DNA from: Geothrix sp.
GTDB lineage: Bacteria; Acidobacteriota; Holophagae; Holophagales; Holophagaceae
NCBI RefSeq assembly: GCF_030219325.1
Contig: NZ_CP126625.1
Span: 1,972,857 to 2,036,856 of the forward strand
DNA length: 64,000 nt
Reading direction: 5' to 3'
Of this stretch, positions 1 to 64,000 are shown one piece after another; position 1 is the first letter of the stretch; the number at the start of each line of letters is the position of its first letter. The notes below the pieces were generated by a model that did not search any database, was not told where the DNA came from, and saw nothing but the letters and a program-made list of their open reading frames with translations. The position numbers and the translations under genes are program-made.

Positions 1-1
1 T

Positions 2-142
2 TCCCCACAATACAAGCCTGGTGAACTACTCCTTGAATTGTCTAAATCCAAAGGAAAGACCATCACGACTTGGCATGCCTTCCTGCCAACTCTCGACAAG
101 TTCCAATCCCCAGGTGAATACTTCCAGCAAGCCCTCCCGTAG
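2..142 (+). CDS. Partial cassette protein, C-terminal 46 residues
   Basis: An open frame enters from the left edge and stops at TAG 140-142, two bases before the R'' box of the first attC site. Its tail contains a PGELLLELSKSK stretch that resembles PGKLVELSDLLVELSKS near the C terminus of the next cassette protein (276-965), so the two may be distant paralogues. No function can be assigned. The frame is supported by its exact position before the attC site, as for the neighbouring cassettes. Confidence 0.6.
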   Translation, partial: SPQYKPGELLLELSKSKGKTITTWHAFLPTLDKFQSPGEYFQQALP

Positions 143-143
143 C

Positions 144-267
144 GCCTAACCCTCCGCTCAACTCGGACCCCGCCTGCATTGCCTTCCGCTCTTTCTCTTC
201 GTTCCGCTTCCTCGGCTTCGTTCAGCACCTCGGTGCAGGCGTGGCCGGTTAGCTGCTTTCGTTAGGG
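144..267 (+). repeat. attC site 1 (124 bp)
   Basis: R'' GCCTAAC at 144-150 and R' GTTAGGG at 261-267. Between them lie the arms common to the array: L''-like GCTCAACTCGG and CCCCGCCTGCATTG on the left, matched by GGTGCAGGCGTGGCC and the L' region on the right, separated by unpaired spacers. The left edge belongs to the partial cassette 2-142; the last six bases begin the next cassette. Confidence 0.9.
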
Positions 268-275
268 CCATCCCC

Positions 276-965
276 ATGCAAACGATAAAAGTCTTCATGG
301 CCCTCCTGTTAGCCACTGGGACTTTGTCAGCGGAGAACGCTCCGAATCATCTAGAGCCACCGCCGCTGTTCTTTGCGAATGGCCTCTCTTCTGCAATCAA
401 GGTGCTTCTTCCTGGGCGTTCCAGCGAACTATGGATGATTGGGGCTCCAGCATTCGGTCCTGACTACTCAATAAACATTGTTAATATTTCTATTGGTTAC
501 GAAAGGCCAGTTTTTGAACTTAGGTACCACCAAGCAACCAAAAGTTATCTCCTTCCCGCACCTCCGCCACCTCCTCCTCCACCTGGTGCTGAGAGTGAAA
601 CTGAACAATCAGAACCGGAATCACCCAAAGAAGTGGTAAGAACTGTTCCTCTGGAAACATCTTTCGTGAAGCCAATTTCAAAAATATGGCGCCGGGTTAT
701 CAGACGCACAAGGTACGGCGCGGACCAACCAATGCATATGGGTCACGATGGTTGCCTGTTTATATTTGGCTCAGGCTGGTACACAGGGGCAACTTGGTCG
801 CCATCCCGACAGATCCCTGGCAAATTGGTTGAGCTTTCTGATTTGTTGGTCGAATTGAGCAAATCCACCCACCATCCTGATACCACCCTCCAGTCAAAAA
901 TCTTGGGTATCTGCAAAGAACTAGCCCACGCGTTAGATACGGAGCCTGCTCCCCGATGGCCCTAA
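276..965 (+). CDS. Cassette 1: secreted protein of unknown function
   Basis: 229 residues starting at ATG 8 nt after R'. Residues 1-19 form a signal peptide (short basic start, hydrophobic ALLLATGTLSA, likely cleavage after SA). A run of nine prolines at about residues 95-104 and an acidic Glu/Ser segment separate an N-terminal domain from a C-terminal one. The TAA stop lies inside the R'' box of the next attC site. The C terminus resembles the partial protein at the window edge. I recognise no family. The cassette probably exports the protein to the periplasm. Confidence 0.8.
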   Translation: MQTIKVFMALLLATGTLSAENAPNHLEPPPLFFANGLSSAIKVLLPGRSSELWMIGAPAFGPDYSINIVNISIGYERPVFELRYHQATKSYLLPAPPPPPPPPGAESETEQSEPESPKEVVRTVPLETSFVKPISKIWRRVIRRTRYGADQPMHMGHDGCLFIFGSGWYTGATWSPSRQIPGKLVELSDLLVELSKSTHHPDTTLQSKILGICKELAHALDTEPAPRWP

Positions 966-1083
966 CCCCTCGCTCAAGTCGGACCCCGCCTGCATTGCCT
1001 TCCGCTCTCTCTCAGCATTTCGCTATCTCGGCTCCGCTCGCCGTCTCGGTGCAGGCGCGGCCGCTTAGCTTCATTCGTTGGGC
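960..1083 (+). repeat. attC site 2 (124 bp)
   Basis: R'' CCCTAAC 960-966, complementary to the GTTAGGG that opens the same cassette at 261-267, and R' GTTGGGC 1077-1083. It has the same arms and central spacer as site 1. The upstream stop codon is embedded in R''. Confidence 0.92.
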
Positions 1084-1097
1084 GCCTGAAAGTAGAT

Positions 1098-2078
1098 ATG
1101 TTCACCCACCCAGATTTTGAAGTGATCCCTTTCGAAGAGGTCCCGCTGGATCGAGATGTGTTCTTGATGGGAGAACAATGGCTCAAGGATTACGAGTCCG
1201 CCATGATCTCCATGTTTGACGGAGGTGAATATCCGAATGTTGGATATATCGCATACGCGGCAGTGCGACGGGTCGGCGAGAGTGCCCTCGAGATTTCCTG
1301 GTACCCCAATATTCATGACAGATTTCATGAGGTCAGTGTTTTTCTCCCCCGTGATCAGGTTGTCGTTTCTGTCGAGTCATCACAATACGGAGAAAAGGTT
1401 CATATTTTTGTAAAAGATGAATGGCTTGATTCACTCTATTCAAGACCCTATTCACTATTTGCTTTGTTTGATGTGATCGGGGTAAAAAAAGCGATCAGGT
1501 CTGGTCAACTCTCAAATGAGCGTCTTGCCAACCTTCGTAACCGAATTGATGACTTAGCGAAGACTCACCCAGAAGTGGCATTCATAACTTATGCAGACAG
1601 TCTATTGATCAAAAGCCAGTGGAGAGCCGGCTTCTTCGAGAAAAAGGTAAAGTACCAATATGAGCCAGAGGCCTTGGTGCTCCTTTATCCAGAGATCGCA
1701 TCGATTTATGGTGAAGTATTAGGCATGCCCATCTACGGAGTATTCGTTCAAGGCCAGAATGAATACTTCGATTCATCCTTGCTTCACATTTCCTCATCAG
1801 GAAACCATGTTTGCCTGAATAGTCTCGGCCTTCCCTTTGCTCAGTTAATGGCTATCGATTCCGCCGTCCGGAATGCATTAAAATCAGGCTCTCATCCAAA
1901 ATGCGAACTCTACCTTGAAGAACACTTCTATCACTCAATTCGATTCCGCCATGAATTTGATAAAACAGGCCAGCCAACCGCCTTATACGAATCCCCGCTC
2001 ACTGGGGACGACAGAGGTTATTACTACTGTTCCTTTGAATCTATCCTTTCTAATTTAACAACAGGTAATGGGTCATGA
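1098..2078 (+). CDS. Cassette 2: hypothetical protein, 326 aa
   Basis: Long ORF filling a cassette between attC 2 and 3. The ATG is 14 nt after R'. The product looks soluble, mixed alpha/beta and acidic, with no signal peptide or membrane segment. I do not recognise a family. It is the longest protein in this array and is relatively AT-rich, with codon use unlike the chromosomal genes to the right, which fits acquisition from another genome. The stop at 2076-2078 leaves 12 nt before R''. Confidence 0.8.
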   Translation: MFTHPDFEVIPFEEVPLDRDVFLMGEQWLKDYESAMISMFDGGEYPNVGYIAYAAVRRVGESALEISWYPNIHDRFHEVSVFLPRDQVVVSVESSQYGEKVHIFVKDEWLDSLYSRPYSLFALFDVIGVKKAIRSGQLSNERLANLRNRIDDLAKTHPEVAFITYADSLLIKSQWRAGFFEKKVKYQYEPEALVLLYPEIASIYGEVLGMPIYGVFVQGQNEYFDSSLLHISSSGNHVCLNSLGLPFAQLMAIDSAVRNALKSGSHPKCELYLEEHFYHSIRFRHEFDKTGQPTALYESPLTGDDRGYYYCSFESILSNLTTGNGS

Positions 2079-2090
2079 TCACGGCACGCC

Positions 2091-2214
2091 GCCCAACCTC
2101 TCGCTCAAGTCGGACCCCGCCTGTATTGCCTTCCGTTCTCTCTCAACATTTCGCTATCTCGGCTCCGTTCAGCGTCTCGGTGCAGGCGTGGCCGCTTAGC
2201 TTCATCCGTTAGGC
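2091..2214 (+). repeat. attC site 3 (124 bp)
   Basis: R'' GCCCAAC 2091-2097 pairs with the unusual GTTGGGC (1077-1083) at the start of the same cassette, a compensated change not seen in other sites. R' is GTTAGGC 2208-2214. Confidence 0.92.
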
Positions 2215-2268
2215 CTCCCGAATGCTCCCCGAATCCCACGTCTGGATATTTAACTTCGTTCGTTAGGG
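2209..2268 (+). repeat. Micro-cassette or attC half-site remnant
   Basis: A second R' box (GTTAGGG 2262-2268) lies 54 bp after the R' of site 3. It is preceded by TTAACTTCGTTC, which resembles the L'/spacer end (CTTAGCTTCATTC) of complete sites. There is no ORF and no R''/L'' half. It looks like the end of a deleted cassette whose R' still forms the left boundary of the following cassette. Confidence 0.65.
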
Positions 2269-2276
2269 CTCCCCCA

Positions 2277-2741
2277 TTGATCCCCATTCTCCGAGTGTTC
2301 CTCGTCGCTTCGGCAGTAACCATTGCCTGCGCTGCGGGAGAAGCCCCAATCAGAGAACAGCAGGCGGCACTTCTCAAGAGCCTCGAGTCCCTTTTCATCA
2401 GGCGTGACCTGGGCTCGCTTCACAACCCAGGGGGAAAGAAAGTTTCAATTCTGATTGTTCATTCACTGATTGAGCCGCCAAAGGGCATTGAACAAGCTAG
2501 GTTCCGTTCCTTCAAACAGATTGAACAATGGCTTCGGTCACATGAGCGATTCCACGACGAGTCAATCAATGAGCACCACCCATTCCGTGAAGTTCGAAAG
2601 GGGCAATTCTCAGGGCCGGACCGGTACGAGTACGACAACATGGGCATTAATCACAACACATGGTACTTAAGCCAGGTCGACTTCACCCAAACAAATGGTC
2701 GGGTCACTATCTCCAAGATCGTAATCTACGATGGTGATTGA
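2277..2741 (+). CDS. Cassette 3: small exported protein
   Basis: 154 residues from a TTG start 8 nt after the second R' box; no ATG lies near. Residues 1-20 (hydrophobic FLVASAVTIACAAG) look like a signal peptide, possibly with a lipobox-like IACA. The mature part is rich in polar and charged residues and matches no family I know. The stop is 8 nt before R''. The cassette's R'' (CCCTAAC) pairs with GTTAGGG at 2262, so its left boundary is 2262/2263 and not the R' of site 3. Confidence 0.7.
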   Translation: MIPILRVFLVASAVTIACAAGEAPIREQQAALLKSLESLFIRRDLGSLHNPGGKKVSILIVHSLIEPPKGIEQARFRSFKQIEQWLRSHERFHDESINEHHPFREVRKGQFSGPDRYEYDNMGINHNTWYLSQVDFTQTNGRVTISKIVIYDGD

Positions 2742-2749
2742 ATCGCTCG

Positions 2750-2873
2750 CCCTAACCTCTCGCTCAAGTCGGACCCCGCCTGCATTGCCTTCTGCTCTCT
2801 CTCAGCATTTCGCTATCCCGGCTTCGCTCATCGCCTCGGTGCAGGCGTGGCCGCTTAGCTTCATTCGTTAGGA
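2750..2873 (+). repeat. attC site 4 (124 bp)
   Basis: R'' CCCTAAC 2750-2756 and R' GTTAGGA 2867-2873. Internal arms are as in sites 1-3. Confidence 0.92.
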
Positions 2874-2885
2874 GTCCCACCCGTC

Positions 2886-3284
2886 ATGAGCCATGAAGAG
2901 GCGTTCGTGAAAGCATTCATCACGTCTGAAAAGCAGGCGCGATGGGCTCAATTCCTCTCAAGCTCTAAACGTCGAAAGGAAATTCTTGATCGTTTGAACC
3001 ACAATCTTCCCTACATTCCCGCACTCGGCACCGAGGTTCCAGGCAACCAGGATTTCCCTGCTGAACTCGAGAAGTTGCTCAAGGCAAAAGGGGCAGGCCC
3101 CACCTGCCACGTGATCGTGGATGGATTGAAGATCGATGGTCAAGAACTCCCGCTCTCCGAGGCACTTACCCAGATTTGCATGCACGAATTCGGGGCAGTC
3201 CTTTCGTGCATCCCCGGGCGTCTCGCATACTACAAACCGGAGTCCCCAAACCGAGGCGTCATCCTCGAACGGCTCTCCCGATGA
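2886..3284 (+). CDS. Cassette 4: hypothetical soluble protein, 132 aa
   Basis: Begins at ATG 12 nt after R' and ends 1 nt before the next R''. The N-terminal half is helical and charged (residues about 1-45); a middle segment includes CHVIVDGLKIDGQELPL, a likely beta hairpin. No signal peptide or membrane segment is visible. It has the feel of small stress or immunity-type proteins often carried in cassettes, but no specific family can be named. Confidence 0.78.
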   Translation: MSHEEAFVKAFITSEKQARWAQFLSSSKRRKEILDRLNHNLPYIPALGTEVPGNQDFPAELEKLLKAKGAGPTCHVIVDGLKIDGQELPLSEALTQICMHEFGAVLSCIPGRLAYYKPESPNRGVILERLSR

Positions 3285-3285
3285 C

Positions 3286-3408
3286 TCCTAACCCTCCGCT
3301 CAAGTCGGACCCCGCCTGCATTGCCTTCCGCTCTCTCTCAACTTGTCGCTATCTCGGCTCCGCTCAGCGTCTCGGTGCAGGCGTGGCCGCTTAGCTTCAT
3401 CGTTAGGC
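3286..3408 (+). repeat. attC site 5 (123 bp)
   Basis: R'' TCCTAAC 3286-3292 matches the non-standard GTTAGGA (2867-2873) that opens the cassette, extended to about 10 bp (GTTAGGAGTC against GACTCCTAAC). R' is GTTAGGC 3402-3408. It is one base shorter than its neighbours in the last spacer. Confidence 0.92.
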
Positions 3409-3415
3409 CTCTCGC

Positions 3416-3697
3416 ATGAACTCGCGCTGGCGATTCCTCACACCATTGGTCCTCGGAGTTCTTACCGGGGTGGCCATTCATGCCTTCATTGAGGGGCCTT
3501 CTGTCTGGCGCTACACCTCAGGCGCGGAGCTTGGGTTTCCAACAATTCCAATCATGAAGTACAACCTCGTCACCCGAAGTGTATACATTCAGCGAAATGG
3601 TGGTTGGGTTCGGCTTTCCCCAAACCCTCCATTGCCGGGCGACCATGATTTCCACCCTGGCCAGTCTCAATCACTAGGTCAACCTGTAACTAAATGA
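3416..3697 (+). CDS. Cassette 5: small membrane-anchored protein, 93 aa
   Basis: ATG 7 nt after R'. Basic MNSRWRF start and one hydrophobic segment (about residues 7-25, TPLVLGVLTGVAIHAFI) suggest an N-terminal membrane anchor or signal. The remaining ~65 residues are probably periplasmic. No family is recognised. The stop at 3695-3697 is followed by 12 nt to R''. Confidence 0.7.
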   Translation: MNSRWRFLTPLVLGVLTGVAIHAFIEGPSVWRYTSGAELGFPTIPIMKYNLVTRSVYIQRNGGWVRLSPNPPLPGDHDFHPGQSQSLGQPVTK

Positions 3698-3709
3698 TCC
3701 TATTCATCG

Positions 3710-3833
3710 GCCTAACCCTGCGCTGCACTCGGACCCCGCTTGCATTGTCTTTCGCTCTCTCTCAGCTTCTCGCTTCCTCGGCTTCGTTCAGCGCCTCGGT
3801 GCAGGCGGGGCCGGTGAGCTTCTTTCGTTAGGC
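3710..3833 (+). repeat. attC site 6 (124 bp)
   Basis: R'' GCCTAAC 3710-3716, R' GTTAGGC 3827-3833. The right arm reads GGTGCAGGCGGGGCCGGTGAGC, a variant shared in part with site 9. Confidence 0.92.
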
Positions 3834-3838
3834 CGCCG

Positions 3839-4285
3839 ATGTCCACACCCGAAAGTGGCGATCCACAATCCCTTGCTGGCTCGCCAGCCATGTTGCCGTC
3901 CATCTCAGATTGTCCCTGGTGCAATTCCTTGTTAGATCCAGGCGTCATTATGTGGAAACTGACAAAACTGGTCTGGCACAAACCAAATGCATCATGGATT
4001 GCCAAGAACTGGCTCTTTTCTGGTGATTCCATTGCCTATGGCCAAAACCTGGTGAGGTGTCGCCAATGCTCGACCGTAGTGCTTGATGGAACAACCTCAT
4101 CCTGCCCCAGATGTCATGGCAATTTTGAATCTGGTGCAATCTTTGGTAATAAGCTTGGGTGTTTTTGGAATTCAAAGGGCCAGAAGGCCTCAGTTTTTAA
4201 AGGCGAATACTTGGGCGTTGAGTTCTCGGCAAAGCACTGCCGGAGCTGTAAGCGCTATATTCTAGAAACGCCCAACCAGGCATGA
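3839..4285 (+). CDS. Cassette 6: zinc-ribbon protein, 148 aa
   Basis: Starts 5 nt after R'. It carries four Cys pairs: CPWC near residues 23-26, CRQC near 77-80, CPRC near 91-94 and CRSC near 138-141. The first and last pair, with the spacing and the closing CRSCKRYIL, resemble the DUF6487-type zinc ribbon in which an N-terminal CPxC and a C-terminal CxxC form one site. The middle two pairs would then be a second ribbon inserted between them. It is soluble, with no signal peptide. Metal binding is well supported; the role (protein or nucleic-acid binding) is unknown. Confidence 0.78.
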   Translation: MSTPESGDPQSLAGSPAMLPSISDCPWCNSLLDPGVIMWKLTKLVWHKPNASWIAKNWLFSGDSIAYGQNLVRCRQCSTVVLDGTTSSCPRCHGNFESGAIFGNKLGCFWNSKGQKASVFKGEYLGVEFSAKHCRSCKRYILETPNQA

Positions 4286-4297
4286 ACAACTCGGTCG

Positions 4298-4421
4298 GCC
4301 TAACCCTCCGCTCAAGTCGGACCCCGCCTGCATTGCCTTTCGCTCTCTCTCAACTTTTCGCTATCACGGCTCCGCTCATCGTCCCGGTGCAGGCGTGGCC
4401 GCTTAGCTTCTTCCGTTAGGC
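4298..4421 (+). repeat. attC site 7 (124 bp)
   Basis: R'' GCCTAAC 4298-4304, R' GTTAGGC 4415-4421, with standard arms. Confidence 0.92.
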
Positions 4422-4440
4422 CGCCTCCGGAACACGCCGT

Positions 4441-4731
4441 ATGCAACCACACTGGGTTCTAGCTGATTTCAATGGTCTCTTCGGCGATCTACTCTGCCTC
4501 TCACACGCCGACACTGTCACCAACCAAGCAGGGGAAGTAATTCAGTTGAAAGCCGGAATGGAAATCACAGCCTATGACCTGGATGCAGATGATGAAGGTA
4601 AACCAGACGACCTTTTCGCTACCGGTACGGTCGAACCATCTCCAGAATGGCTTCAATGCAACGGTTCCAAATGGGCCTTGCGCCTCAATTCAAATGGCTG
4701 CCGGCATGAGTCAGACATGCCGTCGGCCTAA
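4441..4731 (+). CDS. Cassette 7: hypothetical soluble protein, 96 aa
   Basis: ATG 19 nt after R'; the TAA stop is inside the next R'' box. It is a small acidic protein with the beta-rich look of a single compact domain (aromatic WVLADFNGLFGDLLCL start, DLDADDEGKPDDL acidic loop). No membrane segment. Resembles short cassette proteins of unknown function; no family named. Confidence 0.72.
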   Translation: MQPHWVLADFNGLFGDLLCLSHADTVTNQAGEVIQLKAGMEITAYDLDADDEGKPDDLFATGTVEPSPEWLQCNGSKWALRLNSNGCRHESDMPSA

Positions 4732-4849
4732 CCCTCCGCTCAAGTCGGACCCCGCCTGCATTGCCTTCCGCTCTCTCTCAACTTCTCGCTATCCAGGCTC
4801 CGCTCAGCGCCTCGATGCAGGCGTGGCCGCTTAGCTTCTTCCGTTAGGT
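4726..4849 (+). repeat. attC site 8 (124 bp)
   Basis: R'' GCCTAAC 4726-4732, R' GTTAGGT 4843-4849. Standard arms with one change (CTCGATGCAGG) in the right arm. Confidence 0.92.
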
Positions 4850-4856
4850 GCATTCC

Positions 4857-5384
4857 ATGCGGCCTACCCTACTTCTTCCCTCACTGCTGATCGCATGTTC
4901 GATCGCCTGTGAATCAACCAAAGTTGTTGAGTTGCCTCCAAATGCCCCACTGTTCCTAGAGGTAATTGGCCGCAAACATGTTGTCGGCCAGCCTGTTTTA
5001 GTTAAGATCACGCTCCAGAACACGAGCCAAACACCCATCATGTTTAACTCGCGCATGATCCTTAACTCAAAAAATGCCGCAGCCTATGCCCGTGAGTTAT
5101 CTCTAGTCATCCTGAATTCAAAAGGGGTCGACGTCCCTTTTACGTCAAAACTCAATGTGCTCCTGTCTGAACCAAGCGACTACAAGACAATTTCACCCAA
5201 GGCCTCTTACGCTGTAACACACGAGATCGCGCAGGATTTCTCACTCTCAACTCCAGGCACTTATTCCATCAAGGCATACTACAAGGACGGATGTGATACC
5301 CCTCCAAAAGCACCCGCTGGTACAAAGTTACTAACTGAGGAACTAGAATCAAATATCGTCAAGCTCACCCTTCATTCCCAATAG
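4857..5384 (+). CDS. Cassette 8: predicted lipoprotein with Ig-like/BsuPI-type domain
   Basis: 175 residues from ATG 4857, 7 nt after R'; an in-frame GTG at 4848 overlaps R' and is less likely. Residues 1-17 are a lipoprotein signal ending LIACS or SIACE. The rest is beta-rich, with VGQPVLVKITLQNTSQTPI as a typical Ig-fold strand pair found in BsuPI-like or transglutaminase-associated domains. It resembles cassette 13 (8032-8511), which has GKGGRVTLRVQNASNTFQEF at the equivalent place. Probable outer-membrane or periplasmic lipoprotein; function unknown. About 60 AT-rich bases follow before R''. Confidence 0.75.
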   Translation: MRPTLLLPSLLIACSIACESTKVVELPPNAPLFLEVIGRKHVVGQPVLVKITLQNTSQTPIMFNSRMILNSKNAAAYARELSLVILNSKGVDVPFTSKLNVLLSEPSDYKTISPKASYAVTHEIAQDFSLSTPGTYSIKAYYKDGCDTPPKAPAGTKLLTEELESNIVKLTLHSQ

Positions 5385-5444
5385 AATTGCCAGTTCCGTC
5401 AACTGCATTGTTAATAAATTACTTAATGAATTTTCTCCAGATGC

Positions 5445-5568
5445 ACCTAACCCTCCGCTGCACTCGGACCCCGCCTGCATTGCCTTTCGTTCTCTCTCAA
5501 CTTCTTGCTACCTCGGCTTCGTTCAGCGCCTCGGCGCAGGCGGTGCCGGTGAGCTTCATTCGTTAGGC
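5445..5568 (+). repeat. attC site 9 (124 bp)
   Basis: R'' ACCTAAC 5445-5451 pairs with GTTAGGT at 4843; the match between the two cassette ends extends to 11 bp (GTTAGGTGCAT). R' GTTAGGC 5562-5568. Confidence 0.92.
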
Positions 5569-5575
5569 CAATCCC

Positions 5576-5998
5576 ATGGGCTTCCTCTCAAAGCTGTTCA
5601 CTAAATCCAACGACGATTCCGATCTCTCCTTTGAGGCTAGATTCGGCTCCTGGCTCGGTCGAATCTCATCAACGGAAGCCCCTAATCCACAGGTAATGGC
5701 TTTCAACATCGGTCTTTTCGAATCCGAATCAGGATTCCAAGCCTATTTGTGTGGCTCAACCCACTATTCAGTGGATGACAACGACTGGGCTTGCGAGGAG
5801 GCGTTCACTCCTTCAGAACGCTACTTCCCAATTCCTGCCGCATTCGCGTCCGGCAAAGATTGGCAAGAAATTCAATCAGCAGTCATCTCCGCGACTAAAG
5901 CGTATTTGGCTTCCTCGGGTGCCCGTGACTCATTCCTCAACAAAGCCAACGTCGTCACAGTAGGCTTTGACGAAGGCGATCTCGTCCGTGTCGCATGA
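5576..5998 (+). CDS. Cassette 9: hypothetical soluble protein, 140 aa
   Basis: ATG 7 nt after R'; the stop is 3 nt before the next R''. The product starts with a short basic helix (MGFLSKLFTKS) followed by an acidic alpha/beta body containing YFPIPAAFASGKDWQEI and a closing VVTVGFDEGDLVRV strand pair. It looks like the Imm-type or SUKH-like small proteins seen near toxins and in cassettes, but the similarity is general. No family is assigned. Confidence 0.72.
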   Translation: MGFLSKLFTKSNDDSDLSFEARFGSWLGRISSTEAPNPQVMAFNIGLFESESGFQAYLCGSTHYSVDDNDWACEEAFTPSERYFPIPAAFASGKDWQEIQSAVISATKAYLASSGARDSFLNKANVVTVGFDEGDLVRVA

Positions 5999-6001
5999 TT
6001 G

Positions 6002-6125
6002 GCCTAACCCTCCGCTCAAGTCGGACCCCGCCTGCATTGCCTTTCGTTCTCTCTCATCTTCCTGCTTTCTCGGCTCCGCTCAGCGCCTCGGTGAAGGCGT
6101 GGCCGCTTCGCTTCCTCCGTTAGGC
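6002..6125 (+). repeat. attC site 10 (124 bp)
   Basis: R'' GCCTAAC 6002-6008, with the cassette ends matching over 12 bp (GTTAGGCCAATC). R' GTTAGGC 6119-6125. Last site of the uninterrupted well-preserved run. Confidence 0.92.
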
Positions 6126-6133
6126 GCCAACGC

Positions 6134-6364
6134 ATGACCATCCTGAAATCCATCCTGTCTAATCGCTGGACAAAGATCGGACTGATTCTAGTGGCGCTGG
6201 GTTGGGGCCCACTCTTCGCAATCATCCTTCTTTCAAAATTTGGCATGTTGTCGGATCCAAACCCCAATCCGATTGGTTGTGGATTGCTTTTCGCCATCAC
6301 GTTCTTCCCTGCCATGATTTGCCTTGCTATCGGTTCATTCCAATCTTTCCGGCGACGATCCTGA
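6134..6364 (+). CDS. Cassette 10: two-TM small membrane protein, 76 aa
   Basis: ATG 8 nt after R'. Two hydrophobic segments (about residues 16-35 and 47-66) joined by a short polar loop (SDPNPNPIG) and a basic C terminus (SFRRRS) predict a small inner-membrane hairpin. No family recognised. It is followed by a truncated attC site. Confidence 0.65.
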   Translation: MTILKSILSNRWTKIGLILVALGWGPLFAIILLSKFGMLSDPNPNPIGCGLLFAITFFPAMICLAIGSFQSFRRRS

Positions 6365-6374
6365 TTAAGTCTGC

Positions 6375-6418
6375 GCCTGACCTCTCTCTCAACATCTTGC
6401 TATGTCATTTCGTTAGGC
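6375..6418 (+). repeat. attC site 11, internally deleted (44 bp)
   Basis: R'' GCCTGAC 6375-6381 and R' GTTAGGC 6412-6418 survive, joined by the central CTCTCTCTCAACATCTTGCTATGTC part. Both L boxes and the GC-rich arms are missing, so it should no longer fold as a recombination substrate. Confidence 0.75.
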
Positions 6419-6455
6419 GGCGCGACATCTTCAACCTCCCCAAGATGAAAGGTCA

Positions 6456-7349
6456 ATGATGAAGGCGACGGCTTTTCTCCTGACGATGCTTCTGCCAGCT
6501 GCCGTCGTGGCGCAGCAGCACCCAAGGACTGGTTACGCCCCAGTGAATGGACTCAAAATGTACTACGAAGTCCACGGTAGCGGCGATCCGGTGGTCCTGC
6601 TCCACGGCGCGTTCATGACGATCACCAACAACTGGACCGGATGGATCGGCGAGCTCTCCAAAACGCGGAAAGTGATTGCCGTCGAAATGCAGGGCCATGG
6701 GCGCACGGCGGACATCCCACGCGACATCACCGCCGAAAACCTCGCCGACGATGTGGCGGCGCTGCTCGATCACCTGAACATCCCACGCGCGGACCTCATC
6801 GGCTACAGCATGGGCGGCGGCGTGGCAATGCAGTGCGCGATCCGACATCCGGACAAAGTGCGAAAGGTGGTCGTCATTTCGTCCATGCTCCGCCGTGACG
6901 GCGTGGTCAAGGAAGGGCAGGACGCGCTCGCGACACTCACAGCGGACGCGTTCAAAGACTCGCCAATTGAAGCCGAGTACAAGAAGCTGAACCCGGCCCC
7001 GGATGACTTCCCGAAGTTCGTCAAGCGGCTCCTCGCCATGGATTCAAAAGGGCAAGACATCGGGGCCGATCAACTGAAGGCCAGCACGGCGCCGATGTTC
7101 TTCATCCACGGCGACTCGGATGGGATAAGGCTCGAGCACGTCGCGGAAATGTTCCGCCTGAAAGGCGGCGAAATCCACGGCGACATCAAGCCGCTCTCCA
7201 CATCGCGATTGGCCATCTTGCCCGCCACGACGCACGTGACGCTGATGCAGCGCATGCCCGTCATTGTCCCGATGGTGAACGACTTTCTCGGCGCCAAGCC
7301 ACCAAAGCCAAAAGGGAAGCCCACACCTCGAACCCCTCAGTCCAAATAG
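6456..7349 (+). CDS. Cassette 11: exported alpha/beta hydrolase
   Basis: 297 residues with a signal peptide (about 1-20, [14 protein letters not shown]). It has the alpha/beta-hydrolase features: oxyanion HGAFMT near residue 50, nucleophile elbow GYSMGGG with Ser about 118, acid-bearing IHGDSDG near 215 and a C-terminal His in ATTHVTLM. A Pro/Lys-rich tail ([11 protein letters not shown]) ends it. Likely hydrolyses an ester, amide or lactone in the periplasm; substrate unknown. It is more GC-rich than cassettes 1-10, and starts 37 nt after R', with an AAGGTC just upstream of the ATG. Confidence 0.85.
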
Positions 7350-7371
7350 TCACCTTGATTCCATCTCGCAG

Positions 7372-7494
7372 CCTGACCTTGCGCTCACCTCGGACCCCGC
7401 TGGCATTGCCTTCTGCTCTCTCTCAACAATTCGCTACCTCGGCTCCGCTCGTCGCCTCGGTGCAGGCGTGGCCGCCTAGCTTCTTCCGTCAGGT
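7372..7494 (+). repeat. attC site 12 (123 bp)
   Basis: R'' GCCTGAC 7372-7378 and R' GTCAGGT 7488-7494, with both arms retained. R'' is one base off the complement of the cassette's opening GTTAGGC. This is the only near-complete site right of 6125. Confidence 0.85.
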
Positions 7495-7501
7495 GCCTTC
7501 C

Positions 7502-7876
7502 ATGCGCTTCGGAATACCGCCTGTTGTTGCCCTTTCGCTCGGTCTATCACTCATTGCCTGCCGTAAGCCTCTGATACTGGCTCCAGTGGTTTCCGGCTCC
7601 CTCATCACCGAGGGGTCCGTCGGCCTGCGAAGATTAACCCAAGCCCAGGTCAAAGCACTTGAATCATGGTTTTACGCAAACAATGTTGGTTGGCACCAAT
7701 CCCCGGCTTCATATCTACCTTCCGATCGATTCAGCCTTTTCCATAAAGGTGGTGGCGTGACTGAAGTAAACGTCCTCCCGAATGGGCTCGTCGTGGTGAA
7801 CACGCCTTCAGGCCAGTTTGTCAGGCAATTTAACTCCAACGAGATTGCGCAACTCCTATCCATTGCAAGGTTCTAG
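7502..7876 (+). CDS. Cassette 12: predicted lipoprotein, 124 aa
   Basis: ATG 7502 is 7 nt after R'. An upstream in-frame start at 7355 would read through attC 12 and is rejected. Residues 1-17 form a lipoprotein signal with lipobox LIAC (Cys about 18). The mature part has a helix (LTQAQVKALESWFYANN) and a beta-rich C terminus ending in an SNEIAQLLSIARF helix. Function unknown; probably membrane-anchored in the periplasm. Confidence 0.75.
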   Translation: MRFGIPPVVALSLGLSLIACRKPLILAPVVSGSLITEGSVGLRRLTQAQVKALESWFYANNVGWHQSPASYLPSDRFSLFHKGGGVTEVNVLPNGLVVVNTPSGQFVRQFNSNEIAQLLSIARF

Positions 7877-7890
7877 CAGTGTCCCCCGGC

Positions 7891-7954
7891 GCCTAACCCT
7901 CCGCTCAAGTCGGCCCCCGCCTGCATGGCCTTCCGTTCTCTTCTTCCGTCAGGC
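7891..7954 (+). repeat. attC site 13, truncated (64 bp)
   Basis: R'' GCCTAAC 7891-7897 with L'' and the left arm through TTCCGTTCTC, then a jump to TTCTTCC and R' GTCAGGC 7948-7954. The right arm and L' are deleted. Confidence 0.78.
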
Positions 7955-8031
7955 GCCACGGTAGGGGCGGCATCAACCTTTGTTAAGCCAGACGGTTCTA
8001 TACCAGTGAATGTCCAACCCTGGAGGAAGTC

Positions 8032-8511
8032 ATGAAAGGCCCATTCATCGGCAGCTTCAAATCCATGATCGTCGGACTATCCTGCCTCGCTCTGTCAGGC
8101 CAACAAGCGCCTCTCCTGCCCCCGGCAGGGAATGCAAATCCGGCCGCAGACATCTATACCTCTAGATCAAAAGATCTGGCTGGGCACCCATTTCAGGTTG
8201 GAAATTGGGTCATCAACCTTGATATCAGCACTCCTTTAATTGGAAAAGGCGGGCGAGTAACGCTTCGAGTCCAGAATGCCTCGAATACCTTCCAAGAATT
8301 CAATCCGGCCAATCTGATTCTGGTAAACAGCTCAGGCCTGCAGATTCAGCTCCGGGAGGCTCAGCTGGGCGAATCCACGTCCTTCCTCCCCACTAGAATC
8401 GCGCCTCAGGCCTTTATCATTCGGAACCTATCAGCAGCCAACACAGAAAGTTTAAGCCCAACCCTTCGGGTCTACTTTGGCGATAGCCTCCTTGCCAAAA
8501 TCACTGATTGA
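8032..8511 (+). CDS. Cassette 13: secreted Ig-like domain protein, 159 aa
   Basis: Has a strong Shine-Dalgarno (GGAGGA 8022-8027), unlike most cassettes, and a 77-bp leader after R'. Residues 1-23 are a signal peptide. The body is beta-sandwich-like (VTLRVQNASNTF) and similar in layout to the cassette 8 lipoprotein. Function unknown; periplasmic. Confidence 0.75.
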   Translation: MKGPFIGSFKSMIVGLSCLALSGQQAPLLPPAGNANPAADIYTSRSKDLAGHPFQVGNWVINLDISTPLIGKGGRVTLRVQNASNTFQEFNPANLILVNSSGLQIQLREAQLGESTSFLPTRIAPQAFIIRNLSAANTESLSPTLRVYFGDSLLAKITD

Positions 8512-8525
8512 CTATTTATCACAGC

Positions 8526-8585
8526 GCCTCACCCTCTGCTCATCGTCTCGGTGCCGGCGCAGCCGCTCAGCTCATTCCGTGGCGG
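8526..8585 (+). repeat. attC site 14, degenerate (about 60 bp)
   Basis: R''-like GCCTCAC 8526-8532, then CCTCTGCTC joined directly to the right arm (CTCGGTGCCGGCGCAGCCGCTCAGC) and a decayed R' (GTGGCGG 8579-8585). The left arm and loop are lost. Confidence 0.65.
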
Positions 8586-8609
8586 CAGTTCTCAGTCAGG
8601 AGGAACTCA

Positions 8610-9257
8610 ATGTCCAAGCTTCGCGTAGAGAGTTTCACCATTTCCCTGGATGGCTTCGGCGCCGGCCCCAGCCAGGATCTCAACAATCCGCTTGGCGTGG
8701 GAGGTACCGCCCTGCATGAATGGGCATTGGCCACGCAGACATTTCAACGGAAACTCTTCGGCGGCAGCGGGGGAGAGACCGGACTCGACGATGATTTCGC
8801 AGCGCGTGGGTTTCACAACGTCGGAGCCTGGATCCTGGGCAGGAACATGTTCGGCCCGGTCCGTGGGCCCTGGCCGGACGAGCGCTGGCGCGGATGGTGG
8901 GGCGAGAATCCGGTGTATCACGTCCCCGTATTCGTACTGACCAACCACGCACGCGCACCCCTTGTCATGGATGGCGGAACCACCTTCCACTTCGTGACGG
9001 AGGGCATCACCCTCGCACTTGAGCGCGCCCGTGAAGCCGCAGGAGGCAAGGATGTGCGACTGGGTGGCGGAGTCAATGTCATTCAGCAGTATCTTCGGCA
9101 GCGCCTCATCGACGAAATGCACGTTGCCATCGCGCCGGCCCTGCTTGGCTCGGGTGAGCGGCTCTTCCAGGGAATCGACCTTCCAGCCTTGGGCTACGCC
9201 TGCACGAAGCACGAAGCCTCGCCAAGGGCCACGCATGTGGTCATATCTCGTCAGTGA
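8610..9257 (+). CDS. Cassette 14: dihydrofolate reductase-family (RibD C-terminal) protein
   Basis: 215 residues from ATG 8610 with Shine-Dalgarno AGGAGGA 8598-8604; the longer frame from 8508 crosses attC 14. It matches the RibD C-terminal/DHFR-like reductase family: N-terminal strand SFTISLDGF, central GAWILGRNMFGPVRGPW, and VRLGGGVNVIQQYLRQRLIDEMHV, which places a glycine-rich NADPH loop near residue 150. Such proteins are common in cassettes and genomes; their substrate is generally unknown. It is GC-rich, like cassette 11. Confidence 0.85.
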   Translation: MSKLRVESFTISLDGFGAGPSQDLNNPLGVGGTALHEWALATQTFQRKLFGGSGGETGLDDDFAARGFHNVGAWILGRNMFGPVRGPWPDERWRGWWGENPVYHVPVFVLTNHARAPLVMDGGTTFHFVTEGITLALERAREAAGGKDVRLGGGVNVIQQYLRQRLIDEMHVAIAPALLGSGERLFQGIDLPALGYACTKHEASPRATHVVISRQ

Positions 9258-9266
9258 CGAATCTGG

Positions 9267-9384
9267 CGCCCAGGCCCCCGCTTGACCCAGGCCCCGCCTT
9301 CGCTGCCTTCCGCTCTCTCTCATCCACCCGCTGTTTCCTCAACACCTCCATGCAGGCGTGGCCGGACAGGTCCATCCGCCAGGC
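9267..9384 (+). repeat. attC site 15, degenerate (about 118 bp)
   Basis: The body is still recognisable (CCCCGCCTTCGCTGCCTTCCG left, CATGCAGGCGTGGCCGG right) but the core boxes are mutated, with R' reduced to GCCAGGC (9378-9384) and no clear R''. Probably inactive. Confidence 0.65.
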
Positions 9385-9428
9385 TGACACTTCGTGCTCA
9401 GATCGACAAAATGGTCCGAGGAGAAGCG

Positions 9429-9863
9429 ATGAACGTACAAGAGCAAATCAACGCGTATATCAGTAGCCAGCCTGAACCAAAATCCAGCGACATGCAGATG
9501 TTGCACCGCGTCATTCTGCATGTCATGCCAGCATGCAGATTGTGGTTCTTGGATGGCAAAAACAGTGAAGATAAAATTGTTTCCAATCCCAATATAGGAT
9601 ATGGATTTCAAACCATAGAATATGCTGACGGAAAAACCAGAGAGTTCTATCAGATTGGCATCAGTGCAAACAAAACCGGAATCTCTGTCTATATCCTTGG
9701 CATCAAGGACAAGAAATACCTAGCCCAGACGTATGGGGAAAAACTCGGGAAGGCGAGTGTGAGCGGATATTGCATCAAGTTCAAGACATTGAAAGATATA
9801 AATATTGACATACTTGAAGCGGCAATAAGATTTGGGGCTTCGGCTCAAAATCAAACAAGTTAA
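9429..9863 (+). CDS. Cassette 15: DUF1801 domain protein
   Basis: 144 residues from ATG 9429. Matches the DUF1801 (YdhG/YobT-type) fold: a conserved GYGFQTIEYADGKTREF region, an SVYILG strand, and the C-terminal signature GYCIKFKTLKDINIDIL before a final helix. The family is small, cytosolic and of unknown biochemical role, and is frequent in cassettes. It is strongly AT-rich compared with the recombinase to the right. No attC follows: it is the last cassette, and its own site is missing. Confidence 0.8.
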   Translation: MNVQEQINAYISSQPEPKSSDMQMLHRVILHVMPACRLWFLDGKNSEDKIVSNPNIGYGFQTIEYADGKTREFYQIGISANKTGISVYILGIKDKKYLAQTYGEKLGKASVSGYCIKFKTLKDINIDILEAAIRFGASAQNQTS

Positions 9864-9910
9864 ATCAAGAAAATCGCCAATAATAGAATGGTACTCAGCT
9901 GGCCATCCCT
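9864..9910. other. Array-chromosome junction
   Basis: 47 AT-rich bases between the DUF1801 stop and the recombinase stop codon. No R''/R' box is visible. GC rises sharply at about 9900, marking the edge of the imported DNA. Confidence 0.5.
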
Positions 9911-10741
9911 TCACTCGGGCATTTGATCCAGCGGGTTCGGGGCCTGGGCCATCAGCCGGGTGGAGACCTGCAGGTAGTGCTCGGTGGATCGGATGCTGGT
10001 GTGGCCCAGGAGGGCCTGGATGACGCGCAGGTCGGCGCCGGCCTCCAGCAGGAAGGTGGCGTAGGTGTGGCGCAGGGCGTGGGGCGTCGCCCGCCGGGCC
10101 AGGCCTGAGGCCTGGCAGGCGGCGCGGAAGACGCGGCGGGCGTGGTCGGGATCGAGGGGCCGGCCGAGCCGCCCGGTGAAGAGCCAGGGCGCCACGGGGC
10201 GTGCCTCGCGACAGTGCCGCCGGAGGGCCTTGAGCAGCTTCGGGGGCAGGGCCACCTGCCGCTCGGCCCCGCCCTTCCCCACGGTGCGGATCACGCCCCG
10301 GGCGGGGTCCAGATCGCAGATCCGCAGGCGGCAGGCCTCCCGGATGCGCAGGCCCGTGGCCACCATGGTGCGGAACAGCATCCGGTAGGTCTGGTGGGGC
10401 ACGGCCTCCAGCAGCGCCGTGACCTCCTTCAGATCCAGCACCACGGGCAGCTTCCGGGGGATCTTGGGCCAGGCGAAAAAGGAGACGACCTCGGGCCGCC
10501 CCAGGGTCTTCCGGTAGAGGAAGGCCAGGCCCGAGAGGTGCTGCCGGAACCGCTGGGGGCTCATGGTCATTCCGCGCAGGTGGTCGACCCAGGCCCGCAC
10601 CTCTGCCTGGCCCATGTCTTCGGGGTGGCGGCCATGGAAGGCCGCGAAGGCCCGCGCCGAGGACAGATACACCCGGGTCGTGAAGGGCGCGCGCCGCGCG
10701 AGGGCCAGATCCTGTTCCATCCACTGCCACAGCAGGTCCAT
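9911..10741 (-). CDS. Tyrosine recombinase (XerC/D-like, not IntI)
   Basis: 276 residues with an N-terminal SAM-like core-binding domain (about 1-85) and a C-terminal catalytic domain with all active-site residues: Arg132 (TGLRIRE), Lys156 (GKGG), His221 and Arg224 (HALRH), His247 (LLGH), Tyr256 (TEHYLQV). The IntI-specific insertion between the second and third catalytic patches is absent and the length is short for IntI (usually about 320 or more). The tail (NPLDQMP) is like recombinases found with IS91-type elements. Its stop faces the distal array end, which no known intI-attI layout does. GC matches the host. Natural substrate unknown. Confidence 0.85.
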   Translation of the reverse strand: MDLLWQWMEQDLALARRAPFTTRVYLSSARAFAAFHGRHPEDMGQAEVRAWVDHLRGMTMSPQRFRQHLSGLAFLYRKTLGRPEVVSFFAWPKIPRKLPVVLDLKEVTALLEAVPHQTYRMLFRTMVATGLRIREACRLRICDLDPARGVIRTVGKGGAERQVALPPKLLKALRRHCREARPVAPWLFTGRLGRPLDPDHARRVFRAACQASGLARRATPHALRHTYATFLLEAGADLRVIQALLGHTSIRSTEHYLQVSTRLMAQAPNPLDQMPE

Positions 10742-10789
10742 GCCCGCCTCCCGATCCGCGGCGTCCGGCCGCCCGAACCAGGAGGCGCC

Positions 10790-11680
10790 CTACCCCACCC
10801 GATCGAACAGCCCCGGTTGCCGGGGCAGGACGGCCACGGCCATCGGCGCGGCCTTGGGCTTGGCTTCGCGGGTGCGCTTCCGCGCGGGGAAGGCCTCCTG
10901 GAAGGCGGCGCGGATGCCGTCCTTGTAGTCGGGGTCCAGCACCTTCAGCCAGCCGTGGTCGGCCAGCAGCTTGTAGAAGGGATCCTGCTGGAGCAGGCGC
11001 AGGCCACCCACCCAGGCGTTGGCGGCGCCGCTGGCCCGGGCGCGACGGGCGAAGGCCCTGGCGTCATGCACGGCCAGCAGGGGCGCCACGCCGATGGTGA
11101 CGGCGATGCCCGCCGCCGCCAGGCGCTCGGCGGCGGCCCAGCGGCTGGGGATGGCGGGGGCGTGGGGCTCCACCACCTGGCGCACGGTGTCGTCGTCCGT
11201 GGGGATGGAGAGGCCCACGGAGAGCCGGTCGCCGAAGGCCTTCAGCAGCTCCAGGTCCTGCAGCACCAGGGGCGAGCGGGTATGCACGATCACCTCGGTG
11301 GTGGGACAGAGCAGCAGCACCTCCAGGCAGCGGCGGCTCAGCCGGTACTGCCGCTCGAGGGGCTGGTAGGGATCCGTGGCGGAGGCCATGAAGACCCGGG
11401 CATCGTGGAGCTTGTGCCGCTGGGACCAGAGCAGCTCCGGTGCGTTCAGCTTGGGCGCCACCCAGCCGCCCCAGTCCCCGGGCTGGTGGAGCGCGTTGGG
11501 ATAGTCGCGCACATAGCAGTAGCGGCAGCCGTGGCCGCAGCCCCGGTACGGACTCAGCGCGAAGCCGAAGCCGTAGCGCTCATCCTTCTGGGGCCGCAGG
11601 ATCGAGCGCGCCTCCTCCGGCTCCACGAGCAGCCCCTGGAAGAGCGGCGGGGGATCCGAAGGTGGTAGGAGGGGTGTCAT
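10790..11680 (-). CDS. SPL-family radical SAM protein
   Basis: 296 residues with the 4Fe-4S motif CGHGCRYCY near residues 48-56, preceded by SPYRGC, the pattern of the spore-photoproduct-lyase-like radical SAM family (COG1533). A radical SAM barrel follows (HTRSPLVLQDLELLK, VGLSIPTDDD, ERLAAAGI). These proteins are widespread outside spore formers and their substrate is unknown; a nucleic-acid-related role is only inferred. It lies 48 nt upstream of the recombinase on the same strand, and no Shine-Dalgarno-driven alternative start is evident. Confidence 0.85.
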   Translation of the reverse strand: MTPLLPPSDPPPLFQGLLVEPEEARSILRPQKDERYGFGFALSPYRGCGHGCRYCYVRDYPNALHQPGDWGGWVAPKLNAPELLWSQRHKLHDARVFMASATDPYQPLERQYRLSRRCLEVLLLCPTTEVIVHTRSPLVLQDLELLKAFGDRLSVGLSIPTDDDTVRQVVEPHAPAIPSRWAAAERLAAAGIAVTIGVAPLLAVHDARAFARRARASGAANAWVGGLRLLQQDPFYKLLADHGWLKVLDPDYKDGIRAAFQEAFPARKRTREAKPKAAPMAVAVLPRQPGLFDRVG

Positions 11681-11751
11681 CCTCCCAGTGTTCGCTTTTT
11701 ATTCGTCTCGTCAAGCGCCTGCGATCCTTTTTGTGATCAGCGGGATCCGAA

Positions 11752-12192
11752 TCAAGGCTTGGCGTCGTTTTTATAGTTTTCGATGAGTTTCTGAAGCAAC
11801 GCATCCTGCGCTTCGAGGTGCTTCTGGATCTCGATCGCCTCATGCAGGATGGCTTCGGCATCCTTGTAGGTGTCATCGGCCCGGACATCGGCGGCCGCGC
11901 CCTCGACCTTCTGGCCGACCATGATGATGGACAGCAGCACCAGCTGCAGGAAGGTCTGCGCGATCCAGGATATGAGGGCGCTCTTGCCCGTGTGGATGGC
12001 CTCCGGAAGGCTGATGAAGGCGATCAGGGCGAAGGCGTAGGCGCACCACATGGTGCCCACGCTTCTCGTGATCCGCTCTCCCAGGAACGCGTTGAAGCGG
12101 GCCACCGAACCCCCGGGGACGGCCCTGGGCTTGGGGGCGCGCTTCTTCCGGGACTCCACGTGGGGGTGGGGAATGTGCTCGTAGATTTTCAT
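11752..12192 (-). CDS. Two-TM membrane protein, DUF1003-like
   Basis: 146 residues: a basic N terminus, a short FNAFLGERITRSVGTM segment, two transmembrane helices (about 48-65 and 77-95), then a long charged helix (residues about 100-145, DVRADDTYKDAEAIL). This layout and the QLVLLSIIMVGQ motif fit DUF1003-like or related inner-membrane proteins. Function unknown. It is 27 nt downstream of the DUF2914 gene and probably cotranscribed. Confidence 0.7.
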   Translation of the reverse strand: MKIYEHIPHPHVESRKKRAPKPRAVPGGSVARFNAFLGERITRSVGTMWCAYAFALIAFISLPEAIHTGKSALISWIAQTFLQLVLLSIIMVGQKVEGAAADVRADDTYKDAEAILHEAIEIQKHLEAQDALLQKLIENYKNDAKP

Positions 12193-12219
12193 CGTCGCGC
12201 CTTGGATCGGAGCCCGTGC

Positions 12220-12606
12220 CTACTGGAGCTCGACCTTGAAGGTGGCGCTTCCGAGCACCGCCTCCTGGTCGCCGATGAGCGTCACGGTCCACTCGCCCTC
12301 GTCGCCCTTGCGGAAGGTGCGGTAGGCATGGGTGCGGTAGGGCGAGCGGGGCACCTTCAGCGCCTGCTTCGAGGTCTTGTCGCCCTTGGTGAAGACGAAG
12401 GTCACGGTGGTGTCGGCGGCGCCCATGACCTTGGCCCAAACGAAGATCTTGGAGCCCGCGGCCACCTTGAAGGCGGCGCTCTCGCCGACGATCTCCATCT
12501 TCTCCACGGCGGTGCCGGTCTTCAGCTCGGCGTGGGGCCGGATGGGCGTGCCCTGGGCGAGGAGCAGGGTCGGGCACAGGAGGGTGGCGAGGAAGAGGCG
12601 GCGCAT
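12220..12606 (-). CDS. Exported DUF2914 domain protein
   Basis: 128 residues with a signal peptide (FLATLLCPTLLLAQ). The mature domain shows the DUF2914 pattern: a W-containing strand (IFVWAKVMGAADTTVTFVF), a V-R-T segment (SPYRTHAYRT) and the closing GEWTVTLIGDQEAVLGSATF. The domain is a periplasmic beta-sandwich of unknown role. It lies 86 nt downstream of hemG. Confidence 0.8.
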   Translation of the reverse strand: MRRLFLATLLCPTLLLAQGTPIRPHAELKTGTAVEKMEIVGESAAFKVAAGSKIFVWAKVMGAADTTVTFVFTKGDKTSKQALKVPRSPYRTHAYRTFRKGDEGEWTVTLIGDQEAVLGSATFKVELQ

Positions 12607-12692
12607 GGGATCTCCGGGGAAACTGGCCCCATTCTGGGCCGGATCCCGGCGGCTGTCACGATTCCCGCGAAGGAACCCGTCCTCCGGGGAGA

Positions 12693-13949
12693 TCAGGTCC
12701 AGGCTTCGAGGCCTTCGAGGATGTCGCGCACGCCCGGCCCGAACCGAGCATTGCTCAGCCAGTCCACGCCGGTGGGCAGGCCTTCCAGCGCGGCCTTCAC
12801 CCGGGCGCGGTGGCCCAGCTCGGGACGCGGGATGGCCCGCTCGGCACGCTCGTGGCGCACGGCGCTGGCCTCGCCGAGGGTGGGGATCCAGTGCTTCAGG
12901 CGGGCGGCGATGCCCTCCCAGGCGTCCAGGTCCGCGGGCTTGCCGAAGGCGCCGCCGATGAAGCTGCGCAGCTGCATGAGGCCATCGGGGGCGCTCTGGG
13001 GGTCCATCCAGGAGGGCACCAGGGAGCCGAGGTAGCCGCGGCCCTCCGGTGGATGGATGAGGAAGCCGAAGCTGTCCTTCAGGGCGGGCAGCGGCGCGTG
13101 GCGGCTGTGCCAGAGGTCCACCGAGGTGTAGGGGATGGCCGCCAGGGCCTCGGCGCTCTGGGGGGCCACCGCACCCAGCAGCAGCGCTGCCTCGAAGGCC
13201 GGGAGGGCCAGCACCACGCGGTCCGCCTCGCGCACCTCGCCGCCGCCACTGGCCCGCCAGCGGTTGCCGGGCAGGGCCTCCAGGCGCTCGGCGCGCAGGC
13301 CCGTGCGCACGGCCGGCAGCTTCGCGGCCAGCCGGATGGGCAGCTGGCCCATGCCGCCCTCGGGCACCACCATGTGGCTTACGCCGCTCTTGCGGATGCC
13401 GTTCACCAGGCTGCCCGTGGCTTCCCACTGGCGCAGCTTGGGGATGGCGTCCACCGAAAGGATCTCCGGCGGCGCCGCCAGCACGCCCGCCACCATGGCC
13501 GGCAGCAGCTCCGTGGCCACTCCTTGGCCGAGGCGGCGCGCGATGAAGGCGCTGAGGCCCTCCTCGGGTTCCGCGGCCCGCACGGGCTGGAAGGGCTCCA
13601 GCACCATGCGCAGCTTGGCGCCCAGCGACATCAGGGGCGAGAACATCAGGGCCGGCGGGGAGGCGGGCACGGGGATGAGACGCCCGCCCTTCCCCACCCA
13701 GCGGGCGCCGGTGCCCGGGGATTTGAACGGCAGCTCGATGGCGCTGAAGAGGCGATCGACCGCGGTGCCCTTCTGCCAGAGCACGCCCTGGGGGCCGGTC
13801 TCGACGTGGCCGCCCTCCCAGGGCAGCGTCTTCATCCAGCCGCCGACGCTGGCGCCGGCCTCCCACACTTCCACGGCTTCGCCGCGCTGCTGCAGGTGCC
13901 AGGCCGCGGCCAGGCCCGTGACGCCACCGCCGAGGATCAGGGTGCTCAT
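12693..13949 (-). CDS. hemG: Protoporphyrinogen/coproporphyrinogen oxidase (HemG/HemY type)
   Basis: 418-residue FAD protein that oxidises the porphyrinogen to the porphyrin in late haem synthesis. The N terminus has the dinucleotide-binding motif LGGGVTGLAAAWHL followed by an acidic residue (EVWEAG) for FAD ribose, and a GGWMKT segment typical of this flavin amine-oxidase-like family. Whether the substrate is protoporphyrinogen IX or coproporphyrinogen III cannot be told from sequence alone. Its ATG overlaps the hemH stop by 4 bp, so the two are translationally coupled. Confidence 0.88.
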   Translation of the reverse strand: MSTLILGGGVTGLAAAWHLQQRGEAVEVWEAGASVGGWMKTLPWEGGHVETGPQGVLWQKGTAVDRLFSAIELPFKSPGTGARWVGKGGRLIPVPASPPALMFSPLMSLGAKLRMVLEPFQPVRAAEPEEGLSAFIARRLGQGVATELLPAMVAGVLAAPPEILSVDAIPKLRQWEATGSLVNGIRKSGVSHMVVPEGGMGQLPIRLAAKLPAVRTGLRAERLEALPGNRWRASGGGEVREADRVVLALPAFEAALLLGAVAPQSAEALAAIPYTSVDLWHSRHAPLPALKDSFGFLIHPPEGRGYLGSLVPSWMDPQSAPDGLMQLRSFIGGAFGKPADLDAWEGIAARLKHWIPTLGEASAVRHERAERAIPRPELGHRARVKAALEGLPTGVDWLSNARFGPGVRDILEGLEAWT

Positions 13950-14893
13950 GGGAGGATCTCCAGGACGCGCCGGGTGAGGCAGCGGATGTACGAAGGGTCG
14001 GTGCCCGGGGCGGCCACGCGGCGGTAGGTGCGGATGCCGGCCTGGTCGGCCACGTGGCGGTACTCGATGTCGAGCTCGTGGAGGGTCTCGATGTGCTCGG
14101 TGACGAAGCTGACGGGCACCACGATGACGTCCTTGCCGCCCATGGACTCCAGCACCGTCTTAAGGGGTGGCTCCAGCCAGCGCACGGGTCCCGTGCGGCT
14201 CTGGTAGGCCAGCAGGTACCCGCCGGGCAGCTCGCCGATGCGGGCCTGAAGCGCCTCGCAGGTGGCGTGGATCTCCTTCTCGTAGGGATCGCCGGCCTCG
14301 ATCTGCCGCACGGGCAGGCTGTGGGCGCTGAAGATCACCGTGGCGCCCGGCAGCTCCTGGAGGGCCGCGCGCAGGGGCCGCTCCAGCGCATCCAGGTAGT
14401 CGGGATCCGTGGCGTAGTGGTCCACGCCCGGCAGCAGCTCCATGCCGACCTTCGCGGCCTCGACGGCCAGCTCGCGCAGGCTCGAGCCGGTGGTGGCGCG
14501 GCAGTCGTGGGGGTAGAGCGACACGGGCACCAGCTTCCGGATGCCCTGGCGCTTGAGGGCCTGCAGCAGGCCCTTGGCCCGGGGGGCGGTGCAGCGGAAG
14601 CAGAGCTTCACGGCCTCCTCGCGGCCCGCGGCGCGCAGGGCCGCCCGCAGCGCCGAGGCCTGGTAGGCGCTCTCCGCCAGCAGGGGCGAGCCGCCGCCGA
14701 TCTCGGCGTAGCGGCCCTTGGCGCTGGGGGCCCGCAGGCGGGCGATGAGCCGGGCCAGGGGCGGCTGCAGCCAGGCCGGCCCCGGCAGCTTGATGAGGTC
14801 CCGGTCCCCGAAGAGGGCCGCCAGGAAAGGCTCCACCTGGCCCAGGTTCACGGGACCACCGAGGTTGAGGAGGAGAAGGGCCGTATCACGCAT
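13946..14893 (-). CDS. hemH: Ferrochelatase
   Basis: 315 residues; inserts ferrous iron into the porphyrin made by the neighbouring oxidase. Family markers are LLLNLGGP at the start, the catalytic-His motif FSAHSLP near residue 190, and YQSRTGPVRWLEPPL near 230. Start chosen at ATG 14891-14893 because it gives the standard N terminus; a longer frame extends past 15.3 kb but overlaps the gene on the other strand. It heads a hemH-hemG-(DUF2914)-(DUF1003-like) run on the minus strand. Confidence 0.93.
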   Translation of the reverse strand: MRDTALLLLNLGGPVNLGQVEPFLAALFGDRDLIKLPGPAWLQPPLARLIARLRAPSAKGRYAEIGGGSPLLAESAYQASALRAALRAAGREEAVKLCFRCTAPRAKGLLQALKRQGIRKLVPVSLYPHDCRATTGSSLRELAVEAAKVGMELLPGVDHYATDPDYLDALERPLRAALQELPGATVIFSAHSLPVRQIEAGDPYEKEIHATCEALQARIGELPGGYLLAYQSRTGPVRWLEPPLKTVLESMGGKDVIVVPVSFVTEHIETLHELDIEYRHVADQAGIRTYRRVAAPGTDPSYIRCLTRRVLEILP

Positions 14894-15019
14894 CGTCCTC
14901 CACCTTACGCGAGGGAGCCCGTCACTTTCGTCACGGAAGCCTGGACGCGGCGTGACAGAGGCGGGCATGGCCGCGGGACCGCCGGCATCCCATAGACTGT
15001 TCCGACACCTGGAGTGCCC

Positions 15020-15535
15020 ATGCCCGTTTCTGCCGACCTGTCCGCCTTCGCCACCCTGCCCGATGAGGCCCGGCTCTGGCTGCTGGCCCTGACGCACGAC
15101 ACCGAGGCCTCGGTCCTGGCTCCGGAGGTGGAGGCCCTGCTGGGGCGCTGGCGGCACAAGGGGGTGCAGTACCAGGGTGCCTGGGCGCTCCTGGAGCGCC
15201 GCATCCTCGCCGTGGCGGAACCCACCCTCGCCGCCCAGCCTTCCGGCTGTGCCATCGACGGCATGCTGCGCGGCGTGAACCAGCTCACGGCAAAGCTGGG
15301 CTTGGCCCTCGAAGACCCCCAGGCCGTGATCGTGCGGCTGGCGGACGGGGTCCACGCCCTGCCCCGCACCGACCTCGAAGCGCGGCTGGGGGATGGCACC
15401 CTCGACGGCGCCACGCCGGTGCTCGACCTGGCCCTGCTGACCCTCGGCGACCTGCGCCAGGGCCGCTTCGAGCGGCCTCTCGCGGCCACCTGGATCGGGC
15501 GGAAGTACTTGAGGCCTGTCGGCAGTGGCCTGTAG
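15020..15535 (+). CDS. Uncharacterised conserved protein (SGCSID-type family)
   Basis: 171 residues from ATG 15020, 5 nt after GGAG; an in-frame GTG at 15014 overlaps that Shine-Dalgarno. It resembles a family, often misnamed ABC transporter ATPase in Bacteroidetes, with a central SGC(S/A)ID motif (here SGCAIDGMLRGVNQL) after an LWLLAL and WRHKG region. There is no Walker motif, so it is not an ATPase. Function unknown; cytosolic. It is followed by strong hairpins and is divergent from hemH. Confidence 0.72.
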   Translation: MPVSADLSAFATLPDEARLWLLALTHDTEASVLAPEVEALLGRWRHKGVQYQGAWALLERRILAVAEPTLAAQPSGCAIDGMLRGVNQLTAKLGLALEDPQAVIVRLADGVHALPRTDLEARLGDGTLDGATPVLDLALLTLGDLRQGRFERPLAATWIGRKYLRPVGSGL

Positions 15536-15537
15536 CC

Positions 15538-15560
15538 GCGCGGGGCGTTCCGCCCCGCGT
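15538..15560 (+). terminator. GC-rich hairpin after 15535
   Basis: GCGGGGCG-TTC-CGCCCCGC stem just after the stop codon, followed by GTTAAC and not a T-run. Confidence 0.45.
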
Positions 15561-15564
15561 TAAC

Positions 15565-15597
15565 AAAAACATGGCGGCCCGAGGCCGCCATGTTTTT
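15565..15597. terminator. Bidirectional intrinsic terminator
   Basis: A perfect 15-bp stem (AAAAACATGGCGGCC / GGCCGCCATGTTTTT, loop CGA) that gives a U-tract on both strands, between two convergent genes. Confidence 0.9.
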
Positions 15598-15622
15598 GCT
15601 GTCGAAGCGTGGGGAGTAGAGC

Positions 15623-16024
15623 CTAGAAGATCGATTCACCGGGCTTGCGGCGCCAGGCCTCGGAGCGCTTCTGGCCTTCGGCCTTGGGCTTCGCGTCCTT
15701 GGCGGCGGCCAGGGTCTGCAGCAGGGAGCCGCCCAGCAGGGAGGCCACGTTCTTGGCCAGGGCCGGCGCGGCGGGCACCACGGGGGCGCTCACGGGGCCG
15801 GAGGCGGATTCCTCGGCGGGAGCGGCCTTCGCGGTGATCTCCTTCAGGCGCTTCTCGTACCAGACCTTCCGCTTGGGATCGATGACCCGGATGTTCCCGG
15901 CCTTCTCACCCTTCTTGAGAACCTTCGGCTTCGGCTTTTCACGGTCTTCCCGCAACACGGAATCAGGCTTTGCGGCTTCTTCGAGGATCTTCGCCAGGTT
16001 GCCAAGGCCACGCAGGTTCATCAT
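15623..16024 (-). CDS. Hypothetical basic protein, 133 aa
   Basis: Start chosen at the ATG-ATG pair (16024); an earlier GTG at 16051 is possible. The N terminus is a helix (MNLRGLGNLAKILEEAA), then a Lys-rich segment (KPKPKVLKKGEKAGN), an IRVIDPKRKVWYEKRL motif, and an Ala/Pro-rich low-complexity tail ending RRKPGESIF. It is probably partly disordered and may bind nucleic acid. No family recognised. Confidence 0.6.
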   Translation of the reverse strand: MMNLRGLGNLAKILEEAAKPDSVLREDREKPKPKVLKKGEKAGNIRVIDPKRKVWYEKRLKEITAKAAPAEESASGPVSAPVVPAAPALAKNVASLLGGSLLQTLAAAKDAKPKAEGQKRSEAWRRKPGESIF

Positions 16025-16162
16025 GTGCGGTTGTTTCTCCAGAGGGGCCACGGGCCACCGCTCACCAGACTAACGGGAAGTGCTTCATCTACATAGTGAT
16101 TTTAGGCACGAGGCGGGGTTTTTCCCGGGCCGTGACGCTGGCGATCCTGGGACACTGGCCCC

Positions 16163-17011
16163 ATGGCGACCTCGACCACTGCCCTGAAGGCCCGCCTGGA
16201 CGGCCTCTGCGTCCGCTACGACACCGCCGGGGCCCTCGGGAGCGACCCCCTCAGCGTCGTCCTCGCCTACGAGTCCCCCCTGGACCGGGAGGTGGCCGCC
16301 TTCGTGGCCGCCCACCTGGCCTATGGGCGGGTGGAGCCCATGATCCGGGCCGTGAAGGGCGTCCTGGCACCCCTGGGCGCCCGGCCAGCCGACTGGCTGC
16401 GGGAACGCAGCGTCACGGCCGCCCGGAAGGGGCTCACCCGCGCCCTGGCGGACTGGACCTGGCGCTTCCACACGGGCCCGGACCTGGCGGCCTGGCTGCT
16501 GGCATGGAAGCAGCTGGATGCGGAAACCGGGGCGGGCCTGGAGGCCCAGCTCCTGCCTCGCCCAGGGGAACAGCCGGACGAGGCCCTCTCCCGCCTGGTG
16601 CAGCGGCTCCGCGTGGAGCTACCGGCCTCGTACGGGGCCCGGTTCTCCCTGCCTGATCCCCTGGAAGGGGCCGCCTGCAAGCGCTGGCGCATGTTCCTGC
16701 GCTGGATGGTGCGCACCAGCTGGCCCGATCTCGGCCTCTGGACCCGCTACCCCGCCCACGGGCTGGTCATCCCCCTGGATACCCACGTGGCCCGCGTGTC
16801 GCGGTTCATCGGCCTCAGCCGTCGCGCCACCCCGGACGGGAAGATGGCCAAGGAGATCACCGAGGCCCTGCGCCGCCTCGATCCCGCCGATCCCCTGCGC
16901 TACGACTTCGCCCTCAGCCACCTGGGCATCCTGGGCGACTGCCCGGGCGTGCGCAAACGCAGCACCTGTGCAGCGTGTCCGTTGTATTCGGTGTGCCGGG
17001 CAGGCTCCTAG
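16163..17011 (+). CDS. TIGR02757 family protein (DUF2400)
   Basis: 282 residues matching TIGR02757: HLAYGRVEPMIRAVKGVL near 50-66, KRWRMFLRWMVR near 175, the IPLDTHV signature near 207 and a C-terminal Cys-rich segment (CPGVRKRSTCAACPLYSVC) that resembles the Fe-S-binding tail of DNA glycosylases of the HhH superfamily. The biochemical role is not established; the HhH-glycosylase resemblance suggests DNA repair (inference). Its stop overlaps the convergent VOC gene by 4 bp. Confidence 0.82.
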   Translation: MATSTTALKARLDGLCVRYDTAGALGSDPLSVVLAYESPLDREVAAFVAAHLAYGRVEPMIRAVKGVLAPLGARPADWLRERSVTAARKGLTRALADWTWRFHTGPDLAAWLLAWKQLDAETGAGLEAQLLPRPGEQPDEALSRLVQRLRVELPASYGARFSLPDPLEGAACKRWRMFLRWMVRTSWPDLGLWTRYPAHGLVIPLDTHVARVSRFIGLSRRATPDGKMAKEITEALRRLDPADPLRYDFALSHLGILGDCPGVRKRSTCAACPLYSVCRAGS

Positions 17012-17469
17012 GCCTCCTCGTAGGCCTTCTCCAGCGCGGCCACGTCCAGCTTCACCATCTCCATCATCGCTGCCATGACCCCCTGGACCTTCCTGGGGTT
17101 CGGGTCGGCGATCAGCTCCATGAAGCGCCGGGGGACGATCTGCCAAGTGACACCGAAGGGATCGGTGATCCAGCCGCACTGGGACGGCGTGGCTCCCGCA
17201 GCGATGAGCCGGTCCCAGTACCGGTCGACCTCGGCCTGATCCTCGCAATCCACGAAGAGCGAGAAGCCCTGCGAGAACGTGAAGTACGGCCCGCCGTTGT
17301 AGCCCATGAAGGCCTGGCCGCCGACGACGAACTGGGCCGCGGTGACAGGACCGTCCGAACCCGCGCGGGACAGCTGCCGGACCTCTGAATCCGGGAAGGT
17401 GGCGGTGTAGAACGCGATCGCAGCCTCGAGCTGATCGTTGAACATCAGGAAGGGGGTCACCTTGGTCAT
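17008..17469 (-). CDS. VOC-family (PhnB/3-dmu-9 methyltransferase-like) protein
   Basis: 153 residues with the VOC/glyoxalase fold: KVTPFLMFNDQLEAAIAFY start, AQFVVGGQAFMGYNGG strand and hairpin, FSLFVDCEDQAEVDRYWDRL repeat unit and ITDPFGVTWQIVP end. This is the PhnB-like subgroup often annotated as 3-demethylubiquinone methyltransferase-like, although it has no SAM-binding domain. Substrate unknown. Confidence 0.85.
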   Translation of the reverse strand: MTKVTPFLMFNDQLEAAIAFYTATFPDSEVRQLSRAGSDGPVTAAQFVVGGQAFMGYNGGPYFTFSQGFSLFVDCEDQAEVDRYWDRLIAAGATPSQCGWITDPFGVTWQIVPRRFMELIADPNPRKVQGVMAAMMEMVKLDVAALEKAYEEA

Positions 17470-17482
17470 CGTCGGCTCCTGT

Positions 17483-17638
17483 TCATTCCCAGCTCCGGCG
17501 GGGCGGTCGCGGCCACCCCGGTTTCCGGACTGAGGCAGGGAAGTCCACTCCGGGGCCAGGGGGCACCCAGAGCAGGTTGGTCGGAAGGGGGTGGTGCCAG
17601 GCCAATCGGGTCCATGACTGGAAGGCTAGGTGCACCAT
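17483..17638 (-). pseudogene. DUF2071-like N-terminal remnant
   Basis: A 51-codon ORF starting after AGGG reads FQSWTRLAWHHPLPTNLL then VPPGPGVDF, close to the first ~35 residues of DUF2071 proteins (WxxLxFxHWP...LxxLxPPGLxLD). The usual ~200 following residues are missing, as if the gene was cut off at its 5' end next to the VOC gene. The similarity is short, so the call is tentative. Confidence 0.35.
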
Positions 17639-17702
17639 TCGCCCTGTCGAGCCCCCGCTGGGGTGGATTCTCGAATCCGCGGGCCAGGAATCGACACGAT
17701 CG

Positions 17703-17765
17703 GCCGCTCCCTGCCGGGCGATCTCCTCAACCACGAATCCGCTGCGCGGCCTCGTGGGCTGCGGC
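17703..17765. repeat. 63-bp direct repeat, copy 1
   Basis: Identical over 63 bp to 18022-18084 (begins GCCGCTCCCTGCCGGGCG, ends GTGGGCTGCGGC). It lies beside structured hairpins in each case. Confidence 0.88.
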
Positions 17766-17766
17766 C

Positions 17767-17823
17767 CTCCATGGATCGGCTCGCGGAGCGAGCCTCCCAC
17801 TCGCTCCGCTCGTGGACATGGAG
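17767..17823. repeat. Branched hairpin element A
   Basis: Outer stem CTCCATG/CATGGAG encloses two arms: GGCTCGC-GGA-GCGAGCC (perfect 7 bp) and CCAC...GTGG. Same three-way layout as the two elements at 17829 and 18089 but different sequence. Confidence 0.6.
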
Positions 17824-17828
17824 CCTCC

Positions 17829-17888
17829 CTTTTGCTGGCCAACGCTGCCCCGCAGCGTCGGCCACGCGCTACGCGCTCCATGCAAAAG
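17829..17888. repeat. Three-way-junction element B, copy 1
   Basis: Outer stem CTTTTGC/GCAAAAG; arm 1 GGCCAACGCTGC-CCC-GCAGCGTCGGCC; arm 2 CGCG-CTA-CGCG. Followed by GGGCCGGGCTGACCA (17891-17905), a copy of the ffs 3' tail region. Confidence 0.75.
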
Positions 17889-17919
17889 AAGGGCCGGGCT
17901 GACCATGTGCGCGACCAAA

Positions 17920-17967
17920 GTGGGTCGCGGAGCAGAGCCCGGGGGGCTCTGCGGAGCGGGGACCCAC
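17920..17967. repeat. Nested hairpin element
   Basis: Outer stem GTGGGTC/GACCCAC around a perfect 9-bp inner hairpin GCAGAGCCC-GGG-GGGCTCTGC. Confidence 0.7.
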
Positions 17968-18021
17968 TGGGAGCGCAGGCCAGTGCCGATTCGCCCAGCC
18001 AAGCCGAAGGCGCCGCGATCA

Positions 18022-18084
18022 GCCGCTCCCTGCCGGGCGATCTCCTCAACCACGAATCCGCTGCGCGGCCTCGTGGGCTGCGGC
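18022..18084. repeat. 63-bp direct repeat, copy 2
   Basis: Second exact copy of the repeat at 17703-17765, here only 4 bp from a three-way-junction element. Confidence 0.88.
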
Positions 18085-18088
18085 GATT

Positions 18089-18152
18089 CCTTTTACTGTC
18101 GAACGCGGCATTTAGCCGCGTCCGACTCGCGCTTCGCGCTTGACGTAAAAGG
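18089..18152. repeat. Three-way-junction element B, copy 2
   Basis: Outer stem CCTTTTAC/GTAAAAGG; arm 1 GTCGAACGCGGC-ATTTA-GCCGCGTCCGAC; arm 2 CGCG-CTT-CGCG. Paired positions differ from copy 1 in compensated ways. It lies directly downstream of the SRP RNA on the minus strand. Confidence 0.75.
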
Positions 18153-18154
18153 AG

Positions 18155-18265
18155 GGGCCGGGCTGACCACGGCACTCGGGGGAACGACTTAGGGCTGCTT
18201 CTTCCGACCTGACCCGGTTCATCGCACCCCGATGCATGGGGCCCGGCTTGAAATCAGCCTAGCCG
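18155..18265 (-). ncRNA. ffs: Signal recognition particle RNA (4.5S, small type)
   Basis: The minus strand reads GGGTCAGGTCGGAAGAAGCAGCCC (split here: GGGTCAGGTCGG at the 5' side of the apical domain, AAGAAGCAGCCC at the other), the conserved Ffh-binding loops of bacterial SRP RNA, followed by the usual GAGTGCCGTGGTCAGCC tail. The 3' GTCAGCC pairs with GGCTGAT near 18253-18259 to close the stem. About 110 nt. Ends are estimated from this pairing. No clear promoter was found upstream. Confidence 0.88.
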
Positions 18266-18376
18266 CGATGACCCCGCGCACACCAGCGGAAGGGAATGGC
18301 GCAAGCGGGCATCCCTGCTCAAAGTCCCTGATTTCCGGGGTCTTTTTAAACGATGGAAAAATCCGGTTACCACCCC

Positions 18377-18405
18377 TTGACACCCCTACATCTTGGGGCC
18401 ATCCT
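18377..18405 (+). promoter_or_regulatory. Possible nrdJ promoter with NrdR-like box
   Basis: TTGACA (18377-18382) is followed by the palindrome CCCC-TACATCTT-GGGG (18383-18398), which resembles the 16-bp NrdR box (ACACWATATHTTGTGT type) with a GC-rich edge, placed where it would block the -35/-10 spacer. The -10 (CATCCT at 18400) is poor. I see no second box about 30 bp away and no cobalamin riboswitch in the 265-bp leader. Confidence 0.4.
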
Positions 18406-18532
18406 TTTCTCCCGGCACAACCCATAGAGGTTACCTCGAAGTCCCCCACCCCCCGGGGAGGGCTTTGTACGCCTCGCGGAAAAGCCATGTCTTTCGATCC
18501 GTCCTTCTCCACCCACTGCGCAGGACAGCCAC

Positions 18533-21500
18533 ATGAAGATTGCCCGCCATTTCACCAAGGCAGGTCACGATCCCCTGGAAGGAATTCCCTTCGTCCCGCG
18601 CACCAGCCGCATCTCCAAGCTCGACGGCACCGTGGTGTTCGAGGCCAAGGACGTGATGGTGCCCGAGACCTGGTCCCAGGTGGCCGTGGACATCCTGGCC
18701 CAGAAGTATTTCCGCCGGAAGGGCATCGACGCCCAGAACAATGGCGAGAAGGACGCGCGGCAGGTGTTCCACCGGCTGGCCGGCTGCTGGCGCCACTGGG
18801 GCGAGACGCACCACTACTTCGACACCACCGAGGACGCGCAGGCCTTCTGCGACGAGCTCACCTACATGCTCGCCAACCAGATGTGCGCGCCCAACTCGCC
18901 GCAGTGGTTCAACACGGGCCTGCACTACGCCTACGGCATCAGCGGACCGGCCCAGGGCCACAGCTTCGTCAATCCCGTCACCGGCGGGCTCGAGAAGTCC
19001 ACCTCGGCCTATGAGCGCCCCCAGCCCCATGCCTGCTTCATCCAGAGCGTGGCCGACGACCTCGTGAATGAGGGCGGCATCATGGACCTGTGGACCCGCG
19101 AGGCGCGCATCTTCAAGTACGGCTCCGGCACGGGCACCAACTTCTCCAAGGTGCGCGGCTCCGAGGAACCGCTGTCGGGCGGCGGCCGCAGCTCGGGCCT
19201 CATGAGCTTCCTGGCCGTGGGCGACCGCGCCGCCGGCGCCATCAAGAGCGGCGGCACCACGCGCCGCGCCGCCAAGATGGTCTGCCTCGACCTGGACCAC
19301 CCCGACATCGAGGCCTTCATCGACTGGAAGGTCACCGAGGAACGCAAGGTGGCCATGATGGCCGCCGGCAGCGCCGTGGTGCGCCGCCACTGGGATGCCA
19401 TCTGCAAGTCCGTGGAGGGCTCCACCACCAAGGATGCCGATCCCAAGACCAACGAGGCCCTGCGCAAGGCCCTGGCCCGCGCCAAGCGCGAGGGCGTGCC
19501 CGCCGCATTCCTCACCCAGTGCCTGGGCCGCCTGGCCGAGGGCGACTTCGCCCGCGATCTCGAGGGCTACGACACCTCCTGGGATGGCGAAGGCTACCTC
19601 ACCGTGGGCGGCATGAACTCCAACAACTCGGTGCGCGTGCCCGATCCCTTCATGCGCGCCCTGGAGATGGATGGCGACTGGGAGCTGAAGCGTCGCATCG
19701 ACGGCAAGACCAGCAAAAAGCTCCGCGCCAAGGACCTCTGGGAGAAGGTGAACCGCGCCGCCTGGGCCTGCGCCGATCCCGGCATCCAGTTCAACACCAC
19801 CATCAACGACTGGCACACCTGCCCCGAGGACGGCCCCATCAACGCGAGCAATCCCTGCTCCGAGTACATGTTCCTGGATGACACGGCCTGCAACCTGGCC
19901 TCCCTGAACCTGTGCACCTTCCTCACCGAGGACGGCGGCTTCGACCTGGTGGGCTACCGCCACGCCATCCGCCTCTGGACGGTGGTGCTCGAAGTCAGCG
20001 TGCTCATGGCCCAGTTCCCCAGCGAGGCCATCGCGCAGCTCAGCTACGACTTCCGCACCCTGGGCCTAGGCTACGCCAACCTGGGCGCCATGCTCATGCG
20101 CATGGGCATCCCCTACGACAGCGTCGAGGGCACCCAGTGGTGCGCGGCCCTCACCGCCATCCTCACGGGCGACGCCTACGCCGCCAGCGCCGAGATGGCG
20201 CGGGAGCTGGGGCCCTTCCCCGGCTACCAGCGCAACGCCGACCACATGCTGCGGGTCGTCCGCAACCACCGCCGCGCCGCCTACAACGCCCCGGCCTCGG
20301 AGTACGAGCAGCTCTCCATCCGCCCCCAGGGCCTGCATGGCGCCGGCGTGCCCAAGCGCATCGTCGAGGCCGCCCGCGAGAGCTGGGACACGGCGCTCAC
20401 CTACGGCGAGCAGTGGGGCTTCCGCAACGCCCAGGTGACGGTGCTGGCCCCCACGGGCACCATCGGCCTGCTCATGGATTGCGACACCACCGGCGTCGAG
20501 CCCGACTTCGCCCTGGTGAAGTTCAAGAAGCTGGCCGGCGGCGGCTACTTCAAGCTGGTGAACCGCGCCATCCCCGAGGCCCTGGCGCGCCTGGGCTACA
20601 GCCCGAAGCAGATCCAGGAGATCGAGCGGCACGTGGTGGGCTGGCTGCAGATCACCGACGAGACGCCCGGCATCACCCGCAGCATGCTCAAGGGCAACGG
20701 CTGGGCCGACGAGGAGATCGCCCTGGTGGAGCAGAAGCTCCCCACCGCCTTCGATCCCGCCTATGCCATCGACGTGGATCGCCTGAAGAAGGACTTCAGC
20801 TCCGAGCAGGTGGAGGCCTTCCTGCTTGGCCTCAGCGGCTCCATGACCGTGGAGGGCGCGCCCCACCTCAAGGATGAGCACCTGCCCATCTTCGACTGCG
20901 CCAACCGCTGCGGCCGCACGGGCCGGCGCTACATCGCCCCCATGGGCCACCTGCGCATGATGGGCGCGGCCCAGCCCTTCCTCAGCGGCGCCATCAGCAA
21001 GACCATCAACCTGCCTGCGGAAGCCACCGTGAACGAGATCGGCGGCATCTACGAGGCCAGCTGGCAGCTCATGCTGAAGGCCGTGGCTCTCTACCGCGAC
21101 GGCTCGAAGATGAGCCAGGCCATGGCCACCAACCTCGACCTGCTGGACGGTGCCGACACGCTCATGGACGACCAGGCCACCGCCGCGGAGAAGACGCCCG
21201 CCGTGGCCCAGGCCCTCACGAACCAGCTGGTGCGCACCTACCGGCGCCGCATGCCCAACCGCCGCGGCGGCTACACCCAGGCCGTGAGCGTGGGCGGCAC
21301 CAAGATCTACCTCCGCACCGGCGAATACGAGGACGGCAGCCTCGGCGAGATCTTCCTCGACATCCACCGGGAAGGCGCCGCCCTGCGCGCCATCCTCAAC
21401 TGCTTCGCCATCGCCGTGAGCATGGGCCTGCAGCACGGGGTGCCCCTGGAAGAGTTCTGTGATGCCTTCCTGTTCACCCGCTTCGAGCCGGGCGGCATGG

Positions 21501-21931
21501 TCATGGGCAGCGACACCATCAAGATGAGCACCAGCCTCATCGACTTCGTCTTCCGCGAGCTGGCCATCAGCTACCTGGGCCGCTACGACCTGGCCCACGT
21601 GGACGCCGACCAGGTGGTGAACCCCACCACGGGGCTGCGGCCCAGCAGCCAGGCCCCCGGCCTCGCCGCCGCCATGCCCAGCCTGCCCACGGGCACGCCC
21701 CTGCCCTTCCCCGAGACCACGGGCACCGGCGCCCCGTCCAGCCCCGCCCCGGCACTCGAGCCCGTGCTCGTCGCCGTCTCCGGCGCCAGGACCGCGGTCA
21801 GCGCCGCCCAGGCCGCCCGCGAGAAGGGCTACACCGGCGATCCCTGCCCCGAGTGCGGCCACCTCACCCTGGTGCGCAACGGCGCCTGCATGAAGTGCCA
21901 GACCTGCGGGGCCACCACGGGCTGCAGCTAG
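18533..21931 (+). CDS. nrdJ: Adenosylcobalamin-dependent ribonucleotide reductase (class II)
   Basis: 1132 residues; reduces ribonucleotides to deoxyribonucleotides using B12 and works with or without oxygen. Visible features: substrate-binding [12 protein letters not shown] region near 121, catalytic loop [21 protein letters not shown] split as NPCSE (about 439-443) and CNLASLNL, the phosphate/base loop [11 protein letters not shown] near 638, and a C-terminal zinc-finger-like CPECGHLTL...CMKCQTCG that supplies the redox-active cysteines. Start at ATG 18533 after AGGA. Followed by a terminator; no nrdR or thioredoxin gene is adjacent. Confidence 0.95.
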
Positions 21932-21952
21932 TCAACACACCCGACCCAAGGC

Positions 21953-21978
21953 AGAGGGCGGGAGCAATCCCGCCCTCT
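21953..21978 (+). terminator. Terminator after nrdJ
   Basis: Perfect 11-bp stem AGAGGGCGGGA / TCCCGCCCTCT with a 4-nt loop, then GTGTTTC. Confidence 0.75.
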
Positions 21979-22118
21979 GTGTTTCAGCCTTGGGCATTCG
22001 CGTTTGCCCGTGGTCGCGCCAGCTTTCCCGCCGCAAGAGACCTTCATACCCGATCCTCTCGCCCCCGCCACCCTCGACCTGGCCGGGCGATTTCGTCCGG
22101 GTCAGCTGACCGCCCCCC

Positions 22119-25100
22119 TCAACACTGGATCTCCAACTTGCAGATCCGGAGCTCATGGTGGGAGTGCCCTTCGGTGTGGATCGTGAGCCGCAGCCCCTCC
22201 TTGCAGGCCCGGAGCACGATCGCCTCGACACCGCGGTGGCGGCAGTGGAAGGTCTGGCTGCCGCAGCAGTCGGCCAGCACGAATCCCTCGAAATCGCCGA
22301 AGCAGTCGAAGCACACTTTGCAGACCTTGCCGGTATAGGTGTGTTCGGTTTCCTTCCCCGGCTGCTTGACGGGAACGCCCGTGGGGGAGGGGAGCACGCC
22401 CTTGGAATCGCCACCGAGGCCATCCACGCGGGCCGAGATGTAGGTGATGTACCGTTCAAGCACCGGATACCAGCGACTGGACGGGGCCATCTGGAGGAGC
22501 CGCCACTTCATGATGGCCAGCGTGTTCTCCTCCGGGCGCAGCATGACTTCGGCGGTGGTGACGGGGATCTTCACGGAGAAGGTGCCCACCACGTAGCGCC
22601 AGCTGCGGGGCTGGACCGAATCCTGCCCAGGCTTCACCTCGGGGTGTCGGCCGGTCTTCAGCTTCGCGCCCTTGGCATCCTCCTCCAGGCTTGCGGGCAT
22701 GGAGTGGGTCCGGAGGTTGATCTGGGGGTCTTCTCGGGTGGTGATCCTGCGCACCACCACATCGAATTCCTGCCCGGTCACCACCGTGGTCGGGAGGTCC
22801 ACCGTGAACAATCCCGCGAAGTTTTCGGTTCCACCGGCCGGGATCGGCACGTAGGTCACGCCTCCCGTGACCTTGCATTGGAGGGTGTGGCTGTCCGAGG
22901 CGGAGAGCGTGTGCGTGCTGTACAGCTGGGCCGCGAGGGCCACCACGTCGGAGGCCTGGACCTGTGGCCAGTAGATGGAGGCTACACTGCCCACCGGGAT
23001 GCCGCCCCAGTCGATCATCAGCTCGTCCGGCCGCGAGGCGAATCCCACGGCCCCGCTGGGACGCAAGTCGAAGGTCTGCGGGATGCGATGGGTCGAGGCG
23101 GGACCGGGGTTGTCGGAGCGCGTGACCTGGAGGTTCCGCTGGGCCAGCTTGTCCGTGTTCTCGGGGCTGGCGCCGGGGATGACCGGGGCATCGTCATCGG
23201 CGATCTGGGCGACGATGCAGTGGTGGGTGCCATTCAGCCAGGCCTGGAGCGGTTTCCCGTCGATCACGTAGCCGGTGTCGTAGAGGTTGAGGAAGCAGCC
23301 GTAGTAGGCCCAGACGCTGTCCTGCCCGGCGGGCACGGTCGGGATCTCGATGTCGCGGATGTTGGCGCCGCCCGTTCCGTAGTCGGTATTCGCGTTGAGG
23401 TTCCCACTGGCGAAGCAGGGAAGCGTGTGGTGGTCCGTGCCCACCAGGGGCGAACCCGGCAGGCCCTTGCCATCCGGCGTGAAGGGATAGGTGGAGCCGG
23501 TCTGGTAGTCCGTGTCGGCGGTCTCGGTGGACCAGAGCCGGAAGAAGACCCGCACCCCCGATGCCTTGCCCGTGGATCCCGCCGTGCCCCGCAGCCGCAC
23601 CCGGGCCAGGGCGAAGTTGTAGTTGTTGTAGATCGAGAAAATGGGCGGGAAGCCACCCCCGAGTTCCACCGTGAGAGGGGTCACGGAGGAGTCGCCATCC
23701 AGCGCATTCCCCGGCTGGGGGATGACGCCGGAGGCGAACGGATCGTTCGAGCCATCCGTGAAGTGGTTGGCGGGATTGTTGAGCCAGGCCAACAGGTTCT
23801 GGATGTAGCTGTAGGCCCCCGCCACGCTGTCGGTGGCGAAGGTGGGCCCCCCGGCCACGGGGGTGGGGTTCTTGCCCGGGATGGCCGTGAAGACCCGCAG
23901 ATCCTGGCTCAGGTAGAACACGTTGTTGTGGGCCGGGTCGATGTTGGTGAAGTAGGGATCCGCGCCGGCCAGCAGCTCGAACTGGGTCGAGGTGTTCGAG
24001 CCCGGGACCTTGGTTCCGCCCGCGGCAAGCCAGGCATCGAGTTCGAAGGTCAGGCTTCCCGTTCCCGGGAAGTGGGTCAGGGCCTGGCTGGTGAACTGGA
24101 TGTCGAAGGGGATCCGGATGCGCTGGGGCGCCTGGGGATTGGCCGCGTTCTCGAAATCGATGTCCGGATTCTGCGAGATCGTAATGCCCGAGAGCCCGGC
24201 GAAGGGCCCAGTGGGTGCGGGGATGGCCACCCCCAGGGCATTGAAGGAGTTCTTGCTGAAGCCTTCCACCACCAGCCAGAAGGCCTTGGGCCAGTTCCCC
24301 CCGCTGGTGTTGATCACATCCTGGACCTCGTCCTTGCCGAAGGTGTTCTTGTTCATCCAGAAGGACAGCAGCCCGAGGGGGAAGGGATTGTCGACGACCG
24401 GACCGGGGATGGCCGCGGTGCCAGAGGAGGGATAGGTGTGCTCCAGCAGGGCCGAGAAGAAGGGATAGGGATCGCCGGCATCGCCCGTCAAGGTGCGATA
24501 GGTGGTCGCGAGGTTGGAAGCCCCGGCGGCGAGGATCTGGTTGATGCTGAAGCCCAGCTGCGTGTTCAGGTAGTAGATGAAGGCGAGGGCGCAGCCGAAG
24601 CTCGGGATGTCCGTGTCAGTGGCCTTGGTCTGGTTGACCCAGTCCTGGCGGGGCTGCTTGTTCAGCCACTGGTCCACCCATGAGCCGTAGTAGTTGTAGT
24701 GGCCGGTCTGGAAGCGCACGATGCCGCAGTACTGGGACAGGCCCTCGCCGCTGCTGTCGCCGGCATTCCATTTCCCGCTGGAGAGGGACATCAGGATCTC
24801 GACCCACTCGTTCATGAACACCATCTCGACGCGCCCAGCGGCGGCGCTCGCGGTGCCAGGAATGTTCTGCGCATCCAGGTTGATCGCGCTGCCGTAGCCA
24901 CTGTTGTTCGCGCCCGGGAAACTGATGCCGGTGGGGGTCGTCGTGTCGCCCAGGTTGAGGTTCACCACCTGCCGGTGGCCCGTGCCGAATTTTCCTCCGG
25001 GCGTATTGAACCACCCGGTGGTGACGGTGAACTCGGTCTCGATGACCGAGAGCAGGGCGTTGGCATTGGCGATCACGGTCGCCTGGTTGGGCAGGGTGTC

Positions 25101-25178
25101 CTCGTACTGCACCAGGAAGTTGGTGGTTTTCCCGGCGCCCTGGCCGATGTCCGTGAGTCCGTCACTCTTCAGTGCCAT
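22119..25178 (-). CDS. Large uncharacterised protein with Cys-rich C terminus
   Basis: 1019 residues from ATG 25178, chosen because GGGAGG sits 7 nt upstream; the frame is open to 25295 without a ribosome site. No signal peptide and no family I recognise. The N-terminal half (to about 400) has aromatic-rich segments such as VEMVFMNEWVEILMSL; the middle is beta-rich with many Asn/Thr/Gly, like jelly-roll or viral-type proteins. The last ~80 residues hold about ten cysteines (CKVCFDC, CC, HCRHR, CKL, C at the end) that could bind zinc. It stands alone between a terminator and an AT-rich upstream region. Confidence 0.8.
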   Translation of the reverse strand: MALKSDGLTDIGQGAGKTTNFLVQYEDTLPNQATVIANANALLSVIETEFTVTTGWFNTPGGKFGTGHRQVVNLNLGDTTTPTGISFPGANNSGYGSAINLDAQNIPGTASAAAGRVEMVFMNEWVEILMSLSSGKWNAGDSSGEGLSQYCGIVRFQTGHYNYYGSWVDQWLNKQPRQDWVNQTKATDTDIPSFGCALAFIYYLNTQLGFSINQILAAGASNLATTYRTLTGDAGDPYPFFSALLEHTYPSSGTAAIPGPVVDNPFPLGLLSFWMNKNTFGKDEVQDVINTSGGNWPKAFWLVVEGFSKNSFNALGVAIPAPTGPFAGLSGITISQNPDIDFENAANPQAPQRIRIPFDIQFTSQALTHFPGTGSLTFELDAWLAAGGTKVPGSNTSTQFELLAGADPYFTNIDPAHNNVFYLSQDLRVFTAIPGKNPTPVAGGPTFATDSVAGAYSYIQNLLAWLNNPANHFTDGSNDPFASGVIPQPGNALDGDSSVTPLTVELGGGFPPIFSIYNNYNFALARVRLRGTAGSTGKASGVRVFFRLWSTETADTDYQTGSTYPFTPDGKGLPGSPLVGTDHHTLPCFASGNLNANTDYGTGGANIRDIEIPTVPAGQDSVWAYYGCFLNLYDTGYVIDGKPLQAWLNGTHHCIVAQIADDDAPVIPGASPENTDKLAQRNLQVTRSDNPGPASTHRIPQTFDLRPSGAVGFASRPDELMIDWGGIPVGSVASIYWPQVQASDVVALAAQLYSTHTLSASDSHTLQCKVTGGVTYVPIPAGGTENFAGLFTVDLPTTVVTGQEFDVVVRRITTREDPQINLRTHSMPASLEEDAKGAKLKTGRHPEVKPGQDSVQPRSWRYVVGTFSVKIPVTTAEVMLRPEENTLAIMKWRLLQMAPSSRWYPVLERYITYISARVDGLGGDSKGVLPSPTGVPVKQPGKETEHTYTGKVCKVCFDCFGDFEGFVLADCCGSQTFHCRHRGVEAIVLRACKEGLRLTIHTEGHSHHELRICKLEIQC

Positions 25179-25540
25179 GGTCGTGCCTCCCGTGGATTTC
25201 GTGTCTCGCGCCAGCCTTTCCTGGCACCGGTCCAGAAAACGCCGCTCCGGCCCCACGTGCAGGGCCAGAGTCACACGCTCCCAAACAAGTCCCATGCCAT
25301 TCGAATGATGCTTTTAACTTATTTATTATAAATATTTAAAATTTTGCATTTTTAAAATCAAAGACTGTTTTTCCTTGTTTCATTTGCGAGACTCATTTGC
25401 AAACCATTGGTCGTCACGACCTTGGCCTCCGGCCGGCCCCCGGGGTCACGGCCGGGTCGGAATTCACTCATCTGGGGCAGAACCGACCCGTCATCGGTGC
25501 GGACCAGCAGCCCTTCCTCCGCGCCTGACTGCCTCTACGT
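25179..25540. other. 362-bp intergenic region with AT-rich island
   Basis: Positions 25295-25390 are strikingly AT-rich in GC-rich surroundings. On the minus strand TATAAT (25330-25325) is a good -10 for the large protein gene, though no matching -35 is at 17 bp. The rest has a CCGGCC-type hairpin near 25430. No ORF is supported. Confidence 0.5.
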
Positions 25541-25807
25541 CTAGTGGCGATCGTGGTCCTTGCGCTCACGTCCCTCGCGCCGGTCCCCATCCTCGTGCTT
25601 GCGCTGCCCCTTGTGCTTGCCGTTGTCGTGATGACCTTCGCGCCCGGGCTTCCGCTCGACGCGGCGGCCCTCCCGCTGACGGGGAGTTGGAGCCGGCTTC
25701 TTGGACAGGCCCAGGGGATCCGGCAGGTTCAGCGGATTGGGGAGCTGGGCCATCAGCAGCGAACCGCCGAACAGCATGGCCACGAGGGTGCGGGTGAAGC
25801 GGGTCAT
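25541..25807 (-). CDS. Small exported basic protein, 88 aa
   Basis: Signal peptide at residues 1-20 (TLVAMLFGGSLLMAQ) and a Shine-Dalgarno GGGAGGA 6 nt before ATG. The mature protein has a short LPNPLNLPDPLGL segment then a disordered Arg/His/Lys/Glu-rich tail. It may bind metal or anionic surface polymers through the His/Arg-rich tail (inference). No family. Confidence 0.65.
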   Translation of the reverse strand: MTRFTRTLVAMLFGGSLLMAQLPNPLNLPDPLGLSKKPAPTPRQREGRRVERKPGREGHHDNGKHKGQRKHEDGDRREGRERKDHDRH

Positions 25808-25876
25808 GGGGTCCTCCCTCGGCGGGGTCTGGCAGAGTGCCGAATCCCCGCCGCGATGAACCCTGATCCTACTCCC

Positions 25877-26986
25877 TCACACAAAAGTCACGGCATGCAC
25901 CGGCGGCAGGTGCTCGGCCAGGGTGAGCCAGTCGTCGCCCTGGTTCTCGCTGATCCACACCGAGCCCGTGGTGGAGCCGAAGGCCAGGCGCTCGCCGCTG
26001 GCATCCAGATCCAGCGCATGGCGGTAGACCAGGTCGTAGGCCCAGCCCTGGGGCAGGCCCCGGTGCAGGGTCTCGAAGCTGCGGCCGCCGTCCCGGGTGC
26101 GGTTCACCACCACCCTGCCCTCCACGGGGATCCGCTTCTCGTCCTTGATGGCGGGCACGAACCAGGCCGTATCGGGATCCTTCGGATGCACCACCACGGG
26201 GAAGCCGAAGACCGAGGGCTGCACCTCCGTGATCTCGGTCCAGCTCATGGCGTCGTCCGTGCTGCGGAAGATGCCGTTGTGGTGCTGCACCCACCAGTGA
26301 TCGGGCTGCGCGGGGCACTGCACCAGGCGGTGGGGATCCTGGGATTCCGGGGCCTCCACCAGCTCGGGCGGCGCGTAGTCCGCCCGCATGCCCTTGGTGT
26401 GCGCGGTCCAGGTCTGGCCGCGGTCCGTGGTGTGCCATACGCCGCCGCTGGAGACGGCCACCACCACGCGGTCGCCGTTCCGGGGATCCACGCAGACGGA
26501 GTGGATGCCCGGCACGTCGGCGCCGCCCCCGGCCCACTTGCGACGCTCGGGCATGGTCCAGAGCGATTCCACCATCTGCCAGGTGGCGCCCAGGTCCTCG
26601 CTCCAGAAGAGGCCGCCCGGCAGCGTCCCGGCCCAGAGCAGGCCCGGCTGCGAGGCGAGGCCTGGCGTGAGGCACCAGAAGCGGATGAGGCGCCAGGGGA
26701 TCTCGCGGCCCAGGAAGTCCTTCTCCACGTGGCCTTCGGGCGGCGTGGGATAGGCGGGCACGCCGATCTCCTCCCAGGTGGCGCCGCGGTCCCGCGAGCG
26801 GTGCAGCTTCGCGCCGAAGTGGCCATGGTCCAGGGCCGCGTACCAGGCGCCATCGCGGGGATCCCGCATGCTGAGCGACACGTTGTCCCCCAGGAAGAAG
26901 GCCTCGTCCAGGGCCCAGCTCCCCTTTCCCTTGCGGCGGGCGGAGAAGAGTCCCTTGCGGGTGGACACGAGCAGCTGGTCGGACAT
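25877..26986 (-). CDS. BNR/Asp-box beta-propeller protein (exo-sialidase-like)
   Basis: 369 residues from ATG 26986. It contains repeated Asp-box-like motifs (SRDRGATWEEI, SEDLGATWQMV, TTDRGQTWTAH, STDDAMSWTEI, TRDGGRSFETL, SENQGDDWLTL), the blades of a sialidase/BNR-type propeller. There is no signal peptide, so it is probably cytosolic and not a secreted sialidase. The start codon lies one nt after the stop of the MoaD/ThiS-like gene, indicating coupled expression. The binding partner is unknown. Confidence 0.82.
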   Translation of the reverse strand: MSDQLLVSTRKGLFSARRKGKGSWALDEAFFLGDNVSLSMRDPRDGAWYAALDHGHFGAKLHRSRDRGATWEEIGVPAYPTPPEGHVEKDFLGREIPWRLIRFWCLTPGLASQPGLLWAGTLPGGLFWSEDLGATWQMVESLWTMPERRKWAGGGADVPGIHSVCVDPRNGDRVVVAVSSGGVWHTTDRGQTWTAHTKGMRADYAPPELVEAPESQDPHRLVQCPAQPDHWWVQHHNGIFRSTDDAMSWTEITEVQPSVFGFPVVVHPKDPDTAWFVPAIKDEKRIPVEGRVVVNRTRDGGRSFETLHRGLPQGWAYDLVYRHALDLDASGERLAFGSTTGSVWISENQGDDWLTLAEHLPPVHAVTFV

Positions 26987-26987
26987 C

Positions 26988-27257
26988 TCAACCTCCAGAC
27001 AGGGCCTGCATGACGAAGATCTCGGCACCCTCGGGCACGGGGTCCGCAAGCCCCTTGCGGTCCGCGATGGGCACGCCATCCACGTAGATGGACATGTGGA
27101 ACCTCAGCGCACCGTGCTCATCCAGCACGTAGCCCTGGAGCCTCGGGTAGAGGGCGAAGGCCGCCTCCAGGCTCTCGCGCACGGTCGCGCCCGCCACCGC
27201 GCAGGGCGGGCAGGCCACGTGGCGCTGGAGGTTGCGGGTGAACGCGACGCGGGGCAT
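26988..27257 (-). CDS. MoaD/ThiS-family ubiquitin-like protein
   Basis: About 89 residues from ATG 27257. The beta-grasp layout is visible: MPRVAFTRNLQRHV first hairpin, TVRESLEAAFALYPRLQGYVLDEHGALR helix and strand, HMSIYVDGVPIADRKGLADPVPEGAEIFVMQALSGG with a terminal Gly-Gly, as in sulfur-carrier proteins. It ends in GG without an extension, so it could be thiocarboxylated. There is no MoeB/ThiF-type activating enzyme nearby. Translationally linked to the propeller gene. Confidence 0.82.
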   Translation of the reverse strand: MPRVAFTRNLQRHVACPPCAVAGATVRESLEAAFALYPRLQGYVLDEHGALRFHMSIYVDGVPIADRKGLADPVPEGAEIFVMQALSGG

Positions 27258-27323
27258 GGGGCTCCGGGAGGGCCCTGCCACTGTGTCTCCGGCAAACCTT
27301 CCTGTCAAGACAGGCTAGTCGGG

Positions 27324-27539
27324 CTAATCGAACCGGGTGGGATCGTCCCAGCGCTCCATGTGCGCCAGGATCTGCTGCTTCTCCCGCTCCCGCTGCCTCT
27401 GGGCCTCGAGGAAGTCCTCGTCCTCGAGCCGGGTGGGATCGGGAAGGGGGTGCCCGTCCAGGACATGCACCGGCGCGGCGCGCCGTTCCACCCCGACGAT
27501 CCTGCTCCACGTCTGACGCCGTTCCACGGGACTCATCAT
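27324..27539 (-). CDS. Hypothetical small charged protein, 71 aa
   Basis: Starts at ATG 27539 or the next ATG at 27536, with GGAGGTG 4-6 nt upstream. Charged, helical, with DFLEAQRQREREKQQIL in the middle and HMERWDDPTRFD at the end. No family known; probably a soluble cytosolic protein. Confidence 0.55.
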   Translation of the reverse strand: MMSPVERRQTWSRIVGVERRAAPVHVLDGHPLPDPTRLEDEDFLEAQRQREREKQQILAHMERWDDPTRFD

Positions 27540-27696
27540 GGTCCACCTCCGGCTGCTAACCCAGGATAGGTCGAGCCCGGGGCGACGCCACCCAGGCCTC
27601 CCCGGAGGCCTGACGGACCAGCCGAAGGTGGAGGACGCCGCCCAGCCAGGCACAGGGCAGGGCCGTGAGCACGAGGGCGATGGGGCTCACCGCGGC

Positions 27697-27727
27697 CAAA
27701 AAAAACGCAGGGGGTCGCCCCCCTGCG
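27697..27727 (-). terminator. Intrinsic terminator of mdh
   Basis: On the minus strand ACGCAGGGGG-GCGA-CCCCCTGCGT is followed by a run of T (AAAAAAAA at 27698-27705 on +), a textbook terminator. Confidence 0.9.
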
Positions 27728-27750
27728 TGGTCCGGTCCGGCTGGATCGGC

Positions 27751-28737
27751 CTAGATGAGGCCCAGCTGCTTGACGGCCTGGCGCTCCTCGTCGAGCTCCT
27801 TGGCGGTGGCGTCCATCTTGGCGCGGCTGAAGGCGTTGATCTCCAGGCCCTTCACGATCTCCACCTGGCCGTTCTTCACGGTGACGGGGAAGCCGTAGAC
27901 CAGGCCCTCGGGCACGCCGTAGCTGCCGTCGGAGACGAAGGCCATGCTGGTCCACTCGCCCTCGGGGGTGCCCATGGCCCAGCTGCGCATGTGGTCGATG
28001 GCGGCATTGGCGGCGCTGGCGGCGCTGCTGAGGCCGCGGGCCTCGATGATGGCGGCGCCGCGCTTGGCGACGGTGGGGATGTAGCTCGTATCGTACCAGG
28101 CGTGGTCATTGACCAGGTCGTAGGCGTTCTTGCCGTCCACGGTGGCGTGGTAGAGGTCGGGGAACTGGGTGACGCTGTGGTTGCCCCAGATGGTCATGTT
28201 CTTGATGGCGGTGACGGGCTTGCCGGTCTTCTCCGCCAGCTGCGAGATCGCGCGGTTGTGATCCAGGCGCACCATGGCGTGGAACTGGGTGGCCTTGAGC
28301 TTGGGGGCATTGGACAGGGCGATGAAGGCGTTCGTGTTGGCGGGGTTGCCCACCACCAGCACCTTCACGTTGCGGCTGGCCACTTCGCTGAGGGCGTTAC
28401 CCTGGGGCTTGAAGATGCCGCCGTTGGCGTTCAGCAGGTCGGCGCGCTCCATGCCGGCCTTGCGCGGCAGGGCTCCCACCAGCAGGGCATAGTCGGCATC
28501 CTTGAAGGCCACCATGGGGTCGTCGGAGGTGACGATGCCGGCCAGCAGGGGGAAGGCACAGTCGTTCAGCTCCATGACGACGCCGTTGAGCGCCTTCAGG
28601 GCCGGGGTGATCTCCAGCAGCTGGAGGATCACGGGCTGGTCGTTGCCCAGCATCGCGCCGCTGGCGATGCGAAAGAGCAGGCTGTATCCGATCTGACCGG
28701 CAGCGCCGGTGACGGCCACGCGAACGGGGGTCTTCAT
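27751..28737 (-). CDS. mdh: Malate dehydrogenase
   Basis: 328 residues, NAD-dependent malate/oxaloacetate interconversion in the TCA cycle. Motifs: Rossmann [12 protein letters not shown] near 10-20, GNPANTNA near 130, catalytic [11 protein letters not shown] near 187. It belongs to the cytosolic-type MDH subgroup (MDH 2, TIGR01759) by its length and [17 protein letters not shown] segment. Single-gene unit with its own terminator. Confidence 0.95.
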
Positions 28738-28849
28738 ACTCGATCCTCCTGGGAGATTTGGCTCATTCTATACCCCGCGCCAGATCTGGAAACCAGCGGG
28801 TCGGTAATCGTGACCAAGGTCCCTCCGGCACTCCAGTGGAGAGTCGCCC

Positions 28850-29569
28850 TCAGGCTTCAAGGTCCTTCACCACCTGATCGCCGCCCAGCTGGCGCATCTG
28901 GTTGAGGATCCAGCCCTGCCGTCCGCGAATGTACTCGCTGGGGGCGTTCGCCTTGAACTTGCGGGGGTTGGGGAGCACCGCCGCCAGGAGGGCCGCCTCC
29001 GAGGGCGTCAGCCGCCTGGCGGACTTGCCGAAGTAGGTGCGCGCGGCGGCCTCCGCCCCGTAGATGCCATCGCCGAACTCCACGATGTTCAGGTAGACCT
29101 CGAGGATCCGCTTCTTGGACCAGCCGGCCTCGATGAGCAGCGTGAACCAGGCCTCCAACCCCTTCCGCGTCCAGGAGCGGCTGTTCCACAGGAAGAGGTT
29201 CTTGGCCGTCTGCTGCGAGACCGTGGACGCGCCCCGCTTGCGGCGGCTCTTCTCGTTGTGCTGCACCGCCTTCTCAATGGCCTGCCAGTCGAAGCCGAAG
29301 TGGTCGGTGAAGTTCTGGTCCTCCGCCGCGATGACCGCCACGCCCAGGCTGGGGGCGATCTCCTCCAGGGGCACCCAGCGGTGACGCGAGGCATAAGGCT
29401 TGCCGCTGGACCAGGACTCCACCCGCCGCTGCACCATCAGCCCCGAGGTCGGCACCGGCACGAACCGGAACACCAGCACCAGGATGATGTTCAACGCAAG
29501 AAAAAGGCCCAGGGCCCAGGCCAGCCCCACCAGGATCCGCCGCTTCCACCCCCGCTTCTGCTTCGCCAT
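28850..29569 (-). CDS. mtgA: Monofunctional biosynthetic peptidoglycan transglycosylase
   Basis: 239 residues, glycan-strand polymerase anchored in the inner membrane by one segment (about 12-32). GT51 motifs: [12 protein letters not shown] (catalytic Glu), [15 protein letters not shown], and the [25 protein letters not shown] motif. No transpeptidase domain. Start at ATG 29569; ATG 29584 is possible but has a weaker ribosome site. Confidence 0.92.
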
Positions 29570-29681
29570 GCCGTCCCATCCCATTCTTGCAATTCAGTCT
29601 GCCAGCCCCGGGGCCGATAGGTCTGCATCGGGCCCTGTGGAGCCACCCCTCCGCAGGGTCGGGGCCTGGAGATCCACCGGC

Positions 29682-30056
29682 ATGACCATGGAGCAGGACA
29701 AGCGGAGGTACCCTCGGCTGAGCACCACCGGCGGCGAGTACGGCGTGCGGTTCAGGACGAAGGACGCCGACATCCTCGACGCGAACCTGGCCAACCTCAG
29801 CGCCGGCGGCTGCGGCCTGGAGGTGCAGCTCCACGAGGCGGCCCACCTGGACGTGGGGGACGCCATCGAGTTCCTGGTGCTCGACCATCCCGACCTGCCC
29901 TTCGTGCCCCTCACCGCCACCATCCTGCGGATGCTGGGCAAGGTGGCCGGAAAGACCACCGGCTACGTGCTCATCGGGGTCGAGTTCCAGGACATCACCC
30001 CCTTCGTCCGGGAGCTCATCGCGGGCCACGTCACCGCCGAACTGGCGCGGGAGTAG
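29682..30056 (+). CDS. PilZ domain protein
   Basis: 124 residues from ATG 29682. Both halves of the c-di-GMP-binding PilZ signature are present: RRYPRLS (RxxxR type) near residues 7-13 and NLSAGGCGL ([D/N]xSxxG) near 38-46. A single-domain PilZ protein, likely a cyclic-di-GMP effector controlling motility or surface behaviour. Followed 37 nt later by a HEAT-repeat gene and probably cotranscribed with it. Confidence 0.88.
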   Translation: MTMEQDKRRYPRLSTTGGEYGVRFRTKDADILDANLANLSAGGCGLEVQLHEAAHLDVGDAIEFLVLDHPDLPFVPLTATILRMLGKVAGKTTGYVLIGVEFQDITPFVRELIAGHVTAELARE

Positions 30057-30093
30057 GCATGACCGTCGGCATGCTCAGCGGGAAGGCTCGGCC

Positions 30094-32028
30094 ATGAGGC
30101 AGAACCCCTTCGAGATGTTCCTGGACCGCCTGGACCCGACCTGGCGCGGGGATCAGCTGGCCTTCTTCCGCACCCTCGCCGACGTGGGCCGCGGGGCCGT
30201 GCCCGAGCTGGCCGAGCGCGTCCTCAAGGCCTCCTGCCCGGCCGCCATGCGGCAGCTGGTGCTCGAGGCCAGCTTCTACCGCCCCTGGCCCGAGTGGATC
30301 CCCATCACCAGCCGCCTGCTGCGCCACGAGAAGGATCCGGCCATCTTCGAATCCGGCGCCCGGGCCCTGGGCCGGATGGGCACGCCGGAGGCCCTGGCGG
30401 CGCTGCGGGAGCTGGCCCAGACCCGGGCCACCCAACCTTTCCGCGACATCCTCGACCTCGTGCTCCGCGAGTCGGATCCCACCGAGGCCTTCCACCACCA
30501 CTTCGCCCGCCTGCTCCAGGGCAGCGCCCAGCCCGCCGACGCCAACGAGGGCGCCCACCAGCTGGCGAAGCTGCTCAGCCCGGAGGCCCTGGAATCCATC
30601 CGCACCTTGGCCAGCCATCCGGATCTGCTGGTCTATCGCCACGCCCTCCGGCTGCTGGGGCAGATCCAGTCCCCGGAGGCCGCGGACTGCCTGCTCGAGC
30701 TGCTGGAGGAGGCCCACCAGGACGCCCTGGCGGACCGGGAGGTGCGCACCCAGCTCACGGCCTTCCGTTCCATGGCCCGGCCGGACGTGCAGGCCCAGGT
30801 CATCCAGCTGCTGGCCCAGCGCTGGGAGGCCAGGGATCCCGCCATCGCCGTGGACCTGGGCTCCGACCAACCCGATCGGGTCCAGAGTGCGATCCGCACG
30901 ATCCGCGACGGGGAGCCCGGGCTCTTCGACACTTTCCTGCTGGACACCCTGGTGGCCTCGCAGGAGGAGAAGCCGGCCCACCTCGCCCGCCACCTGGGCC
31001 AGGCGGGCGAGCAGGCTGCCCAGCGCGCCCGGCGCCTGGAGTTCGCCCTGGATGCGACATCCCAGGGGCTGGCGGATCTCGCCGACCAGGGCTGCATCGA
31101 TCCCCAGCGGCTGCTGAATCCCCTGGCCGAGTGTCTCCGAAGGAACACCGGTCGGGCCGGGGTCGCCTCGGCACTGGCGCGCCTGGTGCCGGTGACGTCG
31201 GAGGAGCTGCTCGACCTGCTCGTGCAGGAGCCGGACGGCGCCCTGCGGGTGGCGGCCCTGGAGGTGCTGGGCGAGCGGCGGGATCCCGCCCTGCGGGCCA
31301 CGCTCCTGAAGCTGCGGCGGGATCCCATCTCGGACCTGGCCCAGCGGACCCTCTGGCACCTGGGCCAGCTGCCGGATCCCGAGGGCCTGGCCCTGGATCG
31401 CCTGGCCCTGGCCGATCCCGAAGAGGTCAAGGTGGGGCTGCGCTTCATCGCCATGCACCAGCTGGATGCGCTCGTGCCCAGGCTCCTTGACCTGGTCAGC
31501 TCCGAGCCCCAGGAGGTGATCCTGGTGGCCACCCTGGAGACCCTCGGCGCCCTGGGTTCCGCCCAGGCCGTGGATCCGCTCCTGACCCTGCTCCACTCCG
31601 GGCAGAGCGCCCGCGTCCAGGTGGCCCTGGCCCAGGCCCTGCGCGACCTGGGCGATCCCGCCGGGGCCATCGCTCTCTGTGGCAAGGCCGTTGAACTGAA
31701 CTCGCCGGAGCTCCACACGCTGGCCGTGGAGGCCCTGGCCCGGGCCCACGCCACCGCCCAGCAGCCCCTGCCCCTGACCCAGACCCGCGCCCTGGATGGG
31801 GCGGTCCGCGCCGCCTGGAATGCCCGCAACCCCTCCTGGTCGCTGCGCCGCCGGCTCGGGGACGCCCTGGTGGCCCTGCAGCTGGAACACCGTCCCTCCT
31901 GGGTCGATTTCGCCAGCCTCATCCAGGAGACGCTGCACGAGAAGCGGCCCTCCGGTACCGTGCCCACCGAGGATCTCGCCCCCCTGCAGACCGCCGCCCG
32001 GGCCCTCGCCCAGAAGGCGAATGGCTGA
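30094..32028 (+). CDS. HEAT-repeat protein
   Basis: 644 residues almost entirely of helical HEAT/Armadillo-type repeats (recurring units such as ALAALRELAQTR, AADCLLELLEEA, ALRVAALEVLGERRDPALRATLLKL, EVILVATLETLGALGSAQAVDPLLTLL). No signal peptide. Such solenoids bind other proteins; an interaction with the neighbouring PilZ protein is inferred only from position. Confidence 0.85.
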   Translation: MRQNPFEMFLDRLDPTWRGDQLAFFRTLADVGRGAVPELAERVLKASCPAAMRQLVLEASFYRPWPEWIPITSRLLRHEKDPAIFESGARALGRMGTPEALAALRELAQTRATQPFRDILDLVLRESDPTEAFHHHFARLLQGSAQPADANEGAHQLAKLLSPEALESIRTLASHPDLLVYRHALRLLGQIQSPEAADCLLELLEEAHQDALADREVRTQLTAFRSMARPDVQAQVIQLLAQRWEARDPAIAVDLGSDQPDRVQSAIRTIRDGEPGLFDTFLLDTLVASQEEKPAHLARHLGQAGEQAAQRARRLEFALDATSQGLADLADQGCIDPQRLLNPLAECLRRNTGRAGVASALARLVPVTSEELLDLLVQEPDGALRVAALEVLGERRDPALRATLLKLRRDPISDLAQRTLWHLGQLPDPEGLALDRLALADPEEVKVGLRFIAMHQLDALVPRLLDLVSSEPQEVILVATLETLGALGSAQAVDPLLTLLHSGQSARVQVALAQALRDLGDPAGAIALCGKAVELNSPELHTLAVEALARAHATAQQPLPLTQTRALDGAVRAAWNARNPSWSLRRRLGDALVALQLEHRPSWVDFASLIQETLHEKRPSGTVPTEDLAPLQTAARALAQKANG

Positions 32029-32095
32029 GGGTTCCGCAGCCTGACGGCTCGACAGCCGGCACCGGTCCACGGCATCCTCCCGGTGGGAGGACGGC

Positions 32096-33244
32096 ATGAC
32101 GGAGCAGTTGAGCGGCATGGAACTGGTGGCCCTGGTACAGCGGGTGTTCCAACCCCAGCCGGGCGAACGGGCCCTGGCCATCCTGGTGGACCTGCCCGAT
32201 GCCCGGGTGCCGGACGAACCGAGCTGGGCCGAGCGCCGCACCATCGCCGCCCAGTGGGTGGAGGAGCTCCAGGCCCACCGGTCCGAGCTGGGCCTGGACA
32301 CACACCTGGTGGTCTATCCCAACGTCCACACCAACAACGGCGACCTGCCGGAGCGGGCCTGGCTCCACGGAGGCGGCCCCCTGCCCTCCACCGAGGCGCT
32401 GGATCCGGCGGCCTCCATCAGCTTCGCGGACCTCTATGCGACGCACCCCATCCTCATCGCCATCACCAAGTTCTCGGCCACGGCGCCCCTGAAGCTGGCC
32501 GCGAAGAAGCACCCCATCCGCGCCGCCACCATGCCCGGCTTCCGGGCCGACATGATCCCGGCCCTGCGCCTGGACTACACCGAGGTGAACCGCCGCGTGA
32601 ACCTGCTGAAGGACCTGCTGGATCGCGCCGAGGGCGCGGACTTCCGCTTCGCCACCCCGGCGGGGCCCTGTGAGCTGCACGTGGACCTGCGCCACCGCAC
32701 GGGCCACGCCTCGGGCGGCCTCCTGCCCCAGCCCGGCGTGGCCGGCAACCTGCCCTCGGGCGAGGCCTACATCGTGCCCTACGAAGGCGAGCTGCCGGAG
32801 GACCCCAGCCGCACGGCGGGGGTGATGCCCGTGCAGTTCGGCGCGGAGATCGTGCGCTACCGCATCGTGGCGAACCAGGCCCTGGAGGTGCTCAGCGAAG
32901 GGCCGAAGTCCCGCGAGGAGGCCGCCCTGCTCGCGAAGGAGCCCGCCTACGGCAACCTCGCCGAGCTGGGCCTGGGCGTGCTCTCGGCCTTCGGCGTGAA
33001 GCCCATCGGCGAGATCCTGCTGGACGAGAAGCTGGGCCTGCACCTGGCCTTCGGCCGCAGCGACCACTTCGGCGGGCAGGTGGGACCCGCCCAGTTCTCC
33101 GGTCCCGACGCCGTCATCCACATCGACCGCGTCTACGTCCCCGAGACCCAGCCGGACGTGAGGGTCCTGGGTGTGGACCTGACCATGGCCGATGGCGGCA
33201 CGGTCGCGCTCATGCGGGATGGCGAGTACGCAGTGGGATTCTGA
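32096..33244 (+). CDS. M29-type aminopeptidase-like metalloprotein
   Basis: 382 residues resembling the M29 (aminopeptidase T) / NicX-like family: HVDLRHRTG, GGLLPQPGVAGNLPSGEAYIVPYEG (metal-ligand Glu region) and the terminal HLAFGRSDHFGG. These carry a two-metal centre. Cytosolic, no signal peptide. Substrate (peptide or aromatic ring compound) not inferable. Confidence 0.75.
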   Translation: MTEQLSGMELVALVQRVFQPQPGERALAILVDLPDARVPDEPSWAERRTIAAQWVEELQAHRSELGLDTHLVVYPNVHTNNGDLPERAWLHGGGPLPSTEALDPAASISFADLYATHPILIAITKFSATAPLKLAAKKHPIRAATMPGFRADMIPALRLDYTEVNRRVNLLKDLLDRAEGADFRFATPAGPCELHVDLRHRTGHASGGLLPQPGVAGNLPSGEAYIVPYEGELPEDPSRTAGVMPVQFGAEIVRYRIVANQALEVLSEGPKSREEAALLAKEPAYGNLAELGLGVLSAFGVKPIGEILLDEKLGLHLAFGRSDHFGGQVGPAQFSGPDAVIHIDRVYVPETQPDVRVLGVDLTMADGGTVALMRDGEYAVGF

Positions 33245-33501
33245 GCCTGAGGAGGCGATGGGTCGCTTTCATGACACCGGGCAGCTGATCGATCGGTCCA
33301 TGTGTCGATATCAATTTATAAATGTTGCGTTTTCAAACCAATAAGCCAACCCTTGGCGAAAATAACAATTGGTAATATCTAACAAATTTCCATCTTTTTC
33401 CTGTTCCGTTTTGCTAGCCTGGATCGAATGCCTGACCACCGTGGACCTGAAGGAATCAGGAGCCTGGAGAGAAGGATCCGTTTCCCAGGGAGGCCATCGG
33501 A

Positions 33502-35436
33502 ATGTCCCGGCTCAAGAGCATGGTGCTGTGGAAGTCGATCCTTCTGACCACCCTTTGCGCCCTGGCCATCTTCGGCCTCTGGTGGTGGGGGCTCGTCCAC
33601 TCCGTGGAGACCCAGGGCCAGGCCCGCGCTGAGGGCTCCCTGGCCCAGGTCCAGCAGATCATCACCCGCGAGTTCCTGAGGGCCGAAGAGACCGGAACCG
33701 CCTTCGGCCTGTGGTGGACCCGGGAGGAGGGCCGCCTGGATGGCCCCGGCAGCCTCCAGAGCGTCATCCCCTTCCTGGAGAAGGGCGCCATCATCACGAA
33801 CCTCATCCTCAGCCGCGAGGATGGGGATTCCGCCTGCGTCGTGCGGAAGGACGGGGCCTGGAACCTGGTGCTCTTCAAGGGCGGCCGGAATCCCAGGCGC
33901 TACCTGGTGCAGCAGGGCCGCTGGGTGCCGGGCCCCATCGACGGACGGGAGGTCTACGAGGCCCGCGAACGCCACTGGTACCGGTTCGGGGCGGCCCAGA
34001 CGGCCCCGGCCTGGACCCCGGAGGCCTACCGGTACTACACCTCCACCGTGGCGGGGTTCACCTTCACGGTCCCCGTCCGCAATGCCCGGGGGGCCCTGGT
34101 GGGCGTCGTCGGCGTGGATGTCTCCCTGGAGGAGCTGACCCACCTGATCTGGGAGAACCGGCCCACCCCGGGTTCCCGGATGATCGCCACGGACCCCGCC
34201 GGCCGCCTGCTCGTGCCCCCGCGCCTGCCCGGGATGCTGGATCAGGGCACCCGGTTCCGGAACCAGCTGGCCGCCCTCTCCCCGGGGCCCAGGGGCGACC
34301 TGCTGATGGGGACCGTGGCCGCGCCGCCCGGGGAGGGGCTCACCTTCCTCGATGCCGGCAAGTCCTATGTGAGCGCCTCGGGCACCTATGCCACCAAGGG
34401 AGAGCCCCGCATGAACCTCCACATGGCCATCCCAACGGAGGATCTCTTTCCCGGCCAGCGGCGCTTCGCGGTCTTCACCTTCCTCCTGGCCCTGGCCGCG
34501 GTCCTCGGCGTGGCCTGGACCATGCTGGACCTCCACCAGCGCGTGGTGCGACCCATGAGCCAGCTGGCCAAGTCGGCGACCTCGTCCCCGGGGGATTCCG
34601 CCGAGGCCATGGACTTCGATTCCGACATCTGGGAGCTGCAGCGCGTCGGTGAGAAGCTGCGCCTGGCGGGCCGGGCCGACCGCGAGCGGGAGCGCCTGCT
34701 GCATCAGGTGGAACACAGCCAGCGCGTGGACTCCGTGGGGATGCTGGCCCCGGGCATCGTCCATGACGTGAACAACCAGCTGACCATGGTGCTGGGCCAG
34801 ATCACCATCTGCCAGACCCTCCTCGAAGCCCACCCCGAGCTGCAGCCGCACCTCCACGCGGCCGAGGGCGCCACCATCAAGTGCGCAGAGGTGCTCCGCG
34901 CGCTCATGGATTACAGCCGGCCCGACCTGGGCCGCCGGGAACAGCTGAGCCTGAACGTCGTGGTGCAGGAGGCAGCCGCGCTCCTGCGGCGGGTGCTGGG
35001 GAGGGCCGTCCGGATCGAGACGGAGCTTGCCCCCGACCTTCCCCTGCTGTTCGGCGAGCCGGTGAAGCTCCAGCAGGTGCTGGTGAACCTGGGGCTGAAC
35101 GCCCGCGACGCCATGCCCGATGGCGGGCTGCTCCTGCTGCGGACCTGCCGGGCCGGCGACGGCGCCTGCCTGGAGGTGAAGGACGGCGGCTGCGGCATGA
35201 GCGAAGAGGTGAAGCAGCGGGTCTTCGAGCCCTTCTTCACCACCAAGGAGGCGGGCAAGGGCACGGGCCTGGGGCTATCCATGGTCGCCAACATCGTCGC
35301 CGCCCACGGCGGGCAGATCCAAGTCGAATCCGAACCCGGCACCGGCACCCGCTTCCGCATCGAATTCCCCCCTTCCCTGCGCAAGCGGTCAGGCTTGGCA
35401 GGCGAGGTGGCGGATCTGGAATCGACCGGGGCCTAG
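33502..35436 (+). CDS. Membrane sensor histidine kinase with extracytoplasmic Cache domain
   Basis: 644 residues. One TM near 10-30, a periplasmic Cache-like sensor (about 35-315, with YYTSTVAGFTFTVPVRNARGALVGVVGVDVSL), a second TM near 325-347, a HAMP-like stretch, HisKA with phospho-acceptor His about 421 (IVHDVNNQLT) and a HATPase_c with N box NLGLNARDAMPDGG and G boxes KDGGCGM and GTGLGLS. Autophosphorylating sensor; no response regulator is adjacent, so an orphan kinase. An AT-rich promoter-like stretch lies at 33310-33420. Confidence 0.9.
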   Translation: MSRLKSMVLWKSILLTTLCALAIFGLWWWGLVHSVETQGQARAEGSLAQVQQIITREFLRAEETGTAFGLWWTREEGRLDGPGSLQSVIPFLEKGAIITNLILSREDGDSACVVRKDGAWNLVLFKGGRNPRRYLVQQGRWVPGPIDGREVYEARERHWYRFGAAQTAPAWTPEAYRYYTSTVAGFTFTVPVRNARGALVGVVGVDVSLEELTHLIWENRPTPGSRMIATDPAGRLLVPPRLPGMLDQGTRFRNQLAALSPGPRGDLLMGTVAAPPGEGLTFLDAGKSYVSASGTYATKGEPRMNLHMAIPTEDLFPGQRRFAVFTFLLALAAVLGVAWTMLDLHQRVVRPMSQLAKSATSSPGDSAEAMDFDSDIWELQRVGEKLRLAGRADRERERLLHQVEHSQRVDSVGMLAPGIVHDVNNQLTMVLGQITICQTLLEAHPELQPHLHAAEGATIKCAEVLRALMDYSRPDLGRREQLSLNVVVQEAAALLRRVLGRAVRIETELAPDLPLLFGEPVKLQQVLVNLGLNARDAMPDGGLLLLRTCRAGDGACLEVKDGGCGMSEEVKQRVFEPFFTTKEAGKGTGLGLSMVANIVAAHGGQIQVESEPGTGTRFRIEFPPSLRKRSGLAGEVADLESTGA

Positions 35437-35448
35437 ACCCGGTACTAC

Positions 35449-38400
35449 TCAGCGCTTGGGATAGGCCGGCACCGCCGGGAAGGCCGGGGTGGGATTCTCC
35501 TTGAGCTGCTTGAGGAGGGTCGCGATGCCCACTTCAAGCTGCGGGTCGCGGCCCTGCATGAGGCTGGCGGGATCGTTCTCCACGGTGAGGTCGGGGTCGG
35601 CGCCATGGTTCTCCACCCACCACTTGCCTTCGCGGCCGTAGAAGCCGTTGTTGCTCTGCTCCACGGTGCCGCCATCCAGCGTGAACTGGGTGTTGATGAT
35701 GCCCACCAGGCCGCCCCAGCTGGGGACGCCCACGATGGTGCCCAGGTTGCGGGCCTTCACGTGCATGAGGAAGGCCTCGCCGTCGCTGCCGTTCTGCTCG
35801 TTGGTGAGGAAGACGTAGCGGCCGTCCGAGGCGGTGTTGGGATAGCGGAAGGGCTCGACGCCGCGCATGACGTTGAAGCCCACCTGCTTGCGCTCCAGCT
35901 TGTCGATCATGAAGTATTCGGTCCAGCCGCCGCCGTTGCCGCGCACGTCGATGACGATGCCCTTCTTGTAGCGGAAGGCGCGCCAGTACTTGTCGAACTG
36001 GCCGATGTTCTGGTCGCCCATGGCCGTGATGTGCATGTAACCCAGCTGGCCGTTGGAGGCCTTGTCCACGGTGGCGATGTTGCCCGCGATCCAGCGGTGG
36101 TAGCGCAGGTCCCAGTCGTTCGGCACGGGCTCCACCTCGACGGTGCGGGCGCCTTCCATCGTGGGCCTGGCGTTCACGGTGAGCGTCACCTTCTGGCCCT
36201 TGATGACCTGCAGCCGGGCCTGGATGGCGTCAGGGGCGCGCAGGGGCTTGCCGTCGATGGCGAGCAGGTACTCGCCCTCCTTCACCTTGGGCGCGGGGTC
36301 CGCCAAGGGGGCCTTGAGGTCCCGGGCATAGGCCGTGGGGCCATACACCTTGGCGAACTTGTAGACGCCGTTCTCTGCGGTGAAATCGGCACCCAGCAGG
36401 CCCGGGAAGACCGGGTTCGGCAGGGGCCGGCCCGGACCGGCGTCGCCGCCGCCCACGTAGGTGTGGCTCACGCACAGCTCGCCCACCATCTGGCTCAGCA
36501 GCCAGTTCAGCTCCTGCCGGGAGTTCAGCTCCGGCAGCCAGGCGCGGAACTTGGCGCCGATGGCGTTCCAGTCGTTGCCGTTCATGTCCTTGTCATAGAA
36601 GAAGTCCCGGTACCAGCGCCAGGTGTCCTCGAAGATCTGCTTCCACTCGGCGCGGGGATCCACGGTCATGGTCATGCGCTCCAGGTCCAGCTTCTCCGGC
36701 AGGACCTTGGTGGTGAACACGGCGGCAGCCTCGCCGGTGTGGAAGTTCGGGCCCTTGCGGATGAGGAGCCGCTTGCCTTCGGCGTCGAAGACCCAGTCGC
36801 TCACGGGCTCCACCAGCACGGCCTCCTTGTCCTTCTTGGCGGCGGGATCGTAGAGATGCAGCTTCCACTTCTCCGCGCCGCGGGGTCCGTAGAGCTCCTC
36901 CACCACGCTGTCGTCCCAGCCCTCGACCTCGTCCCAGCCCACGAGGCCCCTGCCGGCCTTGAGGTGGAACAGGTTGCCGGGCTTCACGGGCAGCGGCGCG
37001 ATGCGCTCCGCCAGGCCGGCCACGTCGATGCGGAAGGCGTTGCTGGCGGACGCCGAGGACGCAGCCTTGTCCTCGCCGGCCTTCAGCTTCACGGCCATGA
37101 CCTGCACCGGCGCGGACTGGATGTGGTTGTCCTGGCTGGGGTCGAGGCGGGTCTGGAAGTTGCTGTAGCTGAGGAAGTAGAGGGTGCTGCCATCGAGATC
37201 GAAGCGGGGGTTCAGGCAGTCGTAGAACCCGTCCGTCAGGGTGACCTTCTGCTTCGAGGCGAGGTTGAAGAGGTGGATGCGGCTGTTGTGGTTGGGTTCC
37301 ACGAAGCTGTAGGCGACCCACTGGGAATCCGGCGCCCAGGCGTAGTCGCTTGCTTCCCAGGTGAACTGGTCGTTCTTCAGCTCATGGGACTCGTCCACCT
37401 TGGTGAGCTTCTTCGTGGGCACGTCCATGACATAGAGGGCGAAGCTCTTGTCGCCGAAGAGGACCTTGGTGCCGTCGGGGCTCCACTCCAGGTGGTAGAG
37501 GGCGGTCTTCAGGCCCGTGGGGATGCGCTCCGCGACGCCGTCCACGGGCTGGACAACCAGGTCGTAGTCGCCGCTGGCATCGCTGAAGTAGGCCACGCGC
37601 TTGCCGTCCGGCGACAGGCGGGGCATGCGCTCCCGCACCCCCGGCGTCTTCGTGAGGTTCTGGGCGGGCTTGGTCGCATCCGTGGGCAGGAGGAACACCT
37701 CGCCCCGGGCCTCGAACACGGCCTGCCCGGCCGCGAGGCTCATGGCCTGGATCCAGTCCTTGGGATTCACGGGCCGGGGCGCGGCCTTCCAGCCGTCGCT
37801 GCTGGTGGTCACGGGCACGAGCCGCACGGCCTTGGTGGCCAGGTCCAGGGCCTGCAGGTGGCCGCCCTGCACGAAGACCACGGTACGGCCATCGGTGCTG
37901 GGCTGCTGGGCGTCGAAGTCCTTGAGGTCGGTCAGGGGCTCCACGGCCTTCGTGGCGGGATCCACCGCGTAGAGATTGGTGATGCCGGTGGTGCCGCGAT
38001 CGGATTCGAAGATGACCTTGCCGCCGGCCCAGATGGGGGCGCCGTTGCGGCCCACGAAGTCCGTGAGCTTCTCGAAGCGCCCGCTCTTCAGGTCCGCCAG
38101 CCACAGGTCCGGATGGTCGCCGCCCTTGTAGCGCTTCCAGTAGTACTCGGCCCGCCCCTTGGCGTTGTAGGCGAAGCGCTGGCCATCGGGGGACAGCGTG
38201 CCCGAGGTGCCGCGCGGGATCGGCAGGGCCTCGGGCTGGTGGCCCTCGAGGTCCACGGTGAAGAAGCGCTCCACGGGGCGGCGGTCAAAGTCCGCGACGG
38301 TCTTGAAGAGCACCTTCTTGCCATCGGGCGTCCAGCCCTGCACGGTGGCGCCGCCACCCCAGGTGAGACGCTTCGGTGCGCCGCCCTCCGCGGGCATCAC

Positions 38401-38664
38401 GTAGACCTGGTTGCCGCCGTCGTACTGGCCGGTGAAGGCGATCCACTTGCCATCGGGGCTGAACCGGGCGGCGGTCTCCACGCCGGGATGGGTGCTGAGG
38501 CGCCGCGCCGGGCCGCCTTTGAGGGAGCCGAGCCAGAGGTCGTCCTCCCAGGTGAACACCACGCGGTCGCCGTTCACGTCCGGTGAGCTGACGAAGCGGG
38601 GGGTGCGGTCCTGGGCCACGAGACCACAGGCGAGGACCAGCAGGAGGGAAGCGCGGCTCAGCAT
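35449..38664 (-). CDS. Tricorn-like protease (S41 family), exported
   Basis: 1071 residues from ATG 38664, preceded by GGAG; earlier in-frame starts have no signal peptide, whereas this one gives MLSRASLLLVLACGLVAQ. N-terminal beta-propeller repeats (PDGKWIAFTG, PDGKKVLFKT, PDGKRVAYFS), a second propeller, PDZ region (LLAIDGKPLR) and the S41 catalytic core with IDVRGNGGG and nucleophile Ser in NGSDGE near 957. It should cut short peptides produced by other proteases, here in the periplasm. Confidence 0.92.
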   Translation of the reverse strand: MLSRASLLLVLACGLVAQDRTPRFVSSPDVNGDRVVFTWEDDLWLGSLKGGPARRLSTHPGVETAARFSPDGKWIAFTGQYDGGNQVYVMPAEGGAPKRLTWGGGATVQGWTPDGKKVLFKTVADFDRRPVERFFTVDLEGHQPEALPIPRGTSGTLSPDGQRFAYNAKGRAEYYWKRYKGGDHPDLWLADLKSGRFEKLTDFVGRNGAPIWAGGKVIFESDRGTTGITNLYAVDPATKAVEPLTDLKDFDAQQPSTDGRTVVFVQGGHLQALDLATKAVRLVPVTTSSDGWKAAPRPVNPKDWIQAMSLAAGQAVFEARGEVFLLPTDATKPAQNLTKTPGVRERMPRLSPDGKRVAYFSDASGDYDLVVQPVDGVAERIPTGLKTALYHLEWSPDGTKVLFGDKSFALYVMDVPTKKLTKVDESHELKNDQFTWEASDYAWAPDSQWVAYSFVEPNHNSRIHLFNLASKQKVTLTDGFYDCLNPRFDLDGSTLYFLSYSNFQTRLDPSQDNHIQSAPVQVMAVKLKAGEDKAASSASASNAFRIDVAGLAERIAPLPVKPGNLFHLKAGRGLVGWDEVEGWDDSVVEELYGPRGAEKWKLHLYDPAAKKDKEAVLVEPVSDWVFDAEGKRLLIRKGPNFHTGEAAAVFTTKVLPEKLDLERMTMTVDPRAEWKQIFEDTWRWYRDFFYDKDMNGNDWNAIGAKFRAWLPELNSRQELNWLLSQMVGELCVSHTYVGGGDAGPGRPLPNPVFPGLLGADFTAENGVYKFAKVYGPTAYARDLKAPLADPAPKVKEGEYLLAIDGKPLRAPDAIQARLQVIKGQKVTLTVNARPTMEGARTVEVEPVPNDWDLRYHRWIAGNIATVDKASNGQLGYMHITAMGDQNIGQFDKYWRAFRYKKGIVIDVRGNGGGWTEYFMIDKLERKQVGFNVMRGVEPFRYPNTASDGRYVFLTNEQNGSDGEAFLMHVKARNLGTIVGVPSWGGLVGIINTQFTLDGGTVEQSNNGFYGREGKWWVENHGADPDLTVENDPASLMQGRDPQLEVGIATLLKQLKENPTPAFPAVPAYPKR

Positions 38665-38797
38665 CAAAGACTCCGAGAACGGGTCCACCACTATACATCG
38701 TTTAACGAGGAGCCAGCTCTCCGGCTCGCCCCACCTTCCGCCCCAGCCTTGTGCAACCCCGGGGCCGGTGCTAGCTTGGCTGATCCCAGTAGCCGCC

Positions 38798-38860
38798 ATG
38801 ACACCTTCCGCCCGCCTCATCCCTGCCGCCATCGCGATTATTTCGCGCGAGGGGGCATAG
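38798..38860 (+). CDS. ilvA leader peptide (20 codons)
   Basis: Small ORF ATG 38798 to TAG 38858-38860. Ile codons at positions 8, 12, 14 and 15 cluster directly over a hairpin (CGCGA-TTATT-TCGCG, 38833-38847). It precedes a strong terminator and the threonine dehydratase gene, the arrangement of amino-acid attenuators. No close Shine-Dalgarno is obvious (AGCCGCC). Confidence 0.65.
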   Translation: MTPSARLIPAAIAIISREGA

Positions 38861-38921
38861 GCCGGATCTCATCCCGATTCCAAGCCACCCCCCGCACCAT
38901 CAGGTCGGGGGGTTCTTCTTT
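38833..38921 (+). promoter_or_regulatory. Probable isoleucine transcription attenuator of ilvA
   Basis: Three alternative structures: hairpin 1:2 at 38833-38847; G-run 38851-38856 able to pair with the C-run 38888-38893 (antiterminator); and the terminator 38887-38913. A ribosome stalled on the Ile codons would block hairpin 1:2 and favour the antiterminator. Inferred from sequence only. Confidence 0.6.
38887..38921 (+). terminator. Attenuator terminator hairpin
   Basis: ACCCCCCG (38887-38894) pairs with CGGGGGGT (38906-38913) plus an inner ACC/GGT, then TTCTTCTTT. It ends 15 bases before the ilvA start. Confidence 0.85.
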
Positions 38922-38935
38922 ATGCGGAGCCACCC

Positions 38936-40471
38936 TTGAATCAAGCCCCAGCCCCTTCCCGAGAGATCCTCGAACGCATCCTCACGGCCCTGGTCTACGA
39001 CGTGGCCATCGAATCGCCCCTGGAAGCGGCGCCGAAGCTGTCCGGCCGCGTGGGCAGCCCGGTGTGGCTGAAGCGGGAGGACCTGCAGCCGGTCTTCTCC
39101 TTCAAGCTGCGGGGGGCCTACAACAAGATGGCCCACCTCACGCCGGCGGCGCGGGAGCGGGGCGTCATCGCCGCCTCGGCCGGCAACCACGCCCAGGGCG
39201 TGGCCCTGGCGGCGCGGAAGCTGGGCTGCCAGGCGGTGATCGTCATGCCCGTCACCACGCCCGGCATCAAGGTGGACGCGGTGCGGACCCTGGGGGCGCA
39301 GGTGGTCCTGCACGGCGACTCCTTCGAGGAGGCCTATGCCCACTCCCAGGCCCTGGCCCAGTCCGAGGGCCGGGTCTACATCCACCCCTACGACGACCTC
39401 GATGTCATCGCCGGCCAGGGCACCATCGGCCTGGAGCTGCTGCGCCAGATGCCCCGGGGCATGCAGGCCGTCTTCGTACCTGTGGGCGGGGGCGGCCTCA
39501 TCGCGGGCATCGCCGCCTACCTCAAGCGCCTGCAGCCGGGCATCCGCATCATCGGCGTGGAGCCCGTGGATGCCGACGCCATGAGCCAGTCTCTGGCGGC
39601 GGGCCGCCGCGTGCGCCTGGACCGGGTGGGGCTCTTCGCCGACGGCGTGGCCGTCAGCCAGGTGGGTGAGCTCACCTTCGACCTCTGCCGCCAGTTCGTG
39701 GATGAGGTGGTGCTGGTGAACACGGACGAGATCTGCGCCGCCATCAAGGACGTGTTCGAGGAGACGCGCTCCGTGCTGGAACCCGCCGGGGCCCTGGCCG
39801 TGGCGGGGCTGAAGGCCTGGGCCGCGCGCCAGGGGCCTGACACAGACACCGGCAACCTGGTGGCCATCCTGTCGGGCGCCAACGCCAACTTCGACCGCCT
39901 GCGCTTCGTGGCGGAGCGTGCGGAGCTGGGCGAACGGCGCGAGGCCATCCTCGCCGTCACCATCCCCGAGCGGCCCGGCAGCTTCAAGGCCTTCTGCGAG
40001 CTCATCGGCCACCGCTCCATCACCGAGTTCAACTACCGCCTGGCGGACCCGCAGCAGGCCCACATCTTCGTGGGCCTGCAGATGGCGGACCGCTCGGAGC
40101 TGGAGCCCCTGCTGGCCCGCCTGCGGGCCGAGGGACTGGAAGCCCAGGACCTCAGCGACAACGAGATGGCCAAGCTCCACGTGCGCCACCTGGTGGGCGG
40201 CCGGGCGCCTGCAGCGACGGACGAGCGCATCTACCGCTTCGAGTTCCCGGAGCGCCCCGGCGCCCTGCTGCGCTTCCTGGAGCGCATGAGCCGCGGCTGG
40301 AACATCTCGCTCTTCCACTACCGCAACCACGGCGCCGACTACGGCCGCGTGCTGGCGGGCATCCAGGTGCCGCCCGGGGACCAGGCGGCCTTCCAGGCCT
40401 ACCTCGACGGCCTGGGCTACCGCTTCGTGGACGAGGGGGAGAACCCCGCCTACCGCTTGTTCCTGGCCTAG
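38936..40471 (+). CDS. ilvA: Threonine dehydratase (threonine ammonia-lyase), biosynthetic
   Basis: 511 residues, from TTG 38936 (no upstream in-frame ATG). PLP enzyme deaminating threonine to 2-oxobutanoate, first step of isoleucine synthesis. PLP-Lys motif FSFKLRGAYNKM near 55, SAGNHAQG near 82, tetraglycine loop GGGGLIAG near 184. Two C-terminal ACT-like regulatory domains (VTIPERPGSFKAFC and FEFPERPGALLRFL) indicate Ile feedback control. Its stop overlaps the convergent rsmE stop. Confidence 0.95.
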   Translation: MNQAPAPSREILERILTALVYDVAIESPLEAAPKLSGRVGSPVWLKREDLQPVFSFKLRGAYNKMAHLTPAARERGVIAASAGNHAQGVALAARKLGCQAVIVMPVTTPGIKVDAVRTLGAQVVLHGDSFEEAYAHSQALAQSEGRVYIHPYDDLDVIAGQGTIGLELLRQMPRGMQAVFVPVGGGGLIAGIAAYLKRLQPGIRIIGVEPVDADAMSQSLAAGRRVRLDRVGLFADGVAVSQVGELTFDLCRQFVDEVVLVNTDEICAAIKDVFEETRSVLEPAGALAVAGLKAWAARQGPDTDTGNLVAILSGANANFDRLRFVAERAELGERREAILAVTIPERPGSFKAFCELIGHRSITEFNYRLADPQQAHIFVGLQMADRSELEPLLARLRAEGLEAQDLSDNEMAKLHVRHLVGGRAPAATDERIYRFEFPERPGALLRFLERMSRGWNISLFHYRNHGADYGRVLAGIQVPPGDQAAFQAYLDGLGYRFVDEGENPAYRLFLA

Positions 40472-41166
40472 AACAACCTTCCCACCAACGTCGCCAGCGC
40501 GGTCTCGGTGCGGAGGATGCGCGGACCCAGGTCCAGGGGCTGCAGGCCCGCGTCCAGCAGGCTCTGCACCTCGGCGTCGATCCAGCCGCCTTCGGGGCCG
40601 ATGGCCAGGGTGATGGGAGCGGCCAGGGCCTTGGGGGCGGTCCCGCCGGTGCCCGGGTGGGCCAGCAGGCCCGTGCCGCCCGCCAGCAGGGCGGGCAGTT
40701 CATCCTCCACGAAGGGCCGGAAGAGCCGTGCCAGGCGCAGCTCGGGCAATACCGTGTCCTTGGCCTGCTCCAGGCCCAGGAGCAGCTGGTCGCGCAGGTT
40801 CTCGGGCCGCATCTTCGGGCTGGTCCAGTAGGCCTTCTCGACCTTCCAGGCATTGAGCAGCACCATGCGGGCCACGCCCAGGCTGGCGGCGGCGGCCACG
40901 ACGCGGTTGAGCACCTTCGGGCGCGGCACGGCGAGGACCAGGGTCAGCGGCAGCTTCGGGGGCGGGGTCAGGTCCAGCGTCAATGCCAGGTCCAGGACTC
41001 CCTCCTCCAGTCGCAGCACCCTGCCCCGGCCCATGGCCCCACCCAGCAGACCCACGGCCAGGTCGTCGCCGACCTGCGCGCGGTGCACCTCGCGCACGTG
41101 CTCGAGGCGCCGTCCGGTCAGGTGCGCCCGGTCCGGAGCGACCAGGTCCTCGGGGAGCAGCAGCAC
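40468..41166 (-). CDS. rsmE: 16S rRNA m3U1498 methyltransferase
   Basis: 232 residues from GTG 41166; the frame is open further upstream only because it runs through the GNAT gene. SPOUT motifs: AIGPEGGWIDAEVQ and RILRTETALATLVGRLF at the C-terminal knot. Methylates N3 of uridine 1498 in 16S rRNA. Third gene of a tight tfoX-like/GNAT/rsmE operon. Confidence 0.9.
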   Translation of the reverse strand: MLLLPEDLVAPDRAHLTGRRLEHVREVHRAQVGDDLAVGLLGGAMGRGRVLRLEEGVLDLALTLDLTPPPKLPLTLVLAVPRPKVLNRVVAAAASLGVARMVLLNAWKVEKAYWTSPKMRPENLRDQLLLGLEQAKDTVLPELRLARLFRPFVEDELPALLAGGTGLLAHPGTGGTAPKALAAPITLAIGPEGGWIDAEVQSLLDAGLQPLDLGPRILRTETALATLVGRLF

Positions 41167-41171
41167 CAGGT

Positions 41172-41696
41172 TCAGGAGAGGTCCTTGACCAGGATCAGGT
41201 CCCGGTCGATCTGCTGGCCGATCTGGAACACGTGGTCGCCCGCCTCGCGGAAACCCTGGCGGGCGTAGAAGGCCAGGGCCCGGTCGTTGTGCTCCCAGAC
41301 CCCCAGCCAGAGCACGTCGGCGCCCCAGGCCCGGGCCTGGATCACCGAGGCCTCCATGAGCGCGGCACCGAAGCCGCTGCCGTGAGCCTCGCGCAGCACA
41401 TAGATCCGCTGCAGCTCGACAGGGCGGACGCCGGTGACGCAGGGCTCCCGGTGGCCCAGGCGGAGCTGGGCGAAGCCGACGGGCCGCCCCTCGGCCTCCA
41501 GCACCAGGGCGGGACGGAAGGGATCCGCCAGTTCCGTGCGCTGGATGGCGTCGCCGTAGGCGTCCGCCAGGAAATTCGCCAGATCCTGGGACGAGCAGAT
41601 GGCCTCGAAGGTCTCGCGGAAGGTCTGCGCACCCAGTGCCGCCAGGGTCGGCGCATCGTCCAGCGTGGCGGGTCGGATGGTGAAGTCGGAGACCAT
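41172..41696 (-). CDS. GNAT-family N-acetyltransferase
   Basis: 174 residues with the GNAT fold: motif A IYVLREAHGSGFGAALMEA (acetyl-CoA pyrophosphate loop) near 92-110 and motif B WEHNDRALAFYARQGFREAG near 129-148. Resembles PaiA-like acetyltransferases acting on polyamines or proteins; acceptor unknown. Its TGA lies 5 nt from the rsmE start. Confidence 0.88.
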   Translation of the reverse strand: MVSDFTIRPATLDDAPTLAALGAQTFRETFEAICSSQDLANFLADAYGDAIQRTELADPFRPALVLEAEGRPVGFAQLRLGHREPCVTGVRPVELQRIYVLREAHGSGFGAALMEASVIQARAWGADVLWLGVWEHNDRALAFYARQGFREAGDHVFQIGQQIDRDLILVKDLS

Positions 41697-41699
41697 CGG

Positions 41700-42086
41700 C
41701 TACCTCTCCTTGGCGGTCTTGGCTTTGGACTTGGCTTTGGACTTGGCCTTCGGCTTCGCCTTCATGGCCACGGCGATGGCCCTGGCCATCCACTGGGCCA
41801 GCGCCTCCGGGTCCTCCAGCACTTCTTCGGGCAGCTCGTAGTACTGCATGGGCCGGTCCGGATCCCCGAAGGGCAGGAAGGGCCCCTTGCCCGCCGCCAC
41901 GAAGTCCGGGCGGTTGCTGTCGTCCACCTTGAAATAGATCACGCCATCATCGGCCAGGGCGAAGGCGCGGCCCTCCGCAAAGAAGGTCAGACCGCCGAAC
42001 ATGGGTCGGGTGGTGATCGGACGGATCTGCCCCAATTGCTCGAGGAGGTATGTGCGGAAGCTCACTGAGACGGCCATGGCGACCAT
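41700..42086 (-). CDS. TfoX N-terminal domain protein
   Basis: 128 residues from ATG 42086, chosen over 42077 for GGAAGG 4-5 nt upstream. The TfoX_N motif MFGGLTFFAEGRAFALADDGVIYFKVDD is clear near 30-56. The C terminus is a Lys/Ala repeat tail (AKPKAKSKAKSKAK). TfoX-like proteins are linked to competence in other bacteria, but standalone N-domains like this have no known role. First gene of the operon. Confidence 0.85.
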   Translation of the reverse strand: MVAMAVSVSFRTYLLEQLGQIRPITTRPMFGGLTFFAEGRAFALADDGVIYFKVDDSNRPDFVAAGKGPFLPFGDPDRPMQYYELPEEVLEDPEALAQWMARAIAVAMKAKPKAKSKAKSKAKTAKER

Positions 42087-42138
42087 GCTACCTTCCCTGA
42101 AGCTGGGCTGTCCCGGCGTCTTTTGACAGGATCCAGCC

Positions 42139-43041
42139 ATGCGGATCAACACGCTCGACGAGCTGCTCCTTGCCGTGAAGGATCGCCCCCGCAAGCGCCT
42201 GGTGGTGGCCTGGGCCAACGACGCCCACACCCTGGAGGCGGTGAACGCCGCCGTGGAGGCGGGCCTGGTGGAGGCCTTCCTGGTGGGTGACGAGCCGGTC
42301 ATGGCCAGGGGCTGCCAGGAGCTGGGCCTCCCGCGGGAGCGCTTCCGCATGACCCACGCCGCCACGGATCGCGATGCCGCAGCCAAGGCCGTGGCCATGG
42401 TCCGCTCGGGCGAGGCCGACCTGCTCATGAAGGGCCTGCTCAGCACGGAGCTGTACATGCGGGCCATCCTGAACAAGGAGCAGGGCCTCCTGGATCCCGG
42501 CGCCATCCTCAGCCACGTGACCGTGATGGAGCACCCGGGCCATCCCAAGCTCCTCATCGCCGGCGACGTGGCCGTGATCCCCGAACCCGAGTTCAAGGAG
42601 AAGGTGGCCATCCTGGGCTACCTGGTGAAGACCGCCAAGGCGCTGGGGATCGAGACGCCCAAGGTCGCGGTGCTGTCGGCCTCGGAGCAGGTGCAACCCA
42701 AGCTGCGCTCCAGCGCCGAGGCGGCCCTGCTCTCGAAGATGGCGGACCGGGGCCAGATCAAGGGAGCCTTCGTGGACGGCCCCATGGCCCTGGATGGTGC
42801 CATCGATCCCGATTCCGCCCGCATCAAGAGCATGGGCGGCCCCGTGGCCGGGGACGCGGACTGCCTGCTCTTCCCGAACCTCGAGGCGGGCAACACCTTC
42901 TACAAGGCCGGCACCAAGCTGGGCGGCGCCGAGATCGCCGCCGTGGTGGCCGGGGCCCGGGTCCCCTGCGTCCTCAGCAGCCGCGGCGACAGCGCCAAGA
43001 CCAAGCTCAGCTCCATCGCCCTGGCGGCCCTCCTCGCCTAG
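42139..43041 (+). CDS. ptb: Phosphate butyryl/acetyltransferase
   Basis: 300 residues of the PTA_PTB family, transferring an acyl group between CoA and phosphate. Motifs: LVVAWANDAHTLEA start, DLLMKGLLSTELYMRAIL near 95-112, and DGPMALDGAID...GDADCLLFPNLEAGNTFYKAGT toward the end, closest to butyryl-type enzymes. Ends directly abutting the convergent gene at 43042. Confidence 0.88.
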   Translation: MRINTLDELLLAVKDRPRKRLVVAWANDAHTLEAVNAAVEAGLVEAFLVGDEPVMARGCQELGLPRERFRMTHAATDRDAAAKAVAMVRSGEADLLMKGLLSTELYMRAILNKEQGLLDPGAILSHVTVMEHPGHPKLLIAGDVAVIPEPEFKEKVAILGYLVKTAKALGIETPKVAVLSASEQVQPKLRSSAEAALLSKMADRGQIKGAFVDGPMALDGAIDPDSARIKSMGGPVAGDADCLLFPNLEAGNTFYKAGTKLGGAEIAAVVAGARVPCVLSSRGDSAKTKLSSIALAALLA

Positions 43042-43869
43042 CTATTTCCCCTCGGCCTTCAGCTCCGTGAAGGCGAAGGTCATGCGCTCCTTCCGGCCCT
43101 GGGTCCAGACCGTGACGTCCAGGTTGGCCGGCACGGGCATCCCGTCGAGCGCCTGGTTCACGATGAGCACCTTCAGGGTCATCGCGGCGCCGCCGTTCTG
43201 GGGCGTGAAGTCGGCGTCGTAGCCGGTGAGCACGAAGGTGCCCGCCTGCCGGTCGAAGGTGGGACGGATGGCGGCGTGGAAGGCCGGTGCGATCACCTTC
43301 ATCTCCGTCACCGCGAAGGTGCGGTCCAGGCGCAGATCCACGCTGACGCCGCCCCGTTCCTCCCAGTTCAGCTGGAAGTGGGTGCCCAGGTCCTCGGCCT
43401 TGCAGGGCGCGCCGGAGGGCGGAATGGGAGAGTGCACCATGAAGGGTGCCCAGGTCTGGAAGAAGCCGTTGATGGCCTGCTCCACGCCCTGGTTGACCTG
43501 GTTCAGGCCGCTGGTGGCGCCTTCGTTGGGGGCATCCACGAAGTTGTGGGTGACCTGGGACTGGCCGTGGGCGCCCACCCGCCCCTCGTAGCGGATCTGC
43601 TTCAGGAGCTTCACCGCGGCCTCGTAGCCGGCGGGGTTGGTCTTGGCCAGCTCCACCAGCGTCAGGGGCCAGTCGGGGGTGACGGCAAAGCGGTAGCCGC
43701 GGAAGCCCTTGTCCGACAGGCCGACATAGGCCCCGCGGGCCTGGCTCAGGATGGCCTCGGGCTGGACCTTCGCCTTGGCGGGAGGCTCAGCCTGGGCGGC
43801 CTTCAAGGTCGGCGCGGCGAGGCCGACGAAGCCGGTGAGAAGCAGGGTGGCGAAGCGGCATCGCATCAC
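43042..43869 (-). CDS. Exported protein of unknown function, 275 aa
   Basis: Signal peptide about residues 1-24 (ATLLLTGFVGLAAPTLKA). The mature part is rich in beta strands with no recognisable motif; one Cys pair is not apparent. Lies between ptb and the Ptb-Buk fusion on the minus strand, and may be cotranscribed downstream of the fusion gene. Function unknown. Confidence 0.65.
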   Translation of the reverse strand: MMRCRFATLLLTGFVGLAAPTLKAAQAEPPAKAKVQPEAILSQARGAYVGLSDKGFRGYRFAVTPDWPLTLVELAKTNPAGYEAAVKLLKQIRYEGRVGAHGQSQVTHNFVDAPNEGATSGLNQVNQGVEQAINGFFQTWAPFMVHSPIPPSGAPCKAEDLGTHFQLNWEERGGVSVDLRLDRTFAVTEMKVIAPAFHAAIRPTFDRQAGTFVLTGYDADFTPQNGGAAMTLKVLIVNQALDGMPVPANLDVTVWTQGRKERMTFAFTELKAEGK

Positions 43870-43971
43870 GGCATTCCTCCAGGGACACAGCAGGACGGGG
43901 ATCCGACCAGTCTAGACGGTCGGGGACCGGACCGCCGGATCCTTGGTGGTCCGGCTCCGACCAGGGGTGCC

Positions 43972-46179
43972 TCAGGCCGGCGGGTAGTCGCGGGCGGTCT
44001 CCCGTCCGGAGAGCACGCGCAGGGCGCCCTTGGCGAGGGCGGCCATCTCGTTCTCGCCGGGGTAGACCTTGACGCCGCAGCCCAGGGCCGCGGTGAGGCG
44101 ATCCAGCTCGGCGACCAGCTTCGCGGAGCGGGCCATGCCGCCGGTCAGCAGGATGGCGTCGATGGGCTCGCCTTCGAAGGCCGGCGCCAGAGCCGTGATG
44201 GCCTTGGCAATCTGGTAGGTCAGGGCTGCGTAGACCAGGCCGGCCTCGGCATCCCCGGCCTCCACGCGGCGCTCCACCTCGCGCATGTCGGCGGTGCCCA
44301 GCAGGTCGATCATGCCGCCGCGGCCCTTGTTGAGAAGCTTCAGCTCGGCCTTGGTGTACTTGCCGGAGAAGCAGAGGTCGATGAGCTGGCCCGGCGGCAG
44401 GCTGCCCGAACGCTGGGGCGAGAAGGGTCCCTCCCCGTCCAGGCCGTTGTTCACGTCGATGTAGCGGCCCTTGCGGTGGGCCCCCACGGTGATGCCGCCG
44501 CCCATGTGGGCCACGATCACGTTGACGCGCTCGTAGAAGGTCTCGTGCTCCTCGGCGTAGCGCCGGGCGGTGGCGATCTGGTTGAGGGCATGGCTGATCA
44601 CCCGGCGGGGCAGCTCCTTCAGGCCCGTGATCTTGACCTTGGGATCCGCCTCATCCACCACGACCGGATCCACGATGTAGGCGGGCTTGCCCGTGCCCGC
44701 CACCAGCTCGGAGGCGATGAGGGCGCCGAGATTGCTGGCGTGCTCGCCGCGCTTCCCGGCCATCAGGTCCTCCAGCATGGGGGCCCCGACATTCCAGGTG
44801 CCGTGCGGGATGGGGCGCAGCAGGCCACCGCGGCCGGCCACGGCGTCCAGATCCTCCTGGCTGAGCCCCTTCCCGGCGAGGAAGCGCAGCACGGCCTCCT
44901 TGCGGAACGTGAACTGCTCCGTGATCGGGCGGCCCTCGAAGGGCTTCATCTCTTCGGCGGTGTGCTGGATCTCCTCGGTGCAGCGCTCCTCGTCGCCCTC
45001 GAAGACGGAGGTCTTGGTGGAGGTGGAGCCGGGATTCAGCACCAGCACGCGGTGGCGGCGGAAGAAGGTGTCCTTCGGGGTGCGCTTCCACTCGCCGTAG
45101 TGATGCAGGCGCATGACCGAGGCCTTCACGGCCAGGCGGATGTCCTCGGGCGTGCAGTCCATGGGCAGGTCCACGCCCTGGAACCAGAGGCCGAACATCA
45201 CGGGGAATTTCTTCGCATCCGGGAAGCGGGTGGAATACAGGTGGTAGAGCAGGTTCCCCATGTCCAGGTTGGGGCAGACGATGACGTTGGGGCCGCCCTC
45301 CCAGGGCAGGCCGTCGGCGTGGTAGAGGTCTGCCGAGCGGCGCGACAGCGCCACGCTCACCTTGATCTCGCCACGGATGTGGATGGTGCCGTACCGGGCG
45401 GCGTGCTTGACGCGCTCGGCCAGGATGCCGGGCACCAGGTCCGCCGCCTGGCGCACCAGCTCCGGCGAGGGGCCCTCGTCGCTGCCGCGGTTGGAGTAGG
45501 AGACCATGGCGCAGCGGATCTCGGGAAGCACGTCCTCGGGGATCAGATCCCGCGCCACGGCGCAGGTGCCTACGGCCACCTCGGCCAGGGTGCGCGGGTT
45601 CATGGAGGCGTTCACGCCCACGTCGCCGAACACCACGATGTTGTGGGGATAGACGTCATCCGGATGGGAGTCCGGCAGCACGAACACGCCCGCCTCGCAG
45701 GCCACGCTGCGCTGGGCCAGCAGCTCCACCATGGGCCGGAAGAAGGCCTTGGGCTCGTGGATGGCGCCGCCCACCACCATGTCGGCATGACCCAGCTTCA
45801 CGGCCCAGATGCCGAAGAGACAGGGATCGGCCATGCTGCCCCGCACCTCCTCCAGGCTCTGGTAGCGACCATGGCTGTGCCCCCACTCCACGCAGGCCGT
45901 GGCGAAAGTGGTCAGGAGGTCGGGGCGAGAGGCCGGGTCGACGAAGGCACTCTCGGACAGGGTGTAGGCGACCCGGTCCTCGCCCAGGTGCGCGAGCTGG
46001 CTGGCCGCCAGGGCCCGCACCTCTGCTTCGGGTGCGAGGAAGACGGGGCGGATGAAGCGCGCCAGGAAGCACACCGCCTCCAGCGTGCGGGGATCCAGGG
46101 CCTCGGGAAACACCACCGTGGGGCGGTTCCGGGGCTCCGCCAGCAGGCGGCTGTCGAGGGAGGCTTCGATGTCAAACAT
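43972..46179 (-). CDS. Phosphate acyltransferase-butyrate kinase fusion
   Basis: 735 residues combining two enzymes usually encoded separately. Residues about 15-365: PTA_PTB domain (FPEALDPRTLEAV, PDSHPDDVYPHNIVVFGDVGVN, GGPNVIVCPNLDMGNLLYHLY). Residues about 375-730: butyrate kinase of the acetokinase fold (VLVLNPGSTSTKTSVFEGDE, TWNVGAPMLEDLM, AHMGGGITVGAHRKGRYIDVNN, LLTGGMARS). Together they could turn acyl-CoA into acyl phosphate and then into carboxylate plus ATP. Continuous frame with no stop. Confidence 0.9.
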   Translation of the reverse strand: MFDIEASLDSRLLAEPRNRPTVVFPEALDPRTLEAVCFLARFIRPVFLAPEAEVRALAASQLAHLGEDRVAYTLSESAFVDPASRPDLLTTFATACVEWGHSHGRYQSLEEVRGSMADPCLFGIWAVKLGHADMVVGGAIHEPKAFFRPMVELLAQRSVACEAGVFVLPDSHPDDVYPHNIVVFGDVGVNASMNPRTLAEVAVGTCAVARDLIPEDVLPEIRCAMVSYSNRGSDEGPSPELVRQAADLVPGILAERVKHAARYGTIHIRGEIKVSVALSRRSADLYHADGLPWEGGPNVIVCPNLDMGNLLYHLYSTRFPDAKKFPVMFGLWFQGVDLPMDCTPEDIRLAVKASVMRLHHYGEWKRTPKDTFFRRHRVLVLNPGSTSTKTSVFEGDEERCTEEIQHTAEEMKPFEGRPITEQFTFRKEAVLRFLAGKGLSQEDLDAVAGRGGLLRPIPHGTWNVGAPMLEDLMAGKRGEHASNLGALIASELVAGTGKPAYIVDPVVVDEADPKVKITGLKELPRRVISHALNQIATARRYAEEHETFYERVNVIVAHMGGGITVGAHRKGRYIDVNNGLDGEGPFSPQRSGSLPPGQLIDLCFSGKYTKAELKLLNKGRGGMIDLLGTADMREVERRVEAGDAEAGLVYAALTYQIAKAITALAPAFEGEPIDAILLTGGMARSAKLVAELDRLTAALGCGVKVYPGENEMAALAKGALRVLSGRETARDYPPA

Positions 46180-46266
46180 GGGACTCCAAGACCATTCAGG
46201 GGCCTTCGCCCGCCGAGTCTATCAGGGCTCCGCAGCCGCTTTTCTACCTGATGGTCATATGTGACC

Positions 46267-46890
46267 TCAGCGGTCTGCGCTGCCCACGGATTCGACCCAG
46301 ACCACCTCGCAGGAACCATCCCCGGTATCCGTCCGCGTGAGGCTGCTGACCCAGTGCCAGCCGTCCGGCCCATCGGCCCGCACCAGCTGCCCGCGGAGCG
46401 CCACGAGCTGGCCGGGCCGCACGGACAGCAGGCGCCGTTCCACCGCCGCCGTCGCCGGGATCAGGTGCATGTTCGCCGCGTGGATCATGACTTCGGAGGC
46501 GGGGATCGACAGATGCTCGGCACTCCAGAAGAACCAGCGGTCCCGCTGGGTGACGGTGATGTCCTGGAGGACCCGGGAATCGGACATGGGGCCCCAGCCC
46601 AGTGCGAAGTCCACCGGCGACAGCTCTGCGGGGCGATCGAAGCGGTAGCGTTCGACGCCCAGCACCCGGGCCCGGAGCTCGAAGCGGGCGAGGGGTGTGA
46701 TCGTGTGGTTCCGGAAGGTCCACGGGGCCGCGGGTTCCGCGGCGGTCTGCAGGGGCTCCTCCGGCGCCAATACGCCAGCGGGCTGGACGAGGGGACGCCC
46801 CTGCCACCACCAGAGGCCCATGCCGACGGCGGCCACGCCCAGGGCCAGCAGTCCCCAGCGTTCCCTCAGCCACTCCCGGAGATCGTCCAT
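46267..46890 (-). CDS. Membrane-anchored hypothetical protein, 207 aa
   Basis: One transmembrane helix near residues 10-27 (GLLALGVAAVGMGLWWW), then a Pro/Ala linker and a periplasmic beta-rich domain (TFRNHTITPLARFELRARVLG, VRPGQLVALRGQLVRADGPDGWHW). No family named. It is divergent from the SPFH gene, with 225 bp between them. Confidence 0.7.
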   Translation of the reverse strand: MDDLREWLRERWGLLALGVAAVGMGLWWWQGRPLVQPAGVLAPEEPLQTAAEPAAPWTFRNHTITPLARFELRARVLGVERYRFDRPAELSPVDFALGWGPMSDSRVLQDITVTQRDRWFFWSAEHLSIPASEVMIHAANMHLIPATAAVERRLLSVRPGQLVALRGQLVRADGPDGWHWVSSLTRTDTGDGSCEVVWVESVGSADR

Positions 46891-47115
46891 CCCGCCAGCA
46901 TACCTGCCGGAGAATGGTGATGCCCGTCACGGCGCCGGGGACAGCCCAGCCTATCTTTCGAGCCTTCGTATGGTTCTTTTCCCCCTGGATCCAAGCCGCC
47001 CGCTCCTAGCTGAAACAGCTGAGCCGGGGCGCCGGACCAAGGAAGAACCCCAGTATCCGGGCGGGACGGCGCCTCGGACCGGTTTACACACCCAACCCCG
47101 TCCCCTGGAGTCCTC

Positions 47116-49152
47116 ATGGACCTCACCTGGCTTTCCGCCAACCCCGGCCTGACCCTGCTTGCCCTGCTCGGCACCGCCTTCGCGGTGCTCCTGCTCAGCA
47201 AGTGGATCCGCTACATCCCCAACAACCGCGTGGGCATCGTCGAGAAGCTCATCAGCGGCAAGGGCTCGGTCAAGACCGGCCTCATCGCCCTGGGCGGCGA
47301 GGCGGGCTTCCAGCCCCAGCTCCTGCGCGGCGGCTGGCACCTGCTCACGCCCTTCCAGTACCGCATCCACAAGATGCCCCTGGTGACCATCCCCCAGGGC
47401 AAGATCGGCTACATCTTCGCCCGGGACGGCAAGGACCTGCCGCCCACCCAGACCCTGGCCAGCAACAGCCACGGGGCTGACTTCCAGGATCTGGTGGCCT
47501 TCCTGCAGAACGGCGGCCAGAAGGGACCCCAGCGGCAGATCCTCCGCGAGGGCATCTATGCCATCAACCTGGCCCAGTTCGTGGTGCTCACCGAAGACCA
47601 GCTCTACTACCTGCCCCTGGACAAGAGCGAGCTGGAGACCTTCCAGAAGATGAGCGCCATCATCGCGGAGCGCGCCGGCTGGCGGCCCGTCATCATCCGC
47701 GGCGCGGACGACGCCGTGGGCATCGTCACCGTGCATGACGGCCCGAGCCTCCAGAGCGGCGAGATCATCGCCTCCACCGTGGGCGAGGATCCCCAGAAGG
47801 CCTCGACCTACCACAACAACTTCCAGGACGCCGACAAGTTCCTGGTGGCCGGGGGCCAGCGGGGACGCCAGTACCAGGTGCTGGTGGAAGGCACCTACTA
47901 CATCAACCGGCTCTTCGCGACCGTGGAGATGATTCCCAAGACCGTGGTGGAAGTGGGCACCGTGGGCGTGGTGGTGAGCTACACCGGCGCCATCGGCGCC
48001 GACATCAGCGGCCAGGAGTACCGCCACGGCGAGCTGGTCACCAACGGCCAGCGCGGCGTCTGGAGCGATCCCCTGCTGCCGGGCAAGTACGCCTTCAACA
48101 CCTACGCCGGCAAGGTGCTCATGGTGCCGACCACGAATTTCATCCTGAAATGGACGAAGGGCGAGGTGGGCAGCCACAAGTTCGACGAGAACCTCTCCGA
48201 AGTGAGCCTCATCACCAAGGACGCCTTCGAGCCGAACCTGCCCCTCAGCGTCGTGGTGCACATCGACTACCGCAAGGCGCCCCTGGTCATCCAGCGCTTC
48301 GGCGACATCAAGAAGCTGGTGGAGCAGACCCTCGATCCCATGGTCAGCGCCTACTTCAAGAACGTGGGCCAGACCCGCACCCTCATCCAGCTCATCCAGG
48401 ACCGCAGCGCCATCCAGGAGCTGAGCGGCGTCCAGATGAAGGAGAAATTCACCCAGTACAACCTGGAACTCCAGGAAGTGCTCATCGGCACGCCCACCAG
48501 CGGCGCCCCCGGTGGCCAGATCGAGCAGATCCTCGTGCAGCTCCGCAGCCGCCAGATCGCCAATGAGCAGGTGGAGACCTACAGCCGCCAGGAGAACGCC
48601 GCCGTCAAGGAACGGGAGCTCCGGGAAGCCGAGGCCAAGGCCAAGCAGCAGACCATGCTCACAGAATCTGCCATCAGCATCGAGGTGCAGAGCAACCAGG
48701 GCAAGGCCGACTACGCCAAGGCCCAGCAGCAGGCGGCGCAGATCCAGACCCTCGCCGGCGCCGAAGCCGAGAAGGTGCGCCTCATGGGCGAGGGCGAGGC
48801 CAAGCGCATCAAGGTCATGGCGGAAGCCCAGGCCGAGCAGGCCGCCCGGGTGGGCATCGCCCAGGCCATGGCCATCGAAGAGCAGGTGCGAGCCTACGGC
48901 GGCCCGCAGTTCCAGCTGGTGCAGCAGGTCATGAACCGCTTCGCCGAGGCCATCGAGAAGTCCCAGGTGGACGTCGTTCCCAAGATCCACATGGGTGGTG
49001 GCGACAAGGGCGGCGGCAGCCTCATCGAAAGCCTGCTGGGCCTCCTGCTCAGTGAGAAGGCTGGTCAGCTGGCGGGTGTGGTACCCACCACCGCACCCAA
49101 TGCCGAGGCCGAAGCCCTGAAAGCGGCGCTGCGGCAGAACCTGACGAAATAG
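47116..49152 (+). CDS. SPFH/flotillin-like membrane protein
   Basis: 678 residues: N-terminal TM (about 13-32, LALLGTAFAVLLLSKWI), then YIPNNRVGIVEKLISG, the beginning of an SPFH/Band 7 fold. The core (to about 460) includes VPTTNFILKW; an Ala/Glu/Gln-rich coiled coil (about 480-600, ERELREAEAKAKQQTML) follows and a Gly-rich end. Flotillin-like scaffold of membrane microdomains; partner unknown. Followed by a hairpin. Confidence 0.88.
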   Translation: MDLTWLSANPGLTLLALLGTAFAVLLLSKWIRYIPNNRVGIVEKLISGKGSVKTGLIALGGEAGFQPQLLRGGWHLLTPFQYRIHKMPLVTIPQGKIGYIFARDGKDLPPTQTLASNSHGADFQDLVAFLQNGGQKGPQRQILREGIYAINLAQFVVLTEDQLYYLPLDKSELETFQKMSAIIAERAGWRPVIIRGADDAVGIVTVHDGPSLQSGEIIASTVGEDPQKASTYHNNFQDADKFLVAGGQRGRQYQVLVEGTYYINRLFATVEMIPKTVVEVGTVGVVVSYTGAIGADISGQEYRHGELVTNGQRGVWSDPLLPGKYAFNTYAGKVLMVPTTNFILKWTKGEVGSHKFDENLSEVSLITKDAFEPNLPLSVVVHIDYRKAPLVIQRFGDIKKLVEQTLDPMVSAYFKNVGQTRTLIQLIQDRSAIQELSGVQMKEKFTQYNLELQEVLIGTPTSGAPGGQIEQILVQLRSRQIANEQVETYSRQENAAVKERELREAEAKAKQQTMLTESAISIEVQSNQGKADYAKAQQQAAQIQTLAGAEAEKVRLMGEGEAKRIKVMAEAQAEQAARVGIAQAMAIEEQVRAYGGPQFQLVQQVMNRFAEAIEKSQVDVVPKIHMGGGDKGGGSLIESLLGLLLSEKAGQLAGVVPTTAPNAEAEALKAALRQNLTK

Positions 49153-49167
49153 ATCCCTTACCCACGC

Positions 49168-49202
49168 AGCCCCCGGTGGCAGGCTCCCCTGCCCCGGGGG
49201 CT
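49168..49202. terminator. Hairpin between convergent genes
   Basis: AGCCCCCGG / CCGGGGGCT stem with an inner GGCAGG/CCTGCC, separating the SPFH gene from the minus-strand gene. Confidence 0.65.
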
Positions 49203-49218
49203 GTTCCCGGCTGCTGCC

Positions 49219-49593
49219 TTACTGCGCGAGTGGTGTGGCAGTCCGGGTTTCCGCCTGCTCCTCGGCGCAGGCCTTCCGGCTGCTCCACACCAGCCAGGCG
49301 GCCCAGGCGTTGAACAGCGCCACGCCGCCCAGGATGGCCGCCAGGCGGATGAAGGGTTGTTCATAGGCCATGCGCAGCTCGACCCGCATGACGGTCATGA
49401 CGGTCCAGATCAGCGTGCAGAGGCCCAGGACGCCCGTCATGAGGAAGCGGATCTCCGCCCAGGGGATGAACAGCGCCACCATCAGCATGCCGGTGAGGGG
49501 CACGATCATGATCAGCGGGAAGCCCAGGCGCATGGCCAGCACGGCCATCAGGAGCAGGCAGAACTGGGCGGGCAGGATGCGGCGGAAGGACAT
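49219..49593 (-). CDS. Four-TM membrane protein, 124 aa
   Basis: Starts at ATG 49593 preceded by a run of G (GGGGGTTCC); the longer frame runs into the TPR gene. Four hydrophobic segments (about 9-22, 27-44, 50-68, 83-102) and a polar Glu/Thr tail. No family recognised. Confidence 0.65.
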   Translation of the reverse strand: MSFRRILPAQFCLLLMAVLAMRLGFPLIMIVPLTGMLMVALFIPWAEIRFLMTGVLGLCTLIWTVMTVMRVELRMAYEQPFIRLAAILGGVALFNAWAAWLVWSSRKACAEEQAETRTATPLAQ

Positions 49594-49755
49594 GGAACCC
49601 CCTGCGAAAAATAAATCATACCAAATTGTCTTAAATATTTGATCACAACCGGAGTGGTAGCCTATAGGCTCTTCCATTCCTGCTTTTCCAATCAAAATGA
49701 GCCAGCCTGGACGTGGGATTCCACCGACCGGCGCTCCCCCGATCCGGATCCCCGC

Positions 49756-50613
49756 ATGCTCACCTACCTGCTGCTCCTGATGCCCACCCAGATCCAGACC
49801 CAGGGCTTCGCACCCACCCTGCCCCCGCAGGCCGAGGCGCTGCTCAAGGCCAAGGATTGGGCGGGACTCGCGGACTGGTTCGAGACGGTCCCGCCTGCCA
49901 CCCGGGGAACCTTCTATGAGCAGTGGATCCAGAGCCTCAACCGGAGCCAGCGCTGGGCTCGCCTCCTCACGGTGTGCGAGGCGCTGCAGCCCCAGCTGGA
50001 GGCGAAATCCGGTCCCCGTCTCGGCACCTACCGCCTGTACCGGGCCCAGGCCCTCGGCCAGCTGGGGCGCCACGGAGAAGCGGCCATCGCGCACGCCGAG
50101 AACGCCCGGCTCGGGTACGCCCCCGGCTTCGCCCAGGCCTGCACCGAGGCCCGGCTGGCCCAGGAGTGGCCCACCCTGCTGGCCTGCTCGGAGGAACTGC
50201 TGTCCAGGCAGGCCGAGGACGCGGACGGCATGGCCTGGAAAGGCGAGGCCCTGGCCCGCCTCCATCGGCTGGACGAAGCCGAACCGATGCTGCGGGCCGC
50301 CCTGGCCAAGGATCCGAAGATCGCCTACGCCTGGAACAACCTGGGGCGCTGCCTCAATGAGAAGAAGGCCTGGGCCGAGGCCTGTGAGGCGCTGGACCGG
50401 GCCCTGGCCCTGGAGCCCAACCAGCTGGAAGCCCTGTTCAACCGCGGCCGCTGCCTCTTCGAATTGAAGCGCTACAAGGAGAGCCGGGATGACTTCCGGG
50501 CGGCCCTTGCGCTCCAGCCGGACAACCTCCTGCTGGTGGAAAACCTGCGGCAGGCCGAACGCTACGCCGCCCTGCCGGCGCCGAAGCCCGCGCCGGCGCC
50601 CAGGAAACGGTAG
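49756..50613 (+). CDS. TPR-repeat protein
   Basis: 285 residues from ATG 49756. Short hydrophobic N terminus (MLTYLLLLMP) possibly a signal. At least four TPR-like units, the clearest near 180-265 (PKIAYAWNNLGRCLNEKK, NQLEALFNRGRCLFELKRY). Ends in a Pro/Ala/Lys tail. A protein-interaction scaffold; partner unknown. It lies 22 nt before the aldolase gene. Confidence 0.8.
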   Translation: MLTYLLLLMPTQIQTQGFAPTLPPQAEALLKAKDWAGLADWFETVPPATRGTFYEQWIQSLNRSQRWARLLTVCEALQPQLEAKSGPRLGTYRLYRAQALGQLGRHGEAAIAHAENARLGYAPGFAQACTEARLAQEWPTLLACSEELLSRQAEDADGMAWKGEALARLHRLDEAEPMLRAALAKDPKIAYAWNNLGRCLNEKKAWAEACEALDRALALEPNQLEALFNRGRCLFELKRYKESRDDFRAALALQPDNLLLVENLRQAERYAALPAPKPAPAPRKR

Positions 50614-50635
50614 CCGGATCTCCTACACTGGTCGC

Positions 50636-51283
50636 ATGTCCGACGCCCTGCTCCACGATCTTCTCGATGCCTGCCGCCGCCTCCATGCCGGGGGCCTGCT
50701 GGCGGCCTCGGACGGGAACCTGTCCATGCGCCTGCCCAACGGCCTCATCGCCATGACGCCCAGCGGCGTGCCCAAGGCGAAGGTGCAGCTGGGCGACCTG
50801 GCCTACCTGCAGCTGGACGGCACCATTCAAGCAGGCCGGCCCAGCAGCGAGCGGGCCATGCACCTGGCCATCTACCGGGCGGTGCCTGAGGCGAAGGCCA
50901 TCGTCCACGCCCACCCGCCCACGGCCATCGCCTGGTCCCTGGCCCGGCCTGAGCTAGAGGAGCTTCCTTCCGACGGTCTGCCCGAGGTGATCCTCGCCGC
51001 GGGCCGCATCCCCATCGTGCCCATGGCCCTGCCCGGCACCGAGGCCATGGGTGCGAATCTCCTGCCCTTCCTGCCCGCGCACCGCCTCATGATCCTGGCC
51101 CGCCACGGCGGCCTCTGCTGGGGCGGGCACATGGACGAGGCCGCTGGTGGCATGGAACGCCTGGAGCAGGTGGCCACCATCCTCTGGAAGGCCGAGACCC
51201 TCGGTGGCGCCAAGCCGCTCTCTGTCCCTGAGCTTGAGGAACTGCGGGCCTTGAGGGCCAGGCTCGGGCCAAAAATCATTTGA
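50636..51283 (+). CDS. Class II aldolase/adducin-family protein (DHAP-shunt type)
   Basis: 215 residues. Zinc-binding HxH in IVHAHPPTA near 87-91, third His in LARHGGLCWGG near 154, and catalytic Glu in RPSSERAMHL near 70. It has the length of Ald2-type enzymes that cleave 5-deoxy- or 5-methylthio-ribulose 1-phosphate to DHAP plus an aldehyde; MtnB (a dehydratase of the same fold) is the alternative. mtnA lies 103 nt downstream, so it probably acts on the MtnA product. Confidence 0.82.
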   Translation: MSDALLHDLLDACRRLHAGGLLAASDGNLSMRLPNGLIAMTPSGVPKAKVQLGDLAYLQLDGTIQAGRPSSERAMHLAIYRAVPEAKAIVHAHPPTAIAWSLARPELEELPSDGLPEVILAAGRIPIVPMALPGTEAMGANLLPFLPAHRLMILARHGGLCWGGHMDEAAGGMERLEQVATILWKAETLGGAKPLSVPELEELRALRARLGPKII

Positions 51284-51286
51284 TTT

Positions 51287-51369
51287 GAATCCGCAGATGG
51301 CGCAGATGACGCAGATTGAATTCACGATCATCCAGCATTTCATCTGCGAAATCTGCGTCATCTGCGGTT
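51287..51369. repeat. Imperfect inverted repeat (CGCAGATGACGCAGATT type)
   Basis: CCGCAGATGGCGCAGATGACGCAGATT (split left: CCGCAGATGGCGCAG, ATGACGCAGATT) faces AAATCTGCGTCATCTGCGGTT (right: AAATCTGCG, TCATCTGCGGTT) across a 24-nt loop. Short direct repeats of CGCAGAT inside it. It fills the aldolase-mtnA gap. Confidence 0.75.
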
Positions 51370-51385
51370 AAAGAAAAGGCTTTCC

Positions 51386-52381
51386 ATGAATCCCTTCGAA
51401 TCCCTCGGTCTCCGGCACGACGGCCGCACCCTCTGGGTGCTGGACCAGACGCAGCTTCCCGACGCGGAGGTCTGGCTGGATGGCAGCGAGCCTGAGGCCA
51501 TGATCGCCCTCATCCAGCGGCTGGCGGTGCGGGGCGCGCCCCTCATCGGCGTGGCGGCGGCGGCAAGCCTGGCCACCTTCGCGCACCGGGGCGCCCCGGC
51601 CACCGAGTACGCCGCCGCCTGCGGGGCCCTCCGCGCGGCGCGCCCCACGGCCGTGAACCTCATGTGGGCCATGGACCGCATGAGGGGCGCCGCCGATCCC
51701 GTTCGCGAGGCCCAGGCCATCTTCGAAGAGGACGTGCGGCTCTGCGAAGGCATGGCGCGGCACGGGGCGGAGCTCATCCAGGACGGCGAGGGCCTGCTCA
51801 CCCACTGCAACACCGGCGGCCTGGCCACTGCGGGCATCGGCACGGCCCTGGGCGTCATCCGCCGGGCCCACGAGCAGGGCAAGCGCATCCACGTGTACGC
51901 GGACGAGACCCGCCCGCTGCTCCAGGGCGGCCGCCTCACGGCCTGGGAGCTGCGGAAGCTGGGCATCCCCTCGACCCTGATCACCGACAGCATGGCGGCC
52001 CTGCTGCTGCGCGACGGCAGAGTTCAGCGGGTGCTGGTGGGCTCGGACCGGGTGGCTGCCAACGGCGACTTCGCCAACAAGGTGGGCACCTACGGCCTCG
52101 CCGTGCAGGCCCGCCACCACGGCGTGCCCTTCCATCCCGTGGCCCCCTTCTCCACGGTGGACCTAGCCTGCCCGGACGGCGCCGCCATCCCCATCGAGCT
52201 GCGCGGCGAGACCGAAGTCCGCGGCTACGGCGCCCTGCGTTGGGCCCCCGAAGGCATGCCCACCTGGAATCCCAGCTTCGACGTCACCCCCGTGGACCTC
52301 GTTACCAGCCTGGTGCTGGATCGCGGCGTGTACAGCGCCGATGAGCTTCGCTCGGGCGTGCTGGCCAGGGTCTGCGGCTGA
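51386..52381 (+). CDS. mtnA: S-methyl-5-thioribose-1-phosphate isomerase
   Basis: 331 residues; isomerises methylthioribose 1-phosphate (or deoxyribose 1-phosphate) to the ribulose form. Motifs: VRGAPLIGVAAA, catalytic Cys in HCNTGGLATAG, TRPLLQGGRLTAWEL and Asp in GSDRVAANGDFANKVGTY. MtnA rather than eIF2B-alpha by length and these motifs. Follows the class II aldolase gene. Confidence 0.93.
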   Translation: MNPFESLGLRHDGRTLWVLDQTQLPDAEVWLDGSEPEAMIALIQRLAVRGAPLIGVAAAASLATFAHRGAPATEYAAACGALRAARPTAVNLMWAMDRMRGAADPVREAQAIFEEDVRLCEGMARHGAELIQDGEGLLTHCNTGGLATAGIGTALGVIRRAHEQGKRIHVYADETRPLLQGGRLTAWELRKLGIPSTLITDSMAALLLRDGRVQRVLVGSDRVAANGDFANKVGTYGLAVQARHHGVPFHPVAPFSTVDLACPDGAAIPIELRGETEVRGYGALRWAPEGMPTWNPSFDVTPVDLVTSLVLDRGVYSADELRSGVLARVCG

Positions 52382-52388
52382 TCCGAAC

Positions 52389-53051
52389 CTACCTGAGCAT
52401 CTCCAGGATGGAGTCGATCTGGGTGGACACCTGGATGATGTTGGCGTTCACGCTCTCGATCTCCTGGGTCAGGGCCCGGACGGTGTCCACGGACTTGCCC
52501 ATCTGATCGGCCACCACCGCGAAGCCCCGCCCGTGGGTGCCCGCCTTGGCGGCCTCGATGCTGGCGTTGAGGGCCAGCATCTGCATGCTGGACATCACCT
52601 GGTTGATCTCCTTGACGATGGCCTGGCTGCCCTGGAGCCCCGTGGCCAGCCGGTCCTTGATCGGGTGGACGACATCGGACACCTCGTCCTGGGTGTGCTG
52701 GCGGTGCTCGGCCATGACCTGGATCATCAGCCGGGCCATGCCGTGGGTGAGGATTCCGGTGTGGGTGCCTGCCAGACGCTCGGCCAGCAGCTCATCGAAG
52801 CCTTCGATGCCGGTGGTCTCGATCACGAAGTCGACCTTCTCCCGCTTCAGGGCCTGCTCGAAATCCGTGTAGATGGGGATCTGCTTCGCCTTGGCGGCCA
52901 CCATGGCCGGGGCCGTGACGCTCCGGTCCACCACGAAGCGGATCCGGGCGAGCCTGCTCGAGTCGAAGAAGCCGAACAGCTGCATGCCGCCCCGCCCGCC
53001 ACCGATCACGCCGATGGTGATCGCCTCATGGTTGGCCGCCAGATCCACCAT
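52389..53051 (-). CDS. Rossmann-fold domain fused to MCP signalling tip
   Basis: 220 residues from ATG 53051 (GGGGG 5 nt upstream; longer starts at 53078/53072 possible). N-terminal dinucleotide-like motif GVIGGGRGGMQLFGFF and strand pattern (FVVDR, IPIYTDF, VDFVIETTG). After about residue 130 a methyl-accepting-chemotaxis signalling hairpin (LALNASIEAAKAGTHGRGFAVVADQMGKSV) is seen. No TM, no HAMP: a soluble chemoreceptor-like protein that could read a nucleotide or ligand. Confidence 0.85.
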   Translation of the reverse strand: MVDLAANHEAITIGVIGGGRGGMQLFGFFDSSRLARIRFVVDRSVTAPAMVAAKAKQIPIYTDFEQALKREKVDFVIETTGIEGFDELLAERLAGTHTGILTHGMARLMIQVMAEHRQHTQDEVSDVVHPIKDRLATGLQGSQAIVKEINQVMSSMQMLALNASIEAAKAGTHGRGFAVVADQMGKSVDTVRALTQEIESVNANIIQVSTQIDSILEMLR

Positions 53052-53119
53052 CGATGCCCCCTGTCCAGACATCCTCATCGGAAGCTGGCCCCAGCGAGTC
53101 CACTTATGGATCGGAGCCC

Positions 53120-54565
53120 TCAGTGGGCAGGCTGGAACTCCCTCAGGGAGGGCGCATTGGTCTTGGTGGCGAAGCCCTCGGGTGGGTAGATGTAGTCCAG
53201 GTCGAAGCAGGCGGTGCAGAAGTCCTGGCGGCGTCCGGGCAGCAGCTCCTCGAAGTCGGCCACTTCCAGCCAGCGCAGGCTGTCGGCGCCGAGGTAGTCC
53301 CGGATCTCCGCCTCCGACATGCGGTTGGCGATGAGTTCCTCCCGCGTGGGCGTGTCGATGCCGTAGAAGCAGGGGCCGATGACCTTGGGCGAGCCGATGC
53401 GGACGTGGATCTCCTTCGCCCCGGCCTGGCGCACCATCCGCACGAGCTTCCGCAGGCTCGTGCCCCGCACGATGGAGTCATCGATGAGCACCACGCGCTT
53501 GCCCGGGAAGAAGTCCGGCAGCGGGTTGAACTTCTGCTTCACGCCTTCGTCCCGGCTGGCCTGGGTGGGCTTGATGAAGGTGCGGCCCACGTAGTGGTTG
53601 CGCAGGAGCCCCATGCCGAACTCGGCCTGCTTGGCCTTGGCATAGCCCAGGGCGATGAAGTTGGAGGAATCGGGCACGGGCATCACCACCAGGTCATCCC
53701 CGTTGGCCAGGGCCGCGTCCTTGGCGGCCATGCAGGCCCCGATGCGCTGACGGGTCTGGTAGACGCTCTCGCCGAAGTGGCTGCTGTCGGGCCGGGAGAA
53801 GTAGATGAGCTCGAAGACGCAGTGCCGGGGCTGGAGGGGCGCGCGTCCCACGGACTGCAGGGGCTGGCCTCGCTCCAGCCGGAGGATCTCGCCGGGCAGG
53901 ACCTCCCGCAGGAGCCGCGCGCCGACGATGCCGAAGCCGCAGGACTCGGAGGAGAACACCGCGCCTTCGCTGGGGGGTTCGCCCTCGCCCTCGTGGGTCA
54001 GGTGGCCCATGACCATGGGCCGGAAGCCGTGGGGATCGCGGAAGGCGTAGAGACGGTCGCGGTACATCAGCACCGTGGAGAAGGCGCCCTTCAGCTCGGC
54101 CTGCACCCGGGCGATGGCCGCCTCGATGGCCAGGCCGCGGACATGGTACATGGCGATGAGGCGGCCGATGAGCTCGGCGTCGTTGTCACTCTTGAAGACC
54201 ACACCCTCGCCCTCCAGGCGGGCGCGGAGCTCCCCGTAGTTGATGAGGTCGCCGTTGGAGGAGATGGCCATGACCGGTCCTTCGGCCAGCTCGATGAGGT
54301 GGGGCTGCGCATTGACCACGTCGCTGCAGCCTGCAGTCGGATAGCGAACGTGACCGATGGCCGTGGTGCCCGCCAGCCGGCCCTGGACTTCCTCGTCCAG
54401 CACCTGTTTCACCAGGCCCATGCCCTTGTGGCCCACGATGCGGCCCCCGGCGTCCCGGGCGGCGGCGCCACAGCTCTCCTGGCCCCGGTGCTGGATGGCA
54501 AAAAGGATCGACGCGACGAGTCCGGTGGCGCCTTCAGCTTCAAATACACCTGCAATGCCGCACAC
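53120..54565 (-). CDS. purF: Amidophosphoribosyltransferase
   Basis: 481 residues, first committed step of purine synthesis (PRPP + Gln to phosphoribosylamine). Cys2 after Met removal (MCGIAGVF) is the glutaminase nucleophile; PRPP loop VLIDDSIVRGTS near 350. Cysteines at SCGFG, GPCFYG and CTACF in the second half match the Fe-S-cluster type of the Bacillus enzyme. Alone, with no other pur gene in the window. Confidence 0.95.
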   Translation of the reverse strand: MCGIAGVFEAEGATGLVASILFAIQHRGQESCGAAARDAGGRIVGHKGMGLVKQVLDEEVQGRLAGTTAIGHVRYPTAGCSDVVNAQPHLIELAEGPVMAISSNGDLINYGELRARLEGEGVVFKSDNDAELIGRLIAMYHVRGLAIEAAIARVQAELKGAFSTVLMYRDRLYAFRDPHGFRPMVMGHLTHEGEGEPPSEGAVFSSESCGFGIVGARLLREVLPGEILRLERGQPLQSVGRAPLQPRHCVFELIYFSRPDSSHFGESVYQTRQRIGACMAAKDAALANGDDLVVMPVPDSSNFIALGYAKAKQAEFGMGLLRNHYVGRTFIKPTQASRDEGVKQKFNPLPDFFPGKRVVLIDDSIVRGTSLRKLVRMVRQAGAKEIHVRIGSPKVIGPCFYGIDTPTREELIANRMSEAEIRDYLGADSLRWLEVADFEELLPGRRQDFCTACFDLDYIYPPEGFATKTNAPSLREFQPAH

Positions 54566-54698
54566 GCTGGACCTCCGGAGATGAAAACGCCGCCAGTACC
54601 GGAACAGCCTCCGGAGCGGACGGAAGGTCAGGATACCAAGAGGAGCGCTGATTCCGGAGGATGGCGGTCCGGCACCGGCCTGACGGGTTCCATCCGCC

Positions 54699-55076
54699 TC
54701 ACTGCCCCCGCCCGCTCAGCGCCTGCAGGCCCACGCCCACCACGATGACCGCGAGGGCCACCCAGCGCATGGGCGTCATGGCCTCGCCGAGGAACGCGCG
54801 GGCCATGAGGGCGTTGGCGATGAAGCCGAGGGCCAGGAAGGGATAGGCGTAGTTCACCTGCACCATGGAGAGGGCGCCCAGCCAGACGACCACGCTCACG
54901 GCATAGCAAGCCAGGCCCGCGATCACCCAGGGCTCGAGCACCAGCCGGAACAGCGGCCCCGCGGCCAGCTGCATGCCCCCCGCCGCCTGGAGCCCCTTCT
55001 TCAGGCAGATCTGCGCCGCGGCATTGAGCAGCACGCCCAGCACGATGAGGGGGATGGCCTTCAGGTTGGGGCTCAC
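54699..55076 (-). CDS. EamA/SMR-type small transporter, ArnE/ArnF-like
   Basis: 125 residues, four hydrophobic helices (about 8-26, 48-66, 75-90, 103-120), as in small multidrug or ArnE/F flippase subunits. ATG overlaps the stop of the ArnT-like gene by 4 nt. In Arn systems ArnE/F move undecaprenyl-phosphate-aminoarabinose; here an analogous flippase role is inferred. Confidence 0.75.
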   Translation of the reverse strand: MSPNLKAIPLIVLGVLLNAAAQICLKKGLQAAGGMQLAAGPLFRLVLEPWVIAGLACYAVSVVVWLGALSMVQVNYAYPFLALGFIANALMARAFLGEAMTPMRWVALAVIVVGVGLQALSGRGQ

Positions 55077-56785
55077 GGGGCCTCCTCGGGGATGGGGTTC
55101 GGTCGCTTCCTGAGCAGCAGGATCTCACCTCCGCCCGTGGGCACCGAGAGCAGCACCTCGAAGCGGGCTCGCAGGGCCGGCGTCATGCCCCAGGCGTCCT
55201 GCTCCCACTCGCCGCGCTGGGCCACGAGACGGGCCTCGGCATCCATGCCTTCCAGGGCCCGGGCCGAGCGCAGCTCGGGCATCAGGTGATCGGTGTAGAC
55301 CATGACGCCACTGCGGATGGTCTGCCAGTAGAAGACGGGGCGACCGGCGATGAGGGGCTGGACGGCCGCGGTCCAGCGCCGGTAGGACTTGGGGGGATCC
55401 AGCAGCCGGAAACCCCAGGTCCCCCCCACCAGGTAGAGCAGGCCCAGAGACAGCGCCGCGCCCGGAACAAGCCGCGCCCCCCGGCCGCGGACCGCCTGCA
55501 CCACCACGAAGACCGTACCGGCCACCATGCCCAGGGCCATGAGGCGCAGGGGGCCGAGGAAGGAGGCGAGCTGCGCCTGCACCTTGGCGCCGCCCATGCC
55601 CAGGGCCAAAGCGCTCAGGGCGGCCGCGGGCAAGGCCAGCCCCGCGGCGAGCAGCCCCCCCAGGCGCCGGGCCCGAGCCGCCTCCGCCCCGCGGATCAGG
55701 TCCGCGAGCAGCAGAGCCAGGAAGGGATAGCCCATGAGCAGGTACTTGCCCTGCTTGCTCTGCACCAGGCTCAGGAAGACGAAGGGGACGACGAAGGCCA
55801 GCAGGAGGAAGCGCTTCGCGGGATCCGCGAGGCGGCGCTCCCGGCGCAGGTGCAGGGCCAGGGCCGGCAGCCACAGCACCCAGGGGAAGAAGTCGCCCAG
55901 CATGTACTCGCCGTACTTCCACCAGGGGTGGATGTGGTCCCAGGCCCGGGTGGCCCGCTCGAAGTTCTGGAAGATGATCAATTCATAGGCGTAGTGGGCC
56001 CCGCCCTTCAGGCCCGCCGCGATGTACCAGGGCGAGACCAGCAGCAGCGTGATGGCCAGGCCGGCCACGATGCCCGCCCGGCGCAGGACCGTGAAGTCCC
56101 GCTGCCAGGCCAGGAAGGCGGCCAGCACGAGGACGGACAGCAGGGGCGCCAGCGGTCCCTTGGCCAGGAAGGCCAGGGCCAGCCAGAAGTAGGCCTTGAG
56201 GAACCAGCGGCGCGGCTCATCGGGCTGCCCTGGCTCCCCGGGGCGCTGCAGCAGCAGGTAGCCCCCCAGCCAGCAGAGCCAGCTCCAGGCCAGCAGGGCC
56301 GAGAAGAGCAGGTCGATCTGGATGAACTGGCTCTGCCAGAACCAGAGGGGCGTCGTGGCCAGGATCAGCGCCGCGGGCTCCGCGAGGTCGGGCTCCAGGA
56401 AACGCGCGGCCCAGCGCCGGAAGGCCGAGAGGAAGGCCACGGCGGCGAGCACCGAGGGCAGGCGCAGGGCCCAGGCCGCCACGCCCTGGGTGAAGCCGAG
56501 GCCGCCGGTGAGCGCATCCAGCAGCACCGAGGCGGCCTTCATCACCCAGTAGTAGAGGATCGGCTTCTCGCTGTAGGGCACGCCGTTGAGGTAGGGCAGG
56601 ATCCAGTCGCCCCGCAGGCGCATCTCCTTCACGCACTGGGCGAAGTCCGGCTCATCCGGTGCCCAGAGGTCGCGCATGGGGAGCACGGCCAGGAGCAGGA
56701 GCGCGAAGAGCAGTTCCGGCGCGTGGGCGCGCAGCCACAGGGCGAGGCGGGAGGGCGAAGACAGCTGGGGTGAAGGTGCGTCCAT
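55073..56785 (-). CDS. ArnT-like glycosyltransferase (GT83)
   Basis: 570 residues from ATG 56785. PMT-type membrane glycosyltransferase with about 11 TM helices and the conserved acidic site DLWAPDEPDFAQCVKEM (residues about 33-50). Family members transfer a sugar from undecaprenyl phosphate to lipid A or glycans. Coupled to the ArnE/F-like gene downstream. Donor unknown. Confidence 0.85.
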   Translation of the reverse strand: MDAPSPQLSSPSRLALWLRAHAPELLFALLLLAVLPMRDLWAPDEPDFAQCVKEMRLRGDWILPYLNGVPYSEKPILYYWVMKAASVLLDALTGGLGFTQGVAAWALRLPSVLAAVAFLSAFRRWAARFLEPDLAEPAALILATTPLWFWQSQFIQIDLLFSALLAWSWLCWLGGYLLLQRPGEPGQPDEPRRWFLKAYFWLALAFLAKGPLAPLLSVLVLAAFLAWQRDFTVLRRAGIVAGLAITLLLVSPWYIAAGLKGGAHYAYELIIFQNFERATRAWDHIHPWWKYGEYMLGDFFPWVLWLPALALHLRRERRLADPAKRFLLLAFVVPFVFLSLVQSKQGKYLLMGYPFLALLLADLIRGAEAARARRLGGLLAAGLALPAAALSALALGMGGAKVQAQLASFLGPLRLMALGMVAGTVFVVVQAVRGRGARLVPGAALSLGLLYLVGGTWGFRLLDPPKSYRRWTAAVQPLIAGRPVFYWQTIRSGVMVYTDHLMPELRSARALEGMDAEARLVAQRGEWEQDAWGMTPALRARFEVLLSVPTGGGEILLLRKRPNPIPEEAP

Positions 56786-56838
56786 CCCTCCATCTTCCCC
56801 TGGAAGCCGCCTCCCCGCCCAGGGAGTAGAATGGGGCC

Positions 56839-57183
56839 ATGACACCCACCCTGCTCGCCACCCTGCTCCTGACCCTTCCCCTCGCCGCCGACGGCGTGAA
56901 GGAGGACCTCAAGCAGGCGGGCAAGGCCGTGGGCCAGACTGCCAAGGAAGGCGGAAAGGCCGTGGGCCAGACTGCCAAGGAAGGCGGAAAGGCCGTGGGC
57001 CACGCGGCCAAGGAAGGTGGCAAGACCATCGGGCATGCCGCGAAGGAAGGTGGCAAGGCCGTGGGCCACGCCGCGAAAGAAGGCGGCAAAGCCGTGGGCC
57101 ACGGTGCGACGACCGCCGCCAAGGGCGTGGCCAAGGGCGCGAAGGAGGCCGCGCAAGGGGTTAAAGAGGCGGTGAAGAAGTAG
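56839..57183 (+). CDS. Exported LEA-like tandem-repeat protein, 114 aa
   Basis: Signal peptide at 1-17, then 11-residue units of the form AKEGGKAVGHA (33-bp DNA repeats, about six copies at 56941-57110). 11-mer Ala/Lys/Glu/Gly repeats recall group-3 LEA proteins. Stop converges on the ArnT-like gene at 57203. Confidence 0.75.
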   Translation: MTPTLLATLLLTLPLAADGVKEDLKQAGKAVGQTAKEGGKAVGQTAKEGGKAVGHAAKEGGKTIGHAAKEGGKAVGHAAKEGGKAVGHGATTAAKGVAKGAKEAAQGVKEAVKK

Positions 57184-57202
57184 GTCGAGCCTGGGGCCTG
57201 CC

Positions 57203-58867
57203 CTACCGCCTGCGCGCCACCACTGCCGCGGGGTTCCGCGCCACTTCCTCCCACCGCGCCTTCTCGTCGGCGCTGAGCTGCTTCCAGTTGGCGGCCTTGG
57301 CCAGCACGAGGACCGGCTTTGACGGGTCCTCCGCCTTCAGGCAGTCGGCCAGGGTACCCAGCGAGGCTGGGTCTTCGTTGAACCAGCGGCCCGCGTCGGC
57401 CAACCGATCCCGACCGTAGGCCAGCTCGCCCGTGCCCGCCACCACCACCACCCGCGTGCGGGCGTAGAAGGGGAGGCCCTGGAAGTAGGTCCCGTAGCTG
57501 ATCCACCGGGCCTCACCCGGAATGCCACGCACCAGCTCCGCCACGGACTTGCCGGGTCCCGCCGCCGCCTGGGCGGCCAGCACCAGCAGCCAGAGGGCGG
57601 TCCCCAGGGCCGCCATCAGGCGGGGACCGCTCAGCCCCCGGGGCCGCAGCGCCCAGGCGCCGAGGCCGGCAAAACCGGCGCCCAGGGCCAGCATCCAGCC
57701 GAGACCGCCGAGATCCTTGCGGAAGAGGCCCGCCGCCAGCAGGAAGAGGCCCCCGAGCAGGATCAGCTCCCAGCCCATGCGGCGCAGGGCCAGGCGCTCT
57801 TCGCCATCGCGCTCGAAGGTGCAGGCCAGGGCCGCCAGCGGCACGATCGCCGGCAGGATGTAGGGGGGCAGCTTGGAGCCCGACACGCTGAAGAAGACCA
57901 GGGGCCAGAGGAAGGCCAGGACCGTGGTGCCGACGATCCAGCGGGCCAGGTGATCCTGCCCCTGGGGACCGCGACCCGTCAGGAAGGTCCAGCTGCGCCT
58001 CAGGCCCACGACCGTCGCCGACAGCCAGGGCAGCAGCCCCAGGGCGAGGACCCCGAGGAAGTAGAGCTTGTCCAGCAGCCAGTTGTTGGAGCCCTGCCGC
58101 GCGTGCTCATGGGTGAGGAAGCGGCGGAAGTGCTCGTGGATGAAGAAGAAGTCCGCGTGGCCAGGATTGACGCGGTTCACGGCCCAGAACCAGGGCACCA
58201 CCAGGGCCAGGTAGAGCAGCCAGCCCAGGGGATCCAGGGCAGTGCGCAGCACGGCGCGGCGGAGTGCCGCATCCTTCCACGCGAAGGCCAGGGAGAAGAG
58301 GAGGATGCCGCCGGTGAGGATGACTTCCGCCAGCCCCTTGGTGAGCATGGCGCCCGCCAGCAGGACGAAGGTCAGCAGGGTCCAGCCGAGGGCCGGGCGG
58401 CCTTCCCGGCGCCGGGCCACGGCCTCCACGAAGGCCGCGATGGCGGCCACCAGGAAGGCGCTGAAGAGGGCGTCCAGGGTGAGCAGCTGCCCCACCAGGA
58501 AGGCCAGCAGCCCCGTGGCCGCCATGAAGGGCGCCCACAGGGGGTTCCGGGCGCCCAGGCGCCTGGCCAGCCGCCAGGCGGCCCAGATCATGAGGCCCGA
58601 GGCCAGGGCCAGGGGCAGGCGCGCCGCGGCGCCGTTCAGGCCGAAGAGCTTCATGCCGATGGCGGAGAGCCAGTACTGCAGGGGCGGCTTCTCGAAGTAG
58701 AGGACGCCGTTCAGGTGTGGGGTCAGCCAGTCGCCCGTCGCCAGCATCTCCCGGGGGATCTCGGCATAGCGGCCCTCGTCCGGTTCCCACAGCGGACGGA
58801 CCAGCAGGGGCAGCAGGCCGAGGAAGAGCCAGAGGAGCAGGAGTGTGTTGCGTTCGCGGCGCGACAT
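57203..58867 (-). CDS. ArnT-like glycosyltransferase, second copy
   Basis: 554 residues. Same PMT/GT83 layout as 55073-56785: PLWEPDEGRYAEIPREMLATGDWL near 25-48 includes the catalytic acidic pair, followed by about 12 TM helices and a C-terminal globular domain. Directly downstream of the ArnA-like gene (17 nt), so likely one operon. Confidence 0.85.
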   Translation of the reverse strand: MSRRERNTLLLLWLFLGLLPLLVRPLWEPDEGRYAEIPREMLATGDWLTPHLNGVLYFEKPPLQYWLSAIGMKLFGLNGAAARLPLALASGLMIWAAWRLARRLGARNPLWAPFMAATGLLAFLVGQLLTLDALFSAFLVAAIAAFVEAVARRREGRPALGWTLLTFVLLAGAMLTKGLAEVILTGGILLFSLAFAWKDAALRRAVLRTALDPLGWLLYLALVVPWFWAVNRVNPGHADFFFIHEHFRRFLTHEHARQGSNNWLLDKLYFLGVLALGLLPWLSATVVGLRRSWTFLTGRGPQGQDHLARWIVGTTVLAFLWPLVFFSVSGSKLPPYILPAIVPLAALACTFERDGEERLALRRMGWELILLGGLFLLAAGLFRKDLGGLGWMLALGAGFAGLGAWALRPRGLSGPRLMAALGTALWLLVLAAQAAAGPGKSVAELVRGIPGEARWISYGTYFQGLPFYARTRVVVVAGTGELAYGRDRLADAGRWFNEDPASLGTLADCLKAEDPSKPVLVLAKAANWKQLSADEKARWEEVARNPAAVVARRR

Positions 58868-58884
58868 GGGGCGCAGACGGGCGG

Positions 58885-59937
58885 CTAGTTCTCGGTCTCG
58901 ATGACCTTCTCTTGCGCCTTGTGCTCTTCCACGAAGAAGTCGATGGTCTTCTTCAGCGAATCCATCATCGAGACCTTGGGCGCGAAGCCGAAGGTGCTTT
59001 GCATGCGCTTGATGCTGGGCGTGCGGCGGGCCACGTCCTGGTAGCCCTTGCCGTAGAACTCGCCGCTGCCGGTCTCGACCATGCGGCCTTCGGGAATGCC
59101 GCGCTCGATGCGGAAGGGATGGTCCTTCCAGATGGCGATCATCATCTCGGCGATCTCGCGCACGCTGTAGTCGTTCTTGGGGTTGCCGATGTTGAAGATC
59201 TGGCCGTCGGCCTTGCCGCCCTCGTTGCGCAGCACGGCCATGAGGCCGTCCATGGCATCGGCCACGTCGATGAAGCAGCGGCGGGCCGTGCCGCCATCCA
59301 CCAGCTGCAGGGGCTCGCCGTTGAACAGGTTCCAGCTGAACTGGGTCACCAGGCGGCTGCTGCCCTCCTTGGCGGTGTTGAGGCTGTCCAGCTTGGGGCC
59401 CATCCAGTTGAAGGGGCGGAACAGCGTGAACTTCAGGCCCTGCTGGAAGCCGTAGGCCCAGATCACGCGGTCGAGCAGCTGCTTGCTGGTGCTGTAGATC
59501 CAGCGGTTCATGGGGATGGGGCCGGTGACCAGGGGCGACTCGTGTTCATCGAACTCGGCGTCCGGACACATGCCGTAGACTTCCGAGGTGCTGGGGAAGA
59601 TGACGCGCTTCTTGTACTTCACGCACTGGCGGACCACGCGGAGGTTCTCCTCGAAGTCCAGCTCGAACACGCGCAGGGGATCGGTCACGTAGATCTTCGG
59701 CGTGGCGATGGCCACCAGGGGCAGCACCACGTCGCACTTCTTGATGTGGTACTCGATCCACTCCTTGGAGATGGTCACGTCCCCCTCCACGAAGTGGAAG
59801 CGGGGATTGGCCAGGTGGTCCGCCACCTTGTGGGCGCCCAGATCCAGGCCGTAGACCTCCCAGTCCGTGTCCTGCATGATGCGGTCCACCAGGTGGGAAC
59901 CGATGAAGCCGTTGACACCGAGGATGAGGACCTTCAC
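58885..59937 (-). CDS. ArnA-type UDP-glucuronate decarboxylase domain protein
   Basis: 350 residues nearly colinear with the C-terminal half of ArnA: LGVNGFIGSHL, GLDLGAHK, IATPKIYVTDPLRVFELDFEENL, PSTSEVYGM, YSTSKQLLDRVIWAYG and FRPFNWMGP. Oxidatively decarboxylates UDP-GlcA to a UDP-4-ketopentose. The formyltransferase half is absent. Confidence 0.92.
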   Translation of the reverse strand: MKVLILGVNGFIGSHLVDRIMQDTDWEVYGLDLGAHKVADHLANPRFHFVEGDVTISKEWIEYHIKKCDVVLPLVAIATPKIYVTDPLRVFELDFEENLRVVRQCVKYKKRVIFPSTSEVYGMCPDAEFDEHESPLVTGPIPMNRWIYSTSKQLLDRVIWAYGFQQGLKFTLFRPFNWMGPKLDSLNTAKEGSSRLVTQFSWNLFNGEPLQLVDGGTARRCFIDVADAMDGLMAVLRNEGGKADGQIFNIGNPKNDYSVREIAEMMIAIWKDHPFRIERGIPEGRMVETGSGEFYGKGYQDVARRTPSIKRMQSTFGFAPKVSMMDSLKKTIDFFVEEHKAQEKVIETEN

Positions 59938-59992
59938 GTGGACTCCTTGCGCAAACGGTTGAGTTTATCAGGACCCTGCGACAGTGTCCTGC

Positions 59993-61054
59993 TCAGATCC
60001 TGCAGACCACCTTGCCGAAGCCCTGCCCGGCGGCCAGATGGCGCTGGGCTCCGGGGTAGTCCTCCAGGGCGAAGACCTGGTCCAGCACGGGCCGGAAAGG
60101 CGGATTGGTGGGATTCCGCTGGATCAGGGACAGCAGCGTCCAGAGGTGCTCCCGGCGGCCCATGTAGGAGCCGCGGATCTGGATCTGCTTGGCGAAGAGG
60201 GCCTGCAGATTGAAGGGTGTTTCGGGCCCCGTGGTGGCGCCGCAGGTGACGATGCGGCCCCCGCGGGAGCAGGCGGCCATGCTGGTGGTCCAGGTGGCGG
60301 CCCCGGTGTGCTCGAAGACCACGTCCACGCCCCGCTTGCCCGTGAGTTCGCGCACCTTGCCGGCCAGGCTCTTCAGGTCGCCGCGGACGAGCACGTGCTC
60401 GGCGCCCAGGTCCCAGCACTGCATGGCCTTGGCCTCGCTGCCCACCACGGCGATGGCGCTGCCGCCCAGGGCCCTCACCAACTGGATGGCGGCGCTGCCC
60501 ACGCCGCTGCCGCCGCCCCAGACCAGTACGGTCTCGCCGGGGCGCAGCTGGCACTTGTGGACGAGCATCTCCCAGGCCGTGAGGAAGACCAGGGGGAAGG
60601 CCGCGGCCTGCTCGAAGCTCCAGTTGCCGGGGATGGGCAGCAGGTTCGCGGCGGGCACCAGCACGTGGGTGGCCGCCGTGCCATCGCACACGTGACCCAG
60701 GATGCCGTAGGCCGGGCAGAGCATGTCGTCGCCGCGCAGGCAGGCCGGGCACACGCTGCAGCTGAGCCCCGGCGCGATCATGGCGCTGCCGCCCAGTTCC
60801 ACGCCCGGCGGCAGGGCCGTGCCCTCGCCGACGGCCTCCACCACGCCCGCGCCATCGCAACCCGGCGTGAGCGGCAGGGGGAGCGGGAAGCCCGGGATGC
60901 CCTCGGTGGTCCAGAGGTCCAGGCGGTTGAGGGCCATGGCCTTCAAAGACAGGCGCACCCAGCCCGGCTTGGGGTCGGCGGGCGTGAACGGCTCGTGCAC
61001 CGGGGAGCCCGCCGGGCCGTGCTCGCGGATGCGGAAACGGAACGCTTCGGCCAT
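59993..61054 (-). CDS. Zinc-type alcohol dehydrogenase-family protein
   Basis: 353 residues, MDR superfamily: GroES-like N-domain, structural-zinc Cys cluster CSVCPACLRGDDMLC near 98-112 and NAD(P) Rossmann motif VLVWGGGSGVGSAAIQL near 172-188. The usual catalytic Cys and GHE are replaced (NRLDL and GCDGAG), so catalytic zinc may be absent. Substrate unknown. Confidence 0.85.
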   Translation of the reverse strand: MAEAFRFRIREHGPAGSPVHEPFTPADPKPGWVRLSLKAMALNRLDLWTTEGIPGFPLPLPLTPGCDGAGVVEAVGEGTALPPGVELGGSAMIAPGLSCSVCPACLRGDDMLCPAYGILGHVCDGTAATHVLVPAANLLPIPGNWSFEQAAAFPLVFLTAWEMLVHKCQLRPGETVLVWGGGSGVGSAAIQLVRALGGSAIAVVGSEAKAMQCWDLGAEHVLVRGDLKSLAGKVRELTGKRGVDVVFEHTGAATWTTSMAACSRGGRIVTCGATTGPETPFNLQALFAKQIQIRGSYMGRREHLWTLLSLIQRNPTNPPFRPVLDQVFALEDYPGAQRHLAAGQGFGKVVCRI

Positions 61055-61067
61055 GGCAGCCTCCGGG

Positions 61068-62058
61068 TTATTCCGACTTCAGGGATCGCGTCATCAACCG
61101 CCGCACGGCCTCTTCGGGCCGTTCGCCGTTGAGGAGGCGCAGCACCTCGGCGGCGATGGGCAGCTCGAGGCCGTGCTCTCGACCCAGGTCCAGGGCCGCC
61201 TCGCAGGTGAACATGCCCTCGATGACCTGGCCGCCCAGGGCGTTCCGGGCCGCCTCCACGCTCTGGCCCTTCCCCACCTTCTCGCCGAAGGTGCGGTTGC
61301 GGCTCTGGGGGCCCGTGGCCGTGAGCAGCAGGTCGCCCATGCCGGCGAGGCCCATCACGGTGGATGGCTGGCCGCCCAGCACTTCCACCAGTCGGGACAT
61401 TTCGGCCAGGCCCCGGGTGATGAGGGCGGCCCGGGCGTTGTAGCCCAGGCCCAGCCCATCCACCAGACCCGCCGCGATGGCGAGGACGTTCTTCAGGGCG
61501 CCGCAGAGCTCGGTGCCCAGCACGTCCCGGCTGAGGTAGATGCGCAGCTTCTCCGAGGCCAGCTGCGCCTGCAGAGCCTTGGCGCGCTCCTCTGAGACCG
61601 TGAGCGGCAGGGCCAGCACGATGGCCGTGGGCACGCCCAGGGACACCTCGTCCGCGAAGGAGGGGCCGGAGAGGGCGCCGACCGGCACGTCGAAGACGCC
61701 CGTGAGAGCCTGCGACAGGGTCTGGTGGGTGCTCTGCAGGATGCCCTTGCTCACGTGGACCACCAGCTCGGGGCGCTGCGGGGTCCGTGAGAGCAGGCCC
61801 CGCCAGGCCTCGGGCGACACCTGAGTGGGCATGGCCGAGATCCAGAGGGGCGCCTCGAAGGCGTGGGTGGGATTGTCGGAGGTCTGCAGGCCTTCCGGGA
61901 ATTCGACGTCCTTGAGCCGCAGGTGCCGCCGGGTGGCGGCCATCTGGGCCATCTCTTCCTCGAAGGGCCCCCAGAGCGCCACCTTCGCGCCCTTCCGGGC
62001 CCAGGTCATGGCCAGGGCCGTGCCCCAGGCACCGGAGCCGAAGACGCCGATGTCAGCC

Positions 62059-62066
<8 letters not shown>
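61068..62066 (-). CDS. gpsA: Glycerol-3-phosphate dehydrogenase (NAD(P)+)
   Basis: 332 residues from ATG 62066 (MAKADIG), makes sn-glycerol 3-phosphate for phospholipids. GVFGSGAWGTALA near 7-19, catalytic-Lys motif ELCGALKNVLAIAAGL near 187, MGLAGMGDLLLT. Overlaps the plsY stop by 8 nt; the next step in the pathway. Confidence 0.95.
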
Positions 62067-62685
<619 letters not shown>

Positions 62686-62697
62686 GGAGCCAGTGTA

Positions 62698-63924
62698 TCA
62701 GCCGTTCCGCAGGGACCGCCGCAGCAGATCCAGCGCCTGGGCGGTGCTGCGCAGCTGTATCTCCGCCCGGTCCCCCGCCATCCTCGGCGCGCGCACCTGC
62801 GTTCCGTGCGGACCGGCCAGGGCGATGAAGACCGATCCGACGGGAGCCCCGCCTTCGGCGCCAGGTCCGGCATTGCCGCAGATGGCCAGGGCCCAGGTGG
62901 AACCCAGGCGTCGCCGCGCCGCCTCGGCCATGGCCACGGCGCAGGCCTCGGAGACCGTACCCACCTGGGCGAGCCAGGCTGGATCCAGGCCCAGGAGGGC
63001 GGTCTTCGCCGCCACGGTGTAGGCCGTCGCGCCCCCCAGGAAGGCCGTGCTGGCGCCGGGAATGGCCGTCAGGCGTGAGGCGAGCAGGCCCCCGCTCATG
63101 CTCTCGGCCACTGCGAGGGTCTCGCCCCGGGCCTTCAGCTGATCCAGGATGGCGTCTTCCAGGTTCCCGTCTCCCACGCTGGCCAGGTCATCGCCCAGCA
63201 CCGGCTCGAAATCGAGGCGGGCCGCTTCCAGCAACCGGGGTTCGGGGCCCCGGGCCAGTAGCTCCACCTGGGTGAGGTTGGCGAGGATGGTCCAGTCGAG
63301 GTGGCCATGCCGTTCGCGGGCCTCCCGGGTGCGCTCGTCCAGGTTGCTCTCGGGCACGCCACACACGACCATGCGCAGCGTGTGCACCGGCTGGCCCGCC
63401 AGGGGCCGGAGCCGTGGTTCCACCCGCTCCTCCCACATCGTCTTCATCTCGCGGGGCACGCCCGGCATCATGACGATCCGGACGCCGGGGTGGCCCGGCG
63501 GGTCCTGCCACCACACGCCGGGGGCCGTGCCCACCTGGTTCCGCAGCGGCTCCGCACCGACGGGGATGAGGGCCTGCTTGAAGTTCACCTGGGGCGGCAC
63601 CCGGTTGCGGGCGGCATAGAAGGCCAGCATGTCGGCCCGACTGGCGGCATCTTCCACCAGGTCCACGCTGAGGATCTCCGCGAACAGCTCTTTCGTGAAG
63701 TCGTCAAAGGTGGGGCCGAGTCCGCCCGTGGTGAGGATGAGGTCCGAGCGCGTCAGCGCCTCGCGGAACAGCCCGGCCAGCTCCTCGCGGCTGTCCCCCA
63801 CGGCGGTCTTGCGGTGGAAGGCCAGGCCCAGGCCGGCCAGCCGCTCCCCCAGCCAGACCGAGTTGGTGTCCAGGCGCCGCGTGGTGAGCAGCTCCGTGCC
63901 GATGGCGATGCATTCGATGCGCAT
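62698..63924 (-). CDS. cinA: CinA-family protein
   Basis: 408 residues. N-terminal MoCF-like domain (AIGTELLTTRRLDTNSVWL, TTGGLGPTFDD) and C-terminal CinA amidohydrolase-type domain (VAESMSGGLLASRLTAIPGAS, GNAGPG). Such proteins act in pyridine nucleotide repair (nicotinamide mononucleotide deamidase, ADP-ribose pyrophosphatase). 12 nt upstream of plsY. Confidence 0.93.
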   Translation of the reverse strand: MRIECIAIGTELLTTRRLDTNSVWLGERLAGLGLAFHRKTAVGDSREELAGLFREALTRSDLILTTGGLGPTFDDFTKELFAEILSVDLVEDAASRADMLAFYAARNRVPPQVNFKQALIPVGAEPLRNQVGTAPGVWWQDPPGHPGVRIVMMPGVPREMKTMWEERVEPRLRPLAGQPVHTLRMVVCGVPESNLDERTREARERHGHLDWTILANLTQVELLARGPEPRLLEAARLDFEPVLGDDLASVGDGNLEDAILDQLKARGETLAVAESMSGGLLASRLTAIPGASTAFLGGATAYTVAAKTALLGLDPAWLAQVGTVSEACAVAMAEAARRRLGSTWALAICGNAGPGAEGGAPVGSVFIALAGPHGTQVRAPRMAGDRAEIQLRSTAQALDLLRRSLRNG

Positions 63925-63956
63925 GGATGGAATGGAACCATGGGGCCGGGCAAAGC

Positions 63957-64000
63957 TCAAAGGCTTCCGCCCTCCAGCCACCGCTGCGTCACCCAGCGCC
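63957..64000 (-). CDS. Possible partial CDS at the right edge
   Basis: An open frame entering from the right ends at TGA (63959-63957), with WVTQRWLEGGSL at its C terminus. pgpA often precedes cinA, but 14 codons are too few to identify it. Confidence 0.3.
   Translation of the reverse strand, partial: RWVTQRWLEGGSL

Follow-up and report, generated by a model that had tools for sequence, protein, structure and literature searches.

We read the structured repeats downstream of the SRP RNA gene ffs, with a probability that we put at roughly 0.6, as the result of one insertion, at ffs, of a hairpin cassette that replaces the end of the gene at which it integrates. Judged from sequence comparison, the ffs-side repeats would be one case of a family-wide pattern, namely, the occurrence of a hairpin of about 72 bases and a second gene end after many genes. 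The anatomy of the tract, the covariation within the hairpin, the exact junction between the hairpin and the second gene end, the native character of the downstream end (T2) at protein genes and the likeness of the cassettes across species support this reading.

The source genome consists of a single contig of 3.73 Mb, in which ffs is present once. The gene lies on the minus strand of the window (i.e. the whole stretch of 64,000 nucleotides that was analysed), and the tract at lower coordinates is therefore downstream of it. Starting from ffs, the parts are:

18153..18248, minus strand: ffs, the bacterial small SRP RNA gene (RF00169, 65.9 bits against a gathering score of 40)
18155..18169, minus strand: T1, the upstream copy of the ffs 3' tail, i.e. 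the present gene end (match to GGGCCGGGCTGACCA)
18089..18152, minus strand: B1, a three-way junction, the allele common to genomes G043, G031 and G027 (folding, alignment)
18011..18084, minus strand: D1, a repeat 96% identical to D1' (sequence comparison)
17981..18010, minus strand: the leader 5' of PAL, starting with CGAATCGGCACTG and conserved at ffs of relatives
17909..17980, minus strand: PAL, a 72-bp end-to-end hairpin and dispersed mobile element (L001:1860-1931 in the alignment; covariation)
17891..17905, minus strand: T2, another ffs 3' tail, interpreted as the native end that was displaced (match to GGGCCGGGCTGACCA)
17829..17888, minus strand: B2, a three-way junction, read as the native allele (folding, alignment; its end is shared with genome G025)
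17766..17828, minus strand: REP2, a piece of a second dispersed palindrome family, absent at the corresponding place in G025
17692..17765, minus strand: D1', a repeat, followed by native flank shared with G025
17469-17008: a PF06983 gene, beyond D1' in the ffs direction
beyond the PF06983 gene: a convergent DUF2400 gene

The ffs 3' tail GGGCCGGGCTGACCA is present twice (17891-17905 and 18155-18169), as is a repeat of 74 bp (17692-17765 and 18011-18084), the copies of which are 96% identical and share an identical core of 63 bp. This confirms the original prediction of a structured repeat tract downstream of the SRP RNA with two junctions of about 60 nt, two ffs tails and two copies of a 63-bp repeat, in which each junction is paired with the tail GGGCCGGGCTGACCA and with the identical repeat. 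The stretch CCGCGCAGCGGATTC of D1 (window 17703-17765) recurs in relatives (L013, L016) at the 3' end of the convergent DUF2400 gene, and D1 may therefore be a remodelled copy of the end of that gene.

The region between the B copies, of which the original prediction had mentioned only 'two more perfect hairpins', holds the hairpin that is the dispersed part of the tract: it has matches at numerous further sites of this genome and of the genus, and these are copies of PAL. The element is 71-72 bp long (consensus TGATTCGCTCCCTGTGGGGCCCCGCTCCGCAGGCTCCCCCGGAGCCTGCTCCGCGACCCACATGGTCGCGA), is positioned just 3' of genes, and occurs in 49 of the 77 Holophagaceae genomes (a sample that, among the available genomes, is also that of the whole order) and in 7 of the 11 genera. 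In an alignment of 65 diverse copies the consensus fold spans the element from end to end. Double-sided changes were found in 20 of its 22 pairs, and the share of cells that can pair is 95.9%, compared with 81% after shuffling; not one of 500 shuffles comes up to any of the measures, which are somewhat favourable to the fold as it was predicted from the alignment on which it was tested. The covariation signal is lost when the partner is slid by 1-3 columns, and the terminal stem covaries too (columns 7/75: GC 43, CG 16, AU 2). Because the consensus fold pairs the ends of the element and covaries, an alternative 3' hairpin (TCGCGACC/GGTCGCGA), preferred when the copy at L171 is folded alone, was set aside. 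Some draft contigs (L255, L256, L278) end inside or beside PAL repeats, so that PAL copies are probably under-counted in draft genomes. Carriage by phages or plasmids was rejected, as exact matches to two PAL patterns were absent from viral contigs and PAL-like sequence was absent from phage and plasmid records.

At three PAL copies of this genome that were read, the end of the neighbouring gene, stop codon included, is repeated across PAL. Within the genus (a sample of 47 genomes, the source genome included), a repeat of upstream sequence with a score of at least 18 begins at the PAL 3' end in 58 of the 102 unique full-length PALs in the loci and at 0 of 96 random positions, counts that are not independent since the loci are related and orthologous loci recur; about 40% of the PALs are without a clear second gene end at this threshold. 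The repeat starts at offset 0 in 25 of these 58 cases and within 4 nt of the PAL 3' end in 57, where -4 is the floor because the query began 4 nt inside PAL. In a cruder test, roughly half of 49 loci had a second end, compared with 3 of 196 controls. The repeats measure 14-283 bp, and in 50 of 67 units their starting point falls within a sense reading frame that terminates ahead of PAL, by an ORF rule that is not strict for GC-rich DNA. Targets identified by Pfam encode chaperonin GroEL, SprT-like, glutaredoxin, DJ-1/PfpI, HPPD-like, homogentisate dioxygenase-like, asparaginase, tyrosine recombinase and FtsX proteins; ffs and, by eye, the 5' end of a MerR-like gene are further ones. PAL with a repeated gene end is also present in other genera, at ffs among other sites (L336, L341), and arrays of the type T-PAL-T-PAL-T occur at ffs, at the SprT-like gene and at other genes. 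In two species (L171, L175) a small hairpin is inserted into the downstream copy of the groEL end, at an identical position.

In principle, a junction that is exact at the PAL 3' end could also be produced if PAL were a non-autonomous transposon with long and variable target-site duplications (14-283 bp), of which only the gene-restoring insertions survive. In line with this, the repeat starts at different points within one glutaredoxin gene end, depending on the species, and in some units (L163, L186, L278, L255) the copies are identical throughout, non-coding DNA included, up to PAL on both sides. Nevertheless, we know of no such long variable target duplications for small bacterial elements, and the two gene ends are not alike in the way that this explanation requires. 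The downstream copy retains the coding sequence and the stop codon, past which the DNA is mostly unrelated (the identity of T1 and T2 is 92% in the coding part and 54% in the 20 nt past the stop), and the differences between T1 and T2 favour third positions (37/32/88 for codon positions 1/2/3; chi-square p about 1e-8, shared ancestry uncorrected), whereas a target duplication would predict a decay of the downstream copy regardless of codons. The third-position bias and the retained stop are reasons to read the downstream copy as the native end. Together with the pairs of occupied and empty loci described below, they make the transposon explanation unlikely.

The SprT-like gene offers such a pair. 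The occupied genome G029 and the empty genome G031 are identical for more than 90 nt, in a stretch that runs from the downstream copy into the gene that follows, and the upstream copy of G029 is of a type found in other species; the pair G002/G003 gives the same picture, with a few differences. At protein genes the downstream copy is thus native and the upstream copy imported, although not every unit shows such displacement. The commonest class of SprT-like cassette, i.e. gene end plus non-coding spacer (L222, L230, L237, L238, L239, L240, L247), is 85-97% identical across species, where the gene bodies are 83-93% identical, and between L230 and L240 the identity amounts to 97% for the cassette, 86% for the gene and 59% for the native end. 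Over all occupied SprT-like loci the cassettes are not more alike than the genes (means of 80% and 85%, respectively), because there are at least two cassette classes. The native T2 and the likeness of cassettes across species suggest that gene end, spacer and PAL behave as a travelling unit that pushes the native end aside and seems to pass from one species to another. The SprT-like gene is a target of larger islands as well (L356, L357, L358; genomes G009, G046, G006): at 5-27 kb upstream of the complete gene there is a copy that breaks off at about codon 102, and what follows the break is common to several genomes. As PAL is absent from the island breakpoints, these islands were rejected as its parent elements.

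The same observations bear on the possibility that slippage of replication or a template switch at the hairpin produced a tandem duplication of gene end and hairpin on the spot, after which the distal PAL and gene end decayed. The tandem arrays are what such a process would leave, and some T2 copies are indeed followed by the first 3-25 nt of PAL. It would, however, not take PAL to new genes or genera, the T2 copies agree with the end that is native in an empty relative and not with a T1 in decay, and the cassettes are alike across species, so that we regard duplication in place as a quite improbable origin of the pattern as a whole. Given the PAL pieces after T2 and the fully identical copies, tandem duplication or a true target duplication may also occur in individual units.

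For the replacement of gene ends by an incoming cassette, the following course can be envisaged. A unit of gene end and PAL, perhaps as a small circle or as transformed DNA, would enter a recipient and recombine, homologously or site-specifically, at the corresponding gene end; the gene would be rebuilt with the incoming end and the native end would come to lie beyond PAL. With a circle closed at the PAL 3' end, or with transformed DNA, the outcome in an empty genome would be T1-PAL-T2; repeated entry, i.e. into a genome that is already occupied, would build up the T-PAL-T-PAL-T arrays. With respect to a possible mover, reverse transcriptase was rejected, as none was found in this genome and it is present in 15 of the 47 genus genomes; a larger relative of PAL or an integrase-coding parent was not seen in the loci examined around the matches.

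At ffs itself, most relatives have the tail, then its inverted copy, the leader, PAL and a second tail, sometimes twice. Tail and inverted copy make up a long hairpin in these relatives (L016, L018, L313, L314 and other ffs loci). Throughout the genus, variation in the tail (GGTCAG, GGTAAG, GGCAAG) is matched by variation in the inverted copy, and the hairpin after ffs therefore seems to be kept, possibly as a terminator or as an RNA 3'-end structure. In our genome the tails are followed by B1 and B2, both of which fold as three-way junctions, be it as DNA of either strand or as RNA of the minus strand (z = -4.1 to -5.8 relative to dinucleotide shuffles). The shared architecture that had been claimed for them is borne out, as are the paired changes by which they differ in the outer stem and in the 12-bp arm, although covariation between only two copies is weak evidence. 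According to alignments counted by eye, B1 is identical to the copy in G043 at 63 of 64 positions and to that in G031 at about 94%, whereas B1 and B2, within one genome, are only about 70% identical. Among the matches listed for this genome and the 47 genus genomes, B with its repeat is found in about six genomes and at ffs only, which led us to reject B as a dispersed family. The covariation of B1 and B2 is most likely that of two orthologous alleles of a structure downstream of ffs that were brought together.

As B1 resembles the copies of other species, and the end of B2 (GGCCAGCAAAAG), D1' and the next flank match G025, where a different cassette lies in front, T1-B1-D1-leader-PAL is probably the incoming part and T2-B2-D1' the displaced local allele, to which REP2 would have been added later. 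The weak point of this history is that D1 and D1' are 96% identical and B1 and B2 about 70%, which would need local gene conversion or another history. Alternatively, B could be a selected RNA structure, e.g. an ffs terminator or 3' processing signal, that was duplicated with the ffs tail, the mobile element being incidental. The strength of the fold, its retention in G043 and G031, and the apparent maintenance of a hairpin after ffs, with tail and inverted copy covarying in most relatives, would agree with selection; yet B is limited to about six genomes, has shrunken to a single arm in G018, is not followed by a U-run and leaves the second tail unexplained. We consider it very unlikely that this accounts for the tract, and selection on B would in any case be compatible with the insertion of a cassette.

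Several known systems resemble the PAL cassette in part. MITEs are derived from a parent transposon with the same ends and make a short target duplication of fixed length; PAL is likewise small, non-coding and dispersed, with ends complementary over 4-5 bp, but its repeats of 14-283 bp differ from such a duplication. The attC sites of integrons are imperfect hairpins after a stop codon, as PAL is, and have GTTRRRY/RYYYAAC core sites. These cores are absent at the ends of the PAL consensus and, unlike in the attC case, the gene with PAL keeps its chromosomal place. The closest likeness in behaviour is to CIMEs, which, like other gene-end integrative elements, stack in tandem by accretion at a gene end (PMC5704250). 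PAL shares with them the location at a gene end, the gene end on both sides (58/102 versus 0/96), the tandem accretion seen in the arrays, the lack of integration genes and, at least in part of the units, the displacement of the native end by the incoming one (codon bias and retained stop in T2; G029/G031, G002/G003). The PAL cassettes differ in that they are non-coding, measure about 100-350 bp and have a conserved folded body common to many target genes; the comparison concerns behaviour, and membership of the CIMEs is not claimed.

REP/BIME sequences are dispersed intergenic palindromes that often lie shortly after stop codons (PMC3733652, PMC12306157), which holds for PAL as well, but PAL is 72 bp long, paired end to end and joined to a gene-end copy at its 3' end. 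Mobilisation of a REP family by a RAYT (Y1) transposase, which short intergenic palindromes 3' of genes might bring to mind, is hardly credible, as the PAL consensus (starting with TGATTCGC and ending with GGTCGCGA) lacks the terminal GTAG or CGTC tag that defines these families (PMC3733652) and the transposase (PF01797) is absent from this genome and present in only 5 of the 47 genus genomes. The original prediction of a mobile, REP-like palindromic family that spread by using the ffs end holds insofar as there is a mobile palindrome and the ffs end is duplicated; the mobile part, however, is PAL instead of B, it is not a REP, and ffs is one of more than 10 gene ends.

Tentatively, the PAL cassettes might represent a so far undescribed, minimal class of mobile DNA, in which non-coding cassettes of about 100-350 bp bring along a copy of a resident gene's end, insert there across strains and species, rebuild the gene with the incoming end, form arrays and reach new gene ends by means of the 72-bp folded element. 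If true, a hairpin without genes can do what integrative elements do in replacing gene ends, at many targets and in several genera, and the terminal codons and 3' regions of core genes (groEL, the SRP RNA gene, glutaredoxin) are being shuffled. The cassettes would also account for puzzling gene-end duplications in such genomes, and the PAL sites provide exact junctions and empty sites with which a mover can be sought. In the searchable literature, on repeats and palindromes of Geothrix or the Holophagaceae and on gene-end elements in general, we found no description of such cassettes.

A second palindrome family, unrelated to PAL, is represented in the tract by REP2 (window 17766-17828). Its members are 140-200 bp long and end with GGGCCGAGTCA. 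They were found at L004 (minus strand, junction at 1576), L194, L196, L198 and L199, with lepA in this genome among the sites. A second gene end adjoins the palindrome in 5 of 8 cases (0 of 7 in the control), and the same junction in an unrelated family hints at a general process.

Follow-up and report, generated by a model that had tools for sequence, protein, structure and literature searches.

Does a gene that joins a phosphate acyltransferase-type domain to a butyrate kinase in a single chain encode a bifunctional enzyme that passes acyl phosphate from one half to the other? The question is raised by positions 43972-46179 (minus strand) of the window, i.e. the 64,000-nucleotide stretch of Geothrix DNA analysed here. 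The gene looks like a textbook fusion for channelling and an annotation would call its product bifunctional, as the first-pass annotation of this DNA did, whereas the analysis of the active sites indicates that one half is a pseudoenzyme. From sequence comparison and by analogy with MaeB, a malic enzyme with a PTA regulatory domain, we think it likely that the product is an active acyl kinase of the butyrate type whose N-terminal extension, a dead Pta-type domain, acts as a regulatory sensor, the acyl phosphate being made by a separate Ptb.

One open frame with two domains

ORF reading and translation give a single open frame of 735 codons at 43972-46179 (minus strand), with the stop codon at 43972-43974, and the earlier claim of an uninterrupted single chain holds. 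Residues 18-347 (45139-46128, minus strand) match the Pfam family PTA_PTB with 104.6 bits (cut-off 24), and residues 376-732 (43984-45054, minus strand) match the NCBIfam butyrate kinase model NF002834 with 451 bits (cut-off 222) and TIGR02707 with 440 bits (cut-off 289). The inter-domain linker comprises residues 358-375 (45055-45108, minus strand), as seen in an alignment of 53 fusions. An AF2 model of the fusion has a mean pLDDT of 85 and a pTM of 0.85, with stretches of pLDDT <50 that include parts of kinase residues 581-604. In this model the N-terminal half aligns to Pta 1qzt (Z 35.2) and to the MaeB PTA domain (Z up to 35.2), and the kinase half to solved butyrate kinases (Z 36-38).

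An antisense open frame of 991 aa (43276-46251, plus strand) covers the fusion gene and is probably a high-GC shadow frame. The frames flanking the gene, 43042-43869 (minus strand, 275 aa) and 46267-46890 (minus strand, 207 aa), gave no match in searches of Pfam and NCBIfam. Next to the locus, the product of 47116-49152 (plus strand, 678 aa) contains a Band_7 (SPFH) domain according to Pfam.

Conservation and distribution of the fusion

A search with one genome taken from each species yielded 259 relatives, of which the best 80 loci were used. Among these 80, 75 contain the full-length frame with the same joint (residues ~358-375) at 49-96% identity, so that the check for the fusion in relatives, proposed in the first-pass annotation, was positive. 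As the identical joint occurs in 75 other loci, a sequencing error at the joint near residue 370 is ruled out. Four of the remaining five loci are cut by contig ends, and one (L070) has an in-frame TGA; this single codon (L070:7381-7383, from a metagenome bin) lies at fusion residue 461.

The record titles of the fusion loci name Geothrix, other Holophagae, other Acidobacteria, Krumholzibacteriia, Myxococcota, Elusimicrobia, Spirochaetales, Eisenbacteria, Zixibacteriota and others; a large part of these records are metagenome bins and may be mislabelled. The fusion is found in 54 of the 77 genomes of the window's order, contig-cut pieces counted. In an even sample of the phylum, a whole-length match (read from the match table) occurs in 34 of 396 genomes and any match at 1e-60 in 96, the rest being mostly kinase-only proteins. 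A match to residues 1-93 in one genome (G072) was rejected as a standalone N-terminal domain, since a contig end cuts it. Our search of open-access papers found none that names the fusion.

The most divergent fusions (L085:6001-8160 and L086:2146-4305, from records labelled UBP14 and Zixibacteriota) have an N-terminal domain only 34% identical to that of the window and a kinase half that is 66-67% identical; their N-terminal domain has lost the SYSNRGSDEG loop and Arg133. In a related genus (G051, L159:2308-3414; G050, L160) there is a standalone butyrate kinase without the N-terminal domain, 54-55% identical to the fused one, with a Pta nearby on the other strand (a canonical Pta at L159).

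The kinase half

The assignment of the C-terminal half as a butyrate kinase was borne out. The profile scores lie far above the cut-offs. With E. coli AckA and T. maritima Buk2 as references, each catalytic position examined is conserved in the window fusion and in all 75 loci, apart from one Lys that 4 of these loci replace by Arg (Lys in the other 71). The positions checked are Asn, Ser, Lys, Arg91, Asp148, His180, Arg241 and Glu384 (M. thermophila Ack numbering), which we take to bind the nucleotide or to act in catalysis in acetate kinase. Profile and catalytic residues are both those of a butyrate kinase, and, as part of the reading preferred here as a whole, this half is probably an active butyrate-type acyl kinase.

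Catalytic residues of the N-terminal half

M. thermophila Pta uses Ser309, Arg310 and Asp316 for catalysis, according to a table in PMC10194888. The same paper gives the activity left in T. pallidum Pta after mutation of the corresponding residues as 0.30% (S314A), 0.07% (R315A) and 14.3% (D321A); Ptb enzymes, as described in PMC9706017, likewise conserve Ser279-Arg280 (C. acetobutylicum numbering). We counted the corresponding residues in 76 fusions, i.e. the window and the 75 full-length loci, in M. thermophila Pta numbering. Ser309 is found in none of the 76 (Ala in 39, Pro in 36, Asp in 1) and Arg310 in 6 (Met in 56, others in 14), the window fusion having Pro339 and Met340 instead, while Asp316 is kept in all 76 (Asp346 in the window). 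The remodelled catalytic loop, residues 337-346 (45142-45171, minus strand), reads DLPMDCTPED in the window, as compared to DLSRGCSxED in active Pta. A separate alignment shows both Ser and Arg in every reference enzyme (20 Pta and 7 Ptb), whereas of 12 PTA domains of MaeB two have the Ser and four the Arg.

Family profile and fold of the N-terminal half are those of a phosphate acetyl/butyryltransferase, and the catalytic Asp316 is present; the catalytic pair Ser309-Arg310 is missing. The equivalog model of active Pta, TIGR00651 (pta), scores 97.9 bits, i.e. below its cut-off of 311, and TIGR02706 (ptb) is not among the profile matches listed for the fusion. What is found is a Pta-family domain without catalytic residues that is fused to another enzyme, the combination expected of a MaeB-like sensor.

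A bifunctional enzyme, whose N-terminal half makes acyl phosphate from acyl-CoA and hands it to the kinase half, would fit the consecutive nature of the two reactions, the Pta fold (Z 35 to M. thermophila Pta), the strong conservation of the N-terminal domain and the retention of Asp316 and of Arg133 (74 of 76). Nevertheless, we regard it as very unlikely, given that the Ser-Arg pair, invariant in the Pta and Ptb references, is gone from the fusions, that single Ala mutants at these positions retain just the 0.30% and 0.07% of activity given in PMC10194888, and that all 43 fusion genomes behind the diverse loci contain a separate Pta or Ptb. The first-pass annotation had itself named missing catalytic residues as the finding that would speak against its proposal, and a working phosphate acyltransferase in the N-terminal half is not supported. 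As the catalytic Ser and Arg are missing, there is no longer a basis for the ideas built on it, namely that acyl phosphate is channelled from one half to the other and that the two copies of the acyltransferase serve different acyl substrates.

The changes extend to the CoA pocket, where Gln244 is replaced by Lys (74 of 76), Lys257 by Tyr (72), Lys283 by His (60), Ser128 by Pro (65) and Gly311 by Asp (74), Asn279 being kept in 73 and Arg133 in 74. Two alignments place a gap differently in the Arg87 column, so that the alignment is uncertain there and the column was not used for any conclusion. Since pocket positions are replaced by new conserved residues, including a set in the old active-site cleft (Lys273, Tyr286, His313, Asp341 and Asp346, window numbering), the pocket looks re-used rather than decayed. 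CoA binding at the canonical site appears doubtful because CoA-contacting lysines are lost, and, with Asp316 and Arg133 retained, the N-terminal domain may support a weak or different transfer reaction.

A separate Ptb accompanies the fusion

The window contains a separate ptb-type phosphotransacylase gene at 42139-43041 (plus strand), the presumed catalytic partner of the fusion. Its product matches PTA_PTB with 168 bits and has an intact Ser-Arg motif (SSRGD), the best NCBIfam hits being phosphate butyryltransferase models at scores below their cut-offs (302 of 399 bits and 295 of 410). The first-pass annotation was right about a standalone ptb nearby and wrong about its distance, given as 3 kb: the gap to the fusion is 930 bp and holds one 275-aa frame. 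The window's genome (3.73 Mb) has two members of the acetate/butyrate kinase family, AckA and the fusion gene, and four of the PTA_PTB family, i.e. Pta, a protein of MaeB length, the standalone Ptb and the fusion gene; it thus appears to hold two pairs, Pta/AckA and Ptb/fusion.

Of the 80 fusion genes, 21 are followed immediately, within 300 bp, by a Ptb relative in the same orientation and 27 have one in convergent orientation, and in two loci (L055 and L066) the neighbour is a Pta relative. In 22 loci whose flanks extend for 1 kb or more, no Ptb or Pta relative was found beside the fusion; the sequence of 8 others ends within 1 kb of it. The fusion genomes searched carry a Ptb or Pta elsewhere, including those where none adjoins the fusion, and Ptb is present in 40 of the 43 genomes mentioned above. 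The Ser-Arg motif is kept in 45 of 48 rows of Ptb neighbours, the other three ending before the motif; of three rows gathered as Pta neighbours, two are true Pta with Ser-Arg and one (L056) is the fusion itself. A comparison of neighbourhoods for a clue to the acyl substrate, based on crude gene calls, gave nothing widely shared beyond ptb/Pta, other recurring neighbours looking like synteny of close relatives.

Within the window's genus (47 genomes), 36 have fusion and Ptb, 2 the fusion only, none Ptb only and 9 neither; the corresponding numbers for the order (77 genomes) are 48, 6, 3 and 20. This co-occurrence is consistent with a supply of acyl phosphate to the kinase by Ptb, and it is weakened as independent evidence by linkage and shared ancestry. 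For the nine genus-mates without fusion and ptb (G017, G026, G038-G041, G043, G045 and G048), no replacement butyrate kinase was seen among the matches listed. Joint loss and the neighbour pattern in the genus could go back to one deletion of linked genes.

Origin of the N-terminal domain and selection

In a phylogenetic tree the N-terminal domains of the fusions form one clade (support 100/100) on the Pta side, and the clades of MaeB PTA domains (99/99) and of Ptb (100/100) are both separate from it. With 2.9 changes per column the stem of the fusion clade is long, and since the tree program flagged long branches, the exact place of this clade among Pta is unsure. The description of the N-terminal half as Ptb-type thus has to be given up, and, as the domain lies on the Pta side with Ptb apart, an origin by loss of the ptb stop codon in a ptb-buk operon is ruled out; such read-through is also contradicted by the persistence of ptb as a separate gene. 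Direct descent from the PTA domains of MaeB is unsupported, the clades being separate. In three genomes of the same class (L170, L171 and L172), ptb and buk form unfused in-frame pairs, parted only by the stop codon and 9 nt, and the Ptb in these pairs is their own, with the Ser-Arg motif.

The N-terminal domain is under purifying selection. Among the 11 closest loci measured, dN/dS is 0.08-0.25 for the N-terminal domain and 0.09-0.24 for the kinase, and for five more distant loci 0.32-0.39 and 0.27-0.32, respectively, values that come from a simple Nei-Gojobori count in which the high G+C content makes dS unsure. A functionless, decaying remnant might be suspected from the lost catalytic residues, the far stronger divergence of the N-terminal domain than of the kinase half in L085 and L086, and the standalone kinase of the related genus. 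We consider it hardly credible in view of the low dN/dS among close relatives, the many invariant N-domain positions across the 53 aligned fusions and the presence of the domain in all 75 full-length loci, a count that the full-length query favours.

The linker is conserved as well: W364, T367, P368, D370, T371, F372 and F373 are found in 49-51 of the 53 aligned fusions, and the mean share of the commonest residue is 0.70 in the linker, 0.68 in the N-terminal and 0.76 in the C-terminal domain. A linker as conserved as the domains suggests that the N-terminal and kinase domains are coupled. It would also suit a purely structural scaffold that determines how the kinase oligomerises or docks Ptb/Pta, and that senses no ligand, in line with ptb being the immediate partner gene in many loci and with the description in PMC7902834 of Pta domains as dimers and MaeB PTA domains as a hexamer. 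A pure scaffold would not need the distinct conserved residues of the cleft, though, and L055 and L066 have Pta as partner gene in place of the Ptb that is found in most loci, so we judge this explanation unlikely.

A probable regulatory role of the N-terminal domain

The loss of catalytic residues makes a regulatory sensor more plausible than a second enzyme, and, judged by analogy, the N-terminal domain most likely senses a metabolite and regulates the butyrate kinase. The product of the separate ptb would make acyl phosphate, which the kinase half would use to phosphorylate ADP, yielding acid and ATP; the reaction could also run backwards. The N-terminal domain would bind a metabolite in the old CoA/acyl cleft, and the conserved linker might relay this binding into a changed activity or assembly of the kinase, as in MaeB. 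We infer that the N-terminal domain is inactive in practice (from its residues) and that it binds a ligand (by analogy), and likewise the direction in which it may regulate; acyl-CoA or CoA is a first guess for the ligand.

If the N-terminal domain does regulate the kinase, acyl-phosphate-dependent ATP synthesis would be under a control resembling that of malic enzyme in Geothrix and in the organisms behind the records labelled Krumholzibacteriia, Myxococcota, Elusimicrobia and Spirochaetales. To our knowledge, such control by a PTA domain is otherwise known only from malic enzyme. More tentatively, the fusions may be undescribed, widespread metabolite-gated acyl kinases, in which a Pta domain was rebuilt as a sensor with a new conserved pocket (the five cleft residues named above), possibly for a ligand other than a CoA ester, and controls ATP formation from acyl phosphates. 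Pta domains would then have become regulatory modules at least twice independently, in MaeB and in this kinase. We offer this as a possibility that we would not yet call likely.

Comparison with known systems

The kinase half resembles T. maritima Buk2 (1saz/1x9j), with ~43-47% identity in structural alignments, Z 36-37 and the catalytic residues kept, but known Buk enzymes are standalone, whereas the fusion has an additional N-terminal domain of 370 residues. That domain shares fold (Z 35.2, 26% identity) and family profile with M. thermophila Pta (1qzt), yet lacks the catalytic Ser309 and Arg310. As in a ptb-buk operon, the same two gene families are adjacent; the joined domain, however, is Pta-type and not the Ptb of such an operon, and the ptb of the fusion loci stays a separate gene, usually downstream or convergent.

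The closest parallel in principle is MaeB, i.e. malic enzyme with a C-terminal PTA regulatory domain. According to PMC7902834 and PMC12704298, the PTA domains of MaeB lack PTA activity and bind and sense acetyl-CoA; the acetyl-CoA-bound domain inhibits the fused malic enzyme (PMC7902834), and the acetyl-CoA binding sites differ between clades (PMC12704298). In both systems an unrelated metabolic enzyme carries a fused Pta-family domain that lacks the catalytic Ser, and the fold of the fusion's domain aligns to MaeB PTA structures with Z up to 35. In contrast to MaeB, the partner is a butyrate kinase and the PTA domain is N-terminal, the pocket has other substitutions (Asp316 is kept in 17 of 17 fusions as compared to 5 of 12 MaeB, and Gly311 is replaced by Asp in the fusions), and the fusion domains lie outside the MaeB clade (100/100 versus 99/99). 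By analogy, the likeness to MaeB would thus be one of working principle, not of clade membership.
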